DNA of 64,000 nucleotides, from contig NZ_JACHGE010000001.1 of NCBI RefSeq assembly GCF_014202225.1, forward strand, positions 291,320-355,319, given 5' to 3'. A program made the position numbers and the translations under genes. Positions within the stretch are counted from its first letter, which is position 1. Every line of letters starts with the position of its first letter. The notes beneath the pieces are model-generated. The model saw only the letters and a program-made list of their open reading frames with translations. It was not told the DNA's origin and did no database searches. This DNA is from Algibacter amylolyticus (lineage in GTDB: Bacteria; Bacteroidota; Bacteroidia; Flavobacteriales; Flavobacteriaceae). This document shows, piece after piece, positions 1 to 64,000 of this stretch.

Positions 1-83
1 CAGGAAAAATAGTTAAAATTTTAGTAGACGATTCTTCTCCGGTAGAATTCGATCAACCATTATTTTTAGTAGACCCATCATAA
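1..83 (+). CDS. accB: Biotin carboxyl carrier protein of acetyl-CoA carboxylase, C-terminal end (partial)
   Basis: The open frame that starts at base 3 ends [20 protein letters not shown] and then FLVDPS before a TAA at 81-83. This is the last beta-hairpin of a biotinyl/lipoyl domain. The biotinylated lysine motif would lie upstream, outside the window. The biotin carboxylase gene follows 85 bases later on the same strand, the usual accB-accC order, which supports the call. Only 26 residues are visible, so the identity rests on this C-terminal signature and the neighbour. Confidence 0.85.
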
Positions 84-168
84 CCTATTAAAAATTCCAA
101 TAAACAAATCTCGAAATCCAATATTTGGAATTTGGCGGTTGGAATTTGTAATTTTTAATTTTAAAGGT

Positions 169-1521
169 ATGTTTAAAAAAATATTAATTGCCAATAGAGG
201 AGAAATAGCACTTCGTGTTATTAGAACCTGTAAAGAAATGGGCATTAAAACGGTGGCGGTATACTCTACTGCCGACGAATCGAGTCTGCATGTTAAGTTT
301 GCCGATGAGGCCGTTTGTATAGGACCACCAGCAAGTAGTGAGTCGTATTTAAAAATGTCTAATATTATATCTGCAGCAGAAATTACTAATGCAGATGCCA
401 TTCATCCAGGTTACGGATTCCTGTCAGAAAACGCTAAATTTTCAAAAATTTGTGAAGAGCACGGTATAAAATTTATCGGAGCATCTCCAGAAATGATTGA
501 TAGAATGGGAGATAAGGCAAACGCCAAAGAAACCATGAAAGCTGCCGGAGTACCATGTGTACCAGGTAGTGAAGGTGTAATAAAAGATTTTGAGGAATGT
601 AAAAAATTAGCCGAAGAAACCGGCTATCCTGTTATGCTTAAAGCTTCTGCCGGTGGTGGAGGTAAAGGTATGCGTGGTGTTTTCAAACCAGAAAATCTTA
701 AAGATGCTTGGGATTCTGCAAGACAAGAATCTAAAGCAGCCTTTGGAAACGACGATATGTATATGGAAAAGCTTATTGAAGAGCCAAGACATATCGAAAT
801 TCAAATTGTAGGCGATTCTAACGGAAAAGCCTGTCATTTATCAGAAAGAGATTGCTCGATACAACGTCGTCACCAAAAATTAACCGAAGAGGTACCGTCT
901 CCATTCATGACAACCGCACTTCGTAAAAAAATGGGAGAGGCAGCAGTAAAAGCAGCAGAATATATTAAATACGAAGGCGCAGGAACCATTGAGTTTTTGG
1001 TAGATAAGCATCGTAATTTCTACTTCATGGAAATGAATACGCGTATTCAGGTAGAGCACCCTATTACAGAGCAAGTAATTGATTTCGATTTAATTCGCGA
1101 GCAAATTCTTGTAGCAGCAGGCGTGCCAATTTCAGGTAAAAATTATACCCCAAAATTACATTCTATCGAATGTAGAATTAACGCCGAAGATCCGTATAAT
1201 GATTTCAGACCTTCACCAGGAATGATTACAACATTACACGCTCCAGGAGGGCATGGTGTACGTTTAGATACGCATGTTTACGCAGGTTATGCCATTCCGC
1301 CTAACTACGACTCTATGATTGCTAAGTTAATTACAACGGCGCAAACCAGAGAAGAAGCCATTAATAAAATGAAACGTGCCTTAGACGAGTTCGTTATAGA
1401 AGGCATAAAAACTACCATTCCATTCCATAGGCAACTTATGGATCATCCAGATTATTTAGCAGGTAATTATACCACTAAATTTATGGAAGACTTTAAAATG
1501 GAAAAACAAGTAGAAGAATAA
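169..1521 (+). CDS. accC: Acetyl-CoA carboxylase biotin carboxylase subunit
   Basis: This cytosolic ATP-grasp enzyme carboxylates the biotin on AccB with bicarbonate and ATP, the first step of fatty acid synthesis. The protein is 450 residues, the normal length. It begins [19 protein letters not shown] (biotin carboxylase N-domain), carries the glycine-rich ATP loop GGGGKGMRG at about 162-170, and has the catalytic segment [14 protein letters not shown] near 290. The frame stays open upstream to a TTG at 139, but the ATG at 169 matches the conserved N-terminus of the family and is chosen as start. It follows accB and ends in a strong terminator. Confidence 0.97.
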
Positions 1522-1528
1522 ATAAATA

Positions 1529-1559
1529 AAACTCCGGAAGCAATTTCGGAGTTTTTTTA
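1529..1559 (+). terminator. Rho-independent terminator of accC
   Basis: AAACTCCG at 1529-1536 pairs with CGGAGTTT at 1547-1554 around a 10-base loop, and the 3' arm runs into a tract of seven T. It lies 7 bases after the accC stop. The dispersed repeat described at 1561 starts at once after the T tract. Confidence 0.85.
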
Positions 1560-1560
1560 T

Positions 1561-1653
1561 GGCGTTACCACAAGGGTCGGGCTTTCCATTACAAGTCCTC
1601 GCACCTCCATTCGTCGGGCTGTGGGCTTTCCTCTGCAATCCCTAACGCGGGCC
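1561..1653 (+). repeat. Dispersed 3'-end repeat, copy 1
   Basis: The element starts GGCGTTACC, continues GGGTCGGGCTTTCC and ends CAATCCCTAACGCGGGC. The ends form an inverted repeat (GCGTTA and TAACGC). The inner part (ACAAGTCCTCGCACCTCC, then CGTCGGGCTGTGGGCT) is shared almost base for base with the minus-strand copy at 31664-31754. Other copies are at 12891, 44764 and 57136. Each copy follows the 3' end of a gene in that gene's direction, here accC. The rest of the 1522-1822 gap (1654-1822) shows no gene. Confidence 0.85.
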
Positions 1654-1822
1654 AGTCCGCTGTTTTCAGTCATCAGTGCGCAGTCACTCTTAATCTATTC
1701 AAATCCATTACAATTTTCCTTCAAATAAGTTAGGGGTAAGCAAGGTGTTAAGTAAACTTTCTTAAATTTTCAAAAGGCATAGCGTAGACTCAAACTTCAA
1801 TTAAAAATTATAACTTAGCTTC

Positions 1823-2935
1823 ATGAACCTTTCATATTGGGAAATAAAATCATGGCTCTCAAATATCGATTACTGCATAGTTGGTAGTGGTATTGTAGGT
1901 CTTAACTGTGCCTTACAATTAAAAGCTAAGTTTCCAAAAGCCAAAATTCTAATCCTCGAAAAAGGAACCTTGCCACAAGGTGCCAGTACCAAAAACGCAG
2001 GATTTGCCTGTTTTGGAAGCCTAAGCGAAATACTAGACGATTTAAAAACACATTCCAAGGCAGACGTCCTTCAACTCATTCAAAAGCGTGTAAAGGGCTT
2101 AAACGTATTAAGGCAAACCTTAGGCGACCAGCTAATTAATTTTAAGCAATTAGGCGGTTACGAGTTGTTTTTAAACTCAAATAAAACCCTATTTCAAGAC
2201 TGTATATCTAAAAGAGAAGCCATTAATACATGGCTAAAACCGCTTTTTAAAACCGATGTTTTCAGTATAACACACAATAGTTTCAATTTCAAAAATATAA
2301 ATAGCCAATATGTTTTCAATAAGCTTGAAGGGCAAATAGATACCGGAAAAATGATGGAGGCCTTATTGGAAAAAGTGAATTCTAAAGGCATCAAAATTTT
2401 AAATAATGTGCAAGTGGAGCAGTTTTTAGAAGTTGCCAATTCGGTAAAAATAAAAACCAATCAGTTTGAGTTTTCGGCATCAAAACTTCTTATTGCTACC
2501 AACGGATTTGCATCACAGTTAATCAAAGAACATGTAAAGCCAGCAAGGGCCCAAGTGCTAATAACTAAACCCATAAATAATTTAAAACTAAAAGGCACGT
2601 TTCATTTAGATAAAGGCTATTATTATTTTCGGAATATAGACAATAGAGTTCTGCTTGGTGGTGGCCGAAATTTAGATTTTAAAACCGAAGAAACCACCGA
2701 GTTTAAACAAACAACCTTAATACAAATCCACTTGGAAACTCTTTTAAAAACAATCATTTTACCAGAAACAGCTTTTGAAATTGAAAACAGATGGAGCGGC
2801 ATTATGGGTGTTGGCAACCAAAAAAAAGCCGTTGTAAAGCAACTAAGCACTAATGTGTTTTGTGGTGTAAGACTTGGCGGTATGGGTGTTGCAATTGGTA
2901 GTTTAATAGGTAAAGAATTAGCGGAATTGGTATAA
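1823..2935 (+). CDS. FAD-dependent oxidoreductase (DAO/glycine oxidase-like)
   Basis: The 370-residue protein has an N-terminal Rossmann dinucleotide-binding motif, IVGSGIVGLNCALQL, at about 19-33, followed by LILEKG and the stretch GASTKNAGFACFG that is typical of DAO-fold amine or amino-acid oxidases. The C-terminal half has a second flavin-contacting segment, VRLGGMGVAIGS. It probably oxidises an amine or amino acid in the cytoplasm; the substrate cannot be read from the sequence. It overlaps mtgA by one base (TAATG at 2933-2937), so the two are cotranscribed. Confidence 0.85.
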   Translation: MNLSYWEIKSWLSNIDYCIVGSGIVGLNCALQLKAKFPKAKILILEKGTLPQGASTKNAGFACFGSLSEILDDLKTHSKADVLQLIQKRVKGLNVLRQTLGDQLINFKQLGGYELFLNSNKTLFQDCISKREAINTWLKPLFKTDVFSITHNSFNFKNINSQYVFNKLEGQIDTGKMMEALLEKVNSKGIKILNNVQVEQFLEVANSVKIKTNQFEFSASKLLIATNGFASQLIKEHVKPARAQVLITKPINNLKLKGTFHLDKGYYYFRNIDNRVLLGGGRNLDFKTEETTEFKQTTLIQIHLETLLKTIILPETAFEIENRWSGIMGVGNQKKAVVKQLSTNVFCGVRLGGMGVAIGSLIGKELAELV

Positions 2936-3660
2936 TGGCGTTAAAAGATAAAAAGCATAGCGAGAGTTTGCTAAAACGATTTTTTCGATTTGTTTTAAAA
3001 ACGATCTTCTGGTTGGTAGTACTTTCTGTAGTCACGGTTTTCTTGTATAAAAAGGCGCCCGTTCCGGCTACGCCATTAATGGTTAATAGAAGTATCGAGC
3101 AATATCAAAATGGTCAAGATATAGTTTGGAAACACGATTGGGTTGCTATGGAAAATATTTCAAAAAATGCTCTATTGGCTGTAGTTTGTAGCGAAGACCA
3201 ATTATTCTTAAATCATAATGGTTTCGATTTAAAAGCCATAGAAAAAGCATACGAAAACAACAAAAAAGGAAACGCAATTAAAGGCGGAAGTACCATAAGT
3301 CAACAAACGGCAAAAAATGTGTTTTTATGGCCACAGCGTAGTTGGTTGCGCAAAGGCTTGGAAACCTATTTTACGTTTTTAATAGAAAAAATTTGGACTA
3401 AGCAGCGTATTCTAGAAGTATATTTAAACAGTATAGAAATGGGAAATGGTATTTACGGTATAGAAGCCGCTTCGCAATATTGGTTTAAAAAACCAGCATC
3501 CCAATTATCTAAACAAGAAGCCGCAGCAATTGCTGCTATTTTACCAAATCCGCGTAAATACATTGCACATCCAGCAACTACTTATATAAACTCTAGAAAA
3601 AACTGGATTGTAAAACAAATGGTTTATTTTGGGACCTTAGATTTTAAAACAAATGAGTAG
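2935..3660 (+). CDS. mtgA: Monofunctional peptidoglycan glycosyltransferase (GT51)
   Basis: The enzyme polymerises lipid II into glycan strands at the outer face of the inner membrane. The 241-residue protein has one N-terminal membrane anchor (about 20-38) and the GT51 motifs in order: EDQLFLNHNGFD with the catalytic Glu, KGGSTISQQTAKNVFL, and ILEVYLNSIEMGNGIYGIEA. There is no transpeptidase domain, which separates it from class A penicillin-binding proteins. It starts inside the stop of the oxidoreductase gene and its end overlaps the next gene by 8 bases, giving a tight three-gene operon. Confidence 0.93.
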   Translation: MALKDKKHSESLLKRFFRFVLKTIFWLVVLSVVTVFLYKKAPVPATPLMVNRSIEQYQNGQDIVWKHDWVAMENISKNALLAVVCSEDQLFLNHNGFDLKAIEKAYENNKKGNAIKGGSTISQQTAKNVFLWPQRSWLRKGLETYFTFLIEKIWTKQRILEVYLNSIEMGNGIYGIEAASQYWFKKPASQLSKQEAAAIAAILPNPRKYIAHPATTYINSRKNWIVKQMVYFGTLDFKTNE

Positions 3661-4114
3661 TCCTCTAAATATAAAGCAAAACCTATATAACGCCTGTTTT
3701 CAGTTTATTGAAAACAGACTGTTAACGGTCCAAAGAACCATTAACGAAATTCAAGAATCCTTAACTAGCGAAACTAAAAGTAGCGCTGGCGATAAGCATG
3801 AAACCGGTCGTGCTATGCTTCAGCTAGAGCGAGAAAAAGCAGGAAATCAACTGGCCGAAATAGTGAAGGTTAAAGAAGCATTGTCTAAAATTAGTACCGA
3901 AAAAAACTCTAAAACAATTGGTTTAGGAAGTGCAGTATATACCACAAAAGCTAATTATTATATAGCTATTAGTGCAGGAGAATTAACAGTTAACAAGGAC
4001 AAATTTTATGCTATTTCTCCTAATACGCCTATTGGGCAGTTATTAATGGGGAAAGAGGTTAATGAGTCTATTGCTTTTCGAGGCATAGCGTTTGTTGTTA
4101 AAGAGGTGTTGTAA
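3653..4114 (+). CDS. GreA/GreB-like protein of unknown function
   Basis: The 153-residue protein has an N-terminal helical region with SSAGDKHETGRAMLQLERE (about 41-59), like the coiled coil of Gre factors, and a small C-terminal beta domain with NTPIGQLLMGKEVNE, which recalls the SPIGKALLGK segment of the GreA FKBP-like domain. Such proteins are common in Flavobacteria and are sometimes labelled as 3-oxoacyl-ACP synthase, for which I see no support. It may bind RNA polymerase, but this is inference. The ATG overlaps the 3' end of mtgA by 8 bases. Confidence 0.55.
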   Translation: MSSPLNIKQNLYNACFQFIENRLLTVQRTINEIQESLTSETKSSAGDKHETGRAMLQLEREKAGNQLAEIVKVKEALSKISTEKNSKTIGLGSAVYTTKANYYIAISAGELTVNKDKFYAISPNTPIGQLLMGKEVNESIAFRGIAFVVKEVL

Positions 4115-4121
4115 AGCTAAT

Positions 4122-5486
4122 TTAGCGCTCTATTCTTTCAGGTCCAGAAAAAGTATTTAGTTGAGCTTCTACAAGGTTTCTTTTAATAATAGTATTTCTT
4201 ATTATTTTAAAAATTGTTATTAAAAAAGCCATAGCTAGTAATGCACAAATACCAACAAATACAAGAATGTTTTTAAGGTCTTTTTTTACTTTATCTTGTT
4301 CTTCAAAACTTAAAATGGTTTTAGTTTTTGGGTTATAAAAACCACGAACTACAAATGTTTTTTCTAAACTAGCTTTAATAGAATAGGTGCTTTCTTCGGG
4401 TGTATTAAAACAATTGTCGTAAAGTTTAAAAAGGGGTGTTTTGGGTTTTAAAACGTTTAAAATGGAATCTAGTCTTTTGGCTTTATATAACCGGTTATTA
4501 AAATCTCTTAATTGTAGTTTAAAGGCTTGATCCATAGATTTTTCCCAAAGGCTAGAATCTATATTTTTTTTAAACCCGAATTTATCCATATTCTTTTTTA
4601 GCTGAGTTTTGAAGCTTTCTTTATCTGGCTTTTTAAGGTGTATGGGGTTAAAATAATAACGATAGTACGCGCCAGAAGATGGGTTGTTGTAAATGTGGTC
4701 GCGTTCTGCTTGAGAAAGCACATAGTTTTCTCCATTAAAATCGTAAGGGCGTTTAATCTGGTAAACCCAAGCGTTATTTAGTTGTATATACCTTGATCCT
4801 GGAAGTGTAGTTAGTTCATCGGCATTATTTAAAATAACAATGTCTTCCTTTGTTTGCGTAAGTTGCCAAATGTCTTTAAGGTATTTTATATCTCTATTCG
4901 CAAAAAGTGCTATAGTTACAGGAATAATTAATATTACGCTTACTATGTTTAAAAATGAAAGTGGTTTGGCTTTTTTAAGACCATTTTTAATTTCATAATC
5001 TAAAGACAAGGTGTCGTTAATAGAAACGATATAACGTGAAGCGCCTTCATTAATAGCCACAACGCCATCTCTAACAATATACTCATAGCTAAAGGATTCG
5101 TTTTTTAGAGACTTTAAGTATTTACGCCAATGCCATGGTATTTTTACTTTAGCTCCGTTTATAGTGTCGTAATACCTTCCGTTTTTTCCGTGTTGCTCAT
5201 AAATACGTTTGTAAAAACCAGTTGCTTTATATATTGTAGGATCTATTACATGTTCTTTGTAGCCTTTTACAAACCAATTAATACCATATAAGAGCATTAT
5301 TAAAACGCCAAACATGATATTAATAACGACATGATTTTCGTCTTCTTCGCTGTAAATTACAATGGCAACAATAGTAATTATTACAGCAAGTATAACGAAC
5401 ATGCCTAATAATAGTTTTTTGGTTCTGTTTATTTGGCTAGAAACAAAAGCTAATTCATTGTCATTTAAAGTTCTTTTAGCAAACAT
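4122..5486 (-). CDS. Hypothetical membrane protein, four predicted TM segments
   Basis: I do not recognise a family. The 454 residues hold two N-terminal membrane helices (about 25-47 and 53-73), a third near 180-197 and a fourth near 410-432. A soluble region of about 210 residues, rich in Tyr and Lys, lies between helices three and four and would face one side of the membrane. The gene starts 14 bases after the stop of the ABC ATPase gene at 5501-6415 and is probably cotranscribed with it. It has no ABC permease signature. It ends 8 bases from the convergent GreA-like gene. Confidence 0.7.
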   Translation of the reverse strand: MFAKRTLNDNELAFVSSQINRTKKLLLGMFVILAVIITIVAIVIYSEEDENHVVINIMFGVLIMLLYGINWFVKGYKEHVIDPTIYKATGFYKRIYEQHGKNGRYYDTINGAKVKIPWHWRKYLKSLKNESFSYEYIVRDGVVAINEGASRYIVSINDTLSLDYEIKNGLKKAKPLSFLNIVSVILIIPVTIALFANRDIKYLKDIWQLTQTKEDIVILNNADELTTLPGSRYIQLNNAWVYQIKRPYDFNGENYVLSQAERDHIYNNPSSGAYYRYYFNPIHLKKPDKESFKTQLKKNMDKFGFKKNIDSSLWEKSMDQAFKLQLRDFNNRLYKAKRLDSILNVLKPKTPLFKLYDNCFNTPEESTYSIKASLEKTFVVRGFYNPKTKTILSFEEQDKVKKDLKNILVFVGICALLAMAFLITIFKIIRNTIIKRNLVEAQLNTFSGPERIER

Positions 5487-5500
5487 GTATAGAGTTCTAT

Positions 5501-6415
5501 TTAATCTTCGATTATTTTTAGGAATAATGTGCTGCCTACGCTAACCTGTTTGCTATATTCAAAAAACACGTGTTTGCCGTTTAATTCGGCTTCAATTAAA
5601 TAATAATGGCCTTTAAAAAAAGATCGTTTAACCGTAGACTTCAAATCTGATTTATCTACAACTCTTAATTGATGAGCATAAATTATTTTGTTGTTAAGGA
5701 CATTAAATTCGCCAAAAAAGGATGCAATTAAAGGTGTTTTAGGGTTTTTAAAAAGTGTTTCGGGATAATCGTTAACTGCAATTTTATGATCATTTAGAAC
5801 AATCATACGGTCTGCAAAACCTAAAACATCTTCTTTATCATGCGTGGCAACAACACAGGTAATATTATTTTCTTTTAAGTATTTAAAAACACTTCTACGA
5901 AGACTTTGTTTTTTAAAATTATCGATATGGCTAAAAGGCTCGTCTAGCAAAATAATTTCGGGTTGTTTGGCTAAAGCACGTGCTAAGGCAACACGTTGTT
6001 TTTGACCGCCGCTAAGTGTTTTTACTTTTGTTTTTGCAAACTTAGTAAGCTCGACAACTTCTAGTAATTCGTCAGTACGTCTTTGTTTTTCTTCAGGATA
6101 AAAACGAGACAGGAATTTACCTATGTTTTCTTCAACCGTTATAAAAGGCATTAAGTCAAATTCTTGTGCCACATATTTCATAAAATCGTAGCCAACAACA
6201 AGGTTGTATTTTGGACCTAAAATTTCTTCATCATTCCAGAAAACATGTCCTTCATCTAAATCATATTCTCCATATAAAACCTTTAATAAGGTGCTTTTTC
6301 CAGAGCCACTTTCTCCTATAATAGCAACATGTTCGCCTTGTAGTGCATCAAAAGAAATAGCTTTTAAAACAGGAGTTTTGTTATAAGAAAACGTTAGGTT
6401 TTTTACGTGTAACAT
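5501..6415 (-). CDS. ABC transporter ATP-binding protein
   Basis: The 304-residue cytoplasmic ATPase has a Walker A GESGSGKST (34-42), the ABC signature LSGGQKQRVALARAL (134-148), Walker B IILLDEPFSHID (154-165) and an H-loop His in VVATHDKED. About 80 residues after the ATPase fold resemble the beta-rich C-terminal extension (TOBE-like) seen in iron, spermidine and sugar importer ATPases. No permease or binding protein is next to it; its only close partner is the membrane protein at 4122-5486. The transported substrate cannot be told. Confidence 0.9.
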   Translation of the reverse strand: MLHVKNLTFSYNKTPVLKAISFDALQGEHVAIIGESGSGKSTLLKVLYGEYDLDEGHVFWNDEEILGPKYNLVVGYDFMKYVAQEFDLMPFITVEENIGKFLSRFYPEEKQRRTDELLEVVELTKFAKTKVKTLSGGQKQRVALARALAKQPEIILLDEPFSHIDNFKKQSLRRSVFKYLKENNITCVVATHDKEDVLGFADRMIVLNDHKIAVNDYPETLFKNPKTPLIASFFGEFNVLNNKIIYAHQLRVVDKSDLKSTVKRSFFKGHYYLIEAELNGKHVFFEYSKQVSVGSTLFLKIIED

Positions 6416-6474
6416 AGGTTAACAAAAATAACATAAAAAATGCTTTGGCTAAATTTAGCAGGCATTAATAGTAT

Positions 6475-8523
6475 TTAATTTTCAAGCGTATACCCCATAT
6501 TGTTTAATGTAAACCCAAAAATATCTGCATATTGGGCTATGGTTTTGCTAACAGGTGTTCCTGCACCATGGCCTGCATTGGTTTCAATTCTAATTAAAGT
6601 AGGGTTGTTGCCTGTTTGCTTAGCTTGTAATTCGGCTGCAAATTTAAAACTGTGGGCCGGCACCACTCTATCGTCATGATCGCCTGTTGTTATTAGTGTG
6701 GCAGGATATGCAACACCTTTTTTTATATTGTGTAATGGCGAGTATGCTTTTAAATAATCGAACATGGCTTTACTGTCTTCGGCAGTGCCATAATCGTACG
6801 CCCAACCTGCTCCCGCTGTAAAGGTATGGTAGCGTAACATATCTAAAACACCAACTGCTGGTAAAACAACTTTAGCTAAGTCTGGGCGCTGTGTCATAAC
6901 AGCAGCAACTAATAACCCACCATTTGATCCACCACGTAATGCTAAATATTTAGAGGTGGTATAATTGTTAGCTATTAAGTATTCCGCGGCAGCGATAAAG
7001 TCGTCAAATACATTTTGTTTTTGCAATTTCGTGCCGGCATCGTGCCATGTTTTACCGTATTCGCCACCGCCACGAATATTAGGTACAGCTAAGACGCCAC
7101 CTTGTTCTAGCCAAACCGCATTAGTTATGCTAAAAGCAGGTGTAAGGCTTATGTTAAAACCGCCGTAACCGTATAAAATAGTGGGGTTTTTGCCATTTAA
7201 GTTAATCCCTTTTTTGTGGGTAATTATCATAGGGATTTTAGTGCCATCTTTGGATGTATAAAAGACCTGATGACTTTCAAAATGGTTACTATTAAAATCT
7301 ATTGAAGGTTGCCAATACGGTGTGTAATTGCCAGTTTTTAAATCGAATTTATAAATACTACTAGGCGTGCAGTAGTTGGAGAAAGAGAAGTAGCACGACA
7401 GCTCATCCTTTTTGCTGCCAAAACCACTTGATGTGCCTAAACCAGGTAGTTTAATATCTCTAATAAATTCGCCGTTGTATGTGTATTGTTTTACTTTAGA
7501 AATGGCGTTTACCATGTAATGCGCAAAAAAATACTCGCCACTTTTGGCAATGGTTAAAACCTGATTGGTTTCTGGAATGACATCTTCCCAATGTTTAGGA
7601 TCTGGAGTATTAAAATTTACTCGAACTACCTTTTTATTAGGAGCGTTTAAATTGGTTAATAGAAATAGCGCGTCTCCCGCATTGTCAATAAGGTAAGTGT
7701 CTGTTTCTGTATTGTTAATTATTGTTTTTAAGGCAGCATTTGGGTTAGAAAGATCTTTTATAAAAACTTTATTTCCGGATGTGGATACGCGTGGGGTTAA
7801 CACCAAAAACCGGTTATCCTCGGTTACTTTTGCATAAATATAGCGGTGTTTTTCTTCTGGTTTATCTCCATAAATTATAACATCATTTTCTTGGGGTGTT
7901 CTTAATTTGTGATAATATATTTTATGCTGGTCTGTTTTAGCCGAAAGCTCACTGCCTTCGGGTTTGTCGTAGCTAGAATAATAAAAGCCTTCATCTTTAT
8001 ACCACGAAATTTGAGAAAATTTTACATTAGTTAGAGCCTCTTCAATTATGGTTTTGCTTACAGCATCCATAACAAAAACTTTTCTCCAATCGCTTCCTCC
8101 TTCTGATATGGTGTAGGCTAAAAACTTACCATTTTTAGAAAAACTTATGGCACCTAATGAAACAGTACCATCTTTAGAAAACGTATTAGGATCTAGAAAA
8201 ACTTCAGCTTGACTATTTTCATTTTGCTTTCGGTATATAACGTCTTGGTTTTGTAAACCATCGTTTTTAGAAAAGTAGATAAAATGGCCTTCTTTAAAAG
8301 GGGCGCTAATTTTTTCGTAATTCCATAAGGTTTCTAATCGGTTTTTTAGCTGCGCTCGGTATGGAATTTTATCTAAATATGCGCTAGTAACCTCGTTTTG
8401 TGTTTCAACCCAAGTCTTGGTTTCTAAACTTCTATCGTCCTCTAACCATCGGTAAGGATCTTTAACTTCAACTCCAAAATAGGTGTCTGTAACATCAACT
8501 GATTTAGTAAAAGGATATTTCAC
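6475..8523 (-). CDS. Prolyl oligopeptidase family serine peptidase (S9A)
   Basis: The enzyme cleaves short peptides after proline. The 682-residue protein has the family N-terminus DPYRWLEDD, a central beta-propeller, and a C-terminal alpha/beta-hydrolase domain. The catalytic Ser lies in GGSNGGLLV, the Asp in TTGDHDDRVVPAHS, and the His in ETNAGHGAGTP. There is no signal peptide, so it should be cytoplasmic, unlike the many exported homologues in Bacteroidota. It is a single gene with about 130 bases on the far side before asd. Confidence 0.93.
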   Translation of the reverse strand: MKYPFTKSVDVTDTYFGVEVKDPYRWLEDDRSLETKTWVETQNEVTSAYLDKIPYRAQLKNRLETLWNYEKISAPFKEGHFIYFSKNDGLQNQDVIYRKQNENSQAEVFLDPNTFSKDGTVSLGAISFSKNGKFLAYTISEGGSDWRKVFVMDAVSKTIIEEALTNVKFSQISWYKDEGFYYSSYDKPEGSELSAKTDQHKIYYHKLRTPQENDVIIYGDKPEEKHRYIYAKVTEDNRFLVLTPRVSTSGNKVFIKDLSNPNAALKTIINNTETDTYLIDNAGDALFLLTNLNAPNKKVVRVNFNTPDPKHWEDVIPETNQVLTIAKSGEYFFAHYMVNAISKVKQYTYNGEFIRDIKLPGLGTSSGFGSKKDELSCYFSFSNYCTPSSIYKFDLKTGNYTPYWQPSIDFNSNHFESHQVFYTSKDGTKIPMIITHKKGINLNGKNPTILYGYGGFNISLTPAFSITNAVWLEQGGVLAVPNIRGGGEYGKTWHDAGTKLQKQNVFDDFIAAAEYLIANNYTTSKYLALRGGSNGGLLVAAVMTQRPDLAKVVLPAVGVLDMLRYHTFTAGAGWAYDYGTAEDSKAMFDYLKAYSPLHNIKKGVAYPATLITTGDHDDRVVPAHSFKFAAELQAKQTGNNPTLIRIETNAGHGAGTPVSKTIAQYADIFGFTLNNMGYTLEN

Positions 8524-8592
8524 GTGGTGTTTTAAAATTTAAAAATGATGATTAAATAGGGAGAAGTATCTTTTTTACTACAAAGCTATAAT

Positions 8593-8624
8593 AAAAAAGC
8601 CTCTTTACGTTAATTAAAGAGGCT
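8593..8624 (-). terminator. Terminator of asd
   Basis: On the minus strand AGCCTCTTT pairs with AAAGAGGCT across a short AT-rich loop and is followed by six T. It lies about 30 bases after the asd stop, between asd and the prolyl oligopeptidase gene. Confidence 0.85.
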
Positions 8625-8654
8625 AAAATTGGTTTGTTTAGTTGATAAAGTATA

Positions 8655-9644
8655 TTATACTAGTTTGTTTTCAATTAAATATTCTGCAATTTGAATCGTG
8701 TTTGTTGCAGCACCTTTACGAAGGTTATCGGCAACAATCCACATGTTTAATGAGTTTGGTTGCGTTTCGTCTCTTCGTATTCTACCCACAAAAACTTCAT
8801 CTTTATCGTGAGCAAAAATTGGCATTGGGTAGCTGTTAGTTGCTGTATTATCTTGAACTACAACACCTGGTGTTTCGCTTAAAAGTTGTCTTACTTCAGC
8901 TAAATCGAAATCATTTTCAAACTCAACATTAACAGATTCCGAGTGCCCTCCTGCGGTAGGAATTCTAACTGCGGTTGCCGAAATAGAAAACGATCTATCG
9001 TTCATAATTTTTTGAGGTTCTCTAGCTAATTTCATTTCCTCTTTAGTGTACCCGTTGTCTTCAAAAACATCGCAATGCGGTAATGCATTTCTTCCAATTG
9101 GATAAGGGTATGCCATTTCGCCTTCAATACCTGCAATTTCATTTTCTAATTGACGCACAGCCTTAACACCTGTACCTGAAACCGATTGGTAAGTGGATAC
9201 CACAACGCGTTTCATTTTATATTTTTTATGAAGCGGATTTAATGCCATTACTAATTGAATTGTAGAACAATTAGGGTTGGCAATAATTTTGTCTTCTTTA
9301 GTTAATTCGTGAGCATTAATTTCTGGAACTACTAATTTTTTAGTTGGGTCCATTCTCCAAGCCGAAGAATTATCAACTACTGTTGTTCCTACTTCTGCAA
9401 ATTTAGGAGCCCATTCTAATGAGGTATCTCCACCTGCAGAAAATAAAGCGATATCTGGTTTCATAGAAACTGCTGTTTCTAATCCAACTACCGTATAATC
9501 TTTTCCTTTATAGGTTAATGTTTTTCCAACCGAACGTTCTGAAGCAACAGGAATTAACTCTGTTACAGGAAAATTACGTTCTGCAAGAACTTTTAACATT
9601 ACTTCGCCAACCATTCCAGTTGCACCTACTACAGCTACTCTCAT
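8655..9644 (-). CDS. asd: Aspartate-semialdehyde dehydrogenase
   Basis: This cytosolic enzyme reduces aspartyl phosphate to aspartate semialdehyde with NADPH, feeding lysine, diaminopimelate, threonine and methionine synthesis. The 329 residues begin with the NADP motif VAVVGATGMVGE (about 3-14), and the catalytic Cys is in NPNCSTIQLV. Length and order match the bacterial family. It stands as its own transcription unit, bounded by terminators on both sides. Confidence 0.97.
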   Translation of the reverse strand: MRVAVVGATGMVGEVMLKVLAERNFPVTELIPVASERSVGKTLTYKGKDYTVVGLETAVSMKPDIALFSAGGDTSLEWAPKFAEVGTTVVDNSSAWRMDPTKKLVVPEINAHELTKEDKIIANPNCSTIQLVMALNPLHKKYKMKRVVVSTYQSVSGTGVKAVRQLENEIAGIEGEMAYPYPIGRNALPHCDVFEDNGYTKEEMKLAREPQKIMNDRSFSISATAVRIPTAGGHSESVNVEFENDFDLAEVRQLLSETPGVVVQDNTATNSYPMPIFAHDKDEVFVGRIRRDETQPNSLNMWIVADNLRKGAATNTIQIAEYLIENKLV

Positions 9645-9710
9645 CGTTTTATAGATTTAAAAAAAATTTGTGTGGACAAAACTAACTATTTATTCTATTT
9701 TAGAATATAA

Positions 9711-9745
9711 AAAAAGCCCTCATTTTAATAAAACGAGGGCTTTTT
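9711..9745 (-). terminator. Terminator between mscL and asd
   Basis: AAAAAGCCCTC and GAGGGCTTTTT form a perfect 11-bp inverted repeat around a loop of about 13 bases. The T tract on the minus strand fits termination of mscL, which ends at 9784. The symmetric A/T flanks would let it work on either strand. Confidence 0.88.
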
Positions 9746-9783
9746 AACAAGAAATAACAAGTTGTTATTTAATTAACACTTTG

Positions 9784-10191
9784 TTATTTTTTAAGTAAAT
9801 CTCTTATTTCCGCTAATAACTCTTCTTGAGAAGGTCCAGCTGGTGCAGCAGGTGCTTCTTCAACAGGTTTTTTACTTTTGTTATAAGCTTTAACAATCAA
9901 GAACATAACAAAACCAACAATTAGTAAGTTTACAATCGTGTTAACCCAAGATCCCCACATAATAGCATTTTCCGCTGATGTTACAGTACCTTCAGCATTA
10001 ACAACAGCCTCATCAAGAACTATTTTTAATTCTGCAAAATCCATTCCGCCAGAGAAGTGACCTACAATTGGCATGATAATATTATCGACAAATCCTTTTA
10101 CAACGCCTCCAATAGCTCCAGCCATTATTACAGCAACTGCAAATTCCACAACGTTACCCGTCATGATAAAATCTTTAAACTCTTTTAACAT
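9784..10191 (-). CDS. mscL: Large-conductance mechanosensitive channel
   Basis: This inner-membrane channel opens under membrane tension and releases solutes on osmotic downshock. The 135 residues show the N-terminal amphipathic helix and first helix (MLKEFKDFIMTGNVVEFAVA), the glycine/alanine-rich pore segment AGAIGGVVKGFVDNIIMP, a periplasmic loop with many acidic residues, a second helix near 75-98, and a C-terminal cytoplasmic helix bundle segment after an Ala/Pro-rich linker. Confidence 0.96.
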   Translation of the reverse strand: MLKEFKDFIMTGNVVEFAVAVIMAGAIGGVVKGFVDNIIMPIVGHFSGGMDFAELKIVLDEAVVNAEGTVTSAENAIMWGSWVNTIVNLLIVGFVMFLIVKAYNKSKKPVEEAPAAPAGPSQEELLAEIRDLLKK

Positions 10192-10268
10192 AATTTTAAA
10201 TTTTTAGTTAGTATTTAATAGGACACAATTTACATAAAAAGTCACAATATGTTTAATCTTCTATTTGA

Positions 10269-11375
10269 TTAATTTATAATTAGACGTTTTACCCGCTGCG
10301 AAATAGATGTTATAAGCTCGTAAGAGATGGTGCTAGCACTAGCAGCAAGGTTTTCGGCGGTGGCGTGTTTACCAAAAACAATAACCTCGTCGCCCTCATT
10401 GCATTCAATATTAGTTATATTAACCATAATCATGTCCATACAAACATTACCAATAATAGGTGCTTTTTGTCCATTTATACTTACGAAACCCTTTCCGTTA
10501 CCGTAAGGTCTTCCAATACCATCGGCATGACCAATGGGAAGCGTAGCTGTTTTTAAAACACCTTCACTTTTATACGCCCTATTATAGCCCACCGAGTCGC
10601 CTTTATTAATGGTATGAATTTGAGAAATAATAGTTTTTAAAGTGGCAATTGGCGTTAGGTGCTGGTTTTCTTTTACAGAATTGCCAAAGCCATATAATCC
10701 AATACCGCTTCTAACCATATCAAAATGAGCCTCGGGGTAATTTAATATGCCCGAAGTATTGCACATATGCAGTATAGGTTGGTAACCTATTTTATTTGTA
10801 AACCCTTCAGCAATGGTTTTAAAGGTTTGTATTTGGTTTAAAGAGAATTCTTTTTCGTTTAAGTCTTCGCTAGCAGCCAAATGAGAAAACAGCGATGTAA
10901 CATGTACAGCTACAGTTTCTTTAACTTTAATAACTATAGAGTTTACTTCATGTTCTGAAAATCCTAACCGGTTTAATCCTGTATTAAATTTAATATGAAT
11001 TGGATAGTTAGTTTGTTTTTCCGCGGAAGCGAACCCTATAAATTCGTTTAAAATTTTGGTGTTATATAAACTAGGCTCTAAGTTATAATCTAATAAGGCT
11101 TTAAAGTTTACAGATTGCGGATGGAGCACTAAAATAGGTTTGGTAATACCAGCTTTTCGCAGGGTAATACCCTCTTTAATATAAGCTACAGCAAAATAGT
11201 CTGCGTTTAAACCTTGTAAATAATTGGCTATTTCACAGGCATCACTACCATAGGCAAAAGCCTTAACAACGGCTAAAAATTTGGTGTTGGGTTGTAGCTT
11301 AGATTTTAGGTGTTCAAAGTTTTGTTTTAGCGCTTTTAAATCTATTTCAAGCACTGTTTCTTGTGCTTTAGGCAT
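10269..11375 (-). CDS. alr: Alanine racemase
   Basis: This PLP enzyme interconverts L- and D-alanine for peptidoglycan. In the 368-residue protein the PLP lysine is in [10 protein letters not shown] (about 34-43) and the second catalytic residue, a tyrosine, is in SVGYNRAY. The next conserved block reads [10 protein letters not shown] where many species have GYADG; this Tyr-to-His change is outside the catalytic pair. The start codon overlaps the end of tdk by 8 bases, so tdk and alr are translated from one message. Confidence 0.95.
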
Positions 11376-12015
11376 TGGAGTTTTTTGGTTTAGTGTTTAC
11401 TTCTTCAACCTCATTAACCTTCATGTTTTTTACCTTTTCGCGTAGCATGGCTTTGTAATATGCTGCTCTACTTAAAGGCTCGTACTCATTAACCTCGCCA
11501 AGTAAAACAAGATTTTCATTTTGATTTTTTCTGTAGCTATACTGGGCTAAATTGCCAGTCCTAGTACAAACGGCATGTACTTTAGTAACATACTCGGCAG
11601 TAGCCATTAAATTAGGCATTGGACCAAATGGGTTGCCTTTAAAATCCATATCTAAGCCAGCCACAATAACACGAATACCTTTATTGGCTAAGTCGTTGCA
11701 AACACGTACAATTTCATCATCGAAAAATTGGGCTTCATCAATACCTACAACATCGCAACCATCGGCCAAAATAGGAATGTTGGCTGCTGCAGGCACAGGT
11801 GTAGAGCGTATTTCGTTGGCGTCGTGTGAGACCACCATTTCTTCATCATAGCGGACATCAATAGCAGGTTTAAAGATCTCTACTTTTTGCCTTGCAAATT
11901 GAGCCCGTTTAAGTCTACGAATAAGTTCTTCGGTTTTTCCAGAAAACATAGAGCCGCAGATTACTTCTATCCATCCAAATTGTTCTTTATGATTTACTGT
12001 ATTTTCAAGAAACAT
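11368..12015 (-). CDS. tdk: Thymidine kinase (type II)
   Basis: The enzyme phosphorylates thymidine with ATP in the salvage pathway. The 215-residue protein has a Walker [17 protein letters not shown] (about 20-35), a Walker B-like [11 protein letters not shown], and the lasso/substrate region [10 protein letters not shown]. Cysteine pairs of the zinc site present in many homologues are not complete here (one Cys in AVCTRTGN). It is the first gene of a tdk-alr operon; the 8-base overlap suggests translational coupling. Confidence 0.95.
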
Positions 12016-12123
12016 TTCGTAATTTTAACACTAATTCGTAGTCGATTATCATTTGTATAAAGGTGACGTAAATTTATTAAAAAAACAAAAGGCTAAAGTG
12101 CAATAATTTAAAATTTATAAACA

Positions 12124-12885
12124 ATGAAGAAGAAGGTTGAATCTGAACTCGTTAGTATAGCACACAGGATTCTTAAATTAAAAGGAAAAGAAGATGTTTT
12201 AAAAATGCATGCTGAGGTTTCTGCGCTTTATGAGAAGCTTTCGGTCATGAAATTTGCTCACGAAAATTTTGAAGGCGATTTGCCAACCATTGGCAACGAT
12301 TCGTCCTTTTTTGGTATGTTAGACACGGCTTTCAACAATAAAGTAAGCGATAATATAGAGGTTGAAGATAAAATTTATGTAAACCTTGATGCGGTTGAAG
12401 AGGATGATATTATGGAGCCTGTAATGAATAAAATTAAAGATATGGTTGCTTTTATGCCAGAAGAAACTGAAGAGGCCGAACAACCTAATGCGGCAGCCGA
12501 AGAGGATATCTTTGTGCCTAAAACACCAGAAAAACAACAAAACATAGAAGATATTACTGCGGGGTTTGGAGACATTCCTGTTTTTGAGCCTGTTTCTAAT
12601 TCACAAAACGGCGTGCCTCCTAATGGTAAAAAATCCTTGAATGATAAGCTTAAAATTGGCGGGTTAAACATTGGGTTAAACGATAAAATTGCATTTATTA
12701 AGCACTTATTTGATGGTAAAAGTGAAGATTACGATCGTGTTTTGTCGCAATTAAATACATTTGTAACCTATGAAAATGCCAAAAACTTTATTGTACAAAT
12801 GGTTAAACCAGATTATAATAATTGGGAAGGAAAAGAGGAGTTCGAAGAGCGTTTTATGCACATTATAGAAGCAAAGTTTAATTAA
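12124..12885 (+). CDS. Conserved hypothetical protein of Flavobacteria
   Basis: I recognise no domain. The 253-residue protein is soluble and acidic. It has a helical N-terminus (residues 1-50), an acidic low-complexity middle (EETEEAEQPNAAAEEDIF, about 115-132), a Pro/Asn-rich linker, and a helical C-terminal block from about 175 containing GLNDKIAFIKHLFDGKSEDY and PDYNNWEGKEEFEERF. There is no signal peptide or membrane helix. It diverges from tdk and is followed by a degenerate copy of the dispersed 3'-end repeat. Confidence 0.75.
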   Translation: MKKKVESELVSIAHRILKLKGKEDVLKMHAEVSALYEKLSVMKFAHENFEGDLPTIGNDSSFFGMLDTAFNNKVSDNIEVEDKIYVNLDAVEEDDIMEPVMNKIKDMVAFMPEETEEAEQPNAAAEEDIFVPKTPEKQQNIEDITAGFGDIPVFEPVSNSQNGVPPNGKKSLNDKLKIGGLNIGLNDKIAFIKHLFDGKSEDYDRVLSQLNTFVTYENAKNFIVQMVKPDYNNWEGKEEFEERFMHIIEAKFN

Positions 12886-12890
12886 TATTT

Positions 12891-12986
12891 GGGTGTTACC
12901 GCGCAGAAAAAGCGCGGTCGTGCTTTTCATTCATAGTTTTGGCTCGATGCGCGCCTCGCCAAAAGCTAACCATTTCAATCACTAAC
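12891..12986 (+). repeat. Dispersed 3'-end repeat, degenerate copy
   Basis: GGTGTTACC is followed by a GCGC/GCGC mini-hairpin, then GGTCGTGCTTTTC, a hairpin with TTTTGGC and GCCAAAA arms, and CATTTCAATCACTAAC. The order of blocks is the same as in the copies at 1561, 31664, 44764 and 57136. It starts 5 bases after the stop of the hypothetical gene and reaches to 2 bases before the rsmI start codon, so it forms the whole intergenic region. Confidence 0.65.
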
Positions 12987-12988
12987 AC

Positions 12989-13663
12989 ATGAGTAAACTA
13001 TATATAGTTCCAACACCCATTGGAAATTTAAAAGACATCACCTTAAGGGCGCTTGAAGTTCTAAAAGATGTCGATTTAATTCTAGCCGAAGACACCAGAA
13101 CCTCAGGAAAACTCTTAAAACATTTCGAAATTTCAACTCACATGCAGTCGCACCACATGCATAATGAGCATAAAACGGTTGAAAGTATAATTCAAAAATT
13201 AAAAAGCGGAACTACCGTGGCGCTAATTAGCGATGCGGGAACACCAGCCATTTCAGATCCCGGGTTTTTACTATCGCGTGCCTGTATTGAAAATGGTATA
13301 GAAGTAGATTGTTTACCTGGAGCCACAGCATTTGTGCCGGCATTGGTAAATTCTGGATTGCCAAATGATAAGTTTGTGTTCGAAGGTTTTTTACCTGTTA
13401 AAAAAGGCCGACAAACACGGCTTTTGCTTTTAGCAGAAGAAACTAGAACTATGATTTTTTACGAAAGTCCGCATAAACTAGTAAAAACCTTAGGGCATTT
13501 TTGCGAGTATTTTGGAGAAGAAAGACAAGTATCGGTTTCAAGAGAATTAACAAAACTATTTGAAGAAACCATTCGAGGTACAGCCAAAGAAGTATTAGAA
13601 TATTATACCAATAAACCTCCAAAAGGCGAAATTGTTGTTATTGTTGGAGGAAAAGTTAAATAG
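12989..13663 (+). CDS. rsmI: 16S rRNA (cytidine(1402)-2'-O)-methyltransferase
   Basis: RsmI uses SAM to methylate the 2'-OH of C1402 in the ribosomal decoding centre. The 224 residues have the tetrapyrrole-methylase fold motifs: YIVPTPIGNLKDITLRAL at the N-terminus, LILAEDTRTSGKLL, ISDAGTPAISDPG near 85, and VSRELTKLFEE in the second half. It lacks the extra C-terminal domain of longer homologues, which is normal for this phylum. A HopJ-family gene follows 15 bases later on the same strand. Confidence 0.95.
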   Translation: MSKLYIVPTPIGNLKDITLRALEVLKDVDLILAEDTRTSGKLLKHFEISTHMQSHHMHNEHKTVESIIQKLKSGTTVALISDAGTPAISDPGFLLSRACIENGIEVDCLPGATAFVPALVNSGLPNDKFVFEGFLPVKKGRQTRLLLLAEETRTMIFYESPHKLVKTLGHFCEYFGEERQVSVSRELTKLFEETIRGTAKEVLEYYTNKPPKGEIVVIVGGKVK

Positions 13664-13678
13664 ATTTAAAGTATTACA

Positions 13679-14023
13679 ATGAATTTAGAATCGTTCAAGA
13701 AGAAATTAAAAGAAGACCCAACTGCCATAGCGTTTACCGAAACCATGAGCGTTATTGAAGAAAATTACAAATTTGAGCCTACAGCATTTAAAAACGGAAC
13801 TCTAGAAAATGCCGAGGGACAAAATTCGGGCTCTTGTAAATTATTTGCCTTTGCTAAAGCGCAAGGTTTTTCTAAAGACGAAACATTAGCTTGTTTTGGG
13901 CAGTATTATTTTGATGAGGTTTTAAAAGACCCTAATGGAACGGGACACCAAAACATTAGAAATTTTATGAATACCGGTTTTAATGGTTTAAGTTTTGAAG
14001 GGAATCCGTTAACCGAGAAATAA
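13679..14023 (+). CDS. HopJ type III effector family protein
   Basis: The 114-residue protein matches the HopJ family in length and motifs: an N-terminal TAIAFTETMSVIEENYKF, a central GQNSGSCKLFAFAKAQGFS and a C-terminal GTGHQNIRNFMNTGFNGL. The family is named after a Pseudomonas secreted protein, but it is widespread in free-living Bacteroidota that lack type III secretion, so an effector role is unlikely here and the true function is unknown. It follows rsmI closely. Confidence 0.75.
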   Translation: MNLESFKKKLKEDPTAIAFTETMSVIEENYKFEPTAFKNGTLENAEGQNSGSCKLFAFAKAQGFSKDETLACFGQYYFDEVLKDPNGTGHQNIRNFMNTGFNGLSFEGNPLTEK

Positions 14024-14069
14024 AACTTACAATTTGAATTTCTTAATGAGTTCTAGGAGCTAAAGCTAA

Positions 14070-14657
14070 ATGCAAGATTTACTCGATAATATAAAACAAT
14101 GCACCATTTGTGCAGAGCATTTAGCTTTAGGCCCACGACCTGTGGTTTCTGCACACCCAGATTCTAAAATTGTAATTATTGGTCAAGCTCCCGGAACAAA
14201 AGTACATGCTTCGGGAATTCCTTGGGACGATGCAAGCGGCAAACAATTGCGTAAATGGCTTAATGTTTCAACTAAAGATTTTTATAATGAAACCAAGTTC
14301 GCCATAATTCCTATGGGGTTTTGTTATCCCGGAAAAGGAAAAACGGGCGATTTACCGCCGCGACCAGAATGTGCACCACAATGGCATAAACCGCTACTTA
14401 ACGAGCTTAAAAATGTAGAACTCGTTATTTTAATTGGTATGTATGCTCAAAAATATTATTTAGGCAAAAGAGCTAAAAAAAACTTAACAGAAACTGTAGA
14501 TAATTTTCAAGACTACCTGCCCAAATATTTGCCGTTGCCGCATCCTTCGCCTAGAAACAGGTTTTGGCTAACTAAAAATCCTTGGTTTGAGGTTGAGGTG
14601 TTGCCGGTTTTGAGGGAAAGGGTGGGGAGACTAATTTTTAATGATTATATAAATTAA
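14070..14657 (+). CDS. Uracil-DNA glycosylase family protein
   Basis: The 195-residue protein has the UDG fold motifs: IIGQAPGTKVHASGIPWDDA (about 33-52) for the active-site motif A region and LPLPHPSPRNRFW (about 162-174) for the motif B/leucine-loop region. It probably removes uracil or a related base from DNA. A CxxC pair near the N-terminus (CTICAEH) is visible, but the four cysteines of family 4/5 iron-sulfur enzymes are not. It is convergent with the KAP NTPase gene, 5 bases away. Confidence 0.75.
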   Translation: MQDLLDNIKQCTICAEHLALGPRPVVSAHPDSKIVIIGQAPGTKVHASGIPWDDASGKQLRKWLNVSTKDFYNETKFAIIPMGFCYPGKGKTGDLPPRPECAPQWHKPLLNELKNVELVILIGMYAQKYYLGKRAKKNLTETVDNFQDYLPKYLPLPHPSPRNRFWLTKNPWFEVEVLPVLRERVGRLIFNDYIN

Positions 14658-14662
14658 TACAC

Positions 14663-16078
14663 CTAACTTATTGGTTCTAATAAGTCTATTTTTTTTATTA
14701 ATGAATGTATATTAAGGTTTTCTAGAATATATTTTCTCTTTAAATTATAATAATGACCTATCAATATTTGTTGGTTTTCGCTTTTGTCAAATTTTGAATT
14801 AAACGCTAAAGTTTCTTTTAGTTCATTATCCTTTTTTAAAACATTAAGTTTAGGGTGGTTTTCTTTTTGATAATAGTTGTGATAAAATACCGCCAATTCA
14901 ACTATTGTATATAGAATGGGGTTTGAATATTCATCGTCAGTGATTTTATTAGGAAGTAGATTTTCAAATGTATCAATTAGCTCTTGTAGTGTGTATTTTT
15001 TAACTTTAATATTATTATAGATATTACTGTGATGGTTTTTTAAAAAAATTAATAGTAAAAAGAGCTTAGGGAAAACGGTTTCTTTATTTCCAAAGGATTT
15101 CAAGGCTAATCTTGCATGTGCAAAAATCTTTTCAATTTGTCTAATTCTTAAATTAGTTTTACTAAATAGCTTGTGAGAAAGTTCAATAAAATTATAGGAA
15201 TCATTATTATTTCTTCTTTCCCTATAGGTCGTTTTAAAAAAAACTGAAAATTCAAAATACTCATAAAAGTAATTACACAGTAATCGCTTATTTGGAACAG
15301 GAATTGAATACTCAATATCAATAAATCTTCTTAAATATTCATTTGAATCAATATTGTCATTACCGTATACCCCTTTTACAGCATGGCCTAGTTGAATTTT
15401 ATCAATTGAAAGAACAAAAACGATTCCTGGAACGGAAAATAAGTGTTTAATTTGTTCTAAAACTTCAACAGCATAATTGGGACGACATCTATCCAATTCA
15501 TCAATTATAAATATAACAGGTTTTTCCTTTCCAACTTCATTTACAAAGACCTCTAAAGTATCCTTGAAATCTTGAATGCTTTTTTTCTTCGAAGTATATG
15601 ATTTTATTTCGTCCTTTAATTCTTGAGCACCATATTCAACAACTCCTTCAATTATTGAATTAGTTGCTTCGTCTCCAATTGTTCTTTTAGCCATATGCTT
15701 TGCTATTAAAGGCAAAAGCTTACTAGTTAATGGTACTACTTTGTCAATTACTTTGTTAAAAGTGTTAACTGGTTTGTTTTTAATCTCGGCTAGTTCTGAT
15801 ATTAAGGCTACTAACACATCTTTCTCGAAATCATTTTCCCACGCGTTGTAATATAACGTTGTATAGCCTTCGTTACATAGTTGTTGCTGCCACATTTTCA
15901 CAAAAGTAGACTTTCCTTCGCCCCAGGGGTTATTGATAGCAAGAACGAATCCATCAGCATAGTTAGACACTATTTGTGTTAGGATTTGAGCGTATGGTTT
16001 TCTTTCTAATTTACAATTTGCGAATGGGTCTTCTGTTTTTTCTTTAGGAATATATAGGTCTTTATGTCTTAGATTCAT
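14663..16078 (-). CDS. KAP-family P-loop NTPase
   Basis: The 471-residue protein has a Walker A at 49-59 (INNPWGEGKSTF) and a Walker B at about 187-199 (VIFIIDELDRCRP), both in the form typical of KAP NTPases. It also has the downstream LFSVPGIVFVLSIDK and a lone RRFIDIEY motif. Many KAP proteins have membrane helices inserted between the Walker motifs; here only a weakly hydrophobic stretch (about 113-128) is present. Some members act in phage defence or in organising membrane complexes; the role here is unknown. It stands alone between housekeeping genes and may have been acquired. Confidence 0.85.
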   Translation of the reverse strand: MNLRHKDLYIPKEKTEDPFANCKLERKPYAQILTQIVSNYADGFVLAINNPWGEGKSTFVKMWQQQLCNEGYTTLYYNAWENDFEKDVLVALISELAEIKNKPVNTFNKVIDKVVPLTSKLLPLIAKHMAKRTIGDEATNSIIEGVVEYGAQELKDEIKSYTSKKKSIQDFKDTLEVFVNEVGKEKPVIFIIDELDRCRPNYAVEVLEQIKHLFSVPGIVFVLSIDKIQLGHAVKGVYGNDNIDSNEYLRRFIDIEYSIPVPNKRLLCNYFYEYFEFSVFFKTTYRERRNNNDSYNFIELSHKLFSKTNLRIRQIEKIFAHARLALKSFGNKETVFPKLFLLLIFLKNHHSNIYNNIKVKKYTLQELIDTFENLLPNKITDDEYSNPILYTIVELAVFYHNYYQKENHPKLNVLKKDNELKETLAFNSKFDKSENQQILIGHYYNLKRKYILENLNIHSLIKKIDLLEPIS

Positions 16079-16154
16079 AATAAAAAATTTACATCTAATG
16101 TAGAAAAGATATATGTTATATAGTAATGCTTCATACTGAAGTTGTAAACAATAA

Positions 16155-16180
16155 AAACCTCCCCTTTTCTGGAAAGGGTT
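16155..16180 (-). terminator. Possible terminator after the AhpD-like gene
   Basis: On the minus strand CCCTTT and AAAGGG form a short stem and are followed by GAGG and a run of five T. It lies between the AhpD-like gene, which it could terminate, and the KAP gene. A six-base core stem makes this a moderate call. Confidence 0.45.
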
Positions 16181-16226
16181 AAAAAATTGTTGATTCTAAA
16201 TTGAAACAAATAACGCCTATCATGAG

Positions 16227-16246
16227 ATTCCTGCTTTCGCAGGAAT
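16227..16246. repeat. Short palindromic repeat (TTCCTGC/GCAGGAA type)
   Basis: ATTCCTGC and GCAGGAAT form a perfect 8-bp hairpin with a TTTC loop, preceded by GAG. It touches the stop codon of the AhpD-like gene. A decayed relative (ATTTCCGC, GAAA, GCGAAAAT) lies upstream of the RNase H gene near 51985. Such hairpins are frequent intergenic repeats in related genomes. Confidence 0.6.
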
Positions 16247-16836
16247 TAGATGTGCTTCCCTTTTTCCCAACCATGTTTTCCTAAATACTGCTCGCCACTT
16301 TCAACAGCGCCACTTTCAATAGATGTACCCATAGAGTCATTCCAGCGATTTAAATAGCCAAATAAAGAAATAACACCAAGCATTTCAACTATTTCGCCTT
16401 CATCCCAATATTTGTGTAATCGTTTTTTTATGGTTTCATCAACAGCGTTTGGTACTTGGCTTGCGGCCAAACTAAAATCTAAGGCAGCACGTTCGGCTTC
16501 ATTAAAAGCAGGGTGTGTTCGGTATTCCCAAATATTATCGAGTTGTTCTTGTTCTGCGCCGTAACGTTCTGCAGCTCTTATGGCATGTGCTTGACAATAT
16601 CTGCAACCTGTAGCGTTGCTAGATACCCAAGCAATCATTCGTTTTAAGGCAGAAGTTACTTTTCCTTCGTTTGCCATAACAGCCATATTTAAGTTTATAA
16701 ATGCTTTACTTATGGCGGGTCTGCGTTGCATGGTTAATACCGAATTAGGACAAAAACCTAAGGTTTCATTAAAAAATTCGGCTAGTTTTTTGGTCTCTTG
16801 GTCATGGTCGGCAGAAAGTGGTGTTACTAGTGGCAT
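16246..16836 (-). CDS. AhpD/carboxymuconolactone decarboxylase-like peroxidase-related protein
   Basis: The 196-residue protein belongs to the AhpD-like fold. The redox motif CRYCQAH (Cys78, Cys81, His84) matches the active site of alkylhydroperoxidase AhpD, so a thiol-dependent peroxidase or disulfide reductase role is likely in the cytoplasm. No signal peptide is seen. It stands alone, divergent from the epimerase gene with a 68-base gap that must hold both promoters. Confidence 0.85.
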   Translation of the reverse strand: MPLVTPLSADHDQETKKLAEFFNETLGFCPNSVLTMQRRPAISKAFINLNMAVMANEGKVTSALKRMIAWVSSNATGCRYCQAHAIRAAERYGAEQEQLDNIWEYRTHPAFNEAERAALDFSLAASQVPNAVDETIKKRLHKYWDEGEIVEMLGVISLFGYLNRWNDSMGTSIESGAVESGEQYLGKHGWEKGKHI

Positions 16837-16904
16837 ATATTTAAGTTTTCGTTATTCTCAAAGGTATAATTTTATTAACTTCACATCTAATAAAAAAGAA
16901 ATTT

Positions 16905-17915
16905 ATGGAGGTTATTTTAAAGCCATACGAACTAAAGTTAAGGCATACTTTTACAATTTCTCGCGAGTCTCACGATGTACAACCCAGTTTAATTGTTTGT
17001 CTTTCTTTAAACGGAAAAACAGGTTATGGCGAAGCTACTTCAAATCCATATTATAACATTACGGTTGAAAGCATGATGTTGGAAATTAATGCCATTTTAA
17101 AAGACATTGAAGATTTCAACTTTACAACACCCGATGTTTTTCATGCTTTTTTAATGGAAAAAGGATTAACTAACTTTTCTATTTGTGCTTTAGATTTGGC
17201 AGCTCACGATTTATATGGAAAGCTCCAAAACCAACCACTTTATAGTATTTGGGGAACAAACCTGGATAGCTTTCCTACTACAAATTACACGATTGGTATT
17301 GCTAGTATAGATGAGATGGTGGCTAAAATGCAAGAAACCCCTTGGCCAATTTATAAAATAAAATTAGGTACAGACGACGATGTTAGTATTGTAAAAGCGC
17401 TTAGAAAACATAGTGACGCTGTATTTAGAATTGATGCTAATTGTGCATGGACAGCAGAAGAAACCATTAGGAATGCGCCACTTTTAAAAGATTTAGGAGT
17501 CGAGTTTTTGGAGCAGCCTTTAAAGGCAAACGATTGGGAAGGCATGAAAGAGGTAATGAAACATGCTGTTTTACCCGTTATTGCAGATGAAAGTTGTATT
17601 GTTGAAAGTGATGTGGAGGCTTGCGGAAATCATTTTAGCGGTATTAATATAAAACTCACTAAATGCGGCGGATTAACACCGGCTTTACGCATGATTAAAA
17701 AAGGTAAAGCCATGGGCGTAAAAGTGATGGTGGGTTGCATGACGGAGTCCACCGTTGGTATTTCGGCTATTGCACAACTATTACCTCAACTCGATTATGT
17801 TGATATGGACGGAGCACTTTTACTTAAAGAGGATATTGCGAAAGGCGTAAGTATTTTGCCGGATGCCAAGGTGATATTTCCAACATTAGGGGGTAGTGGA
17901 ATAACTTTAAAGTAA
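16905..17915 (+). CDS. Dipeptide epimerase (L-Ala-D/L-Glu epimerase type, enolase superfamily)
   Basis: The 336-residue protein has the muconate-lactonizing subgroup layout. The KxK acid/base pair is at about 151-153 (YKIKLG), the metal ligands are Asp177 (RIDANCAW), Glu203 (FLEQPLK) and Asp228 (IADESC), and the second catalytic Lys is about 250 (NIKLTKCGG). A DMDG segment near 307 fits the dipeptide-binding loop of Ala-Glu epimerases. The likely job is recycling of murein dipeptides. Its stop overlaps the start of the AONS-like gene (TAATG). Confidence 0.85.
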   Translation: MEVILKPYELKLRHTFTISRESHDVQPSLIVCLSLNGKTGYGEATSNPYYNITVESMMLEINAILKDIEDFNFTTPDVFHAFLMEKGLTNFSICALDLAAHDLYGKLQNQPLYSIWGTNLDSFPTTNYTIGIASIDEMVAKMQETPWPIYKIKLGTDDDVSIVKALRKHSDAVFRIDANCAWTAEETIRNAPLLKDLGVEFLEQPLKANDWEGMKEVMKHAVLPVIADESCIVESDVEACGNHFSGINIKLTKCGGLTPALRMIKKGKAMGVKVMVGCMTESTVGISAIAQLLPQLDYVDMDGALLLKEDIAKGVSILPDAKVIFPTLGGSGITLK

Positions 17916-18964
17916 TGGCTTATTATTTAAATTCATTTCCGGGAAATCATATTTCAATCCAAAAGGAAAACTATCTTTATTTTGGTGGTACTGCCTATTT
18001 AGGTTTGCAAACCGATGTTGATTTTCAAAATATATTTATTGAGAATATTAAAAAGTACGGCACTAATTATGGTGCATCGCGTAAATCAAATATTCGTATT
18101 TCTATTTATGATGAAGCTGAAGCCTATTTATCTCAACTAGTAGGAAGCGAAGCCTGTATTAGTTTGTCTTCGGGGTATTTAGCGGGGCAACTTGTGGCTC
18201 ATGGTTTGAATACTAAAAAACATGGTTTTTTTTATGCACCAAATACACATTCGGCGTTAAGTTTATCAACAAGCAAAAGCCAATCGTTTTCAACGTATCA
18301 AACTTTAAAAGAAGCATTACATGTTCATTTAAAGCAAAAGCCAATCGAAATACCAGTTGTGTTTTTAGACGCTATAGAATTTTCAGGAAATAACTTTCCC
18401 GATTTTAAAGGCTTGAAATCCTTACCGCTTTCAGAACTTGTTTTGGTAGTTGATGATTCGCATGGTTTAGGTATTATTGGAGAGCACGGTGGCGGTGTTT
18501 ATAAAACCATTAAAGATTTAAACCCAAAGGAACTTATAGTTTGTGGCTCTTTAGGAAAAGGGTTCGGTGTTCAGGCTGGTGCTATTTTTGGTTCTAAAAG
18601 CAGAATCTCTTCTTTAGAAAGTACAGCCTTTTTTGGAGGCTCTAGTCCTGCCTCTCCTGCTAATTTGGCTACTTTAATTCATGCTGAAGAGATTTATAAA
18701 ACCAAGCGAAAACAACTAGAATATAACACAACCTTTTTTAAAAAACACTTGGATTCGCTTAATAAATTTCAATACATGGAAGGTCATCCTGCTTTTAGTT
18801 TTATAGATGAAGATCTTAATGATTACCTAGAAAGCAATCGTATAATAGTAACAAGTTTTAGGTACCCAGATATAAACTCGCCTATGATGAGTCGAATAGT
18901 TATAAGTGCAGGACATACTGAAGCTGATATTTTAAAGCTATGCAACGTTTTAAATGGCATGTAG
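17915..18964 (+). CDS. PLP-dependent aminotransferase family protein (AONS/KBL-like)
   Basis: The 349-residue fold-type I PLP protein resembles 8-amino-7-oxononanoate synthase and 2-amino-3-ketobutyrate ligase. It has NYGASRKSNIRIS near 51-63, DDSHGLGIIGEHG (180-192) with the PLP-ring Asp/His, and the Schiff-base Lys at about 215 in GSLGKGFG. At 349 residues it is shorter than true BioF. No biotin gene is nearby, and the one-base overlap with the dipeptide epimerase points to a murein or amino-acid role, which is inference. Confidence 0.8.
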   Translation: MAYYLNSFPGNHISIQKENYLYFGGTAYLGLQTDVDFQNIFIENIKKYGTNYGASRKSNIRISIYDEAEAYLSQLVGSEACISLSSGYLAGQLVAHGLNTKKHGFFYAPNTHSALSLSTSKSQSFSTYQTLKEALHVHLKQKPIEIPVVFLDAIEFSGNNFPDFKGLKSLPLSELVLVVDDSHGLGIIGEHGGGVYKTIKDLNPKELIVCGSLGKGFGVQAGAIFGSKSRISSLESTAFFGGSSPASPANLATLIHAEEIYKTKRKQLEYNTTFFKKHLDSLNKFQYMEGHPAFSFIDEDLNDYLESNRIIVTSFRYPDINSPMMSRIVISAGHTEADILKLCNVLNGM

Positions 18965-18993
18965 TCTCATTTTAAAACACGCTCAAAATTGAA

Positions 18994-19037
18994 TAATAAA
19001 AAAGCCGAATAGATTATTTCTATTCGGCTTTTTTATT
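18994..19037. terminator. Bidirectional terminator between convergent genes
   Basis: AATAAAAAAGCCGAATA and TATTCGGCTTTTTTATT form a perfect 17-bp inverted repeat around a 10-base loop. It lies between the AONS-like gene (plus) and the SusD gene (minus) and has T tracts on both strands. Confidence 0.93.
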
Positions 19038-19051
19038 ATGGATATTCAAGC

Positions 19052-20551
19052 TTATTCAGCCCACCAAATAGGTGTTATTGGGCTTTTTTCGTTTGCTTTA
19101 ACCTCATCAAAATTAGCATCTAATTCTGATGTAGGATAAGAAACTCGTCTAATCCATTCGCCTGCAAATTCATCATCAGAATTATCCTCTTCCAAACGTA
19201 GTTCTAAGCCTTTAAAAACATCGGCAGAGAAATTATAGCGTCTAAAATCATTCCAAGTTTCTGTGTTATGAATGTTTGCAATATATTTTTCCTTCATAAT
19301 ATGGTTTAGCATTAAGCCACCTTCGCCAACAGCTACGGCTGTGTCTGCTAAATAATCGGCACCATCTACACCTATTTGTTCCATGCTACCTTTAATTCCA
19401 GCAAGGTAAGCGTTGTAAGCCTCTGAAGTCGTGCCAGTACTAGTTGTTGTGCCACCGTTTGCTAAAAATGCCGCTTCCGACTTAATAAACATCGCTTCAG
19501 CATAAGTTAACACTTCTAGTGGTGCGCTTGCTTTTGTGTAATATCCACCATCTTTATAGTAGGTGTTTGCAGCTTCGCCATCGGAAGATTGTCCTGTTCC
19601 TCCGTTTAAAAAGCCACGCCAAGGATCAGTATCAGGTGCAGGAACATCTACCCTAATTTCCTTTACAAACATAGCTGGTAATCGTGGGTCAACTTCTACG
19701 GTCCCACTTTCAAAAGGATAAGTTGTACCATTTAGCATGCTTACCAATTGATCGTTTGGAGCGCGGAAATAATTTGAAGTTGCTCTAGCTTGCACATTAG
19801 TGGCGTAATACGGATTAAGTTCACCTTCTGGATAAGTAAGTATAAAATTATCAGAGTTTGAAGTAAACCCATTGTTAATTGAGCTTAGAACATCGCTTGC
19901 TGTTACACCTCCATTTTTCATCATGTGTAATTGCATACGTGCTTTAAATGTGTACGCTAAACGTATCCATTTTGATACATCTCCTTTATAGACAAGATCA
20001 CCCGGTTCTAAATTAAACTTAGGATTTGAAGCTCCTGAAAGCGCTGATATTGCTTCATCCAATAAGGTAATCATGTCATTGTAAACAACTTCGCCATCAT
20101 CAAATTTAGGCGCAGGAAATTCAAAAGGTTTACCAGCTTGTGTATAAGGTACGTTATCCCAATTGTCTACCGCAAAGCTTAAATTCATTGCTGTGATAAT
20201 TTTAGCAACGGCTAAAAAATGCGGCGCATCTTGTGCGATTGCCTTTTCTTTTAAGTTTTCAATATTTGGTAATACCTTTGTGTAAATATTGCTCCATGTG
20301 CTACTATTAAAAGATTCTACCACCGGAGCAGTACCGTATCCAGCATAATACTGTGTATAGTTACATAATGATAATTCTGCATAGTAATACCCATAAATTG
20401 TATTAAACAGTGTTGGCCCTAAAATGTCCTTCATGCTAAGGTTGTCTAAAGGGACAGCGTCAGATGGTGTGTTAACATCCAAATAATCATCACAGCCAGA
20501 AAAACTGGAGATCATAGTTATTAATAGAAAGTATTTTATATATTTTTTCAT
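19052..20551 (-). CDS. SusD/RagB-like nutrient-binding outer-membrane lipoprotein
   Basis: SusD-type proteins sit on the cell surface over a SusC barrel and capture the nutrient. The 499-residue protein starts at the ATG at 20551 (MKKYIKYFLLITMIS), giving a lipoprotein signal ending in FSGC; an upstream ATG at 20584 would overlap susC and hide the signal. It has the family's TPR-like helices and the conserved C-terminal EKYIANIHNTETWNDFRRYN. It starts 10 bases after the SusC stop. No glycosidase or peptidase is nearby, so the ligand is unknown. Confidence 0.93.
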   Translation of the reverse strand: MKKYIKYFLLITMISSFSGCDDYLDVNTPSDAVPLDNLSMKDILGPTLFNTIYGYYYAELSLCNYTQYYAGYGTAPVVESFNSSTWSNIYTKVLPNIENLKEKAIAQDAPHFLAVAKIITAMNLSFAVDNWDNVPYTQAGKPFEFPAPKFDDGEVVYNDMITLLDEAISALSGASNPKFNLEPGDLVYKGDVSKWIRLAYTFKARMQLHMMKNGGVTASDVLSSINNGFTSNSDNFILTYPEGELNPYYATNVQARATSNYFRAPNDQLVSMLNGTTYPFESGTVEVDPRLPAMFVKEIRVDVPAPDTDPWRGFLNGGTGQSSDGEAANTYYKDGGYYTKASAPLEVLTYAEAMFIKSEAAFLANGGTTTSTGTTSEAYNAYLAGIKGSMEQIGVDGADYLADTAVAVGEGGLMLNHIMKEKYIANIHNTETWNDFRRYNFSADVFKGLELRLEEDNSDDEFAGEWIRRVSYPTSELDANFDEVKANEKSPITPIWWAE

Positions 20552-20561
20552 AGTTCTTTTT

Positions 20562-23500
20562 TTAAAATCCAATTGTAACACCAAACGAATAGTTTTCGGT
20601 TAGCGGTATGCCTCTACCTGTAAAACCATATTTGTTACTTCCTGCGCCATAATCGCTTCCTTCTGGGTCGAAACCATCAAAAGGTGTCCATATTAGCACA
20701 TTGCTTAAGTTAGCCGATAGTTTTACGCTTTCTAATTTTAACTTATCTAATACACCAGAGCCAAGGCTGTAGGTTAGACCTACGTTTCTTAGTTTAACCC
20801 ATGATGCATCTTGTAGTAGTACTTCGGCATTACGTCTTGCTAGAGAGGTAAAGTTAAAAAATTGATACCCGGTTGCGGAACTAACTGAAAAATCTACTTC
20901 AGTATTATTTTCAATATACGTTCCTGGATTTGCTGGGTCTTCCATTACACCATCAAACACATAGGTGTCGTTTTCTCTGTACTGCATAGTGTATTCAGAG
21001 GTTCCTGCTCTATTCATTTGGTAACGTTGCCAAGTATATTTGTCGCCTCCTTTTTTCCATTCAAACAAAAAGTTTAAACCAAAACCTTTGTAATTAATGT
21101 TAGATCCTAAAGATGCTACAAAATCTGGAGTAACATTTCCAACTATTACTTTTTCATCAAAGTTAGTTTCAGGTAAGCCGGCATCGTCAATTAAAATTTC
21201 ACCATCTACGCGTTTCCACTTATAGCCGTATAATGTTCCTATTTTATCGCCTTCTTGTGGTTGTAAATAAATACGTGCTCCGGTAACATCGTCTACAAAA
21301 TCTAAAAATGGAATTTCTTCCGGTAACTCAACAACTTCTCCGTTATTAGTTCCGAAGTTGAAAATCATTTCCCATTTTAAGTCATCATTTTTAATAATAT
21401 CACCACTAATTAACAACTCATGTCCAAATGTTTGATAAATACCTGCGTTTCTGGTAAATTGAATAATTCCGGTAGATGGTGCTGTTCCTACAGGGAAAAT
21501 AGCATCGTACACTTTTGAGTTGTAATATGCATAATCTAACCTAATACGGTTTTTAAGAAAACGGAAATCTAAACCTAACTCGTAACCTTTGGTGCGCTCA
21601 GGTTTTAATTCGGGTTCACCAACATATCTATCGGTAACATAACCACCTGTGCCTGCCCAAGGAAAATTTGGGTCGGGGTAATTAAAAAATCCAACTTGCC
21701 CGGGAATAGTTCCGTTACCAACCTCTGCATACGAAGCTCTAATTTTACCAAAAGAAACCACGCTATTATTGCCAAATATATCTTTCATATCGTAAGCTAA
21801 ACTTGCCGATGGATAGAAATAAGAGTTGGTGTCTGTTGGTAAAGTTGAATCTTTATCGTTTCGGCCCGTTAGAGATAAAAAGAGTTTATCATCATAACTT
21901 AATTTAAGTTCTCCAAAAAATCCAACAAGGCGTTTTTGGGTTACAAAATTGGATATCGATTGGTTTTCTTGAATGTTACTAATATGATTAAAATAAGGCA
22001 GGTTTAAACTTTGCCCGTACATTCTGTAGCTTGTTCTTTTATTGTCTAAAATAGACTGCCCTAATAAAAGTGAACTGCTTACTTTATCGGAAAAATCGTG
22101 AGAAAGTGTTACAAGTAAATTAGATTCTAAACCTTTGAAAATATAATTTTGATCGACAATATAGCCGTTTACTCCAGAGCCACCATCTAAATCGGCAGGA
22201 ACAAATCTATTTATAAGCGTTGTAAAGTTATCAATTTGCCCTGTATAGTTAACGTTTATCCAATCTTTCGGATTCCAGTTTAGGTTTATATTACCAACCC
22301 AACGATCTGTATCTTCTGTTAATGCGCTTATATAAGCGTTATATCTTGGGTTATCAATAAATCCAGGAAACAGGGCGCGATGCGATCCGTCTGGATTTAA
22401 ATAATCGTTAATAGGGAATGTAGGCGACCACCACCCTAAGGCACTCATTACAGATTTGTCGCCACCAGTGGCTTTAGTAGAGCTCGAGTTTGAATAATTA
22501 ACGGTTGCTCCAATTTTAAAGTTATCGGTTACTTGGTACCCTGCTTTAAATCTTGAAGAAATTCTGCCAAACTCAGAGTTAGGTAAAGTTCCGTCTGATG
22601 ATGTGTTTCCTAACGACATGTAGTAATCAAACTTTTCATCTGCACCAGAAATATTAAAATTCTCGGTGTGTGAAATACCGGTATCAAATAAATCGTAAGG
22701 GCTGTAAAAGCGGTCATTGCTTAAGTCTATAACGGTGTTATCGGTATGTGTGTAAGAATCGTCTGTGTAACGCACACCCCAAGTCATTGGTCCATTATAA
22801 TTACCAACGCCTGTTACAGTAAATCCAGTTTCTGTTTCTGGAGTGTATGTTCTGTAAGGTGCTCCATATCGTCCTTCTCTAAAAGTAGATTGGATACCTG
22901 GTGTAGTTTTAACATTATTAAATGTTGTGCTGGCAGAAAAACCTATTTTAGGCTTCCCTAATTTTCCTTTTTTAGTGGTAATTATTATAGCTCCATTTGC
23001 AGCTCTAACACCATATAACGCTGTTGCTGCAGCTCCTTTTAAAATGTTATAGCTTTCTATATCGTCTGGGTTTATATCAGTTGCTCTGTTCGAAAATGAA
23101 AACTGAGAGTCGGAGCCCGCAGAGTTTGTTCCAGAAGTTGGTAGAATATTACCAGAAAATGTATCGTTATTAATAGAGACACCATCTACGACAATTAAAG
23201 GTTGATTGTTTTGATTAGGATTCATAGAAGACATGCCTCTAATTAAAATATCTACACCACCGCCAGGAGTTCCCGAAGTTTGAGATATTTGTAAACCCGC
23301 CACACGACCTTGTAAGGCAGTCATAGCATCGTTTTGTCCTGTTAAGTTAAGGTCTTCTGTTTTAACCTGTGTTACAGAATATCCAAGAGATTTTTCTTTC
23401 TGTTCAATACCAAAAGCGGTAACAATAACTTCGCCAAGTATATCTGTGCTTTCTTCTAGGTTAATATTTAATGTGGTTCCTGTTACTGTTGCTTCTTTGG

Positions 23501-23738
23501 TTTTAAAACCTAAAAAAGAAAACTGTAATACATCACCTTGTTTTGCGGAAATTTTATAATATCCATCAAAATCAGTTGATGTTCCGTTACTTGTTCCTTT
23601 TACTTGAATATTTACACCAGGCAACGGTACGCTAGAAGCATCCATTACTTGACCACTAACAGTTATGTTTTGTGCAAACATAAAACTGCATGTAGCTGTA
23701 AAAAAGACAAGAAAAGAGAGGGTTGCTTTTTTCTTCAT
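20562..23738 (-). CDS. SusC/RagA TonB-linked outer-membrane transporter
   Basis: The 1058-residue TonB-dependent barrel imports the ligand held by SusD. It has a signal peptide (cleavage after SFMFAQ), a carboxypeptidase-like N-terminal domain (GQVMDASSVPLPGVNIQVKG), the SusC plug with DILIRGMSSMNPNQNNQPL and NILKGAAATALYG, and a barrel ending NYSFGVTIGF with the terminal aromatic residue. A clean Bacteroidota promoter lies upstream. It is the first gene of a two-gene unit with the SusD gene. Confidence 0.96.
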   Translation of the reverse strand: MKKKATLSFLVFFTATCSFMFAQNITVSGQVMDASSVPLPGVNIQVKGTSNGTSTDFDGYYKISAKQGDVLQFSFLGFKTKEATVTGTTLNINLEESTDILGEVIVTAFGIEQKEKSLGYSVTQVKTEDLNLTGQNDAMTALQGRVAGLQISQTSGTPGGGVDILIRGMSSMNPNQNNQPLIVVDGVSINNDTFSGNILPTSGTNSAGSDSQFSFSNRATDINPDDIESYNILKGAAATALYGVRAANGAIIITTKKGKLGKPKIGFSASTTFNNVKTTPGIQSTFREGRYGAPYRTYTPETETGFTVTGVGNYNGPMTWGVRYTDDSYTHTDNTVIDLSNDRFYSPYDLFDTGISHTENFNISGADEKFDYYMSLGNTSSDGTLPNSEFGRISSRFKAGYQVTDNFKIGATVNYSNSSSTKATGGDKSVMSALGWWSPTFPINDYLNPDGSHRALFPGFIDNPRYNAYISALTEDTDRWVGNINLNWNPKDWINVNYTGQIDNFTTLINRFVPADLDGGSGVNGYIVDQNYIFKGLESNLLVTLSHDFSDKVSSSLLLGQSILDNKRTSYRMYGQSLNLPYFNHISNIQENQSISNFVTQKRLVGFFGELKLSYDDKLFLSLTGRNDKDSTLPTDTNSYFYPSASLAYDMKDIFGNNSVVSFGKIRASYAEVGNGTIPGQVGFFNYPDPNFPWAGTGGYVTDRYVGEPELKPERTKGYELGLDFRFLKNRIRLDYAYYNSKVYDAIFPVGTAPSTGIIQFTRNAGIYQTFGHELLISGDIIKNDDLKWEMIFNFGTNNGEVVELPEEIPFLDFVDDVTGARIYLQPQEGDKIGTLYGYKWKRVDGEILIDDAGLPETNFDEKVIVGNVTPDFVASLGSNINYKGFGLNFLFEWKKGGDKYTWQRYQMNRAGTSEYTMQYRENDTYVFDGVMEDPANPGTYIENNTEVDFSVSSATGYQFFNFTSLARRNAEVLLQDASWVKLRNVGLTYSLGSGVLDKLKLESVKLSANLSNVLIWTPFDGFDPEGSDYGAGSNKYGFTGRGIPLTENYSFGVTIGF

Positions 23739-23765
23739 AAAATAGAGTTTGAATTGTTAGTCATT

Positions 23766-23795
23766 CAAATATATTGTTTTTTTATTGTTTTTCAA
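23766..23795 (-). promoter_or_regulatory. Promoter of the SusC-SusD operon
   Basis: On the minus strand TTG (23795-23793), a 19-base spacer and TATATTTG (23773-23766) match the Bacteroidota consensus TTG-N19-TAnnTTTG exactly. The start codon follows 27 bases later. Confidence 0.75.
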
Positions 23796-23936
23796 TATTT
23801 GTTGAAAGATTATTTGTAATCGTTAAATTTGGTAATAAATATTTATCAAATATGTTAAAAAGCTTTATTTTACAATGAATTCCTTAGTTTTATGATTTGA
23901 AAAAAAAGAAAGGTGTAATTATTTTAAAATTATTTA

Positions 23937-25211
23937 TTGATGAGAGTGTTGACTAATAGTATATTATTTGTTTTGGTTTACTTCTTTTTATTTAGTTGTA
24001 AATCTGCTGCGGTTAAAAAAAGCATTACAAAACAATTTGAATCGCCATTTTATAACAATCAATTTACAGGGCTGTTAGTGTATAACCCTAAAAACCACGA
24101 CACTATTTATAAGTATAATGCTGATAAATATTTTACGCCGGCAAGCAATACTAAAATATTTACTTTGTTTACAGCATTGCAATTTTTACCAGAGCAGCTT
24201 CCTGCTTTTAAATATGAGGTGGATAATGATACTATAACTATTCAAGGTGTTGGAAATCCTGCATTTTTACATCCTTTTTTTAATGATAGTACGGCATTAA
24301 AACTGCTTAAGCCGTATAAAAAGGTAAACCTAATTTTAGATAATTTAGTTGATGATAAATTTGGTCCTGGTTGGGCTTGGGAAGATTATGATACTTATTT
24401 TAGTCCAGAAAGAAGCAGTTTTCCTATGTACGGAAATGTACTAACTATTAGTAATCAAGATAGCTTACAAAGCACACCAAGGCTATTAAAAAATAACATT
24501 CAACTTGCCGAGTCTAAGAAGCGAAGAGCTTATAACGCTAATGCGTTTTATTATAATCCCAAAAGGAAAGATACTATTGAGGTACCTATGGTTTTAAATG
24601 ACGAATTAATAACTAAATTTTGGCAAGATTTACTACCTAATAAGGTTGAGGTTTCTAAGTTTTCGGGAAGACAATTGAATAAAATAGCTTACAACGTTCC
24701 CGCAGATTCTTTGTATAAACGTATGATGGTTGTAAGTGATAATTTTTTAGCAGAACAGATTTTAATTATGGCTTCTTCTGTGCTTTCTGACACTTTAAGT
24801 TCTCGTAGAATTCGCGATACTATATTAAATAATCAATTAAAAGATTTAAAACAACAGCCTAGGTGGGTAGATGGTTCCGGTTTAAGTAGGTATAATTTAT
24901 TCACGCCAACATCCTTTGTGCAAGTGCTAACAAAATTATATAAAGCATTACCTAGAGCGCGCTTGTTTAACTTATTTCCCGTTGGTGGAGCGTCAGGAAC
25001 CCTAAAACGTTATTATTCGGGAGTTAGCGAACCGTATATTTATGCGAAGTCAGGAACTGTAGGTAACAATTACTCTTTAAGCGGGTACTTAATAACTCAT
25101 TCTGGCGAAACTTTAATATTTAGTTTTATGAATAATCATTACAAAACATCATCTAAAGAGGTTAAAAAACAAATGCAGCTTATTTTAGAAAGTCTTCGCG
25201 ATAATTATTAA
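23937..25211 (+). CDS. dacB: D-alanyl-D-alanine carboxypeptidase/endopeptidase lipoprotein (PBP4 type, S13)
   Basis: The enzyme trims peptidoglycan stem peptides in the periplasm. The 424-residue protein has a lipobox (FLFSC, Cys21) and the penicilloyl-serine triad: SNTK (Ser70-Lys73), SDN within VVSDNFLAEQ, and KSGT within YAKSGTVGNN. The insert between the first two motifs is compact compared with E. coli DacB. The lipidated Cys suggests it is tethered to a membrane. It is monocistronic and divergent from the SusC gene. Confidence 0.9.
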   Translation: MMRVLTNSILFVLVYFFLFSCKSAAVKKSITKQFESPFYNNQFTGLLVYNPKNHDTIYKYNADKYFTPASNTKIFTLFTALQFLPEQLPAFKYEVDNDTITIQGVGNPAFLHPFFNDSTALKLLKPYKKVNLILDNLVDDKFGPGWAWEDYDTYFSPERSSFPMYGNVLTISNQDSLQSTPRLLKNNIQLAESKKRRAYNANAFYYNPKRKDTIEVPMVLNDELITKFWQDLLPNKVEVSKFSGRQLNKIAYNVPADSLYKRMMVVSDNFLAEQILIMASSVLSDTLSSRRIRDTILNNQLKDLKQQPRWVDGSGLSRYNLFTPTSFVQVLTKLYKALPRARLFNLFPVGGASGTLKRYYSGVSEPYIYAKSGTVGNNYSLSGYLITHSGETLIFSFMNNHYKTSSKEVKKQMQLILESLRDNY

Positions 25212-25317
25212 ACCTAGTGCTTTTTGTTAAGTTTTATTTTAAAAGCTTATGATAAACGGATTGGTATTTTACAATTCTTTGGATTCTTGCAAAACATGAA
25301 TTTAAAAGCTTAGATTA

Positions 25318-25346
25318 TTGTTTTAGGTTTTTATGTAGTATTTTTG
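25318..25346 (+). promoter_or_regulatory. Promoter of the OsmC gene
   Basis: TTG at 25318-25320 and TATTTTTG at 25339-25346 are 18 bases apart, matching the Bacteroidota promoter. The start codon lies 32 bases further on. Confidence 0.6.
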
Positions 25347-25378
25347 ATACTTACATAAAACAAAAAAACAGTTTAAAA

Positions 25379-25801
25379 ATGGCAGTTGAGGTTACCACGA
25401 CATGGTTAGGAGATATGAGGTTTGAAAGTACAAACCCATCAGGACATAATTTATTTATTGATGCAGGAGAGGAAAACGGAGGCAAAAGCGAGGGATACCG
25501 TCCAAAAGCTTTAATGCTATCGGGATTAGCAGGTTGTTCTGGTTTAGATGTTGCAGCATTAATTAAAAAAATGAAGTTAGAGGTTGATACATTTAAAATT
25601 GAAACCGAAGCAAATTTAACCGATGAGCACCCAAAGTATTATGATAAAGTAGCCATGCATTTTCATTTTTATGGGAATAATTTAAACGAGAAAAAGCTAC
25701 AACGCGCGGTAGATTTATCTATTGAAAAATATTGTGGCGTTATGGAAATGTTTCGTCAATTCGCAGAACTAACCATAGAAACACATTTTCATAAAGCATA
25801 A
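25379..25801 (+). CDS. OsmC family peroxiredoxin-like protein
   Basis: The 140-residue cytosolic protein has the two redox cysteines of the OsmC/Ohr fold: Cys53 in LAGCSGLDV and Cys119 in EKYCGVMEMF. Members reduce organic hydroperoxides with thiol electron donors. The length is typical. It precedes recJ by 48 bases on the same strand and may share a transcript with it. Confidence 0.9.
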   Translation: MAVEVTTTWLGDMRFESTNPSGHNLFIDAGEENGGKSEGYRPKALMLSGLAGCSGLDVAALIKKMKLEVDTFKIETEANLTDEHPKYYDKVAMHFHFYGNNLNEKKLQRAVDLSIEKYCGVMEMFRQFAELTIETHFHKA

Positions 25802-25849
25802 AAAGGAACCAATAAAGTTTACTTTTTACAACAAAATTGCAATCTCTCA

Positions 25850-27550
25850 ATGCGCTGGACATTAAAAACAGAACCTCCAAAAGAAAAAGTTAAAGCTTTG
25901 CAAGAAGCACTTCAGGTAGATGCTATTACTGCAAAGTTATTAGTTCATAGAGGTGTTGATAATTATGAGGATGCTAAGCGTTTTTTTAGACCAAGTTTAG
26001 AAGATTTACACGATCCATTCTTAATGAAAGATATGGATAGGGCTGTTGCACGTATTGAAAAAGCTATTGCTAATAAAGAAAATATTTTAGTTTATGGCGA
26101 TTACGATGTGGATGGCACCACGTCTGTAGCCTTAATGTCTTCATATTTAAAAACGAAACATAATTTAGTTTATACATACATTCCTAATAGGTATGATGAG
26201 GGTTATGGTATTTCGTATAAAGGAATAAATTTTGCTTTAGAGAATGATTTTTCGCTAATTATAGCTTTAGATTGTGGTATAAAATCTGTTGATAAAGTAG
26301 CGCATGCCAAAACACTTGGTATCGATTTTATTATTTGCGATCACCATAGGCCAGGAGATGAAATTCCAGATGCAGCAGCTGTATTAGATCCTAAAAGAGA
26401 GGATTGTAACTATCCTTTTAAAGAGTTGTGTGGTTGCGGTGTGGGCTTTAAGTTAATTCAAGCCTTAGCGTCTAAAGAAGGTAAAACTGCAGAAGATTTA
26501 ACTGAGTATTTAGATTTGGTAGCTACAGCCATTGGTGCAGATATTGTTCCTATTGATGGAGAGAATAGAGTTTTGGCTTATTTTGGTTTGATAGTAATAA
26601 ATACAAACCCAAGGTCTGGTATAAAAGCCATTTTAGATCAGGTAGAAAAAACCACCTTAACTATTACCGATGTTGTGTTTATTGTAGCGCCCAGAATTAA
26701 TGCTGCAGGACGCATGAAACATGGTAATTATGCGGTAACATTATTATCTGAAGAAGAGCCAGATATGGCTAAAAAGTACGCTGCCGAAATTAATGAGTAT
26801 AATTTAGATAGACGTGAAACGGATAAACGAATTACAGAAGAAGCTCTTAAGCAAATTGAAGAACAAAAAGAACAGAACCGCCTTACTACTGTTGTTTTTA
26901 ATGAAGATTGGCATAAAGGCGTTATTGGTATTGTGGCTTCTCGATTAATAGAAACGTATTACAGACCAACGCTAGTATTTACAAAAAGTGGAAATAAATT
27001 GGCTGCCTCTGCACGATCTGTAAAAGGGTTTGATATTTATAATGCTTTAGGAAATTGTAAGGAACATATTGAGCAATTTGGAGGACATAAATATGCTGCA
27101 GGTTTAACGCTAGAGCCAGAAAATTATGAAGCCTTTAAAAAAGCTTTTGAAGATGAGGTTTCTAAAACCATAGATAGAGATTTATTGACTCCTGAAATTA
27201 AAATTGATGCTCAAATTGATTTAGATGACATTACACCTAAATTTCATAGAATTTTAAAGCAGTTTGCGCCTTTTGGTCCTAGTAATATGACTCCGGTTTT
27301 TTTAAGTGAAAATGTAATGGATACCGGCTATGGTAAGTGTGTTGGAGCAGATAAAACACATTTACGTTTAACGGCAACGCAGCCAGAATCGGCAACTAAA
27401 ATAGTTTGTATTGGTTTTGGATTGGGTAAAAAAATAAATAAAATTACCGATGGTAAATTATTTCGTGCTGCTTACTCTATTGATGAAAACGAATGGAACG
27501 GTAACATTAGTTTACAGCTAAAGTTAAGGGATATTAAGAAGCAAAAGTAA
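25850..27550 (+). CDS. recJ: Single-stranded-DNA-specific exonuclease RecJ
   Basis: RecJ degrades single-stranded DNA 5' to 3' in recombination and mismatch repair. The 566-residue protein has the DHH-family motifs YGDYDVDGTTS (Mn ligands), DCGIKS, FIICDHHRPG (the DHH triad) and the DHHA1 glycine motif FGGHKYAAGLTL. The C-terminal OB-like region ends in many basic residues. A short intergenic gap of 19 bases separates it from the MFS gene. Confidence 0.95.
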   Translation: MRWTLKTEPPKEKVKALQEALQVDAITAKLLVHRGVDNYEDAKRFFRPSLEDLHDPFLMKDMDRAVARIEKAIANKENILVYGDYDVDGTTSVALMSSYLKTKHNLVYTYIPNRYDEGYGISYKGINFALENDFSLIIALDCGIKSVDKVAHAKTLGIDFIICDHHRPGDEIPDAAAVLDPKREDCNYPFKELCGCGVGFKLIQALASKEGKTAEDLTEYLDLVATAIGADIVPIDGENRVLAYFGLIVINTNPRSGIKAILDQVEKTTLTITDVVFIVAPRINAAGRMKHGNYAVTLLSEEEPDMAKKYAAEINEYNLDRRETDKRITEEALKQIEEQKEQNRLTTVVFNEDWHKGVIGIVASRLIETYYRPTLVFTKSGNKLAASARSVKGFDIYNALGNCKEHIEQFGGHKYAAGLTLEPENYEAFKKAFEDEVSKTIDRDLLTPEIKIDAQIDLDDITPKFHRILKQFAPFGPSNMTPVFLSENVMDTGYGKCVGADKTHLRLTATQPESATKIVCIGFGLGKKINKITDGKLFRAAYSIDENEWNGNISLQLKLRDIKKQK

Positions 27551-27569
27551 TAGATTTTAATACTTAATT

Positions 27570-28838
27570 ATGGCTAAAACCGACCCGTATGCGGCACTGC
27601 GCATAAAGGAGTTTAATATATTTTTATTGCTTCGATTGTTTTTGGTTTTTGGTTGGTCTATGCAATTTATTGTAATAGAGTGGCAGGTATATAGCTTAAC
27701 AAAAGACCCTTGGAGTTTAGCCTTAATAGGAGCTTGCGAGTTTATTCCAGCTTTTTTTATGGCGCCGTTTTCTGGTCATATTGTAGATCAAAAAGAGAAA
27801 CGAAATCTTTTAGCACTTTGTATAGCTGCTTTTTCTCTAATTAGTTTAGGCCTTTTTTTATTAACCACCAATATGGTAATAACTAGTTGGTCCACAAATC
27901 GTATTTTATATTCAATTTATGCACTTGTGTTTTTTGGTGGTTTTATGCGTTCGTTTTTTGGTCCAATTATCTTTTCTTTGATTGCTTTAATTGTTCCTAA
28001 AAAAATATACCCTAATGCGGCTACTTGGAGCACAAGCACCTGGAAAACTGCTGCCGTTTTAGGTGCGCTTTTTGGTGGTTTTTTTATTAGTTGGATGGGA
28101 GTACCAAGTACCTTATGTGTTGTGTTTGTTTTAGTAGTTATTGCTTTCTTCTTAACTTTTTTAATAAAAAAGAAACCTATTTTAAATAAGAAAATAGGCG
28201 AATCGGTAAAAGAAAGTTTAAAGGCTGGTGTTTTGTTTGTGTTTCATAACAAAGCGATACTAGGCGCTTTAACTTTAGATATGATTGCGGTGTTATTTGG
28301 AGGTACTGTTGCCATATTAGTAATTTTTGCGCAAGATATTTTAGAGGTTGGAAGCCAAGGTTTGGGTATTTTAAATGCATCAATATCTTTAGGAAGCATT
28401 ATTACCATGTTTGTTACTACCTACATTCCTATTAGCAAAAACACGGGTAAAAAACTGCTTGTTTCAATTTTTATATTTGGTTTAAGTATGATTGGTTTTG
28501 GCCTTTCGTCTGTTTTTTGGGTAAGCGTTTTAATGTTATTTATTAGTGGTGCAGCAGATGGCATTTCTATGATTATTCGTCAAACTATATTGCAGTTAAA
28601 AACGCCAGATGATATGCGTGGTCGAGTATCTTCGGTTAATTCTATGTTTGTTGGATCTTCTAATGAATTGGGGGCTGTTGAAAGTGGTGTAGCTGCTAAA
28701 TTAATGGGTCCCGTTGCTGCTGTAGTTTTTGGAGGTACCATGACCTTGATTACTGTTATTGCCATTGGAATTAAAAACCCTATACTACGAGATTTAGATT
28801 TAACTGCCGATATGGGGGAAAATCAAACTACGGAATAG
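27570..28838 (+). CDS. MFS transporter (EntS/macrolide-type efflux family)
   Basis: The 422-residue inner-membrane protein shows about 12 hydrophobic helices and the MFS loop motif between helices 2 and 3 in the form GHIVDQKEKRNLLALC. A repeat of this loop after helix 8 reads TPDDMRGRVSSVNSMFVG, characteristic of the EntS-like group. It probably exports small molecules; the substrate is unknown. It lies 19 bases after recJ. Confidence 0.88.
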   Translation: MAKTDPYAALRIKEFNIFLLLRLFLVFGWSMQFIVIEWQVYSLTKDPWSLALIGACEFIPAFFMAPFSGHIVDQKEKRNLLALCIAAFSLISLGLFLLTTNMVITSWSTNRILYSIYALVFFGGFMRSFFGPIIFSLIALIVPKKIYPNAATWSTSTWKTAAVLGALFGGFFISWMGVPSTLCVVFVLVVIAFFLTFLIKKKPILNKKIGESVKESLKAGVLFVFHNKAILGALTLDMIAVLFGGTVAILVIFAQDILEVGSQGLGILNASISLGSIITMFVTTYIPISKNTGKKLLVSIFIFGLSMIGFGLSSVFWVSVLMLFISGAADGISMIIRQTILQLKTPDDMRGRVSSVNSMFVGSSNELGAVESGVAAKLMGPVAAVVFGGTMTLITVIAIGIKNPILRDLDLTADMGENQTTE

Positions 28839-28886
28839 TCATTTTCTTTAATTATATTTACCCTAACAAAAAAACGAAGATAAAAA

Positions 28887-29540
28887 ATGAAACAAATTAT
28901 CATATTTTTACTAGTTATTGTTGTGTTGGCTATAGGTTACAATACCTATAAGGAACACAAGCGTTTTACGCCTCCAGAATATGAGTATGTTACAAATAAA
29001 AATATTGATTTAAATTACCATGATCGGTCTTTTTTGTTGCATTATTACAAGGCTATTGAAGATTTAAATGGATACGTAATTACGCAATGGAGCGCTAATG
29101 GTATAGATGTAAGAAACTCGGATAGCGATGATGAAGAGGAATTAGCGGCTATTTCTAAATATACAGATAAACTAGGTGCTGTAAAGTTTTATGAAGATCA
29201 ATTAGTGAAGTCTAAAACTTTAAAAAATAGTGGTTTAACTAATGCTAATATTAGGTTGCTGGAAACCGAAGGTATCAGTCAAGCTGAATTTGAAAAAGAA
29301 AAAACACAAAGTAAATTGATTACCCTTTTTAATAATAATATCTCTGAGTTGAGGATTGGGCAAAAAAGTGTATTCGTTTATGAACTTCAAAAGCTACTAG
29401 TAAAGAAGGGCTTTGATATTCCAGTTGATGGATTATATAAAACCATTACAAGAGATGCGGTTTTATCTTTTGAAGAAAAAAACGGACTATTTCCTGATGG
29501 TAAAGTAGATTTATTAACCTTTGAAGCTTTATTGAAATAG
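28887..29540 (+). CDS. Membrane-anchored peptidoglycan-binding domain protein
   Basis: The 217-residue protein has an N-terminal hydrophobic segment (IIIFLLVIVVLAIGY, residues 4-18) and a C-terminal three-helix peptidoglycan-binding-1 domain (about 155-217) with VFVYELQKLLVKKGFD and TRDAVLSFEEKNGL. The middle is acidic and helical. It should face the periplasm and bind murein; no catalytic domain is present. It ends one base before the convergent lpxH gene. Confidence 0.8.
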   Translation: MKQIIIFLLVIVVLAIGYNTYKEHKRFTPPEYEYVTNKNIDLNYHDRSFLLHYYKAIEDLNGYVITQWSANGIDVRNSDSDDEEELAAISKYTDKLGAVKFYEDQLVKSKTLKNSGLTNANIRLLETEGISQAEFEKEKTQSKLITLFNNNISELRIGQKSVFVYELQKLLVKKGFDIPVDGLYKTITRDAVLSFEEKNGLFPDGKVDLLTFEALLK

Positions 29541-29541
29541 C

Positions 29542-30297
29542 TTACTTGTACTCTTTAAGTTCCATGTTTTCGCCATCGAAAACGCCATAGGTGTAATACT
29601 GAATCCAATCGCCTAGGTTAATATATTTAGATGCATCGTTAAGGTCGATATTTAAAGGTAAATGTCTGTGGCCAAACACAAAAAAATCTAGGTGTTTATT
29701 TTCTAACTTTCGTTTGCAATATTGTACTAGCCATTCGTTTTCTTCTCCAAGAAATATAGCATCATCATCGCCAGAAATAAGTTTGTTTTTTACCGATAAG
29801 TATTGTGCCATTCGAACACCTAAATCTGGATGTAACCAACGGAAAAGCCATTTAAAAAATGGATTTGTAAACACTTTTTTCATGCGCTTATAGCCTTTGT
29901 CTCCGGGGCCTAAACCATCGCCATGACCTATTAAAAAGGTTTTGTTGTTAAAGGTAAATTCTTTTGGTTTATGGTAAACAGGTATGTTTAGTTCTTCTTC
30001 AAAATAGCCATTCATCCAAAGGTCATGATTACCCACAAAATAATAAATAGGAATTCCTGAATCGCTAATTTCGGCAAGCTTACCAAAGGTTCTTGTAAAG
30101 CCTTTTGGTATTACGGTTTTAAACTCCATCCAGAAATCGAATAAATCGCCTAAAAGAAAAATGGCTGCAGCATCGTGTTTAACTTCGTCTAACCAAGCTA
30201 CGAACTTTTTTTCGCGAGGAAAAGAAGCCGCTTTGGTTGGTGCCCCTAAGTGATTATCTGAGGCGAAATATATTTTTTTTCCTTTTGGAATTTGCAT
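29542..30297 (-). CDS. lpxH: UDP-2,3-diacylglucosamine diphosphatase (LpxH)
   Basis: The enzyme hydrolyses UDP-2,3-diacylglucosamine to lipid X and UMP in lipid A synthesis at the inner face of the inner membrane. The 251-residue metallophosphoesterase has all metal-site blocks: ASDNHLGAP (13-21), LLGDLFDFW, YFVGNHDLWM, LIGHGDGLGPGD and VFGHRHLP. The first block has Asn where E. coli LpxH has Leu (SDLHL), as is usual in this phylum. Confidence 0.88.
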   Translation of the reverse strand: MQIPKGKKIYFASDNHLGAPTKAASFPREKKFVAWLDEVKHDAAAIFLLGDLFDFWMEFKTVIPKGFTRTFGKLAEISDSGIPIYYFVGNHDLWMNGYFEEELNIPVYHKPKEFTFNNKTFLIGHGDGLGPGDKGYKRMKKVFTNPFFKWLFRWLHPDLGVRMAQYLSVKNKLISGDDDAIFLGEENEWLVQYCKRKLENKHLDFFVFGHRHLPLNIDLNDASKYINLGDWIQYYTYGVFDGENMELKEYK

Positions 30298-30493
30298 GCG
30301 TAAATATACTAATTCCTGAGCATGCTAGATTATTTGATTTTAATATTTATTGTTTTATAACTAGAGAATTTTAATATTTGGTTAGGCGTTTTTTGGAGAA
30401 AATCTATATATTCGTTAAGTACTGAAAACTAGGTGTTTATTTTTTGTTGTTAGTAAAATATCAGGAAAATTAAATTGGGAAAATCAAGAAATT

Positions 30494-31603
30494 ATGGGGC
30501 TATTAAAAAAACTAGGTAAATGGTTATTAATTCTGTTGGGGGTTATTATCGGAGCTATTTTAATTTTATTAGTAATTATTAAATTTAATAGTTCTGGTGT
30601 CGAAGAGCCTTTTTTAGATGAAAACGGTGAGGTGCTGCCAAATAGTATTGCCATGCATGAAGATATGTTAATACGAGGTGTGTCTCAAAGAATTACTATT
30701 AGAGGAAAGGATGTTAATAATCCTGTGCTTTTAATAGTTCATGGTGGTCCAGGTGCTCCCATTTTTCCTGTTATTTATAAGCTTTCTGGTATTGATTTGG
30801 AAGATTTATTTACGGTTTGTTATTGGGAGCAAAGAGGTTCGGGTCTCGCGTATAACGATAGTGTGCCAGATGCATCCATTACTTTAAATGAAATTGTAGA
30901 TGATGGCTTGGAAGTTTCAAATTACTTAAAGAAAACTTTTAAAAAGGATAAAATTTATATTGAAGGTTTATCGTGGGGTACAGCAGTAGCTGCTTTTATG
31001 GTTCAAAAAAAACCGGAGTTGTACCATGCGTATATAGGCAGCGGTATTTGTGCTAAGCAAGCAGAGTCGGAAATATTATCTTATGATTTTGTTATGGCAG
31101 AAGCGCAAAAACGTAACGATACGGTATCTATTAATCAATTAAAAAAAATAGGAAGGCCGCCGTATACCAATAAACCGGGTATGGAAATTAGTGATGCTAT
31201 AGAAATTGAAAGGACTATTGTGTTTAAGTACGCGCCGATAAAAATGGATACTGGTTTTAATTTAATTAAAGGTATGTTTATGGATAACGGGTTAACCTTT
31301 AAGGAAAAATTTACAGATATGATTAATAAGCCCGAATCGTATTACCCGGCTGCAAAACTAATGGAATCTACGGCGCTTAATGTAAATCTTTTTCGTGATG
31401 TACCAGAACTGAAAGTGCCTGTTTATTTTATGCATGGCGATAACGATCACTTTACAGAAACCGAGATTGCTAAGGCTTATTTTGATGCGCTAGTTGCACC
31501 ATCAAAAAAATGGTTTTTGTTTGAAAATGGCACACATGGCGTTCAAATTGAATATCCCGAAAAGTATCGTGCTATTTATGTTAATGAGATTTTAAAAAAG
31601 TAG
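30494..31603 (+). CDS. Alpha/beta hydrolase, membrane anchored (proline iminopeptidase-like)
   Basis: The 369-residue protein starts with a hydrophobic helix (about 10-27), so the catalytic domain is anchored in the membrane or exported. The hydrolase blocks are the oxyanion motif LIVHGGPGAP, the nucleophile elbow EGLSWGTAV, the acid in FMHGDNDHFT and the histidine in NGTHGVQIE. The HGGPG form is typical of proline iminopeptidases and relatives. It is a single gene; the substrate is unknown. Confidence 0.82.
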   Translation: MGLLKKLGKWLLILLGVIIGAILILLVIIKFNSSGVEEPFLDENGEVLPNSIAMHEDMLIRGVSQRITIRGKDVNNPVLLIVHGGPGAPIFPVIYKLSGIDLEDLFTVCYWEQRGSGLAYNDSVPDASITLNEIVDDGLEVSNYLKKTFKKDKIYIEGLSWGTAVAAFMVQKKPELYHAYIGSGICAKQAESEILSYDFVMAEAQKRNDTVSINQLKKIGRPPYTNKPGMEISDAIEIERTIVFKYAPIKMDTGFNLIKGMFMDNGLTFKEKFTDMINKPESYYPAAKLMESTALNVNLFRDVPELKVPVYFMHGDNDHFTETEIAKAYFDALVAPSKKWFLFENGTHGVQIEYPEKYRAIYVNEILKK

Positions 31604-31663
31604 CTTTTCTGGAAACCATCCAGGTAAGCAAAGCATTTTTTACGGCTAAAAGTTGGTAAATAT

Positions 31664-31754
31664 GCCCGCGTTAGGGATTGCAACGGATAGCCCACAGCCC
31701 GACGTAGGAGGTGCGAGGACTTGTAGTGGAAAGCCCGACCCCTCGGGTAACGCC
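31664..31754 (-). repeat. Dispersed 3'-end repeat, minus-strand copy
   Basis: Read on the minus strand the element starts GGCGTTACCC, continues GGGTCGGGCTTTCC, contains ACAAGTCCTCGCACCTCC and GTCGGGCTGTGGGCT, and ends GCAATCCCTAACGCGGGC. It differs from the copy at 1561 at only a few positions. It begins directly after the T tract of the sodA terminator, in the direction of sodA transcription, just as the copy at 1561 follows the accC terminator. Confidence 0.85.
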
Positions 31755-31786
31755 AAAAAAAAAGCAAACCTATTTCTAGATTTGCT
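31755..31786 (-). terminator. Terminator of the superoxide dismutase gene
   Basis: On the minus strand AGCAAATCTA pairs with TAGGTTTGCT through a GAAA tetraloop and is followed by at least eight T. One U-G wobble pairs only on the minus strand (it is an A-C clash on the plus strand), so the terminator belongs to sodA. Confidence 0.92.
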
Positions 31787-31812
31787 TAGTTATTTTTAAG
31801 GCTAAATGGAAA

Positions 31813-32421
31813 TTATTTAGCTTCTGCGTAACGTTTTTCTACTTCGTTCCAGTTAACTACATTAAAAAATGCGCTAATGTAATCTGGACGACGGTTTTGG
31901 TAGTTTAGGTAGTATGCGTGTTCCCAAACATCTAATCCTAAAATTGGAGTTCCTCCACAACCAATTCCTGGCATTAATGGGTTGTCTTGGTTTGGTGTAG
32001 AGCAAACTTCTACTTTACCACCTTTATGTACGCATAACCATGCCCATCCAGAACCAAAACGTGTTCCGGCAGCTTTAGAGAATGCGGCTATAAATTCATC
32101 TTTAGAACCAAAAGCAGCATCGATAGCGTCTTTTAATTCGCCAGATAAGCGTCCTCTATCTTCTGGATTTAAAACATCCCAGAATAATGAGTGGTTGTAA
32201 AATCCACCTCCGTTATTTCTAACTGCGGCATTATCTAAATCTAAATTTTCTAGAATATCGTTAATTGATTTTCCTTCTAAATCTGTTCCTGCAATGGCGT
32301 TATTTAAGTTGTTTGTGTATCCTTGGTGGTGCTTAGTGTGGTGTATTTCCATGGTTCTAGCATCAATATGAGGCTCTAAAGCATCATAAGCATATCCTAA
32401 TTTCGGTAATTCGAAAGCCAT
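31813..32421 (-). CDS. sodA: Superoxide dismutase (Fe/Mn family)
   Basis: The enzyme converts superoxide to oxygen and hydrogen peroxide. The 202-residue protein has the metal ligands in order: His in [12 protein letters not shown], His in NHSLFWDVL, and Asp and His in LDVWEHAYY. The glycine triplet [10 protein letters not shown] and [13 protein letters not shown] resemble Mn or cambialistic enzymes, but the metal cannot be decided from sequence. There is no signal peptide, so it is cytosolic. Its own terminator lies directly downstream. Confidence 0.96.
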
Positions 32422-32546
32422 AATTTTTTTTGTTTTTAGTATTTATATTTATTTTAATTCAAATTTACGGATAAAAGAGGTCAATAAAAAATAATTAATT
32501 GTTATCAACTCATTGATAGTTTTTATATTGTAACAAATCATTCTTT

Positions 32547-35500
32547 ATGCAGGAAACACATCCTTTTAGTATTTATAATGCTTCTGCGGGTAGCGGGAAA
32601 ACCTATACCTTGGTTAAAGAGTATTTAAAAATACTTTTTAAGTCTAACCATCCTGAGCCTTTTAAGCGTATACTAGCTATTACGTTTACCAATAAAGCGG
32701 TTGCTGAAATGAAAGGGCGTATTGTGGAGATGCTTAAAGCGTTTTCTAATCCTGCTGTTTTAAATGAGCCAACACCAATGTTTAAGGATCTTTGTGAGGA
32801 ATTGCAGATGGAACCTAATGTGCTTCGAGAAAAATCGGATCATTTATTAAATACGATTTTACATAATTATTCAGCTTTTGATATTTCGACCATTGATGGT
32901 TTTACCCATAAAGTAATACGAACATTTGCTCACGATTTAAGATTGCCTTTAAATTTTGAAGTTGAATTAGACCAAGATTCTTTATTAACCGAAGCTGTAG
33001 ATAGTTTAATAGCTAAAGCAGGAAATGATGATGAGCTTACCAAAATTTTGGTTGATTTTGCTGTTGAAAAAGCTGATGATGATAAGAGTTATGATGTGGC
33101 TTTCGATTTTAATAAAATTGCTAAACTTTTAGTTAAGGAAAACGATTTGCCTTTTATTGATACACTAAAAGATAAAACCTTAGCCGAATTTAAGGAGCTT
33201 AAAGTGCAATTGCGAAAGGAAATTGCTACGGTAGAAAAAGATATTGTGGAAAATGCCAAAACGGTGCTCGATTTAATAGCGCAATCTGGCCTAGAGTTTA
33301 AAGACTTCTCAAGAAGCACGTTACCAAATCACTTTTTAAAAGCCTCGAAGTTAGAGTTTTCGGGTATTTACAATAATAATCTAGAGGAAAATATTATTGA
33401 AAGACAGAAAATTTATGCAAAAACCGCAAAGCTTGAAATCTCAAATGCCATTGATGCTTTATTACCTGAAATAGAATTGAGATATAAAACGAATAAAATA
33501 AATGTTTTTCATGTTAAGTTTTTAAGAGCTTTTTATAGAAATATAACGCCACTTTCGGTTTTAAATGCCATAAATACTGAGTTAACGGCTTTAAAGGAGG
33601 AGCAGAATAAAATGCTAATCTCGGAGTTTAATGCTATTCTTAGTAAAGAGATTGCAGGACAACCTACACCGTTTATTTATGAACGCTTAGGCGAAAAGTT
33701 TAAGTATTATTTTATTGATGAGTTTCAGGATACCTCGGTGATGCAATGGGAAAATTTAAAACCCTTGTTAGATAACTCGCTTTCTGGTATAAACGGTAGC
33801 ACCATGTTGGTTGGTGATGCTAAACAGGCCATTTACCGATGGCGTGGTGGTAAGGCGGAACAGTTTATGGATTTGTTTAATGAAAAGGACAAACCGTTTC
33901 AAATTAATCAAGTTGTAAAACATTTAGAAGCGAATTACAGAAGCTTTAAAGCTGTAGTGAATTTTAATAATGGATTGTTTAAATTTTTGGCAAGCAGCTT
34001 TTTTAATGATGCAGATCATCAAGACCTTTACCAAAATTCTACACAGCATATTACCAGTGGAAATGAAGGGTTTGTTAAGCTGTCTTTTTTAGACCTAGAT
34101 AAAGAAGATAAAAGGGATGAGGAGTTTCCTGAAGCAGTTTTAAAAACCATAAATACATGTTTAGAGAATGGTTTTAAATTGGAAGATATTTGCGTTTTAG
34201 TAAGGAAGAAAAAAGAGGGTGTTGCAATTGCAGATTATTTGAGTCAACACAAAGTACCCATAATTTCTTCTGAAACGTTATTGATAAATAATTCGCCCGA
34301 AGTTGTTTTTATAAATAATGTTTTGGCCCTTTTAGTTCAACCAGAAAATAACGACATTAAAATTCAAGTTTTAAATTATTTAACGACACTTTTTAATATT
34401 GAAGAAAAGCACGATTTTTTCACGGCACATATTAATTTGCCAACCGATGAGTTGTTTAAAAGTTTCGAGACTTATAATGTGTTTATAGATGCTAACATGT
34501 TATTACAACGTCCGCTTTACGATTTAGCCGAAACTATTGTAAGATCTTTTGGTTTGGTTAAAACATCCAACGCTTATATTCAGTTTTATTTAGACATTGT
34601 TTTAGATTTTTCAATGAAAAAAGGCTCTGATGTTTCGGGGTTTTTGGATTATTTTGATAAGAAAAAGGATAATTTAAGTATTATATCGCCCGAAGGTCAG
34701 GATGCTGTTCAGATTATGACCATTCATAAATCTAAAGGATTAGAGTTTCCGGTGGTCATTTTCCCTTATGCTGATTTAGATATTTACAGGGAGTTGGAGC
34801 CTAAAGAATGGTTTAGTTTAGATAAGGAGAAGTATAATGGTTTTTCTAGTACACTTTTAAATTATAATAAAGATTTCGAACATTATGGAGAAGAGGGTCT
34901 ACGGATTTTTAATAAACATCAATCAGAACAAGAATTAGATAGTATAAATCTGTTGTATGTGGCTTTAACGCGCCCTGTAGGGCAGTTACATATTATATCT
35001 TCTAAAGATATTTCGGCCAAAGGCGAGATTAACAATAAAAAGTATTCGGGATTATTAATTAATTATCTGCAACATTTGGGGCTGTGGCAAGATTCAGAGC
35101 TTGAATATAGTTTTGGGGACCCTAAAAAGGTATCGGAACCTGTTGGGAATAAAAAAGAAACGTATACTCAAGAGTCCTTTATATCAACAGCTAAAGAAGA
35201 CCATAATATAAATGTCGTTACAAAATCTGGTTTATTATGGGATACTAACCAGCAGGAAGCTATCGAGAAAGGGAATTTAATCCATAACCTTATGGCTAAA
35301 ATTGAAACTATAGATGATGTAGATGCTGTAATGGAAGACTTTGTAAAGGATTCTGCTATACAGAAAGAACAAATTAAGCTTCTTAAAGACACTGTTTTGC
35401 AAATAATTAATCATCAAAAACTAAAAGCATTTTATACAAAAAGTAATACCATATATAATGAACGCGATATTATTACTAAAGATGGCATTATTTTGAGACC

Positions 35501-35684
35501 GGACAGGGTTATTGTAAATTCTGATAACGAAGCTGTAATTATAGATTATAAAACGGGTTCTGAAGATATAAAATATGCGCAGCAGCTACAATCCTATCAA
35601 GATGTTTTGGAAGAGATGGATATTAGTGTTAAAAAGAAAGTTCTTGTATATATAAATGACGATATATTAGTTAAGGATGTATAG
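32547..35684 (+). CDS. UvrD-type helicase-nuclease, AddA-like
   Basis: The 1045-residue protein has a superfamily 1 helicase core and a C-terminal nuclease. Visible motifs are Walker A NASAGSGKTYTLV (10-22), TFTNKAVAEMK (motif Ia), FIDEFQDTS (motif II), GDAKQAIYRWRGG (motif III), TIHKSKGLEFPVVI (motif V) and LLYVALTRP (motif VI). Near the C-terminus RPDRVIV and VIIDYKTG form a PD-(D/E)XK nuclease site. It should form a double-strand-break resection complex with the AddB-like protein at 37618, although ompA lies between the two genes. Confidence 0.9.
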   Translation: MQETHPFSIYNASAGSGKTYTLVKEYLKILFKSNHPEPFKRILAITFTNKAVAEMKGRIVEMLKAFSNPAVLNEPTPMFKDLCEELQMEPNVLREKSDHLLNTILHNYSAFDISTIDGFTHKVIRTFAHDLRLPLNFEVELDQDSLLTEAVDSLIAKAGNDDELTKILVDFAVEKADDDKSYDVAFDFNKIAKLLVKENDLPFIDTLKDKTLAEFKELKVQLRKEIATVEKDIVENAKTVLDLIAQSGLEFKDFSRSTLPNHFLKASKLEFSGIYNNNLEENIIERQKIYAKTAKLEISNAIDALLPEIELRYKTNKINVFHVKFLRAFYRNITPLSVLNAINTELTALKEEQNKMLISEFNAILSKEIAGQPTPFIYERLGEKFKYYFIDEFQDTSVMQWENLKPLLDNSLSGINGSTMLVGDAKQAIYRWRGGKAEQFMDLFNEKDKPFQINQVVKHLEANYRSFKAVVNFNNGLFKFLASSFFNDADHQDLYQNSTQHITSGNEGFVKLSFLDLDKEDKRDEEFPEAVLKTINTCLENGFKLEDICVLVRKKKEGVAIADYLSQHKVPIISSETLLINNSPEVVFINNVLALLVQPENNDIKIQVLNYLTTLFNIEEKHDFFTAHINLPTDELFKSFETYNVFIDANMLLQRPLYDLAETIVRSFGLVKTSNAYIQFYLDIVLDFSMKKGSDVSGFLDYFDKKKDNLSIISPEGQDAVQIMTIHKSKGLEFPVVIFPYADLDIYRELEPKEWFSLDKEKYNGFSSTLLNYNKDFEHYGEEGLRIFNKHQSEQELDSINLLYVALTRPVGQLHIISSKDISAKGEINNKKYSGLLINYLQHLGLWQDSELEYSFGDPKKVSEPVGNKKETYTQESFISTAKEDHNINVVTKSGLLWDTNQQEAIEKGNLIHNLMAKIETIDDVDAVMEDFVKDSAIQKEQIKLLKDTVLQIINHQKLKAFYTKSNTIYNERDIITKDGIILRPDRVIVNSDNEAVIIDYKTGSEDIKYAQQLQSYQDVLEEMDISVKKKVLVYINDDILVKDV

Positions 35685-36081
35685 TTGTGTTGAATACGAA
35701 ACGTACTATCGTTTAGTGAAAAAATAAGTCTGTTTAAACTGTATTAGTATATATGGAGTGTTCGAAATAGTACGGTAGTGGGCAAAATTTAAATGTTTTG
35801 ATATTATAGACCACTATTTAGCAGTTTTATGCCGTTAAACTGTGTCAATCTATTGTTAATATGCGTTTTATTTGGCTGAGCTTTGTTGTAGGATTCTTTT
35901 TTTAATCGTTCTTTTCGTAAAGCTAGAAATGTATTGTAACTCGTGGCAGCCCTCGTAAAACAAGACTTACATAAGATGTTGTAGGTATTAGTTAGTGTAG
36001 GGGAAGCACTTAAAGTTATCTAAATTCATTATGAACTATCGACGAACTACTTGTTTATCCTATTTTTTTATATATTTGTCT
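35685..36081. other. Intergenic region without recognised gene
   Basis: This stretch of about 400 bases lies between the AddA-like gene and the ompA promoter. It has no open frame of note, no tRNA shape and no copy of the dispersed repeats. A weak inverted repeat (TAGTGG near 35776 and CCACTA near 35812) is the only structure I see. A further -7-like TATATTTG stands at 36071-36078. Confidence 0.5.
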
Positions 36082-36111
36082 TTGTTAATAACATTTAACA
36101 ACTTACTTTTG
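36082..36111 (+). promoter_or_regulatory. Promoter of ompA
   Basis: TTG at 36082-36084, a 19-base spacer and TACTTTTG at 36104-36111 match the Bacteroidota promoter. A second candidate with TTG at 36051 and TATATTTG at 36071-36078 (17-base spacer) lies just upstream, so expression may come from two start points. The downstream promoter gives a leader of about 30 bases. Confidence 0.7.
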
Positions 36112-36146
36112 CAGTAAATTTAACACTTAAAATTAAACTTTTGAAT

Positions 36147-37538
36147 ATGAAAAATCTTAGCAGATTATTGTTCGCTATGTTGCTTGTACTTGGTTATAGC
36201 AACGTTAATGCGCAAGACCAAAACAACCCATGGCAAATTTCTATCGGGGTAAACGCAGTTGATTTCTATCCTACAGGAGACGGAGCACTTTCTAAAGGCG
36301 GTTTCGCTAGTGAGTCTTTTGGAGAAGAATTTGCAAATGCGACAGACCACTGGAATGTTTTACCTTCTTTATCAACGATCTCTGTATCTAAATATTTAAG
36401 CGATGGTTTTTCTTTCGGAATTACTGGATCTTTAAATAAAATTGATAAATACGGTGATATCAGTGTAAATCCTGATGTAGCCAATGAAGTATCTGATTTA
36501 TCATACTACGGTGTAGATGGTACAATTAAATACAACTTTCTTGAAGGTACAACTATCGATCCTTTCTTAGGTCTTGGTGGTGGTTACACTTGGGTAGATG
36601 AAATTGGTGCTGGTACTGTAAACGGAACTTTAGGTTTCAACGTATGGTTTAACGAAAACATTGGTTTAACTGTGCAAACAGCTTACAAACATGCTTTTGA
36701 AGATTACTTAGATACACACTTCCAACATACTGCAGGTATCTCTATCAAATTTGGTGGAACTGATACTGACGGTGATGGAATATATGATAAAGACGATGCT
36801 TGTCCAGATGTTGCTGGTTTAGAAGCTTTCAACGGTTGTCCTGATACTGACGGTGACGGAATCGAAGATAGTAAAGATGATTGTCCTAACGAAGCTGGTT
36901 TAGCTGAACTTAACGGTTGTCCTGATTCTGACGGTGATGGTATTGCTGATAACAAAGATAACTGTCCTACAGTTGCAGGTTTAAAAGCATTAAACGGTTG
37001 TCCTGATGCTGATGGTGACGGTGTAACTGATGCTGATGATAAATGTCCTAACGAAGCAGGTCCTTCTGCAAACAAAGGATGTCCTTGGGCTGATAAAGAC
37101 GGTGACGGTGTATTAGATAAAGATGATAAGTGTCCAGAAGTTAAAGGTACTGTTGCAAACAACGGTTGTCCTGAAGTAACTCAAGCTGTTCAAGCAACAC
37201 TTAACGCTTATGCTAAAACTATCTTATTTGATACTGGTAAAGCAACTATAAAAGCACAATCTGCTGCTGTATTATCTGATATCATTGGTATCCTTAAAGA
37301 ATACCCAACAGCTAAATTTACAGTTGAAGGTCATACTGATAGTGTTGGTAGCGATCAATTAAACCAAAGATTATCTGATTCTAGAGCTAATTCAGTAAAA
37401 GAATATTTAGTTGAGAATGGTATTGATGCTTTCAGATTATCTGCACTAGGATATGGAGAGGCTAGACCAATCGATTCTAACAAAACTAGAGCTGGTAGAG
37501 CAAACAACAGACGTGTAGAAATTAACTTAGCTAAATAA
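36147..37538 (+). CDS. OmpA family outer-membrane protein with thrombospondin type-3 repeats
   Basis: This abundant outer-membrane protein links the membrane to peptidoglycan. The start at 36147 gives a 463-residue protein with a signal peptide ([20 protein letters not shown], cleaved near NAQD), an N-terminal eight-strand-type barrel (about 25-205), five calcium-binding repeats of the form DTDGDGI..D..CP (about 206-340), and a C-terminal OmpA domain with EGHTDSVGS and [11 protein letters not shown]. The repeats are also visible in the DNA with a period of about 75 bases. Synonymous codon use (many AAC, GGT, ACT) differs from neighbours and fits high expression. A perfect terminator follows. 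Confidence 0.95.
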
Positions 37539-37574
37539 GAAATAGCTAATTAAATTTTAAACAAATAAGTTTAC

Positions 37575-37606
37575 AAAAAACGCTTCGGATATCCGAAGCG
37601 TTTTTT
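37575..37606. terminator. Terminator of ompA
   Basis: The 32 bases are a perfect palindrome: AAAAAACGCTTCGGAT followed by its exact reverse complement, ending in six T. It separates ompA from the AddB-like gene, which starts 11 bases later. Confidence 0.93.
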
Positions 37607-37617
37607 ATTTTTATAGA

Positions 37618-40374
37618 ATGACAACTTTCATTCACGATGTTTTAAATGATTTACAAAATGATAATCAGAATTTTTCTGAATTAACTTTTGTTCTACCCAG
37701 TAAAAGAGCAGGACTCTTCTTAAAGCATCAGCTTGCTGAGGTTGTAGAGAAAACTATTTTTGCTCCAGAAATACTAAGTATTGAAGAGTTTGTTGAAGAT
37801 TTATCCCAGATAAAATCAACCTCTAATACAGGGCTTCTTTTCGAGTTTTATTCCATTTATATCCAATTAACAAAAAAAGAACAAGCAGATTCTTTTGAGT
37901 CTTTTTCAAATTGGGGACAAATTTTACTTCAAGATTTTAACGAAATAGACAGATATCTTATTCCTCAAGAAAAAATATTCGATTATTTAAGCAGTATCCA
38001 AGATTTAAATCATTGGTCATTAGAGGAACCTCAAACCGATTTTGTTAAAAATTATTTAGCCTTTTGGAAAAAACTTTATGGTTACTATAATGCGTTTTCA
38101 AAGCACTTACTAAGCAAAAATATAGGCTATCAAGGTTTAATTTACCGCGAGGCGGTTAATAATCTAAAAAACTATATTAAGAATAACGCTAAAAAGAATC
38201 ACGTTTTTTTGGGTTTTAATGCGTTAAATACTTCCGAGGAAACCATAATTCAAGAGTTATTAAAAAATAAGTTAGCAAGTGTTTATTGGGATGTCGATCG
38301 TGCTTTTATGGAGAATAAAAAACACGATGCAGCCTTGTTTACTAGGCAACACAAAAATAATTGGCCGTTTTTTAAAAAGAACCCCTTTAATTGGATAGCC
38401 GATAATTATTCCAAAGACAAAAATATTTCTGTATTTGGTGTTCCTAAAAACATAGGGCAGGCTAAACACATTGGTAGTATTTTAGAATCTTTGCAAAAAA
38501 ACAACGGTTCATTAAAAAATACGGCAGTAGTATTGGGCGATGAAAACTTGTTAATACCCGTACTTAATTCATTGCCATCAAGTATAGATGCTTTAAATGT
38601 TACTATGGGGTTTCCTTTAAAGTCAATTCCTTTAACATCGTTATTTGAGGTTCTTTTTCAATCGCATAAAACCAATTCAAATTCATTTTATTTTAAAGAT
38701 GTTGTTAAAATAATATCCCATCAATTTATCAGACCATTGTTTTTTATTGAAGACGTGGACTATGCTGCTTTAATAATTCAGACTATCGATAAAAATAATC
38801 TTGTTTACTTAAACAAGGAGCGCTTATCAAAAATGGCTACCGCATGCCATACAGTTATAGATTTATTATTCGCTAATTGGGATAATTCAATTCCATTTGC
38901 GCTAGAAAACATATCTAAATTAGTATTGGCTATGAAGGCTAATTTGGATAAGGATAAAGCATCAAACTTATTGCAGTTGGAATATGTTTTCCGTTTTAAC
39001 GAATTATTTACCGAGCTTAAACGATTAAATGAAGAGCATCAACACATTAAAGATATTTCAACATTATTTAGTGTATATAAAGAGCTATTAAGTACCGAAA
39101 CTCTAGATTTTCAAGGCGAGCCATTACAAGGTTTGCAAATTATGGGAATGCTAGAGTCTCGGGTTTTAGATTTTGAAACTGTAATTATAGCCTCTGTAAA
39201 TGAAGGTATTCTGCCAGCAGGAAAAAGCAATAACTCCTTTATTCCTTTCGATGTTAAACTAGAAAACAAACTACCAACATTTAAGGAAAAAGACGCTGTT
39301 TACACCTACCACTTTTATAAGCTTTTGCAACGAGCTAAAAACATCTATATAACTTATAACACGGAGGCCGATGTGCTAACTGCAGGAGAAAAAAGTAGGT
39401 TTATTACACAGCTAGAGCTAGAAGGTATTCATAAAATTAATAGTAAAATAATAACACCACAAGTTCCGCAAATTGAAAAGGAATTAAATGTGGTAAAAAA
39501 GAATAGTGATTTACAACAAAAATTAATAGAAGTCGCTGAAAGCGGATTTTCACCTTCATCGTTAACCAATTATATTAGAAACCCTATCGATTTTTATTAT
39601 CAGAAAGTTTTAAAAATTAGAGAACATAATGATGTTGAAGAAACTGTTGCAGCAAATACATTAGGAACTGTTGTTCATAATACTCTAGAGGATTTTTATA
39701 AACCTTTTGTTGGTGAATTTTTGACCTCTGAAGCGGTTAAAAAATTAAAACTCGACATAGATAAAAGAGTCACTTATCATTTTAAAAATGAATATAAGGA
39801 AGGCGATATAACAAAAGGTAAAAATCTTATTATCTATGAGATTGCTAAGCGCTATGTAAATAACTTTTTAGATCTTGAATTAAAAGCATTAAAGGCTGGA
39901 GATCAAATAAAGATTATAGCTATTGAGGCCGATAACGATATTGAAATTAAAATCCCAGAAATTAATTATCCTGTAAGATTAAATGGTAAGGTTGATAGGG
40001 TAGACGAGTGTAACGGCATTACCAGGATTATTGATTATAAAACGGGTAAAGTAGAATCAGGCCAGGTTGAAATTTCTAATTGGGAAGATCTTACAACAGA
40101 TTATAAAAAGTATAGTAAGAGTTTTCAAGTGCTTACATATGCTTATATGATGCATCAATCTGGAGCTATTAATTTACCTATTGAAGCTGGAATTGTATCA
40201 TTTAAAAATCTGAATAAAGGGTTTTTAAAATTTGGTAAAAAAGAAGGGTCTTCAGCTAAAAGTAAAATTGCTTTAATTACTGATGAAACCTTAGCTAATT
40301 TTGAAACAGAGCTAAGAAACTTAATCATAGAAATATGTAATCCGAATATAGATTTTACCGAAAAAGAAGTATAA
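37618..40374 (+). CDS. PD-(D/E)XK nuclease family protein, AddB-like
   Basis: The 918-residue protein has an inactive helicase-like N-terminal part (LTFVLPSKRAGLFLKHQLA near 20-38, without a P-loop GKT) and a C-terminal nuclease with RLNGKVDRVD and RIIDYKTGKV (about 793-822). This matches AddB-like subunits of Bacteroidota. The segment before the nuclease reads YIRNPIDFYYQKVL; in AddB with an iron-sulfur staple a Cys precedes this Pro, and the cluster cysteines are not seen. It lies 2 bases before the next gene. Confidence 0.85.
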   Translation: MTTFIHDVLNDLQNDNQNFSELTFVLPSKRAGLFLKHQLAEVVEKTIFAPEILSIEEFVEDLSQIKSTSNTGLLFEFYSIYIQLTKKEQADSFESFSNWGQILLQDFNEIDRYLIPQEKIFDYLSSIQDLNHWSLEEPQTDFVKNYLAFWKKLYGYYNAFSKHLLSKNIGYQGLIYREAVNNLKNYIKNNAKKNHVFLGFNALNTSEETIIQELLKNKLASVYWDVDRAFMENKKHDAALFTRQHKNNWPFFKKNPFNWIADNYSKDKNISVFGVPKNIGQAKHIGSILESLQKNNGSLKNTAVVLGDENLLIPVLNSLPSSIDALNVTMGFPLKSIPLTSLFEVLFQSHKTNSNSFYFKDVVKIISHQFIRPLFFIEDVDYAALIIQTIDKNNLVYLNKERLSKMATACHTVIDLLFANWDNSIPFALENISKLVLAMKANLDKDKASNLLQLEYVFRFNELFTELKRLNEEHQHIKDISTLFSVYKELLSTETLDFQGEPLQGLQIMGMLESRVLDFETVIIASVNEGILPAGKSNNSFIPFDVKLENKLPTFKEKDAVYTYHFYKLLQRAKNIYITYNTEADVLTAGEKSRFITQLELEGIHKINSKIITPQVPQIEKELNVVKKNSDLQQKLIEVAESGFSPSSLTNYIRNPIDFYYQKVLKIREHNDVEETVAANTLGTVVHNTLEDFYKPFVGEFLTSEAVKKLKLDIDKRVTYHFKNEYKEGDITKGKNLIIYEIAKRYVNNFLDLELKALKAGDQIKIIAIEADNDIEIKIPEINYPVRLNGKVDRVDECNGITRIIDYKTGKVESGQVEISNWEDLTTDYKKYSKSFQVLTYAYMMHQSGAINLPIEAGIVSFKNLNKGFLKFGKKEGSSAKSKIALITDETLANFETELRNLIIEICNPNIDFTEKEV

Positions 40375-40376
40375 AT

Positions 40377-41219
40377 ATGATTATAACAAAGAATAGTATT
40401 ATTTCTGGAAAGCATGAAAAACCTATCCTTACCGATGTTTTTTATAACCAAGACCATGGGCAAAAACCTGTGGTTATATTTTGTCATGGTTATAAAGGTT
40501 TTAAAGATTGGGGCCCTTGGGATTTAATGGCGGAAGCGTTTGCAAACGCAGGCTTCTTTTTTATAAAGTTTAATTTTTCATATAATGGTGGAACGGTAGA
40601 GCAACCCATAGATTTTCCTGATTTAGAAGCCTTTGGGAATAATAACTATATTAAAGAGTTAGATGATCTCGAATCGGTTATCGATTGGATAAGTAATCAT
40701 ACCAAATATCAACCAGAAATTAATACAGGTAATATTAGTTTAATTGGACACAGTAGAGCTGGAGGTATTGTAACTATAAAGGCTGAAGAAGACAATCGAA
40801 TTAAAAAGGTAATAAGTCTTGCTGGTGTTTGCGATTTCGGAAAAAGGACATTTACCATTGGAAATTTAGAAGAGTGGAAAAGAGATGGTGTTAAATACGT
40901 ATTAAACGGTCGTACCAAACAACAAATGCCTCACTTTTATCAGTTTTATGAAAATTTTGTAGCCAACGAAGAGCGGTTAACTATTAAACGTGCGGTTTCA
41001 AATTTAAAAATACCGTATTTAATCATTCATGGCGATGCCGATACAAGTGTTTTAATTGACGAAGCTTATAATCTTAATAATTGGAATTCTAATAGCCTTC
41101 TAGAAATTATTGAAAGCGCTAATCATGTTTTTGGAGGGTCTCATCCTTGGTCAAAAGATAACTTACCAAAGGCGTTAAAAGAAGCGTTAATTATAAGTAT
41201 TCAGTTTTTAAATAATTAA
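40377..41219 (+). CDS. Alpha/beta hydrolase (dienelactone hydrolase-like)
   Basis: The 280-residue cytosolic protein has the oxyanion block VIFCHGYKGFKDWG (about 32-45), the nucleophile elbow SLIGHSRAGG (Ser near 124), an Asp in IHGDADTSV and a His in SANHVFGGSHP. The GHSRAG form is seen in predicted peptidases or esterases of the dienelactone hydrolase clan. It starts 2 bases after the AddB-like gene and is probably cotranscribed with it, although no functional link is evident. Confidence 0.8.
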   Translation: MIITKNSIISGKHEKPILTDVFYNQDHGQKPVVIFCHGYKGFKDWGPWDLMAEAFANAGFFFIKFNFSYNGGTVEQPIDFPDLEAFGNNNYIKELDDLESVIDWISNHTKYQPEINTGNISLIGHSRAGGIVTIKAEEDNRIKKVISLAGVCDFGKRTFTIGNLEEWKRDGVKYVLNGRTKQQMPHFYQFYENFVANEERLTIKRAVSNLKIPYLIIHGDADTSVLIDEAYNLNNWNSNSLLEIIESANHVFGGSHPWSKDNLPKALKEALIISIQFLNN

Positions 41220-41232
41220 AACTAACGCTTCG

Positions 41233-41309
41233 TGGTGGAGAAGATCGGATTCGAACCGACGACCTCTTGACTGCCAGTCAAGCGCTCTAGCCAACTGAGC
41301 TACATCCCC
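41233..41309 (-). tRNA. tRNA-Ala (anticodon GGC)
   Basis: On the minus strand the gene starts GGGGATG at 41309 and has D-arm GCTCAGTTGGCTAGAGC, anticodon stem CTTGA/TCAAG with loop CTGGCAG (anticodon GGC), T-loop TTCGAAT and an encoded CCA at 41235-41233. The acceptor stem has the G3-U70 wobble that marks alanine tRNAs, which supports the identity. Position 6-67 is a U-U mismatch. Confidence 0.95.
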
Positions 41310-41315
41310 TTGTCT

Positions 41316-42110
41316 TTATTTTAAGCCACTTAAAACTAAAACAGGCACTTTACTAAAAAAGTCCTTTTTTAGAATGGTGCTCTTTTCCCATTTTTTAACA
41401 AAGAAACCTCTTTTTCTTCTAACAACGCACAACATGTCTGGATTGTTAGATTGAAAATGCTCCAAAACACCTTGAAATGTAGTGGCGTTTCCGCTTTTAG
41501 TAACTTGGTCAACAATAGTACTAAGTTCCTCTTTAACTTCAAAATCACCTTCATTATAAAAAGGCGTTTTTACAAGTAATAAATTTAAAGTAGCATCAAA
41601 TTTCTTTTTAACGTCAAGTAACGGGTTTAAGGCATTTTCTTTTTTTATAATAGCCGATTTTACCGCCATTAAAATGGTTTTTACTGGCGAAAACTTATAG
41701 CCCTCAGGAATAATTAGCGCCGGAACATCCATTTGTTTAACAATCTTACCCGATGTCTTTCCTAAATAGACTTCATCTTTAATGGAGTTGGTTCTCGGTT
41801 CAATTAAAACCAAGTCAATATCAGCAGCTTTACAAGCTAACTCTAAAGTGTCAACTAATTTTCCTTTTAAGGTTTTAACAACAATTTCAACATTTTTTGG
41901 GTCAATTTTAGATACCAAATCATCTAAAAACATTTTACTTTCTCTTTGGATAATATCGTCCACACGTATCATAGTACCTGCTTTTGTGTACACATTATAT
42001 ACTTGTACAATAAAAAGTTTGGCGTTAAAGGCTTCTGCAAAATCTACAGCGTACTGTAAATGGCTTACTGCATTTTTCGACGATCCAACTGGGACTAAAA
42101 TATTCTTCAT
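41316..42110 (-). CDS. Universal stress protein, tandem UspA domains
   Basis: The 264-residue cytosolic protein begins MKNILVPVGSSKNAVSHLQY, the first strand of a UspA fold. A second, shorter and diverged half starts near residue 145 (PVKTILMAVKSAIIKKE) and ends VPVLVLSGLK. The ATP-binding glycine motif G-2x-G-9x-G is not clear in either half, so it may be of the non-ATP-binding kind. It is monocistronic, 6 bases upstream of the tRNA-Ala gene on the same strand. Confidence 0.85.
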   Translation of the reverse strand: MKNILVPVGSSKNAVSHLQYAVDFAEAFNAKLFIVQVYNVYTKAGTMIRVDDIIQRESKMFLDDLVSKIDPKNVEIVVKTLKGKLVDTLELACKAADIDLVLIEPRTNSIKDEVYLGKTSGKIVKQMDVPALIIPEGYKFSPVKTILMAVKSAIIKKENALNPLLDVKKKFDATLNLLLVKTPFYNEGDFEVKEELSTIVDQVTKSGNATTFQGVLEHFQSNNPDMLCVVRRKRGFFVKKWEKSTILKKDFFSKVPVLVLSGLK

Positions 42111-42167
42111 ACCTAAGAGTTTTAAAGCTAAATTTACAATAAATTTGATGCAAAAATAAACATTTTA

Positions 42168-42666
42168 ATGATTAGAAAAGGAACCAGCACCGATATAAAT
42201 AAGATTTTGGATATTACAAGAGCGTGTGCGGTTCATATGGTAGCAAATAATATTTATCAATGGAATCAAAGGTATCCCAATAAAATAGCTTTTCAAAAAG
42301 ATGTTGATCGTAGTGAGTTATATGTTTTTAGAAATGGATAGTCTAATTATAGGAAGCATCACCATTTCTACTTTTATGGATACGGAGTACCAGCCCATTT
42401 CATGGCTAACTGAAAATAATAACATATATATCCATAGATTAGCCGTTCATCCAAATTATCAAGGTAAAGGTTACGCACAACAATTAATGGATTTTGCAGA
42501 GCTTTACCCAAGGCAAAACAAGTATGCTTCTGTTAGGTTAGATACCTTTTCACAGAACAAAAGAAACCATAAATTCTATGAACTTAGAGGCTATCAAAAA
42601 CTAGGAGATATTTACTTTCCCAAACAAAGCAGCTATCCATTTCATTGTTACGAATTAGTTTTATGA
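42168..42666 (+). pseudogene. GNAT family N-acetyltransferase, frameshifted
   Basis: From the ATG at 42168 the frame encodes MIRKGTSTDINKILDITRAC and continues to ELYVFRNG, then stops at 42339-42341. The next frame continues the same protein from DSLIIGSITIST to the GNAT acetyl-CoA loop HPNYQGKGYAQQLMDFAE and DTFSQNKRNHKFYELRGY. Removing one T from the run at 42325-42329 joins the halves as ELYVLEMDSLIIGS, the expected family sequence. So one T has been gained, or miscalled in sequencing. The stop overlaps the MATE start (ATGA at 42663). Confidence 0.85.
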
Positions 42667-43997
42667 GCACAAACATAAGTTTAAAGCATATCAATAAATT
42701 GGCTATTCCCGCATTAATTGCCGGAGTATCAGAGCCCATTTTATCGTTAACCGATGCGGCCATTGTTGGAAATATTCCTGTAAATGCAACCCAGTCTTTG
42801 GCAGCTGTTGGTATAGTAACCACCTTTATGTCTATGCTAATTTGGGTGTTGGGGCAAACTAGAAGTGCTATTTCCTCTATAGTATCGCAATACGTTGGTG
42901 CTAATAAGTTAGAGAAAATTAAAAATCTGCCTGCTCAGGCTATTTTTATAATAACCTCACTTAGTGTACTTATAATTGTTAGCACCTATCCGTTTGCAAA
43001 ATATATTTTTAAACTTTACAACGCCACAGATTTAATTTTAGATTATGCCGTGGTATATTATAAAATCCGCGTACTAGGATTTCCTTTTACCTTATTTACA
43101 ATTGCTGTTTTTGGAGCTTTTAGAGGGTTGCAAAACACATACCATCCCATGATCATTGCTATTATAGGTGCCATATCAAATATTATTTTAGATATTATTT
43201 TTGTTTACGGAATTAGTGGTTTTATAAAGCCTATGCATATAGAAGGAGCAGCGTATGCCAGTGTTATAGCTCAAATTTTAATGGCTTTATTTTCAGCATA
43301 TTTCCTGCTTAAAAAAACAGAGATTCCGCTAAAACCAAGTTTTCCTTTTAATCCAGAAATCAAACGATTTTTGTTAATGATTTTAAACCTCTTTATACGC
43401 ACCATTGCTTTAAACGTAACGCTGTATTACGCGAGCTCTTTTGCAACAAGTTATGGCGCAGCATATATAGCGGCCTACACCATTGCAATAAACTTATGGT
43501 TTTTAGGAGCCTTTATTGTCGATGGTTATGCCAGTGCAGGCAATATTTTATCGGGCAAGCTATTTGGCGAAAAAGCATATGCAACACTTATAACGTTAAG
43601 CAACAAACTTATTAAATATGGCGTAGTTATTGGCGTTATATTAGGAGTTGTAGGAGGCATATTCTATTACCCAATAGGGCGAATATTTACTAAAGAGCCC
43701 GAAGTTCAAGAGGCGTTCTATAACGTCTTTTGGATCGTGCTTGTTATGCAGCCGTTATGTACGTTGGCATTTATTTTCGATGGTATTTTTAAAGGCCTTG
43801 GTAAAATGAAATATTTACGTAACGTACTGCTCTTTTCTACCTTTATTGTTTTTATACCCATATTGTTTTGGTTAGATAATTTGGACTATAAGTTGCATGC
43901 TATTTTTATAGCCATCACCTTTTGGATAATTGCACGAGGCATACCATTAATTATAAAATTCAGGCAACTATTTTTGCCACTAGCTCAAAACAATTAA
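42663..43997 (+). CDS. MATE family efflux transporter
   Basis: The 444-residue inner-membrane protein has about 12 hydrophobic helices and the MATE N-terminal block LAIPALIAGVSEPILSLTDAA, with a related block at the start of the second half (LNLFIRTIALNVTLYYAS). MATE pumps export drugs or metabolites with Na+ or H+. The start at 42663 is chosen because it overlaps the GNAT stop as ATGA; an in-frame ATG at 42645 would extend into the GNAT gene. Confidence 0.92.
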   Translation: MSTNISLKHINKLAIPALIAGVSEPILSLTDAAIVGNIPVNATQSLAAVGIVTTFMSMLIWVLGQTRSAISSIVSQYVGANKLEKIKNLPAQAIFIITSLSVLIIVSTYPFAKYIFKLYNATDLILDYAVVYYKIRVLGFPFTLFTIAVFGAFRGLQNTYHPMIIAIIGAISNIILDIIFVYGISGFIKPMHIEGAAYASVIAQILMALFSAYFLLKKTEIPLKPSFPFNPEIKRFLLMILNLFIRTIALNVTLYYASSFATSYGAAYIAAYTIAINLWFLGAFIVDGYASAGNILSGKLFGEKAYATLITLSNKLIKYGVVIGVILGVVGGIFYYPIGRIFTKEPEVQEAFYNVFWIVLVMQPLCTLAFIFDGIFKGLGKMKYLRNVLLFSTFIVFIPILFWLDNLDYKLHAIFIAITFWIIARGIPLIIKFRQLFLPLAQNN

Positions 43998-44024
43998 CTT
44001 TGCATCATAGCATAACAAACTAAT

Positions 44025-44195
44025 ATGAATCTATTCATTGCTTTACTTCAGCAAGTAGATATTGAAGAAAAAATTAATAATGCACCAGATAAAGGCTACC
44101 AAATTGGCGTTTTTATTGGTTCTATACTTCCATTTGTAGTGCTTGTTACATTAGCCTATGTAGTTTACTATTATAATAAAAAAAGAAATAAATAA
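44025..44195 (+). CDS. Small single-pass membrane protein (56 aa)
   Basis: The frame encodes 56 residues: a short N-terminus with many acidic and polar residues (LLQQVDIEEKINNAPDKG), one hydrophobic helix (VFIGSILPFVVLVTLAYVV, about 29-47) and a basic tail YYYNKKRNK. The acidic outside and basic inside fit an N-out membrane protein. It lies 27 bases after the MATE gene and 5 before another small gene, in a run that ends in queD. I recognise no family. Confidence 0.6.
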   Translation: MNLFIALLQQVDIEEKINNAPDKGYQIGVFIGSILPFVVLVTLAYVVYYYNKKRNK

Positions 44196-44200
44196 GCGTT

Positions 44201-44308
44201 ATGGATATCACGAGCATCTTGTCCTTTTTAAGCGGAAGCGGATTATTCCTAATATTAGGAATCGTTTTAATAATCGTATACTTTGTAAATAAAAGAAAAA
44301 GAAGATAA
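44201..44308 (+). CDS. Small single-pass membrane protein (35 aa)
   Basis: The frame encodes 35 residues with a hydrophobic helix (GLFLILGIVLIIVYFV, about 14-29) and a strongly basic tail NKRKRR. Its TAA overlaps the queD start codon (TAATG at 44306-44310), the same junction style used by true operon genes in this window, which argues that it is translated. The function is unknown. Confidence 0.6.
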   Translation: MDITSILSFLSGSGLFLILGIVLIIVYFVNKRKRR

Positions 44309-44763
44309 TGGCAAATAACATTCGTATTACAAAACAGTTCTCTTTCGAAACCGGTCATGCACTTTACGGCTACGACGGAAAATGTAAAAACGTACATGGA
44401 CACAGCTACAAACTGTCTGTAACCGTTATTGGTCAGCCTATTACAGATACTAATAACGTAAAATACGGTATGGTTATAGACTTTGGCGATCTTAAAAAAA
44501 TCGTTAAAGAAGAAATTGTAAACGTATTCGACCACGCCACGGTATTCAACAAAAACACGCCACATGTCGAGTTAGCAAAAGAGTTGTCAGACCGTGGGCA
44601 CAATGTACTATTAGTGGACTATCAACCCACTAGCGAGATGATGGTTTTAGACTTTGCTAAAAAAATTGGCAAGCGATTACCAAGCCACATTAAACTACAT
44701 TCATTAAAACTTCAAGAAACCGATACCTCGTTCGCACAATGGTTTCAGTACGATAATATTTAG
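44308..44763 (+). CDS. queD: 6-carboxytetrahydropterin synthase / 6-pyruvoyltetrahydropterin synthase family
   Basis: The enzyme converts dihydroneopterin triphosphate to 6-carboxytetrahydropterin on the way to queuosine and related 7-deazaguanines. The 151-residue protein has the catalytic Cys and zinc histidines in KCKNVHGHSYKL (about 23-34), with the first zinc His in FSFETGHALYG, and the conserved MVIDFGDLKK and FDHATVFN. No other que genes are nearby. A dispersed repeat starts right after its stop. Confidence 0.9.
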   Translation: MANNIRITKQFSFETGHALYGYDGKCKNVHGHSYKLSVTVIGQPITDTNNVKYGMVIDFGDLKKIVKEEIVNVFDHATVFNKNTPHVELAKELSDRGHNVLLVDYQPTSEMMVLDFAKKIGKRLPSHIKLHSLKLQETDTSFAQWFQYDNI

Positions 44764-44875
44764 GACGCATGCCTGCCGATAGGCAGGTTACCACAGGGGT
44801 CGGGCTTTATGCTATATCTTTTTTTGCCATTTGTGGCAGCAAAAAAAGGATGCCGCGGCAATCCCTAACGCGGGC
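44764..44875 (+). repeat. Dispersed 3'-end repeat with inserted CCTGCC palindrome
   Basis: The block order is GGACGC, a hairpin GCCTGCC/GGCAGG, TTACC, GGGTCGGGCTTTATGC, then TATATCTTTTTTTGCCA and TGGCAGCAAAAAAAGGATGCC as a hairpin, and CAATCCCTAACGCGGGC. It starts immediately after the queD stop in the queD direction. Compared with the copy at 1561, a 16-20 base palindrome splits GGCG from TTACC and the inner variable hairpin is different. Confidence 0.8.
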
Positions 44876-44971
44876 ATATTTGCTGAATTCAGTAATTAGT
44901 AAATAGGCAATTTTTTGTCCTGAAAATTTGTGATTTTTTATTTATTTTATAAGTATGTAGGCCACTGGTTT

Positions 44972-45385
44972 TTAATCAATATCCAATTTTTTCATTGTTC
45001 TTCTTATAAAACTTTTTTTGTCTTTTTTAACATCTTTTAGAAGTGCTTTTGTTCTATCAGGAATGTCAGCATAATATTTTTCTCCCCATAAATTAATTTC
45101 AATAAGTATAGGAAGTAATTCAATACCTTTCTTAGTGAGTTTATATAATACTTTTAATTTGCTATTTGGATGTTCAAGTTTTTCAATTACCATATTTTGT
45201 TCTAACGTCTTTAGTCTTGCTGCTAAAATGTTAGTTGATATTTGTTCTTCAGATTTTAATAAATCTCCATAGGTACATTGTTTAGCAAACATTAAATCAC
45301 GAATAATGATTAATGACCACTTATCTCCCCATAACTCAAGAGAACAACTTATCGGACAATTTGATCTGTGTTTATCTTTTGACAT
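44972..45385 (-). CDS. HxlR family transcriptional regulator
   Basis: The 137-residue winged-helix protein has the HxlR signature: CPISCSLELWGDKWSLIIIRDL near the N-terminus, then QISTNILAARLKTLEQN as the recognition helix region and YKLTKKGIELLPIL as the wing. The start at 45385 is chosen over an in-frame ATG at 45418, because the latter lies inside the palindromic operator. Two cysteines near the N-terminus (NCPISC) could sense redox or electrophiles. It is divergent from the hydrolase at 45478. Confidence 0.88.
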   Translation of the reverse strand: MSKDKHRSNCPISCSLELWGDKWSLIIIRDLMFAKQCTYGDLLKSEEQISTNILAARLKTLEQNMVIEKLEHPNSKLKVLYKLTKKGIELLPILIEINLWGEKYYADIPDRTKALLKDVKKDKKSFIRRTMKKLDID

Positions 45386-45403
45386 AAAAATAACCTTTAA
45401 TAC

Positions 45404-45453
45404 ACTTGCAAAACGCAAGTGAATTTATATATTTGTACTTGTAAAATGCAAGT
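45404..45453. promoter_or_regulatory. Twin palindromic operator and promoter between hxlR-like gene and hydrolase
   Basis: Two copies of a 17-base dyad lie here: ACTTGC-AAAAC-GCAAGT at 45404-45420 and ACTTGT-AAAAT-GCAAGT at 45437-45453, centres 33 bases apart. The plus-strand promoter of the hydrolase is woven through them: TTG at 45406-45408 (in the first dyad), a 19-base spacer, TATATTTG at 45428-45435, and a start point that falls in the second dyad. Binding by the HxlR protein would block this promoter. Confidence 0.8.
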
Positions 45454-45477
45454 AAATATATAATTAAAATTTTAGGA

Positions 45478-46302
45478 ATGAAAAATTCAAATACAGAATA
45501 TGCAAATATTGAAGATTTAAAAATTGCTTATCGAAAAAGAGGTAATGGCACTCCAATTATTTTGGCGAATAGGTTTAGAGGTACTTTGGACACATGGGAT
45601 CCACTTTTCTTAGATTTATTATCAGAAAACAATACTGTAATTACTTTTGATTATACTGGTGTTGGCTATTCTGAAGGTGAATTACCAATAGATATTAACG
45701 AGGTTGCAGGTCAAATAGTAAAACTTGCAGACTATTTAAAAATCGATAAATTTTTTGTGTTAGGTTGGTCTTATGGTGGTTGGGTAGCACAATATGCAAC
45801 CTTTATTAATTCTTCAAGAGTTTTAAAAACCGTGATAATTGGAAGTAATCCAATTGGGAAAAATGAAGTACCTCTTGAACCACTGTTTCTGAAACATGCC
45901 TTAAAACCAATAAATGATCTAGAGGATGAAATTATTATTTTTTATGAACCTAAATCAGAAAAGAGTAGAAAAGCAGCTCAAGAATCAAGAAGTAGAATTT
46001 ATTCTAACCTAGATATTTCAAAAATTCCATCTAGTAAAGAAGAATTTAACCGCTATTTTGCTGCAGCCCCATCAGTGGTAGAGGATAAGGAAAATTTTAG
46101 AGAAAAGTATACAACTTTGCAAACACCAATTTTAGTCATTTCAGGAGATCATGATATATCTTATGCTACAGAAAATTGGTTTCCACTTCTAAAAAACGCA
46201 CCTACAATTCAACATATTATTTTACCAGATTCAGGTCACGCAATGCATTTTCAATATCCCGAATTATCAACTAAATATATTAACATTTTCCTTAAAAATT
46301 AA
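45478..46302 (+). CDS. Alpha/beta hydrolase, probable target of the HxlR regulator
   Basis: The 274-residue cytosolic protein has the nucleophile elbow LGWSYGGWVA (Ser near 98), an Asp in ISGDHDISY and a His in DSGHAMHFQYP. The usual oxyanion His-Gly is replaced (ILANRFRGTLDTWD). Relatives include lactonases, haloperoxidases and esterases; the substrate is unknown. Its promoter is embedded in the twin operator next to the divergent regulator gene, so it is probably induced by the signal that regulator senses. Confidence 0.85.
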   Translation: MKNSNTEYANIEDLKIAYRKRGNGTPIILANRFRGTLDTWDPLFLDLLSENNTVITFDYTGVGYSEGELPIDINEVAGQIVKLADYLKIDKFFVLGWSYGGWVAQYATFINSSRVLKTVIIGSNPIGKNEVPLEPLFLKHALKPINDLEDEIIIFYEPKSEKSRKAAQESRSRIYSNLDISKIPSSKEEFNRYFAAAPSVVEDKENFREKYTTLQTPILVISGDHDISYATENWFPLLKNAPTIQHIILPDSGHAMHFQYPELSTKYINIFLKN

Positions 46303-46353
46303 AAAATAATCCTTGGCATAAAATGAGATAAGTTCGCAGTGAGTGTTTTATTT

Positions 46354-46420
46354 AACTGGTGGTTACCGGTTTTGCTATGCTTAGTTACGGCAATTTAGCA
46401 ATTAAGTAAAGCTGTTGTTA
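46354..46420. repeat. Two-hairpin intergenic element
   Basis: AACTGGT/ACCGGTT (46354-46371 region) and TTGCTA/TAGCAA (46372-46400 region) form two adjacent hairpins, the second with loop TGCTTAGTTACGGCAATT, followed by AAGCTGTTGTTA. It lies between two convergent genes. The ending resembles half of an integron-type recombination site, but the matching TAACAACAGC half is missing, so this is at most a remnant. Confidence 0.35.
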
Positions 46421-46435
46421 TAGGTAGAGTTGGTT

Positions 46436-47131
46436 TTAGTTCAGCATTTTGTTTAAAATAGCGTTTACGTGAATTGTTGTTGTATTAAACACTTTTAATT
46501 TATCAAAATCCTTTTGGTCAAGTATTAGTGGTAATTCAGTTCCGCCCAATACAATTCCTTCGATATTTTCATTGACTTGTAATTCATTTATTATTCCAAT
46601 GAGTTGCTTTTTTGTTTCGGGAACGATTTTGTTAAAAACTAATTCTCCCATATATTTTTCGTGAATATAGTTTTGGTTTTCCTCATTTGGAATTACTATT
46701 TTAATTCCATTTTGTTCTCCTGATTTTTGGTAAAATCCTTTACTCATTGTTGATTTTGTTCCGAGCAAACCAACTTTTTTAATTCCTGTGTTTTTTATCG
46801 CTTTAGACGTTTCCTCAACTATACTTATCATTTTCGTATTTACAGATTCTGCTAGTTGGTCAAAAACTAAATGAGGTGTATTAGATGCTAATGCAATATA
46901 ATCTACATTGGATTTTTCTAATATTTTAATTTTACTTTTTAGAAACTCTACCAATTCATCTAATTGATTAGTAAAAACATAATTAAGCATTTCTGTCATG
47001 TCCACGCTATGAATAAGAATTTCTGGATATTGATTTGTGTTCAATCGCTCTCTAAATGTCTTTATCAGCAATCTGTAGTATTCTATAGTTGATTCAGGTC
47101 CAATTCCACCAATTATTCCGATTGTATTCAT
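46436..47131 (-). CDS. Aspartate/glutamate racemase family protein lacking both usual catalytic cysteines
   Basis: The start at 47131 gives MNTIGIIGGIGPESTIEYYR, the family N-terminus, and a 231-residue protein. Active racemases have a Cys in a CNT motif of the N-terminal half and in GCTE of the C-terminal half. Here these blocks read ALASNTPHLVF (Ser) and IVLGGTELPLIL (Gly). Some broad-specificity racemases replace the first Cys by Thr, but loss of the second is unusual. The protein may be a non-racemase or may use different chemistry. Confidence 0.8.
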   Translation of the reverse strand: MNTIGIIGGIGPESTIEYYRLLIKTFRERLNTNQYPEILIHSVDMTEMLNYVFTNQLDELVEFLKSKIKILEKSNVDYIALASNTPHLVFDQLAESVNTKMISIVEETSKAIKNTGIKKVGLLGTKSTMSKGFYQKSGEQNGIKIVIPNEENQNYIHEKYMGELVFNKIVPETKKQLIGIINELQVNENIEGIVLGGTELPLILDQKDFDKLKVFNTTTIHVNAILNKMLN

Positions 47132-47292
47132 ATACTTTTTTTTGCCTACAAAACCTTGTATCAATCACATCTCGCAAACAAGTCGTGATATGCAAAGTTT
47201 TTTGTTACTGTTATCTTGTAAAGATAATTTTTTTTGAAAGAGATAGAATACAAAAAAATTATTCCCGATAGTTATCGAGATTATATAAAATG

Positions 47293-47361
47293 AAAAAGGT
47301 GAACTTGCGTTCACCTTTTTGCCCCAAATCTACCATAAACTTAACCTACTTATGTTATGGT
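47293..47361 (-). ncRNA. Candidate small RNA, copy A of a tandem pair
   Basis: Read on the minus strand, a promoter-like TATATTTG (47373-47366) is followed within a few bases by a hairpin ACCATAA/TTATGGT, then GATTTGGGGC, then the terminator hairpin AAAAAGGTGAAC/GTTCACCTTTTT. The 43-base block 47321-47363 recurs with one change at 47537-47579, again fused to a terminator hairpin of different sequence. No reading frame fits. The start and end are inferred. Confidence 0.55.
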
Positions 47362-47504
47362 GATGCAAATATATAGTACGGAAACCCAACGCAGAAATAA
47401 TTTAGTTAAACTACGCAATTATTGGCTTAAACGATATAATACTAGTTAATTAGGGTTAAAGTGTAAGATTATGAATCTGTGTTTTAGATTTCACTTTATT
47501 CCAT

Positions 47505-47577
47505 AAAAAAAGCCGAACAGAAGTTCAGCTTTTTTTGCCCCAAATCTACCATGAACTTAACCTACTTATGTTATGGT
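47505..47577 (-). ncRNA. Candidate small RNA, copy B of a tandem pair
   Basis: The same 43-base block as in copy A, 216 bases away and in the same orientation, is followed on the minus strand by AAAAAAAGCTGAAC, a TTCT loop and GTTCGGCTTTTTTT. One pair in this stem is a G-U wobble only if the minus strand is transcribed. A TAAATTGG stands where copy A has TATATTTG, so its own promoter is weaker; it might instead be cut from the purF message, which ends just upstream. Confidence 0.55.
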
Positions 47578-47692
47578 GAGTCCAATTTATGTGTATTTTA
47601 AGTACTAAAATTATTTTTTAGATGAAAAGCATTTTTTTGGGTTAAAATGCATAATTTACGGTTTTGCCACATCCAAATTATTAATTTAATAA

Positions 47693-49591
47693 TTAATAAG
47701 CACGTTCTTTATTACCTTCATAAAAGTTAATAAATGCTCGGTTTACAACTCTATTTCCTCCTACGGTAGGATAATCTCCTGTAAAATACCAGTCACCTAA
47801 ATGTTCAGGGCAAGCTTTATGTAAGTTTTCTACCGATTGAAAAATAATTTTAACTTCGGCCTTAATTGATTCATGACTTAATAAATCTGCTATTTTATCC
47901 GATATTTCTTCATCTGTAAAAGGATCGTAAATTTCTTTAACAAAATTCTTAACCAATTTATCCTCTAAATCGGTTTGTGTTAAGCATTTTTCGTAAACCT
48001 CCTTAACAATATCAAATTTGCCAGCTTCTTTTAAAAGCTCTAGAGCTGCTCTAAAAGCAACAAGGCTTTCCAGGTTAGCCATATCAATACCATAGCAATC
48101 CGGATAACGAATTTGTGGCGCAGAAGACACTACAATAATCTTTTTAGGATTTAAGCGATCTAGCATCTTTAAAATACTCATTTTTAAAGTGGTACCACGC
48201 ACAATACTATCATCAATAATAACTAGGTTATCTGTAGGCTTAATTACGCCGTAGGTAACATCATAAACGTGTGCAACCAAATCATCTCTACTACTATCTT
48301 CAGTAATAAAAGTTCTAAGTTTTACATCTTTTATAGCTATTTTTTCAATTCTAGCACGCTCAGATAAAATCTCGGTTACTTTTTCTGCCGATAAGGAACG
48401 CTGGCCATTTAAAATAGCAGCCGTTTTTGTTTTATTTATAAATGCATCTGCCGTTTCAATCATTCCAAAAAACGAGGTTTCAGCGGTGTTTGGAATATAT
48501 GAAAACACGGTGTTTTTTGTATCGTTATTAATAGCCTCAAGTACTTTAGGCATAAGTAGCTTTCCTAATGTTTTACGCTCTTGGTAAATTTCGGCATCAC
48601 TTCCTCTAGAAAAGTAAACACGCTCAAACGAGCATGATTTTCTTTCCAAAGGCTCTAATATTTTTTTAATGGCAACTTTACCAGATTTTTTGGTAATAAT
48701 AGCGTGTCCAGGATCTAGTTCTTTTACATCGTTAAAATCGACGTTAAAAACAGTTTGAATTACAGGGCGCTCTGATGCAACTACTACAATTTCATCATCC
48801 TTATAGTAATATGCCGGACGAATTCCTGCAGGGTCTCTTAATACAAAAGCATCACCATGTCCAATTAAGCCAGCCATAGCATAACCACCATCCCAGTTTT
48901 TTGCTGCACGACGCAATATTTTACCAACTTTTAAGCGTTCTGCAATTTGCGGCGAAGCGTTTTGCTTGTTATAGCCTTCTTTTTTTAAGTCTTTGTAAAT
49001 TTTACTAACAGCATCATCTAAAAAATGACCAATTTTTTCCATAATAGTTATGGTGTCGGTATATTCTTTAGGGTGCTGTCCCAATTCAATAAGGTTGCCA
49101 AAAAGCTCCTTAACATTAGTCATGTTAAAGTTTCCTGCCATTATTAGGTTTCTGTGCATCCAGTTGTTTTGTCTTAAAAACGGATGTACACTTTCTACGC
49201 TATTTTTCCCAAAGGTTCCGTAACGTACGTGTCCTAATAACACCTCGCCTATATAAGGTATATTTTTTTTCTGCGCTGCAACATCATCTTTATATTCCGG
49301 ATGCGCCTCAAGTTCCTTATTAATACGGTCGTTAATTTGAGCAAAAATATCTTGAATAGGTTGTTGTTGTACCGAGCGTACTCTACTTATGTATCGTTCT
49401 CCTGGTTTTGTATCTAATTTTATACTAGCAAAACCCGCACCATCTTGTCCACGATTGTGCTGTTTTTCCATCATTAAATACATTTTGTTTACACCGTAAA
49501 ATGCACTGCCATATTTTTCTTTATAAAACTCTAATGGTTTTAAAAGTCTAATCATTGCAATTCCGCATTCGTGTTTTAAGGCATCACTCAT
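47693..49591 (-). CDS. purF: Amidophosphoribosyltransferase (PurF-like, long form)
   Basis: PurF makes phosphoribosylamine from PRPP and glutamine, the first step of purine synthesis. The protein is 632 residues, over 100 longer than common PurF. The nucleophile Cys of the class II glutaminase is residue 9 (MSDALKHECGIAMIRL), so a short propeptide must be removed. QHNRGQDGAGFAS and GHVRYGTFG follow. The PRPP loop VIIDDSIVRGTTLKMSIL lies near 460, and the CYGIDMANLESLVAF block near 500. The extra length is spread through inserts and a C-terminal tail. The pfkB gene lies upstream. Confidence 0.88.
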   Translation of the reverse strand: MSDALKHECGIAMIRLLKPLEFYKEKYGSAFYGVNKMYLMMEKQHNRGQDGAGFASIKLDTKPGERYISRVRSVQQQPIQDIFAQINDRINKELEAHPEYKDDVAAQKKNIPYIGEVLLGHVRYGTFGKNSVESVHPFLRQNNWMHRNLIMAGNFNMTNVKELFGNLIELGQHPKEYTDTITIMEKIGHFLDDAVSKIYKDLKKEGYNKQNASPQIAERLKVGKILRRAAKNWDGGYAMAGLIGHGDAFVLRDPAGIRPAYYYKDDEIVVVASERPVIQTVFNVDFNDVKELDPGHAIITKKSGKVAIKKILEPLERKSCSFERVYFSRGSDAEIYQERKTLGKLLMPKVLEAINNDTKNTVFSYIPNTAETSFFGMIETADAFINKTKTAAILNGQRSLSAEKVTEILSERARIEKIAIKDVKLRTFITEDSSRDDLVAHVYDVTYGVIKPTDNLVIIDDSIVRGTTLKMSILKMLDRLNPKKIIVVSSAPQIRYPDCYGIDMANLESLVAFRAALELLKEAGKFDIVKEVYEKCLTQTDLEDKLVKNFVKEIYDPFTDEEISDKIADLLSHESIKAEVKIIFQSVENLHKACPEHLGDWYFTGDYPTVGGNRVVNRAFINFYEGNKERAY

Positions 49592-49684
49592 AATTTGTAA
49601 ATGTTTTCGCTTTACTAACTAATTATATTTCCTCGGTTAAAATCTTGATTATTTGATTTTTAAGAGGTAAACAGTATTTTAATC

Positions 49685-49712
49685 AAAAAACGCACTCTAT
49701 TTTAGAGCGCGT
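49685..49712 (-). terminator. Terminator of the pfkB-family gene
   Basis: On the minus strand ACGCGCTCTA pairs with TAGAGTGCGT (one G-U wobble that is unpaired on the other strand) around a short AT loop and is followed by six T. It lies 5 bases after the end of the sugar kinase gene. Confidence 0.85.
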
Positions 49713-49716
49713 CAGT

Positions 49717-50643
49717 TTATGTTAATTCTATTTCAAATTGTGTTAATTGCTTAAATTGCAGCAATCGTTTATGTACTTCTTGGTTTGATAGGTTTTCCAT
49801 GCGTTCTGTACCAAATTTTTCAACACAAAACGAAGCTAAAGTCGATCCGTAAATAACGGCGTTCTTCATGTTTTCAAAAGAGGTGTCGCCCGTTTTAGCA
49901 ATATAGCCTGCAAATCCACCTGCAAAAGTATCTCCTGCTCCTGTTGGATCAAAAACTTCGGCTAGCGGTAAAGCCGGTGCGTAAAACATTTGCTCGTTAT
50001 GGAACAATAATGCACCATGTTCTCCCTTTTTAATAACCACGTATTTTGGTCCCATTTCATGAATTTTTTGCGCGGCAACAACTAGCGAGTATTCGCCGGT
50101 TAATTGTCTTGCTTCTTCATCATTTATGGTAATCACATCAATACGTTTTATAACGTTTTTTAAATCTTGTAAGGCGATGTCCATCCAAAAATTCATAGTA
50201 TCTAGAACTACTAATTTTGGTTTAGTCGTCATTTGATCTAAAACACTAGCTTGGACGAGTGGATGTAAGTTTCCTAACATAACCACTTCGGCATCTTTAT
50301 AATTTTCTGGTACAACAGGGTTAAAGTCTTCTAAAGTATTTAGCTCGGTAACTAAAGTATCGCGAGAATTCATATCGTTATGATATTTTCCACTCCAAAA
50401 GAATGTTTTACCATCTGTTACAATTTCAATTCCCGAAACATCAATATTTTTATCTGATAATAAGTCTAAATATTTTTGCGGAAAATCGCCACCAACTATA
50501 GAAACAGCTGCGGCATCAATATTAAAGTGAGAGGCAGCAAGTCCTATATACGTTGCAGCACCACCAAGAATTTTATCGGTTTTACCGAAAGGGGTTTCAA
50601 TAGCATCAAAAGCTACAGTACCTACTATTACTAATTTGCTCAT
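49717..50643 (-). CDS. PfkB family carbohydrate/nucleoside kinase
   Basis: The 308-residue cytosolic kinase has the N-terminal substrate block KILGGAATYIGLAASHF (about 24-40), the middle NDEEARQLTGEY motif, and the C-terminal catalytic signature DPTGAGDTFAGGFAGY with the base Asp. Family members phosphorylate sugars or nucleosides (ribokinase, adenosine kinase); the substrate here is not evident. It lies upstream of the PurF-like gene on the same strand but its terminator separates the two. Confidence 0.88.
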   Translation of the reverse strand: MSKLVIVGTVAFDAIETPFGKTDKILGGAATYIGLAASHFNIDAAAVSIVGGDFPQKYLDLLSDKNIDVSGIEIVTDGKTFFWSGKYHNDMNSRDTLVTELNTLEDFNPVVPENYKDAEVVMLGNLHPLVQASVLDQMTTKPKLVVLDTMNFWMDIALQDLKNVIKRIDVITINDEEARQLTGEYSLVVAAQKIHEMGPKYVVIKKGEHGALLFHNEQMFYAPALPLAEVFDPTGAGDTFAGGFAGYIAKTGDTSFENMKNAVIYGSTLASFCVEKFGTERMENLSNQEVHKRLLQFKQLTQFEIELT

Positions 50644-50724
50644 AAATGAGGTGTGAATTTAAGCTGCAAATATAAGTCTTTTAAACACTAATTGAAACAA
50701 TATTTTTCTTGAGAATATATAAGT

Positions 50725-50763
50725 TTACGTGTAATTTTTACGTATATTTATCGTACATATTAC
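50725..50763. promoter_or_regulatory. Nested palindromic operator of the toxin-antitoxin operon
   Basis: A symmetric array is centred at 50747: GTAAT (50731-50735), 3 bases, TACG (50739-50742), 9 bases, CGTA (50752-50755), 3 bases, ATTAC (50759-50763). An overlapping TTAC-GT-GTAA palindrome lies at 50725-50734. The -7-like TATATTTA sits in the centre, so binding of the antitoxin would cover the promoter. The start codon follows 5 bases after the last half-site. Confidence 0.75.
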
Positions 50764-50767
50764 GGTT

Positions 50768-51052
50768 ATGAAACAAGTAAAAAAAAGAAAAGAAATTGTT
50801 TTAAGCGAGGAAACACTTGCTGTTCTTGAAGAAAAGGCTAAAAATCAAGGTCGAAATCTTAAAAATTATATGGAGTTTATTTTAAATGAAGTGGCTAATA
50901 ACATTTTAGAAGAGCCTAAGGCTTTGGAAATTAAAAAGGCTTTAATTTTAAGTCGTTCTCAAAGCGAAAAAGGATTGATTAAGTCTAGTAAACAAGTTAT
51001 TAACGCTGCTAAAAAAAGAATAGATGCAAGTAGTGTGGACAAAACAAGCTGA
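50768..51052 (+). CDS. Antitoxin, ribbon-helix-helix-like
   Basis: The 94-residue basic protein begins with a predicted beta strand and helices (KRKEIVLSEETLAVLEEKAKNQ is the region; strand KEIVLS then helix), as in ribbon-helix-helix repressors, and its C-terminal part is helical and charged. Its 3' end overlaps the ParE-like toxin gene by 29 bases, and a symmetric operator lies just upstream. It should bind both the toxin and its own promoter. Confidence 0.78.
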   Translation: MKQVKKRKEIVLSEETLAVLEEKAKNQGRNLKNYMEFILNEVANNILEEPKALEIKKALILSRSQSEKGLIKSSKQVINAAKKRIDASSVDKTS

Positions 51053-51326
51053 AGATTCTTTTAATGAAACAATTGATTATTTGTTGCTAAAATGGACTGC
51101 TAAAGAAGCTAATAATTTTATTGATTTAGTAGAATCTATAATCGAAAAAATAGAGAGAAACCCTAAACTATTTAAACGTTCTGTTTTTGATAAACAGAGC
51201 AGAGAAGTTATTATAACAAAGCATACCAGTATGTTTTATAGAGAGTTGAATGAAGAAGTTATTGAGATAGAATTTTTTTGGAATAACTACAGAGATCCAA
51301 AAATTAAAAAAGAAATAATAAAATAA
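51024..51326 (+). CDS. RelE/ParE superfamily toxin
   Basis: The 100-residue protein has the RelE/ParE fold pattern: an N-terminal strand and helix pair (VVWTKQAEDSFNETIDYL), helices to about 45, FKRSVFDKQSREVIITKHTSMFYREL as the central strands and IEIEFFWNNYRDPKI at the end. The FFWNNYRDP ending is typical of ParE-type toxins. The 29-base overlap with the antitoxin gene keeps the toxin translationally coupled. Targets of this family are gyrase or ribosome-bound mRNA; which one applies is not clear. Confidence 0.85.
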   Translation: MQVVWTKQAEDSFNETIDYLLLKWTAKEANNFIDLVESIIEKIERNPKLFKRSVFDKQSREVIITKHTSMFYRELNEEVIEIEFFWNNYRDPKIKKEIIK

Positions 51327-51332
51327 TAATTG

Positions 51333-51983
51333 CTATTTACGGCCAAAATCTGCTGGAATTTCTCCCCAAGCTTTGGTTTCCCATTTTACAATAACGGTTT
51401 TGTAAGTGTTGTTTTTAAGCCAATTTACAGCGCGATCCACTAAGTCGAAAACGGGTTTGTTTTTATCATTACGCTCTAGTTTAGTATTACAGTTTTTCTT
51501 TTTTACCCAACTCATTGCAGTTCTAGAGTCTGTATATAAAATGCGGTCGCTGTTATTCTTTTTTAAAATAGCCAAACCATGTACCAAAGCTAAAAACTCG
51601 CCAATATTATTTGTGCCTTGTTCAAAAGGACCTTGAATAAAAATTTGTTTTTTTGTTTTGGTGTCCACACCTCTGTATTCCATAATGCCTGGGTTTCCAC
51701 TTGATGCAGCATCAACCGAAATGGAATTGTAGTTAGGTTGCCCTATTTTTTTTAGTTGCTCGTGAGATAATTCACTTGTAAACTTTGATTTTTTCCCAAT
51801 ATAATCGAAATAATTACCTTCAAGAGCTTCGTTGGCGGCTTCTAGTGTGGCAAACGATTTGTATTGTGCACCAGGATAATCTGTAATTTGCTTTTTACAG
51901 GCGTTCCAAGTTTCAAAAACACCAGTTTTATGTCCTTGCCAAACGGTATAATATTTCTTTTTCTTCTTACTCATTTTTGTCAT
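51333..51983 (-). CDS. rnhA: Ribonuclease H with N-terminal viroplasmin (hybrid-binding) domain
   Basis: The enzyme cuts RNA in RNA-DNA hybrids. The 216-residue protein has an N-terminal hybrid-binding domain (YYTVWQGHKTGVFETWNACK, then FATLEAANEAL) and a C-terminal RNase H fold with the catalytic acidic residues in SVDAASSGNPG, GEFLALVHGL and ILYTDSRTA. Two starts are possible, the ATG at 51983 and one three codons later; both keep the domain. It is convergent with the toxin gene. Confidence 0.88.
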   Translation of the reverse strand: MTKMSKKKKKYYTVWQGHKTGVFETWNACKKQITDYPGAQYKSFATLEAANEALEGNYFDYIGKKSKFTSELSHEQLKKIGQPNYNSISVDAASSGNPGIMEYRGVDTKTKKQIFIQGPFEQGTNNIGEFLALVHGLAILKKNNSDRILYTDSRTAMSWVKKKNCNTKLERNDKNKPVFDLVDRAVNWLKNNTYKTVIVKWETKAWGEIPADFGRK

Positions 51984-52044
51984 TTCCGCGAAAGCGAAAA
52001 TCCGTTTAATAATTGATAAATATTGGTTTTTGGAATTGGTGTTT

Positions 52045-52611
52045 TTATGGTTTTAAAAGATCATTAACAACCTTTGGAAAGTGTTCCATCTCCAATTCAT
52101 GAATTTTTGCGGCAACATTTTCAGCCGAATCATTAGGATTTACATCGCATTTTGCCTGAAAAATGATGGCGCCTTCATCATAATGTTCATTTACATAATG
52201 AATTGTTATACCAGTTTCGGTTTCCTTATTATTAACTACGGCTTCATGAACGTTCATGCCATACATACCTTTTCCTCCAAATTTTGGTAATAATGCAGGG
52301 TGTACATTAATTACTTTATTAGGGAAAGCATTCAATATATTTTCAGGAAACTTCCATAAAAAACCAGCTAATACAATTAAATCTGGCTTGGATGCTTTTA
52401 AAATGTTAAGTACGTCTTCCGTTTGGGAAAGCGCTATTCTATTGAATGATAGGGCGCTAACTTTTAATTTTTTAGCACGCTCTAAAACTTTGGCATGAGG
52501 ATTGTTAGTTAGTACTTGAATAACAGACGCATTATCGCTGTTGTGAAAAAACTTAATTAGATTTTCAGCATTAGTACCACTCCCGGACGCAAAAATTACA
52601 ATACGTTTCAT
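52045..52611 (-). CDS. purN: Phosphoribosylglycinamide formyltransferase
   Basis: PurN transfers a formyl group from 10-formyl-tetrahydrofolate to GAR in purine synthesis. The start at 52611 gives MKRIVIFASGSGTNAENLI, the family N-terminus, and 188 residues. The catalytic Asn-His-Asp are in INVHPALLPKFGG and HYDEGAII. An upstream in-frame ATG at 52668 would add a hydrophobic stretch foreign to the family and is rejected. It diverges from acpP. Confidence 0.94.
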   Translation of the reverse strand: MKRIVIFASGSGTNAENLIKFFHNSDNASVIQVLTNNPHAKVLERAKKLKVSALSFNRIALSQTEDVLNILKASKPDLIVLAGFLWKFPENILNAFPNKVINVHPALLPKFGGKGMYGMNVHEAVVNNKETETGITIHYVNEHYDEGAIIFQAKCDVNPNDSAENVAAKIHELEMEHFPKVVNDLLKP

Positions 52612-52798
52612 TTTACAGACTATAATGTTAAAGATTATTCGAACAAAAAAAAGAATAATTATTAACAATTAGAAGGTAAAAACTAAATACTTAAAACTAA
52701 TTTTAGTAAATTACCATCACATTTTTAAACTAAAGGTGATTTATAAAATAAAGTTTTTTATTTTTGCCAACTAATTAAAACATTTAAATTAAAAAATT

Positions 52799-53032
52799 AT
52801 GTCAGACATTGCATCAAGAGTAAAAGCGATTATCGTGGACAAATTAGGAGTAGATGAAAACGAAGTTGTTACTGAAGCTAGCTTCACAAACGATTTAGGA
52901 GCAGACTCTTTAGACACTGTAGAATTAATTATGGAATTCGAAAAAGAATTCGATATTCAAATACCAGACGATCAAGCTGAAAACATCGCTACAGTAGGTC
53001 AAGCTATTTCTTATATTGAAGCAGCTAAATAA
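52799..53032 (+). CDS. acpP: Acyl carrier protein
   Basis: The 77-residue acidic protein carries growing acyl chains on a phosphopantetheine attached to the Ser of [10 protein letters not shown] (about 35-44). Helices and length match ACP exactly. A promoter-like TATTTTTG lies at 52759-52766, about 33 bases before the start, without a clear TTG at the usual spacing. The gene begins the acpP-fabF-rnc cluster. Confidence 0.97.
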
Positions 53033-53055
53033 GTAAAAAACAATCAAAATACTTT

Positions 53056-54306
53056 ATGGAATTAAAGCGAGTTGTAGTCACAGGTTTAGGCGCTTTAACA
53101 CCAATTGGCAATACCAAAGACGAATATTGGGAAGGCTTAATTAGTGGTAAAAGTGGAGCTGCGCCTATAACATATTATGATACCGAGAAGTTTAAAACAA
53201 AATTCGCTTGCGAATTGAAAAACTTTAACGTTACTGACTTTATAGATAGAAAAGAGTCTCGAAGAATGGACAAGTTTGCACAATATGCTATGGTAGCAGC
53301 AGACGAAGCCATTGAAGATTCTAAATTAGATCTAGACAAGGTTAATAAGTTACGTGTTGGTGTTATTTGGGGAGCAGGTATTGGTGGATTAGAAACCTTT
53401 CAGAATGAAGTTTTAAACTTTGCAGCTGGAGATGGAACACCAAGATTTAACCCATTTTTTATTCCTAAAATGATTGCTGATATTGCACCAGGTAATATCT
53501 CTATAAAACATGGTTTTATGGGGCCTAATTACACAACGGTTTCTGCATGCGCCTCGTCTGCAAACGCTATGTTCGATGCTCTAAACTCTATTCGTTTAGG
53601 TCATACAGATGTGGTTGTTACAGGAGGAAGTGAAGCAGCAGTTACTATAGCTGGTATGGGTGGTTTTAATGCTATGCATGCGTTATCAACTAGAAATGAA
53701 AGTCCAGAAACGGCATCCAGACCTTTTGACGCTACCAGAGATGGTTTTGTTTTAGGAGAAGGTGCAGGGGCATTAATTCTTGAAGAATACGAACATGCAA
53801 AAGCAAGAGGTGCTAAAATATATGCAGAATGTATTGGAGGAGGTTTATCTTCTGATGCTTACCATATGACGGCGCCGCATCCAGAAGGTATTGGTGTTAT
53901 TGCAGTAATGAAAAATTGTTTAGAAAATGCAGGCCTAAAGCCGGAAGATGTAGACCATATTAATACACATGGTACATCTACACCTTTAGGTGATGTTGCA
54001 GAGCTTAAAGCAATTTCAGAAGTATTTGGAAGTCACGCTAAGAACATAAATATTAATTCGACAAAATCAATGACAGGTCACCTTTTAGGTGCAGCTGGCG
54101 CTATTGAAGCGATATCGGTTATTTTGGCTATGGAACACGGAATGGTGCCACCAACTATTAACCACACTACAGTAGATGAAAACATTGATCCAGAATTAAA
54201 TTTAACTTTAAACAAGGCTCAAAAGCGAGACGTTAAAGTAGCAATGAGTAATACATTTGGATTTGGCGGTCACAACGCTTGTGTAATATTCAAAAAACTA
54301 GATTAA
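53056..54306 (+). CDS. fabF: 3-oxoacyl-ACP synthase II
   Basis: FabF extends acyl-ACP with malonyl-ACP. The 416-residue protein has the thiolase-fold triad: Cys in VSACASSANAM (near 163), His in NTHGTSTPLGD (near 304) and His in TGHLLGAAG (near 341), with the C-terminal NTFGFGGHNAC. It lies 23 bases after acpP and 7 before rnc, the standard order. Confidence 0.97.
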   Translation: MELKRVVVTGLGALTPIGNTKDEYWEGLISGKSGAAPITYYDTEKFKTKFACELKNFNVTDFIDRKESRRMDKFAQYAMVAADEAIEDSKLDLDKVNKLRVGVIWGAGIGGLETFQNEVLNFAAGDGTPRFNPFFIPKMIADIAPGNISIKHGFMGPNYTTVSACASSANAMFDALNSIRLGHTDVVVTGGSEAAVTIAGMGGFNAMHALSTRNESPETASRPFDATRDGFVLGEGAGALILEEYEHAKARGAKIYAECIGGGLSSDAYHMTAPHPEGIGVIAVMKNCLENAGLKPEDVDHINTHGTSTPLGDVAELKAISEVFGSHAKNININSTKSMTGHLLGAAGAIEAISVILAMEHGMVPPTINHTTVDENIDPELNLTLNKAQKRDVKVAMSNTFGFGGHNACVIFKKLD

Positions 54307-54313
54307 ATCCCGA

Positions 54314-55054
54314 ATGGAAAGCATTCGTAACATACTAAATTCCCGTTTTAAACGCAACGGGAATTTTTTTATGGAATTAACTAAAATTCTTGGGTTTAAA
54401 CCTAAAAACATTAAATACTTTAAAAAAGCCTTTACGCATCGTTCTATGAATATTAAGGACACTAAAGGCAATCCGTTTAATTACGAGCGGTTAGAGTTTT
54501 TAGGAGATGCCATGTTAAGCTCCGTTATTGCTTCTCACTTATATCTTGAAGTACCAAGTGGCGATGAAGGCTATTTAACCAAAATGCGATCTAAAGTAGT
54601 AAGTAGAGAGCATCTTAATGACTTAGGAAAAGACTTAAAACTAATAGATTTAGTTGAAAGTAAAATTCCACCAGGTCAATTTGGCGATAATATTCATGGA
54701 AACTTATTTGAAGCCTTAGTAGGCGCCATATTTTTAGATAGAGGTTATAAATACTGCGAAAAGTTTATCTTTAAACGCATTATAATTCCTCATGTAGATA
54801 TTGAAACGCTAGAAGGAAAAGTAATAAGCTATAAAAGTTTACTAATAGAGTGGTGCCAAAAAGAAAAGAAGACCTTTGGTTATAACGTTTACGAAGATAC
54901 CGGTAATGACGATGTTAGGCATTTCTCGGTAAAACTATCTATCGATAATAAGGTTATTGCTAAAGCAAGAGCAACATCCAAGAAAAAGGCCGAAGAAAAA
55001 GCTTCAAAACGTGCCTTTTTTGCCTTTCAAAATAAAATGTCGAAGATGCTTTAG
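54314..55054 (+). CDS. rnc: Ribonuclease III
   Basis: RNase III cuts double-stranded RNA in rRNA and mRNA processing. The 246-residue protein has the signature NYERLEFLGDAMLSSVIA (catalytic acidic residues) near 57-74, the second acidic block HGNLFEALVGAIFLDRGY, and a C-terminal dsRNA-binding domain (about 172-240) ending in KARATSKKKAEEKASKRA. It is the last gene of the acpP-fabF-rnc group. Confidence 0.96.
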   Translation: MESIRNILNSRFKRNGNFFMELTKILGFKPKNIKYFKKAFTHRSMNIKDTKGNPFNYERLEFLGDAMLSSVIASHLYLEVPSGDEGYLTKMRSKVVSREHLNDLGKDLKLIDLVESKIPPGQFGDNIHGNLFEALVGAIFLDRGYKYCEKFIFKRIIIPHVDIETLEGKVISYKSLLIEWCQKEKKTFGYNVYEDTGNDDVRHFSVKLSIDNKVIAKARATSKKKAEEKASKRAFFAFQNKMSKML

Positions 55055-55193
55055 GCCTAAAAAAAACTTTTTTAGCATTAAGTTTTTATCGAAGTTCACT
55101 ACAACGTTTTAGTCGCATTTCTTCTTAAGATTAGCATAAACTTAATATAACCGAACGTTTTTAATATTATATTTACGAAAATTAAAATAAGTT

Positions 55194-55679
55194 ATGGCGG
55201 TTCACAAACTTATTCTTGATGATGCTTTTGATGACGCATTATATACCTTAATCGCAATACATTGCAGGCTTGAAGACTATCGATTAGCTTATCTGCTAAA
55301 TAAACATTTAGGTATTGTACTTGCTAGAAAAGCATCAGATTTAGATTTTAAAAACGGACAGGTTTCTTATTCAATTTTCGAATGGGAAGACCAAAAACAA
55401 CTAACAGTTTGGAGTTTGGTGTCTAATATTTGTAAAACCACCGAGCTAAAACAATCAGATAATACGTCGTTATTCGACAACCAAGAAAAAATAACTAAAA
55501 CATTTCAGTTATTACCAGAATATAAAACTGTAAACTATTTTTTAAAAATAGACAGCGAAATCAGTTTAAGTAAAGAAAAATATATATTAGATAGTATATT
55601 GAGTATTCCACAAATTGCAACCGCTTACAGTGTAGATTCTAGTGAATTGAAATCAAAAGAAAATCTAATTTTTAACTAA
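55194..55679 (+). CDS. IPExxxVDY family protein
   Basis: The 161-residue soluble protein belongs to a small family of Bacteroidota named after a C-terminal IPExxxVDY motif; here the motif appears as LPEYKTVNYFLK (about 107-118), with Leu for Ile and Asn for Asp. The N-terminus has LEDYRLAYLLNKHLGI. The function is unknown. Its stop overlaps the start of pyk (TAATG), so it is cotranscribed with pyruvate kinase. Confidence 0.75.
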   Translation: MAVHKLILDDAFDDALYTLIAIHCRLEDYRLAYLLNKHLGIVLARKASDLDFKNGQVSYSIFEWEDQKQLTVWSLVSNICKTTELKQSDNTSLFDNQEKITKTFQLLPEYKTVNYFLKIDSEISLSKEKYILDSILSIPQIATAYSVDSSELKSKENLIFN

Positions 55680-57121
55680 TGTCAATAGATAAAAAAACTA
55701 AAATAGTAGCCACTCTAGGGCCTGCTACCAGTACCAAGGAAGTCTTAAAAGGAATGCTTGAAGAAGGAGCTAACGTATTTAGAATTAACTTTTCGCATGC
55801 CGATTATAATGATGTGAAAGAACGCGTACAAATGATACGCGAACTAAATGAAGAATATGGATTTACGGCAGCTATACTTGCCGATTTACAAGGTCCTAAG
55901 CTTCGTGTTGGTGTCATGAAGGATGAAGTAATTGTAAACCCAGGAGACGAAATTATTTTCGCTACCGGAGAGCGTTTCGAAGGTACAAAAGATCGTGTTT
56001 ACATGACTTACGATAGGTTTCCGCAAGATGCAAAACCAGGAGAACGTATTCTTTTAGATGATGGAAAATTATTGTTTACGGTTGTTTCTACAGATGGTAA
56101 ATCTGAAGTAAAAGCTAAAGTAGTGCAAGGTGGACCGTTAAAATCTAAAAAAGGGGTAAACCTTCCTAATACAGATATATCGCAACCTGCTTTAACAGAA
56201 AAAGATATTGAAGATGCTATTTTCGCTATTAGTTTAGATGTCGATTGGATAGCACTTTCATTTGTACGTCATGCAGAAGATTTAATGCAATTGCGCGATT
56301 TAATAGCAAAACATGGTGATCATAAAATTCCAATTATTGCTAAAATCGAAAAGCCAGAAGCTGTAGAGAATATTGATAAAATTGTTGCGCATTGCGATGG
56401 TTTAATGGTAGCTCGTGGCGATCTAGGTGTAGAAGTTCCAGCAGAAGAAGTACCACTTATCCAAAAGCAACTAGTATTACGTGCAAAAAGAGCAAGAATT
56501 CCAGTAATTATTGCAACGCAAATGATGGAGACTATGATAGATAGTTTAACGCCAACAAGAGCAGAAGTAAATGACGTTGCCAACTCGGTAATGGATGGAG
56601 CCGATGCTGTAATGTTATCTGGCGAAACATCTGTAGGTCAATACCCTGTGCAGGTTATTAAAAAAATGTCCGACATTTTAAAAAATGTTGAAAATTCAGA
56701 GTTAATTAAAGTACCTCAATTACCTCCACATATTCGTACTAACCGTTACATAACAAAATCAATCTGTTATCATGCGGCTAATATGGCAAACGAAATTAAT
56801 GCTAAAGCCATTTCTACGTTAACAAATAGTGGGTATACAGCATTTCAAATTTCGGCTTGGAGACCATCATGTCATATCCTAGTATTTACATCAAACCACC
56901 GTATTTTAACGCGTTTAAGCTTACTTTGGGGTGTTCGTGCATTCTATTACGATAAGTTTGTAAGTACCGATGAAACTATAGAAGATGTTAACGCTATAGC
57001 CTGTAAAAAAGGATACTTAAATGTTGGCGACATGGTTATTAGTTTAGCCGCAATGCCAATGAAAGAAAAAGGTATGGTAAACACGCTACGTGTTACAGAA
57101 ATAGAAACTTGTAATTTATAG
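55679..57121 (+). CDS. pyk: Pyruvate kinase
   Basis: Pyruvate kinase makes pyruvate and ATP from phosphoenolpyruvate at the end of glycolysis. The 480-residue protein has KIVATLGPATSTKEVL at the start, FRINFSHADYNDV, the catalytic block IPIIAKIEKPEAVENI, VARGDLGVEVPAEEVPLIQK and IIATQMMETMIDSLTPTRAE. The start codon is inside the IPExxxVDY stop. A copy of the dispersed repeat follows and its inner hairpin doubles as the likely terminator. Confidence 0.97.
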   Translation: MSIDKKTKIVATLGPATSTKEVLKGMLEEGANVFRINFSHADYNDVKERVQMIRELNEEYGFTAAILADLQGPKLRVGVMKDEVIVNPGDEIIFATGERFEGTKDRVYMTYDRFPQDAKPGERILLDDGKLLFTVVSTDGKSEVKAKVVQGGPLKSKKGVNLPNTDISQPALTEKDIEDAIFAISLDVDWIALSFVRHAEDLMQLRDLIAKHGDHKIPIIAKIEKPEAVENIDKIVAHCDGLMVARGDLGVEVPAEEVPLIQKQLVLRAKRARIPVIIATQMMETMIDSLTPTRAEVNDVANSVMDGADAVMLSGETSVGQYPVQVIKKMSDILKNVENSELIKVPQLPPHIRTNRYITKSICYHAANMANEINAKAISTLTNSGYTAFQISAWRPSCHILVFTSNHRILTRLSLLWGVRAFYYDKFVSTDETIEDVNAIACKKGYLNVGDMVISLAAMPMKEKGMVNTLRVTEIETCNL

Positions 57122-57135
57122 TATAATATATATTT

Positions 57136-57265
57136 GGGCGCCTGCCTGCCGGCAGGTTACCCGAAAAGGGTCGCGCTTTCCATTATATCTTTTAAATAAA
57201 AAAAACTGCTTTTAAGGCAGTTTTTTTTATTTAAAAGGATGCCATTTCAATCGCTAAGGCAGGTG
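57136..57265 (+). repeat. Dispersed 3'-end repeat with terminator as inner hairpin
   Basis: The blocks are GGCG, the palindrome CCTGCCGGCAGG, TTACCCG and AAAGGGTCGCGCTTTCC, then ATTATATC, a long hairpin, GGATGCCATTTCAATCGCTAAGG. The order matches the copies at 1561, 12891, 31664 and 44764. It starts 14 bases after the pyk stop in the pyk direction. The rest of the gap up to 57423 shows no gene. Confidence 0.75.
57190..57236 (+). terminator. Terminator of pyk, inside the dispersed repeat
   Basis: TTTTAAATAAAAAAAACTGC and GCAGTTTTTTTTATTTAAAA are exact reverse complements (20 bp each) around a 7-base loop. The 3' arm carries eight T. It occupies the variable hairpin position of the repeat. Confidence 0.85.
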
Positions 57266-57423
57266 TTTGTAAGTTTATGGCTTAAACTAAAGGTTGTTTT
57301 GTTTTTGGAAGGGTTCGTTTAACGTTTCGTGGATATGAAATCGTTATCAATGTTTTGTATCCGACGTTAAACGAAGTTATCATTTTTTTCTGACAAAGTC
57401 AAGTATGCCAATTCCTTGTAAAC

Positions 57424-57455
57424 AAAAAAGGCGAGCTTTTAAAGCCCGCCTTTTT
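57424..57455 (-). terminator. Terminator of the DUF4374 gene
   Basis: On the minus strand AAAAAGGCGGGC pairs with GCTCGCCTTTTTT, with one G-U wobble that would be a clash on the plus strand. It lies 25 bases beyond the end of the lipoprotein gene. Confidence 0.85.
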
Positions 57456-57479
57456 ATAAATATATAAATAATTGTTCGG

Positions 57480-58847
57480 TTAGAACGTTCCAATAAAGTG
57501 GCTACCTGTAACGTTTACTAACTCTGCACCTTTAGTTACATTACCAGTTTCGGTATCTACAACATAAATATTACCATTTTGCCCTACTGGAGCTTGAGTT
57601 ACGTAAATGTCGTTGTCTTGTACCACAAAACCTTGGTATTGGAATAGGTAGAAATCAGGACTGTAAGGAATAGCATCAATTTTCACTGCTGTTTTAGCGT
57701 TTAAATCTACTAAAGCAAAAAAGCCTTGTGCACCTGCTACACCTTCCGCAGAACCATTATGACGGTAAGCTAACACTGCTTTTCCGTTTGCTGCTGGTCT
57801 CCATGCAAGAATATAAGCACCTTCTACGCCTAAAGCATCATCTAAATTAAAATCGTAAGCATCATCATATTGGTTATTGCTATCAATCTTTAAAATATGA
57901 GACCCTTCAGGATCACTTTGGTTAGCTTGATAAACACTTCCGTTATATTCAAAAGCATTAATACTTCTGTAACCATTAGTGTTTCCATGTCCTACAGCAG
58001 AGGTTATTACTTGAGGGTTTAATAACGAAGGATAATCTAATACAATGGTTTTAGATCCTAAAATTTCGAAATCGCTATCGCTTTCTGCGGTAGCAGGATC
58101 CACTTTACTTAAACGTCCACCTATATAAAGTTTATCGCCAGCGGCATTTAAAGTTGGCATATCAATTCTAGAAAAGTAGTAACCTGCAGCTTCTTCTTCA
58201 GCACTTAATGGTACAACATGCTCCTGGAAGTTATTTATTGCAGAGTTTACTAAATCTAAAGTTACTACACCTATTGTGGCTTCGGTATGCGTATAGAAAT
58301 CGTCTGTATCATCATCAGGAGTATCATTATCGTCAAATTGATGTTCTGTGTTTACATAAACAGCAGCGCCTGTATTATCACCATCAAATAGTTTTATCCA
58401 TCTTGGAGCGGTACCAACGTATGGCGCAATACTAATTGCAGAACCAGTTTGTGTAAAGCTTTGTCCGCCTCCAACAGTGTATTTTGTATAGTTTCCACCA
58501 GTATCTCCAGCGTAGCTAATATTAAAAATAGTGTTTCCATCTTCAGAAGATTGTAATCTTGCAGTTCTGTTTGATGGTGCTATAAAACCATTATTAAAAG
58601 CATCAATTGAAACAGTAGGATCTTTGGCATCTTCAGTGCTTACCGAGTAAATTAATGTCCCTCCATTTCCATCTCCTGGTTCGGTTCCCATTTTAGCTGC
58701 TGCAACAGTTATCCATCTAGAATCTGTTTGTTCTGGATTAGGATCTGTAGTTCCACCATTATCGTCGTCGCTAGTACAAGCTGTTAAAAGCCCAATTGAT
58801 ATAGCTAAAAGCCCTAAGGTTTGGATATTTAAAAAATTACGTTTCAT
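57480..58847 (-). CDS. DUF4374-type surface lipoprotein (XusB-like)
   Basis: The start at 58847 gives a 455-residue lipoprotein (lipobox GLLTAC, then the acidic TSDDDNG often seen in exported lipoproteins of this phylum). An in-frame ATG 63 bases upstream overlaps the receptor gene and is rejected. The body is a run of beta-rich repeats suggesting a propeller (TLIYSVSTED, KLYIGGRLSK, NIYVVDTETG). In Bacteroides the DUF4374 lipoprotein XusB holds ferric siderophore for the receptor XusA; the 19-base gap to the receptor gene here fits that pair. Confidence 0.75.
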   Translation of the reverse strand: MKRNFLNIQTLGLLAISIGLLTACTSDDDNGGTTDPNPEQTDSRWITVAAAKMGTEPGDGNGGTLIYSVSTEDAKDPTVSIDAFNNGFIAPSNRTARLQSSEDGNTIFNISYAGDTGGNYTKYTVGGGQSFTQTGSAISIAPYVGTAPRWIKLFDGDNTGAAVYVNTEHQFDDNDTPDDDTDDFYTHTEATIGVVTLDLVNSAINNFQEHVVPLSAEEEAAGYYFSRIDMPTLNAAGDKLYIGGRLSKVDPATAESDSDFEILGSKTIVLDYPSLLNPQVITSAVGHGNTNGYRSINAFEYNGSVYQANQSDPEGSHILKIDSNNQYDDAYDFNLDDALGVEGAYILAWRPAANGKAVLAYRHNGSAEGVAGAQGFFALVDLNAKTAVKIDAIPYSPDFYLFQYQGFVVQDNDIYVTQAPVGQNGNIYVVDTETGNVTKGAELVNVTGSHFIGTF

Positions 58848-58866
58848 GTGTGATTTATTTATTTGG

Positions 58867-61287
58867 TTAAAATTTATGAATTGAATAATTAAGTTTAAAG
58901 TAAAAAGCACGTCCTGGTTTTTGTACAGATAGGTTATCGTACACAGGCTTATCGAATATATTTTTAATGTCGAAACTAACCACTAATTGCTTGTTTGGAA
59001 AGGCATAACTCAGTCCGAAATCTTGAGCCAACTGTTCTGGAACTTTAAAAAAATCGTCGCCAACCGTATTACTACCTTGTTTTGGTAAGTATGAGAAATC
59101 GTCTGTAAAATGAAATGAGTAAAATAAATTTAAACGCGATTTTTGCTGAATTAAATTTTTGAATGAATAGCGTAAATTACCATTCATGGTCATAAAAGGG
59201 GTGTTGGGTACATCTATTTCGATACCGCTATTTACAATGTTTAATTCGAATTTAGACACATTAAAATTAAGCGTAAAATTGCGGTTATATGTATAGTTTA
59301 ATTGGGCATCGATACCTTTAGAAGTTCCACTACCTTGATTTACATAGAGTATTAATTCGTCATCAATATTAAATGAGTTTTCAATAGGTAAGCCAATTCT
59401 ATCCTTAATATTTCTAGTAAACAGGTTGGTTGAAACCGTTAAGCCATGTTTATTGAAATTAAATTTACCAAAACGAAATCCTAAGTTGTAGTTGTTACTT
59501 TGTTCTGGTTTAATACTTGGGTTGGCAACCACATTATCGCCATCGTTACCAAAAACTTCGGTTTCGTTTGGTAGTCTAATCGCTTTTTCTGCCGAGGCCA
59601 ATACGGTTAGTTTTGGAGTAATAGCATACGATGTTGCAAAGCCATAACCATTAAATGTATTGTTACTGCTAACTATCTCGTCTACAACTGTACTATTCCC
59701 TTCCGTATCCGTTTCAATAGCAGGATCAATACTAGTTGTTTTTTGTTGGTAGTGTTTTCCGAATAGGCTGGCTTTAAACTTGTTTTCGAAGGCCGATAAC
59801 TCGTAAGTTAAAGCGTAAATATTTTTATCGAAATCTCTAGTGCCTTTAAATGTGTTTTCTAAATACGATTGTAAAGCATCGCTATCTTCTCTATCAATAC
59901 CGCTATACACATGGTTTACTAATACTTTGTGATGCTCGTTAATTTCATAAGACACTCCGGTTCTAATAGAGGCTACATGACGTTTTATTTTAGCTAGCGT
60001 TGGGCCACCTTCTTGTTGCGAACCCCATGTATATTCGTATTCGTCACCTCTAAAATCAATGGCGCGCTCACCATTCCAGCTGTAAGCTGCAGCAACGGTA
60101 TCGTTAACGGCACGGTTTCTTTTGCCATAAACACCGTTAATATTTACATCTAGCCCTTCGGTAAAAAGGTCTTTCTTTTGGTAGGTTAAATTTGCTAGTA
60201 AAGCATCAGATTCTAAATAACGACCTTTATAGGGCGTAATGGTCATAAAAGCACCGTGTTGTACTTCTTTATAATCTTCCGAGGCATTAAATCCAATTAA
60301 AAATTGATCTGCCCATTTTACATTGGTATACCCAATTTGGGCCATTCCGCCGGTAGAGCGATAGGTATCATTAAATCGTCTTGCTGTAATTGGAGTTTGT
60401 ACACCGCCTAAGCCTGTAACAACGATGCTTCGTCCTGAAACTTTATAGTCGTTATCAGAATAATTATTAAACAGAGAACCCTTTACTGTAAAGCCAGATT
60501 TATCAAACCGATATAAACCATTAACATGCGTTTGTACTGTGTTAAAAGAACCATAGGACACAGAGGCGTTTAAATGACTTCGAGTGCCTTTGTGCAGTAC
60601 AATATTAATGGCACCACCTAAGGCATCGTCTGCTAAATGTCCTGGAACTACACCTTTGTAAACCTCAATATCCTTAATCATTGAAGTCGGAATGCTGTTT
60701 AAGTTATAGGAGTTTCCATAAATTGAAATAGGTATACCGTCTATAAATATGCGCACCGCACTTCCCGACAAGCCATTTAAGCTGTAACTAACGCTAGAGC
60801 CTAAGCCACCATTCTGTCTAATTTTTATACCGGCCGTGGCGTTTAGCAATTCGTTAGTTTGCATGTTTCTAAGACCAGCTTCTTTGGTTTTAATTACACT
60901 TACTGCAAAGCCTTGGGTTTCTTTTATTGTTTTATTAGATTTTCTAATAACTTGAACCTCGTCTAAATCTTGATAATCGGTTAATGTTAAGGTTGTGTTT
61001 ATAGATTTTTTATTTGAATCTAAAACCACCTTAATTTTTTTGGGTTTAGCATCAATCGAATAAATTTCTAAAGAATACTCACCATAAGGAATAGCATTAA
61101 ATTTAAATTCGCCGTCTATACCTGTTGCCGTTTCTTTTTTAAGCGTTTTGTTTTGGATAGTTACGTAGGCTCCAAGAACGGGTTCGTTATTATTAAAAGT
61201 AACAAGTCCTTCTAGTGTGCAATTCTGACTAAAAGTAATACTGCTAAGTAGCAGTAAAATTAAAAATGGACTTTTGTTAAGAAACAT
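58867..61287 (-). CDS. TonB-dependent outer-membrane receptor (XusA-like, probable siderophore uptake)
   Basis: The 806-residue protein has a signal peptide (cleaved after ITFSQ), a carboxypeptidase-like N-terminal domain (ETATGIDGEFKFNAIPYGEY), a plug with LNGLSGSAVRIFIDGIPI and VYKGVVPGHLADDALGGAIN, and a beta-barrel ending AFYFKLNYSIHKF. The length and single plug fit siderophore-type receptors rather than SusC. It is followed by the DUF4374 lipoprotein gene. A palindromic operator covers its promoter, which suggests metal control. Confidence 0.88.
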   Translation of the reverse strand: MFLNKSPFLILLLLSSITFSQNCTLEGLVTFNNNEPVLGAYVTIQNKTLKKETATGIDGEFKFNAIPYGEYSLEIYSIDAKPKKIKVVLDSNKKSINTTLTLTDYQDLDEVQVIRKSNKTIKETQGFAVSVIKTKEAGLRNMQTNELLNATAGIKIRQNGGLGSSVSYSLNGLSGSAVRIFIDGIPISIYGNSYNLNSIPTSMIKDIEVYKGVVPGHLADDALGGAINIVLHKGTRSHLNASVSYGSFNTVQTHVNGLYRFDKSGFTVKGSLFNNYSDNDYKVSGRSIVVTGLGGVQTPITARRFNDTYRSTGGMAQIGYTNVKWADQFLIGFNASEDYKEVQHGAFMTITPYKGRYLESDALLANLTYQKKDLFTEGLDVNINGVYGKRNRAVNDTVAAAYSWNGERAIDFRGDEYEYTWGSQQEGGPTLAKIKRHVASIRTGVSYEINEHHKVLVNHVYSGIDREDSDALQSYLENTFKGTRDFDKNIYALTYELSAFENKFKASLFGKHYQQKTTSIDPAIETDTEGNSTVVDEIVSSNNTFNGYGFATSYAITPKLTVLASAEKAIRLPNETEVFGNDGDNVVANPSIKPEQSNNYNLGFRFGKFNFNKHGLTVSTNLFTRNIKDRIGLPIENSFNIDDELILYVNQGSGTSKGIDAQLNYTYNRNFTLNFNVSKFELNIVNSGIEIDVPNTPFMTMNGNLRYSFKNLIQQKSRLNLFYSFHFTDDFSYLPKQGSNTVGDDFFKVPEQLAQDFGLSYAFPNKQLVVSFDIKNIFDKPVYDNLSVQKPGRAFYFKLNYSIHKF

Positions 61288-61301
61288 GGTTGTTTTTTTT
61301 A

Positions 61302-61335
61302 CAAAAGTAGCCTTATTTAGATTTAGTCCAAATAA
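61302..61335 (-). promoter_or_regulatory. Promoter with overlapping palindromic (metal-type) operator
   Basis: On the minus strand TTG (61331-61329), a 19-base spacer and TACTTTTG (61309-61302) form an exact Bacteroidota promoter. A 23-bp dyad at 61313-61335, with arms TTATTT and AAATAA and inner TAGA/TCCA-type half-sites, overlaps the -33 element and spacer. A repressor of the Fur or DtxR/MntR class would fit; which one cannot be read. Confidence 0.7.
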
Positions 61336-61537
61336 AGATATAACATTTTCACATATTTAGTTTATAGTGTTAAAATTTTATTGATATCAAAATTTATAAT
61401 TATTTATTTTGAATAGTAATCAAAAAAATCTATTATTTTTAATAATTCTAAATAGAGGAAATTGAATTTAAATTGCATTTTTAAGGTGATTTTTATTAAA
61501 AAAATGAATTTTAACAGCGAATAGGATTGTTTTTTGG

Positions 61538-62638
61538 CTAAAACTCGAATTTTAACTGGACACTCACACTTGCAGTTGGTTGTGGCTTTTCTTTTTTTTC
61601 TGTGTTTAAGCTCGACATAGAAATGCCCAACAGCCTAACAGAATTATTTAAAGTTTCTTGATAGAGTAATTGTTGCGCTGTTTCCAAAATAACATCCTTA
61701 TCACTTATATAATATGGCAATGTTTTACTACGTGTTTGTAATGTGAAATCGCTGTATTTTATTTTTAAGGTTACAGTTTTACCAGCAACTTTGCTTTTAA
61801 GTAACCTACGCGATACCTCGTCTGCAATATGTTTTAGCTTTTCTAGCATAAATATTTCCGACGATAAATTTTCGCTAAACGTACGTTCGGCCGCCAAACT
61901 TTTTCTAATTCTATCTGGTTTTACCTCGCTATTTTGAATACCTCTAACAATGTGATAATAATACCTTCCGGATTTTCCGAAGTTTTTATCCAGATATTCT
62001 AATGATTTATTTTTTAAATCTAAACCTGTAAAAATGCCTTTTTGGTACATTTTTTCGGCCGTTACCTTGCCTACGCCATAAAATTTTCGAATATCCAATT
62101 GTTCTAAAAACTCAAGAACTTCCTCGGGATTTACCGTTTTTTGTCCGTTTGGTTTATTGTAATCACTAGCTACCTTAGCAATAAATTTATTAATAGAAAT
62201 ACCAGCAGAAGCTGTTAAACCGACCTCTTCAAGAATTCTAGCTCTAATTTCTTCAGCAATTTTCGAGGCACTTGGGTTTCCTTTTTTGTTTATGGTAACA
62301 TCTAAATACGCTTCATCTAAGGATAATGGTTCTACCAAATCGGTATAATCATGAAAAATTTTTCTAATTTTTTTAGATATTTCTGTATACCGTTCAAAAT
62401 TTGTTTTCACAAAAATAAGATGCGGGCATAGTTTTATAGCCAAAGAGCCAGACATCGCACTTTTAACTCCAAATTTTCTAGCCTCGTAACTCGCAGCACT
62501 AATAACACCGCGTTTTCCACCACCACCCACGGCAATTGCTTTGCCTTTAAGTTCTGGGTTATCCAATTGCTCTACAGATGCATAAAACGCATCCATATCA
62601 ACATGAATAATTTTTCTTAATGGAAAATTGCTAGACAT
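61538..62638 (-). CDS. dinB: DNA polymerase IV
   Basis: This Y-family polymerase copies damaged DNA. The 366-residue protein has the metal Asp in IIHVDMDAFYASVEQ (about 11-25), the second acidic pair in SLDEAYLDVT (about 103-112), the thumb helix-hairpin-helix LDIRKFYGVGKVTAEKM, and a little-finger domain. It ends in QLKFEF, which fits a C-terminal sliding-clamp-binding peptide. It is monocistronic. Confidence 0.94.
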   Translation of the reverse strand: MSSNFPLRKIIHVDMDAFYASVEQLDNPELKGKAIAVGGGGKRGVISAASYEARKFGVKSAMSGSLAIKLCPHLIFVKTNFERYTEISKKIRKIFHDYTDLVEPLSLDEAYLDVTINKKGNPSASKIAEEIRARILEEVGLTASAGISINKFIAKVASDYNKPNGQKTVNPEEVLEFLEQLDIRKFYGVGKVTAEKMYQKGIFTGLDLKNKSLEYLDKNFGKSGRYYYHIVRGIQNSEVKPDRIRKSLAAERTFSENLSSEIFMLEKLKHIADEVSRRLLKSKVAGKTVTLKIKYSDFTLQTRSKTLPYYISDKDVILETAQQLLYQETLNNSVRLLGISMSSLNTEKKEKPQPTASVSVQLKFEF

Positions 62639-62691
62639 ACCGTAAATTTAGGCATTAAATGCCTGTTTATTAAAGTAAGATTAGGATAAAA

Positions 62692-63180
62692 ATGATAGAA
62701 ATTGAACGTAAATTTTTGGTGACTTCAAATGCTTTTAAAACAGAGGCTTTTAAATCTACACGGATTACACAAGGGTATTTAAATTCCAATAAGGATAGAG
62801 CTGTTAGAGTACGGATTAAAGGTGAGCAGGGGTTTTTAACCATAAAAGGGGCATCATCAAAAAATGGCTTATCGCGTTTTGAATGGGAGAAAGAAATTCC
62901 CCGTAAAGAAGCTCAAGAATTATTAAATTTGTGCGAACCGGGAGTTATTGATAAAACCCGCTACGAGGTAAAAGTAGGCCGTCATATTTTTGAAATTGAC
63001 ACGTTTTATGGTGGTAATGAAGGTTTAATTATAGCCGAGATCGAACTAAAAAACGAAAATGAAACTTTTGAAAAACCAAATTGGTTAGGCGAAGAGGTTT
63101 CTGGCCAAATCAAATATTATAACTCACAGTTAAGTAATAACCCTTTTAATACATGGGATACGTCCTGTAATAATTTATAA
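62692..63180 (+). CDS. CYTH domain protein (triphosphate tunnel enzyme)
   Basis: The 162-residue cytosolic protein opens with EIERKFLV, the hallmark of CYTH enzymes, and has the tunnel residues in RAVRVRIKGEQGFLTIKG, KTRYEV, and FEIDTFYGGNEGLIIAEIEL. Bacterial CYTH proteins of this size usually hydrolyse tripolyphosphate or related triphosphates. It is followed 3 bases later by the lipoprotein gene. Confidence 0.88.
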   Translation: MIEIERKFLVTSNAFKTEAFKSTRITQGYLNSNKDRAVRVRIKGEQGFLTIKGASSKNGLSRFEWEKEIPRKEAQELLNLCEPGVIDKTRYEVKVGRHIFEIDTFYGGNEGLIIAEIELKNENETFEKPNWLGEEVSGQIKYYNSQLSNNPFNTWDTSCNNL

Positions 63181-63183
63181 AAA

Positions 63184-63726
63184 ATGAAATTAATGAAAAG
63201 AATTCTAGTAATATTTACACTTAGTTTCATGCTATTTGCATGTAAAGACAATTCAGTAAAACCGGAAGCAGAAGAGGTTATTAATGAGGTTACTAATGCT
63301 ATAAAAGACGTTGCTGAAATAGAACCGGAAGTTCCAAAAACTACAAAGGAAATTAAGGAAGAACTTACGGCTAAAGGTTTTAAGATTTTTGATTATGTAG
63401 ATGAAGCCACTCAAGATACTATCATTATGCAGCAGTATTTTATGGCGTTTTTAAAAAAAGGTGCCATTCGTATGCAAAACGAAGAGGAATCTGCAAAACT
63501 CCAAAAACAGCATTTAGCACATTTAAAAAAAATGTACCAGCTAGGTTATGCTGATATCTCTGGTCCTTTTGGTGATGATGGCGATATTCGCGGTATAACC
63601 ATTTACAATGTACCAACTTTAAAAATGGCCGATAGTTTAGCAAATTCAGATCCTATGGTTAAGGCCGGAAGATTGGTTATTGAAGTACACCCATGGTGGG
63701 CCGCAAAAGGTTTTGAATTACGCTAA
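63184..63726 (+). CDS. YciI-like lipoprotein
   Basis: The 180-residue protein has a lipoprotein signal (FMLFACKD, lipid Cys near 20), a charged helical linker (about 25-70) and a C-terminal ferredoxin-like domain resembling YciI: YFMAFLKKG, HLAHLKKMYQLGYADISGPF and VIEVHPWWAA. A periplasmic or surface location is predicted; the function is unknown. Either of two nearby ATGs (63184, 63193) may be used. Its stop overlaps the next start as TAATG. Confidence 0.75.
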   Translation: MKLMKRILVIFTLSFMLFACKDNSVKPEAEEVINEVTNAIKDVAEIEPEVPKTTKEIKEELTAKGFKIFDYVDEATQDTIIMQQYFMAFLKKGAIRMQNEEESAKLQKQHLAHLKKMYQLGYADISGPFGDDGDIRGITIYNVPTLKMADSLANSDPMVKAGRLVIEVHPWWAAKGFELR

Positions 63727-64000
63727 TGCTAAAGTTTGTTAGAGGGCTTTACCTCGTTTTAAATATGGCAATTATTGTTGCTTTATTAGCCATTCATTTT
63801 GTGGTTAAAGAAAGTAGCCATCAAAGCTCCTTGCTTTATTACATGTTGCCTTTACCCATTATAATTTTTACAGTTTTAATTTTAAGTGTTTTTTTATCTA
63901 AAAGATATAGAAGGTATAACCTCATATTAACCGGATTGTTATTGATAATTTGGTTAAGCCGAAGTTTTAAAATTAATATTCCAGAAGACGCTCAAGAAAG
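63726..64000 (+). CDS. Membrane protein N-terminus (partial), possibly endonuclease/exonuclease/phosphatase family
   Basis: The frame opens MLKFVRGLYLVLNMAIIVAL and runs off the window after about 91 residues. It has three hydrophobic segments (about 9-25, 37-54 and 65-76) followed by SRSFKIN. In Flavobacteria proteins with three N-terminal helices and an exported nuclease/phosphatase domain often follow such genes, but the catalytic part is outside the window, so the family is a guess. It is translationally coupled to the YciI-like gene. Confidence 0.6.
   Translation, partial: MLKFVRGLYLVLNMAIIVALLAIHFVVKESSHQSSLLYYMLPLPIIIFTVLILSVFLSKRYRRYNLILTGLLLIIWLSRSFKINIPEDAQE

Follow-up and report, generated by a model that had tools for sequence, protein, structure and literature searches.

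Five structured repeats within a 64,000-nucleotide stretch of DNA from Algibacter amylolyticus (the window, by which we mean the whole of the stretch analysed) belong to the Rfam family Flavo-1 (RF01705), and on balance we regard Flavo-1 as a dispersed, non-autonomous DNA element of the mobile type rather than as a small RNA gene. The element is present in many copies, its stems covary, a T tract lies at one end, orthologous sites are found both empty and filled, its tips turn over, smaller palindromes are nested within it and copies reside on plasmids. The DNA-element reading accounts for the number of copies, their mixed orientation and their modular tips. With rather more doubt than belief, we also put forward a wider proposal, that Flavo-1 is a new class of mobile single-stranded DNA element of Bacteroidota: a three-way-junction hairpin that would insert behind T tracts, travel on conjugative plasmids of gut Bacteroidales and serve as the site where smaller REP-type palindromes prefer to land, repeatedly rebuilding its tips. 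Were this true, one abundant Rfam 'small RNA' family would not be an RNA gene family. The DNA-element reading would correct annotation across Bacteroidota and would supply a test bed, in the form of repeated palindrome insertion at two defined hairpin spots, together with a mobiliser to seek, for example on plasmids.

Identity and distribution

The five repeats had been located in an earlier note on this DNA, and their places and strands were confirmed with R1, a covariance model built from 38 copies of the same genome, none of them inside the window, which at E<=1 matches the window at these five places only. The repeats and the features directly associated with them are as follows; the terminal modules are described below.

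1531..1558, plus strand: accC intrinsic terminator (hairpin and T tract), directly before copy 1; from sequence
1560..1648, plus strand: copy 1, terminal module B; R1, 90.6 bits
1562-1567 with 1643-1648, plus strand: outer stem of copy 1; from stem reading
12891..12988, plus strand: copy 2, between an ORF ending at 12885 and rsmI starting at 12989; R1, 58.6 bits
31668..31755, minus strand: copy 3, terminal module B; R1, 82.9 bits
31755..31786, minus strand: sodA terminator-like hairpin and T tract, directly before copy 3; from sequence
44764..44871, plus strand: copy 4, terminal module A, one base past the queD-like stop codon; R1, 77.2 bits for 44781-44871
44772-44787: nested palindrome in the outer stem of copy 4; from sequence comparison
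57136..57260, plus strand: copy 5, long AT-rich terminal hairpin; R1, 46.7 bits for 57154-57260
57141-57156: nested palindrome in the outer stem of copy 5; from sequence comparison

Two of the five, copy 4 (51.5 bits) and copy 5 (56.7 bits), exceed the Rfam gathering score, both on the minus strand and so opposite to the strand of the earlier note. The Rfam model covers a single arm (P3 below), on that other strand, and misses P1, P2, the module B copies and the plasmid copies. Across the whole genome (4.35 Mb in 25 contigs), in which asd is closest to that of Algibacter luteus (94%), it gives at least 77 matches at E<=1e-3, 41 of the 77 being over its cut-off, and R1 gives at least 145 copies at E<=0.01. 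Among 40 relatives searched with the Rfam model, at least 26 have matches in a patchy distribution, and ten of ten genomes of the genus carry Flavo-1, with at least 25-57 copies each. R1, applied with stricter filters to 247 Bacteroidota genomes, matches at least 37, of which 11 belong to other orders of the same class and 3 lie outside the class.

Flavo-1 was described by Weinberg in 2010 as a likely RNA that is not cis-regulatory (PMC2864571), its Rfam entry is typed as an sRNA gene, and a 2022 review ranks it with the most abundant small-RNA families of bacteria (PMC9029176). In a transcriptome of F. psychrophilum from 2021, matches to Flavo-1 are sense or antisense to transcribed regions and many fall outside any, while several 5' transcribed regions coincide with the element; the authors had no explanation for it (PMC9723704). 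Within the literature searched, mostly outside subscription journals, we found no description of Flavo-1 as a mobile repeat and none linking RAYT to names beginning Flavobacter-.

A folded element with exchangeable tips

About 85-170 bp in length, the element starts in this genus with TTTGGGCG and, on the strand of the earlier note, runs in the order TTTGG, the 5' side of P1 (GCGTTA), the variable side hairpin P2 (CC..GG), TC, the 5' side of P3 (GGGCTTTCCRYTA), a terminal module, the 3' side of P3 (CCRYTKCAATCCC) and the 3' side of P1 (TAACGC). Strong covariation indicates that this order would fold as a three-way junction of outer stem P1, side hairpin P2 of variable length and long arm P3. 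P1 occurs as GCGTTA/TAACGC, GCGCTA/TAGCGC, GCGCAA/TTGCGC, GCATTA/TAATGC, GGGTTA/TAACCC and others, including GTGTTA/TAACAC in copy 2, where the side hairpin is long (CCGCGC..GCGCGG); P3 contains two conserved 3x3 internal loops and an invariant T.G wobble. Among 59 distinct alignment rows (of 64, picked for at least five of six P1 pairs and the TC linker, at least three rows having a misplaced P1), both sides change in 16 of 20 pairs, and the 180 covariation cells compare with a shuffled mean of 56, none of 500 shuffles being as high; because rows were picked for P1 pairing the covariation of helix 1 is biased upward, the other helices not having been so picked. The T.G pair adjoins the terminal module and is kept in 59 of 59 rows, even as the pairs next to it interchange (A-T with T-A, C-G with G-C). 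The predicted fold rests on this covariation, since the RNA folding energies of copies 1-3 are no better than those of shuffles (z of 0.46, -0.75 and 0.84); the other two copies give -1.97 and -5.11. When G.U pairs are compared with A.C pairs, P1 favours the strand of the earlier note (9 against 0) and two RY pairs favour the other (0 against 16). L127 and L134, two of the 77 Rfam matches, were excluded both from the survey of the element's parts and from this strand comparison.

The terminal module is of three recurring kinds. A contains ..GCCATTTATGGC..; in B the P3 motif appears a second time as a near-copy; C is a long tip that is near-unique to its locus. Long tips were found in 13 copies of the genome (57-88 nt as trimmed), with no match elsewhere in it better than E=0.02, and they have no match to phages. 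We rejected the idea that module C tips are captured spacers because homologous tips are carried by Flavo-1 copies of relatives, some with a GTCATTGCGAGGAG..GTGGCAATCTG palindrome. The earlier note was right that the element is conserved and folded, its stems showing compensatory changes, and right about the swapped inner hairpin and the side hairpin (ACC..GGT). That note had held that copies in both orientations relative to upstream genes, together with stems devoid of compensatory changes, would count against its reading; both orientations occur, as described next, and so do compensatory changes.

Position and orientation relative to genes

All five copies in the window lie past the 3' end of an ORF on the same strand (accC stop, 1521; ORF end, 12885; sodA on the minus strand, 31813; queD-like stop, 44763; pyruvate kinase stop, 57121). 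NCBIfam identifies these neighbours as biotin carboxylase accC, superoxide dismutase, a QueD-like protein and pyruvate kinase; a family search gave no match for the ORF preceding copy 2. A terminator hairpin with its T tract directly precedes the copy at accC and sodA only. The accC terminator is conserved at the orthologous loci L163-L166, and also at L168 and L170, which have no element.

Orientation proved to be mixed. ORFs were defined here by a length heuristic, no gene caller being used. On that basis the ORF upstream has the same sense as the element for 50 of the 77 Rfam matches listed in this genome, and for 40 of 58 copies with defined ends and both neighbours (p=0.005; 64 of the 77 had usable ends, 13 being dropped, from which 5 within heuristic ORFs and 1 with no downstream ORF were removed). 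This bias is real though weak, and tandem gene pairs alone show 22 sense copies against 12 (p=0.12). For 19 other genomes the best copy of each was taken: 5 of 17 have an upstream ORF in sense, the remaining 2 copies lying inside ORFs (by class, -- 11, ++ 5, -+ 1 and 2 in ORFs). Hence the claim that the repeat always follows the direction of its gene does not hold beyond the window, and the five of five seen there are a local sample from the weak bias.

The T tract is the more regular feature. TTT stands directly to the left of 43 of 64 elements and to the right of 7 of 64, and the left-hand tract is found in every class of gene pair (++ 17/22, +- 11/18, -- 8/12, -+ 5/6) as well as beside 15 of the 19 best copies from other genomes. 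Where the upstream ORF is in sense, the left end falls 3-20 nt past the stop codon in 19 of 40 copies. Convergent gaps hold 18 copies and divergent gaps 6, even though divergent intergenic DNA exceeds convergent in the window (1508 against 1110 nt). A hairpin below -6 kcal/mol lies to the left of 11 of 64 copies, compared with 9 on the other side and 7.3 expected, and as folding energy ahead of the element does not stand out clearly from background in this genome we discounted the terminator hairpin itself as the target. In two other Flavobacteriales (G028 and G036), a hairpin below -8 kcal/mol stands ahead of 12 of 20 chosen copies; these 20 take the form T tract, (A)GGA, GCT.., ..GGGGCTA, with variants. 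Six of the seven copies in G036 (L243-L247 and L249) run into a shared tail of ~300 bp, comprising a short frame starting MIFKNIN and a strong hairpin, after which different genes follow.

Orthologous sites and nested palindromes

Site 1 is filled in the window and at L163, L164 and L166, the tip differing from one to the next; the site is degenerate at L165, and L168, L170 and L231 lack the element. Site 2 is filled in the window and at L163, L166 and L172, nearly empty at L235, and empty at L164, L167 and L174; in these last three the stop codon of the upstream ORF and the start of rsmI overlap. No clear target duplication was found at empty sites, one of which allows 2 bp.

When 32 of the 64 copies were compared with nine genomes of the genus, 20 copy-genome pairs representing 17 copies were readable among the matches listed (both flanks listed, or a spanning hit); 19 were filled and one was empty, so recent movement is rare. 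Seven of the 19 filled pairs differ in length by 20-74 bp, and in the aligned pairs listed either palindromes have been added in the outer stem, the P2 loop or one spot in P3, or the tip has been replaced. In 15 pairs between this genome and G002, identity is 97.3% in the backbone (803/825), 91.8% in the tips, 94.6% in the right flank and 95.5% in the left flank.

CCTGCCNGCAGG palindromes occupy 15 genomic sites, 13 of them in or beside an element: ten lie in a copy or within 18 nt of one (by eye), three are in further copies (R1 E=4e-7, 0.0014 and 0.063) and two are elsewhere. Among the sequences compared, the palindromes recur at two spots, GGGC^GTTACC and CTATA^TCTTTT. A second palindrome, ACCTGCGAGGTTT..AAAACCTTGTAGGT, is found in 17 places, 4 of them inside copies.

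Copies on plasmids

When one Flavo-1 copy served as the query, 76 Bacteroidales plasmid records matched, 1 at 80% identity and 75 at 60-80%, and 48 of the 76 are typed as conjugative; against phage records the same query gave no match. Plasmid p5482 carries two copies (L342:31047-31128 and 18644-18725), and in NZ_CP041397 the match begins at the final base of a recombinase gene. The Rfam model, run at E<=0.1 on two plasmid stretches, found nothing. Further elements of Flavo-1 type lie on Bacteroides plasmids at L343:4001-4077 and L345:1941-2017, and three of these four copies (the two at L342 and those at L343 and L345) stand shortly before a gene for an ArdC-like ssDNA-binding protein.

Comparison with known systems

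REP elements have a tetranucleotide of GTAG/GGAG type before the hairpin. The GTAG form is described in PMC3733652; GGAG precedes the element at many copies in G028 and G036, and TTTGGGC does so in the genus of the window. REP/BIME repeats are short, palindromic and intergenic, of high copy number and often near gene ends, with conserved mismatches (PMC3733652, PMC6006769), and Flavo-1 resembles them as a dispersed, short, palindromic intergenic repeat; it differs in its greater length, in its three-way junction and in that no cognate Y1/RAYT gene was found flanked by it, either in this genome or, over the Rfam cut-off, at 20 Y1 loci. MITEs have terminal inverted repeats and a target duplication; in Flavo-1 the P1 stem is a 6-bp inverted repeat, and a 2-bp duplication would be compatible with one empty site.

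Class C group II introns insert immediately 3' of the T tracts of terminators. Flavo-1 likewise lies just 3' of a T tract, but it is far smaller, has no intron domains or reverse transcriptase that we could see, and in this genome its T tract need not follow a terminator hairpin; by eye, we rejected an intron. Integron attC ends read RYYYAAC on the 5' side and GTTRRRY on the 3' side. Flavo-1 has GTT on the 5' side and AAC on the 3' side on both strands and was, also by eye, rejected as an attC.

Alternative explanations

That Flavo-1 is a true structured RNA, whether a small RNA or an untranslated-region element present in many transcripts, is the sense of its Rfam entry and of the 2010 description as a likely RNA (PMC2864571), and would agree with the strong covariation, with the T.G pair kept in 59 of 59 rows and with the F. 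psychrophilum 5' transcribed regions that coincide with it (PMC9723704). Yet orientation is mixed in this and in other genomes, the same transcriptome has sense and antisense copies and many untranscribed ones, and for three of the five window copies the RNA fold is no better than that of shuffled sequence; we think this reading unlikely. We hold it very improbable that the element stabilises 3' ends or serves as a backup terminator in line with the direction of the upstream gene, one of the readings put forward in the earlier note: the five of five in the window and the 19 of 40 left ends close behind a sense stop codon would fit, but there is no fixed orientation to the upstream gene, TTT is found in every gene-pair class, the same three RNA folds match shuffles, and a good terminator already precedes the element at some sites, as do the strong terminator-like hairpins before 12 of the 20 copies in G028 and G036. 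The last alternative offered in that note, a mobile element targeting terminators, fits best, in the form of a mobile element landing by T tracts.

Selected sites for protein binding or single-strand structure have been proposed for REP/BIME repeats and for plasmid leading regions. Flavo-1 may similarly be a DNA site under selection, spread by recombination and now mainly functional, a reading that we also judge improbable. The backbone, more conserved between species than flanks and tips, would suit a selected function as well, whether of a DNA site or of an RNA; the conserved P3 mismatches, the 19 of 20 readable orthologous pairs that are filled and the position beside an ArdC-like ssDNA-binding protein gene on conjugative plasmids point the same way, whereas the patchy occurrence between genomes (at least 26 of 40, and at least 37 of 247), the freedom with which tips turn over and the want of a known protein speak against it. 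The mobile DNA element that we prefer occupies non-coding gaps and has a short T tract on its left, and this accounts for its nearness to stop codons and terminators whichever way transcription runs; in place, its hairpin tips undergo replacement or are invaded by smaller palindromes, the basal stems being kept. From the conserved mismatches, tip turnover, one-sided T tract and empty sites we infer that it may move as single-stranded DNA, mobilised by a trans-acting enzyme working on the folded strand, and that at empty sites the difference may have arisen by movement rather than by loss.

Search for a mobilising gene

No mobilising gene was found, the sole Y1 domain of the genome sitting within a restriction-methylase-like gene. 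This Y1/RAYT-like domain gene (L032:6304-10212, minus strand) has Flavo-1 copies 126 bp and 796 bp away, on either side. At L032 and L321-L324 the Y1-bearing gene encodes a large PglX-like or type IIG methylase-restriction protein with Eco57I, MmeI and TaqI_C domains. Copies occur on both sides of such genes within about 1.4 kb in three of five genomes (L032, L322 and L323, not L321 or L324), three that are not independent because the loci are orthologous or related. Among 20 loci with Y1 matches, none has Flavo-1 over the Rfam cut-off and one has it by R1, and two genomes of the genus (G005 and G007) have Flavo-1 and no Y1 match. With no linked RAYT in the genome of the window, these results do not support RAYT as the mobiliser.

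Four genomes of the genus have a single ORF that joins a RAYT-like Y1 domain (NF047646, E about 1e-13, below cut-off) to the coproporphyrinogen III oxidase HemF (PF01218), as follows.

L325:5613-7238, plus strand: RAYT-HemF ORF (NF047646 and PF01218)
L326:5318-6943, plus strand: RAYT-HemF ORF (NF047646 and PF01218)
L327:4550-6118, minus strand: RAYT-HemF ORF (NF047646 and PF01218)
L328:5353-6831, plus strand: RAYT-HemF ORF (NF047646 and PF01218)

Upstream of these ORFs are one or two palindromes of the GACCTGCGAGGTTT..AAAACCTTGTAGGTCT type, relatives of ACCTGCGAGGTTT..AAAACCTTGTAGGT. At L063, L065, L066 and L083, in other Flavobacteriales, Y1 transposase genes are ringed by short repeats of their own, for example GTCCCGTAGGGAC or AGCTCCGTAGGAGC, which are unlike Flavo-1.
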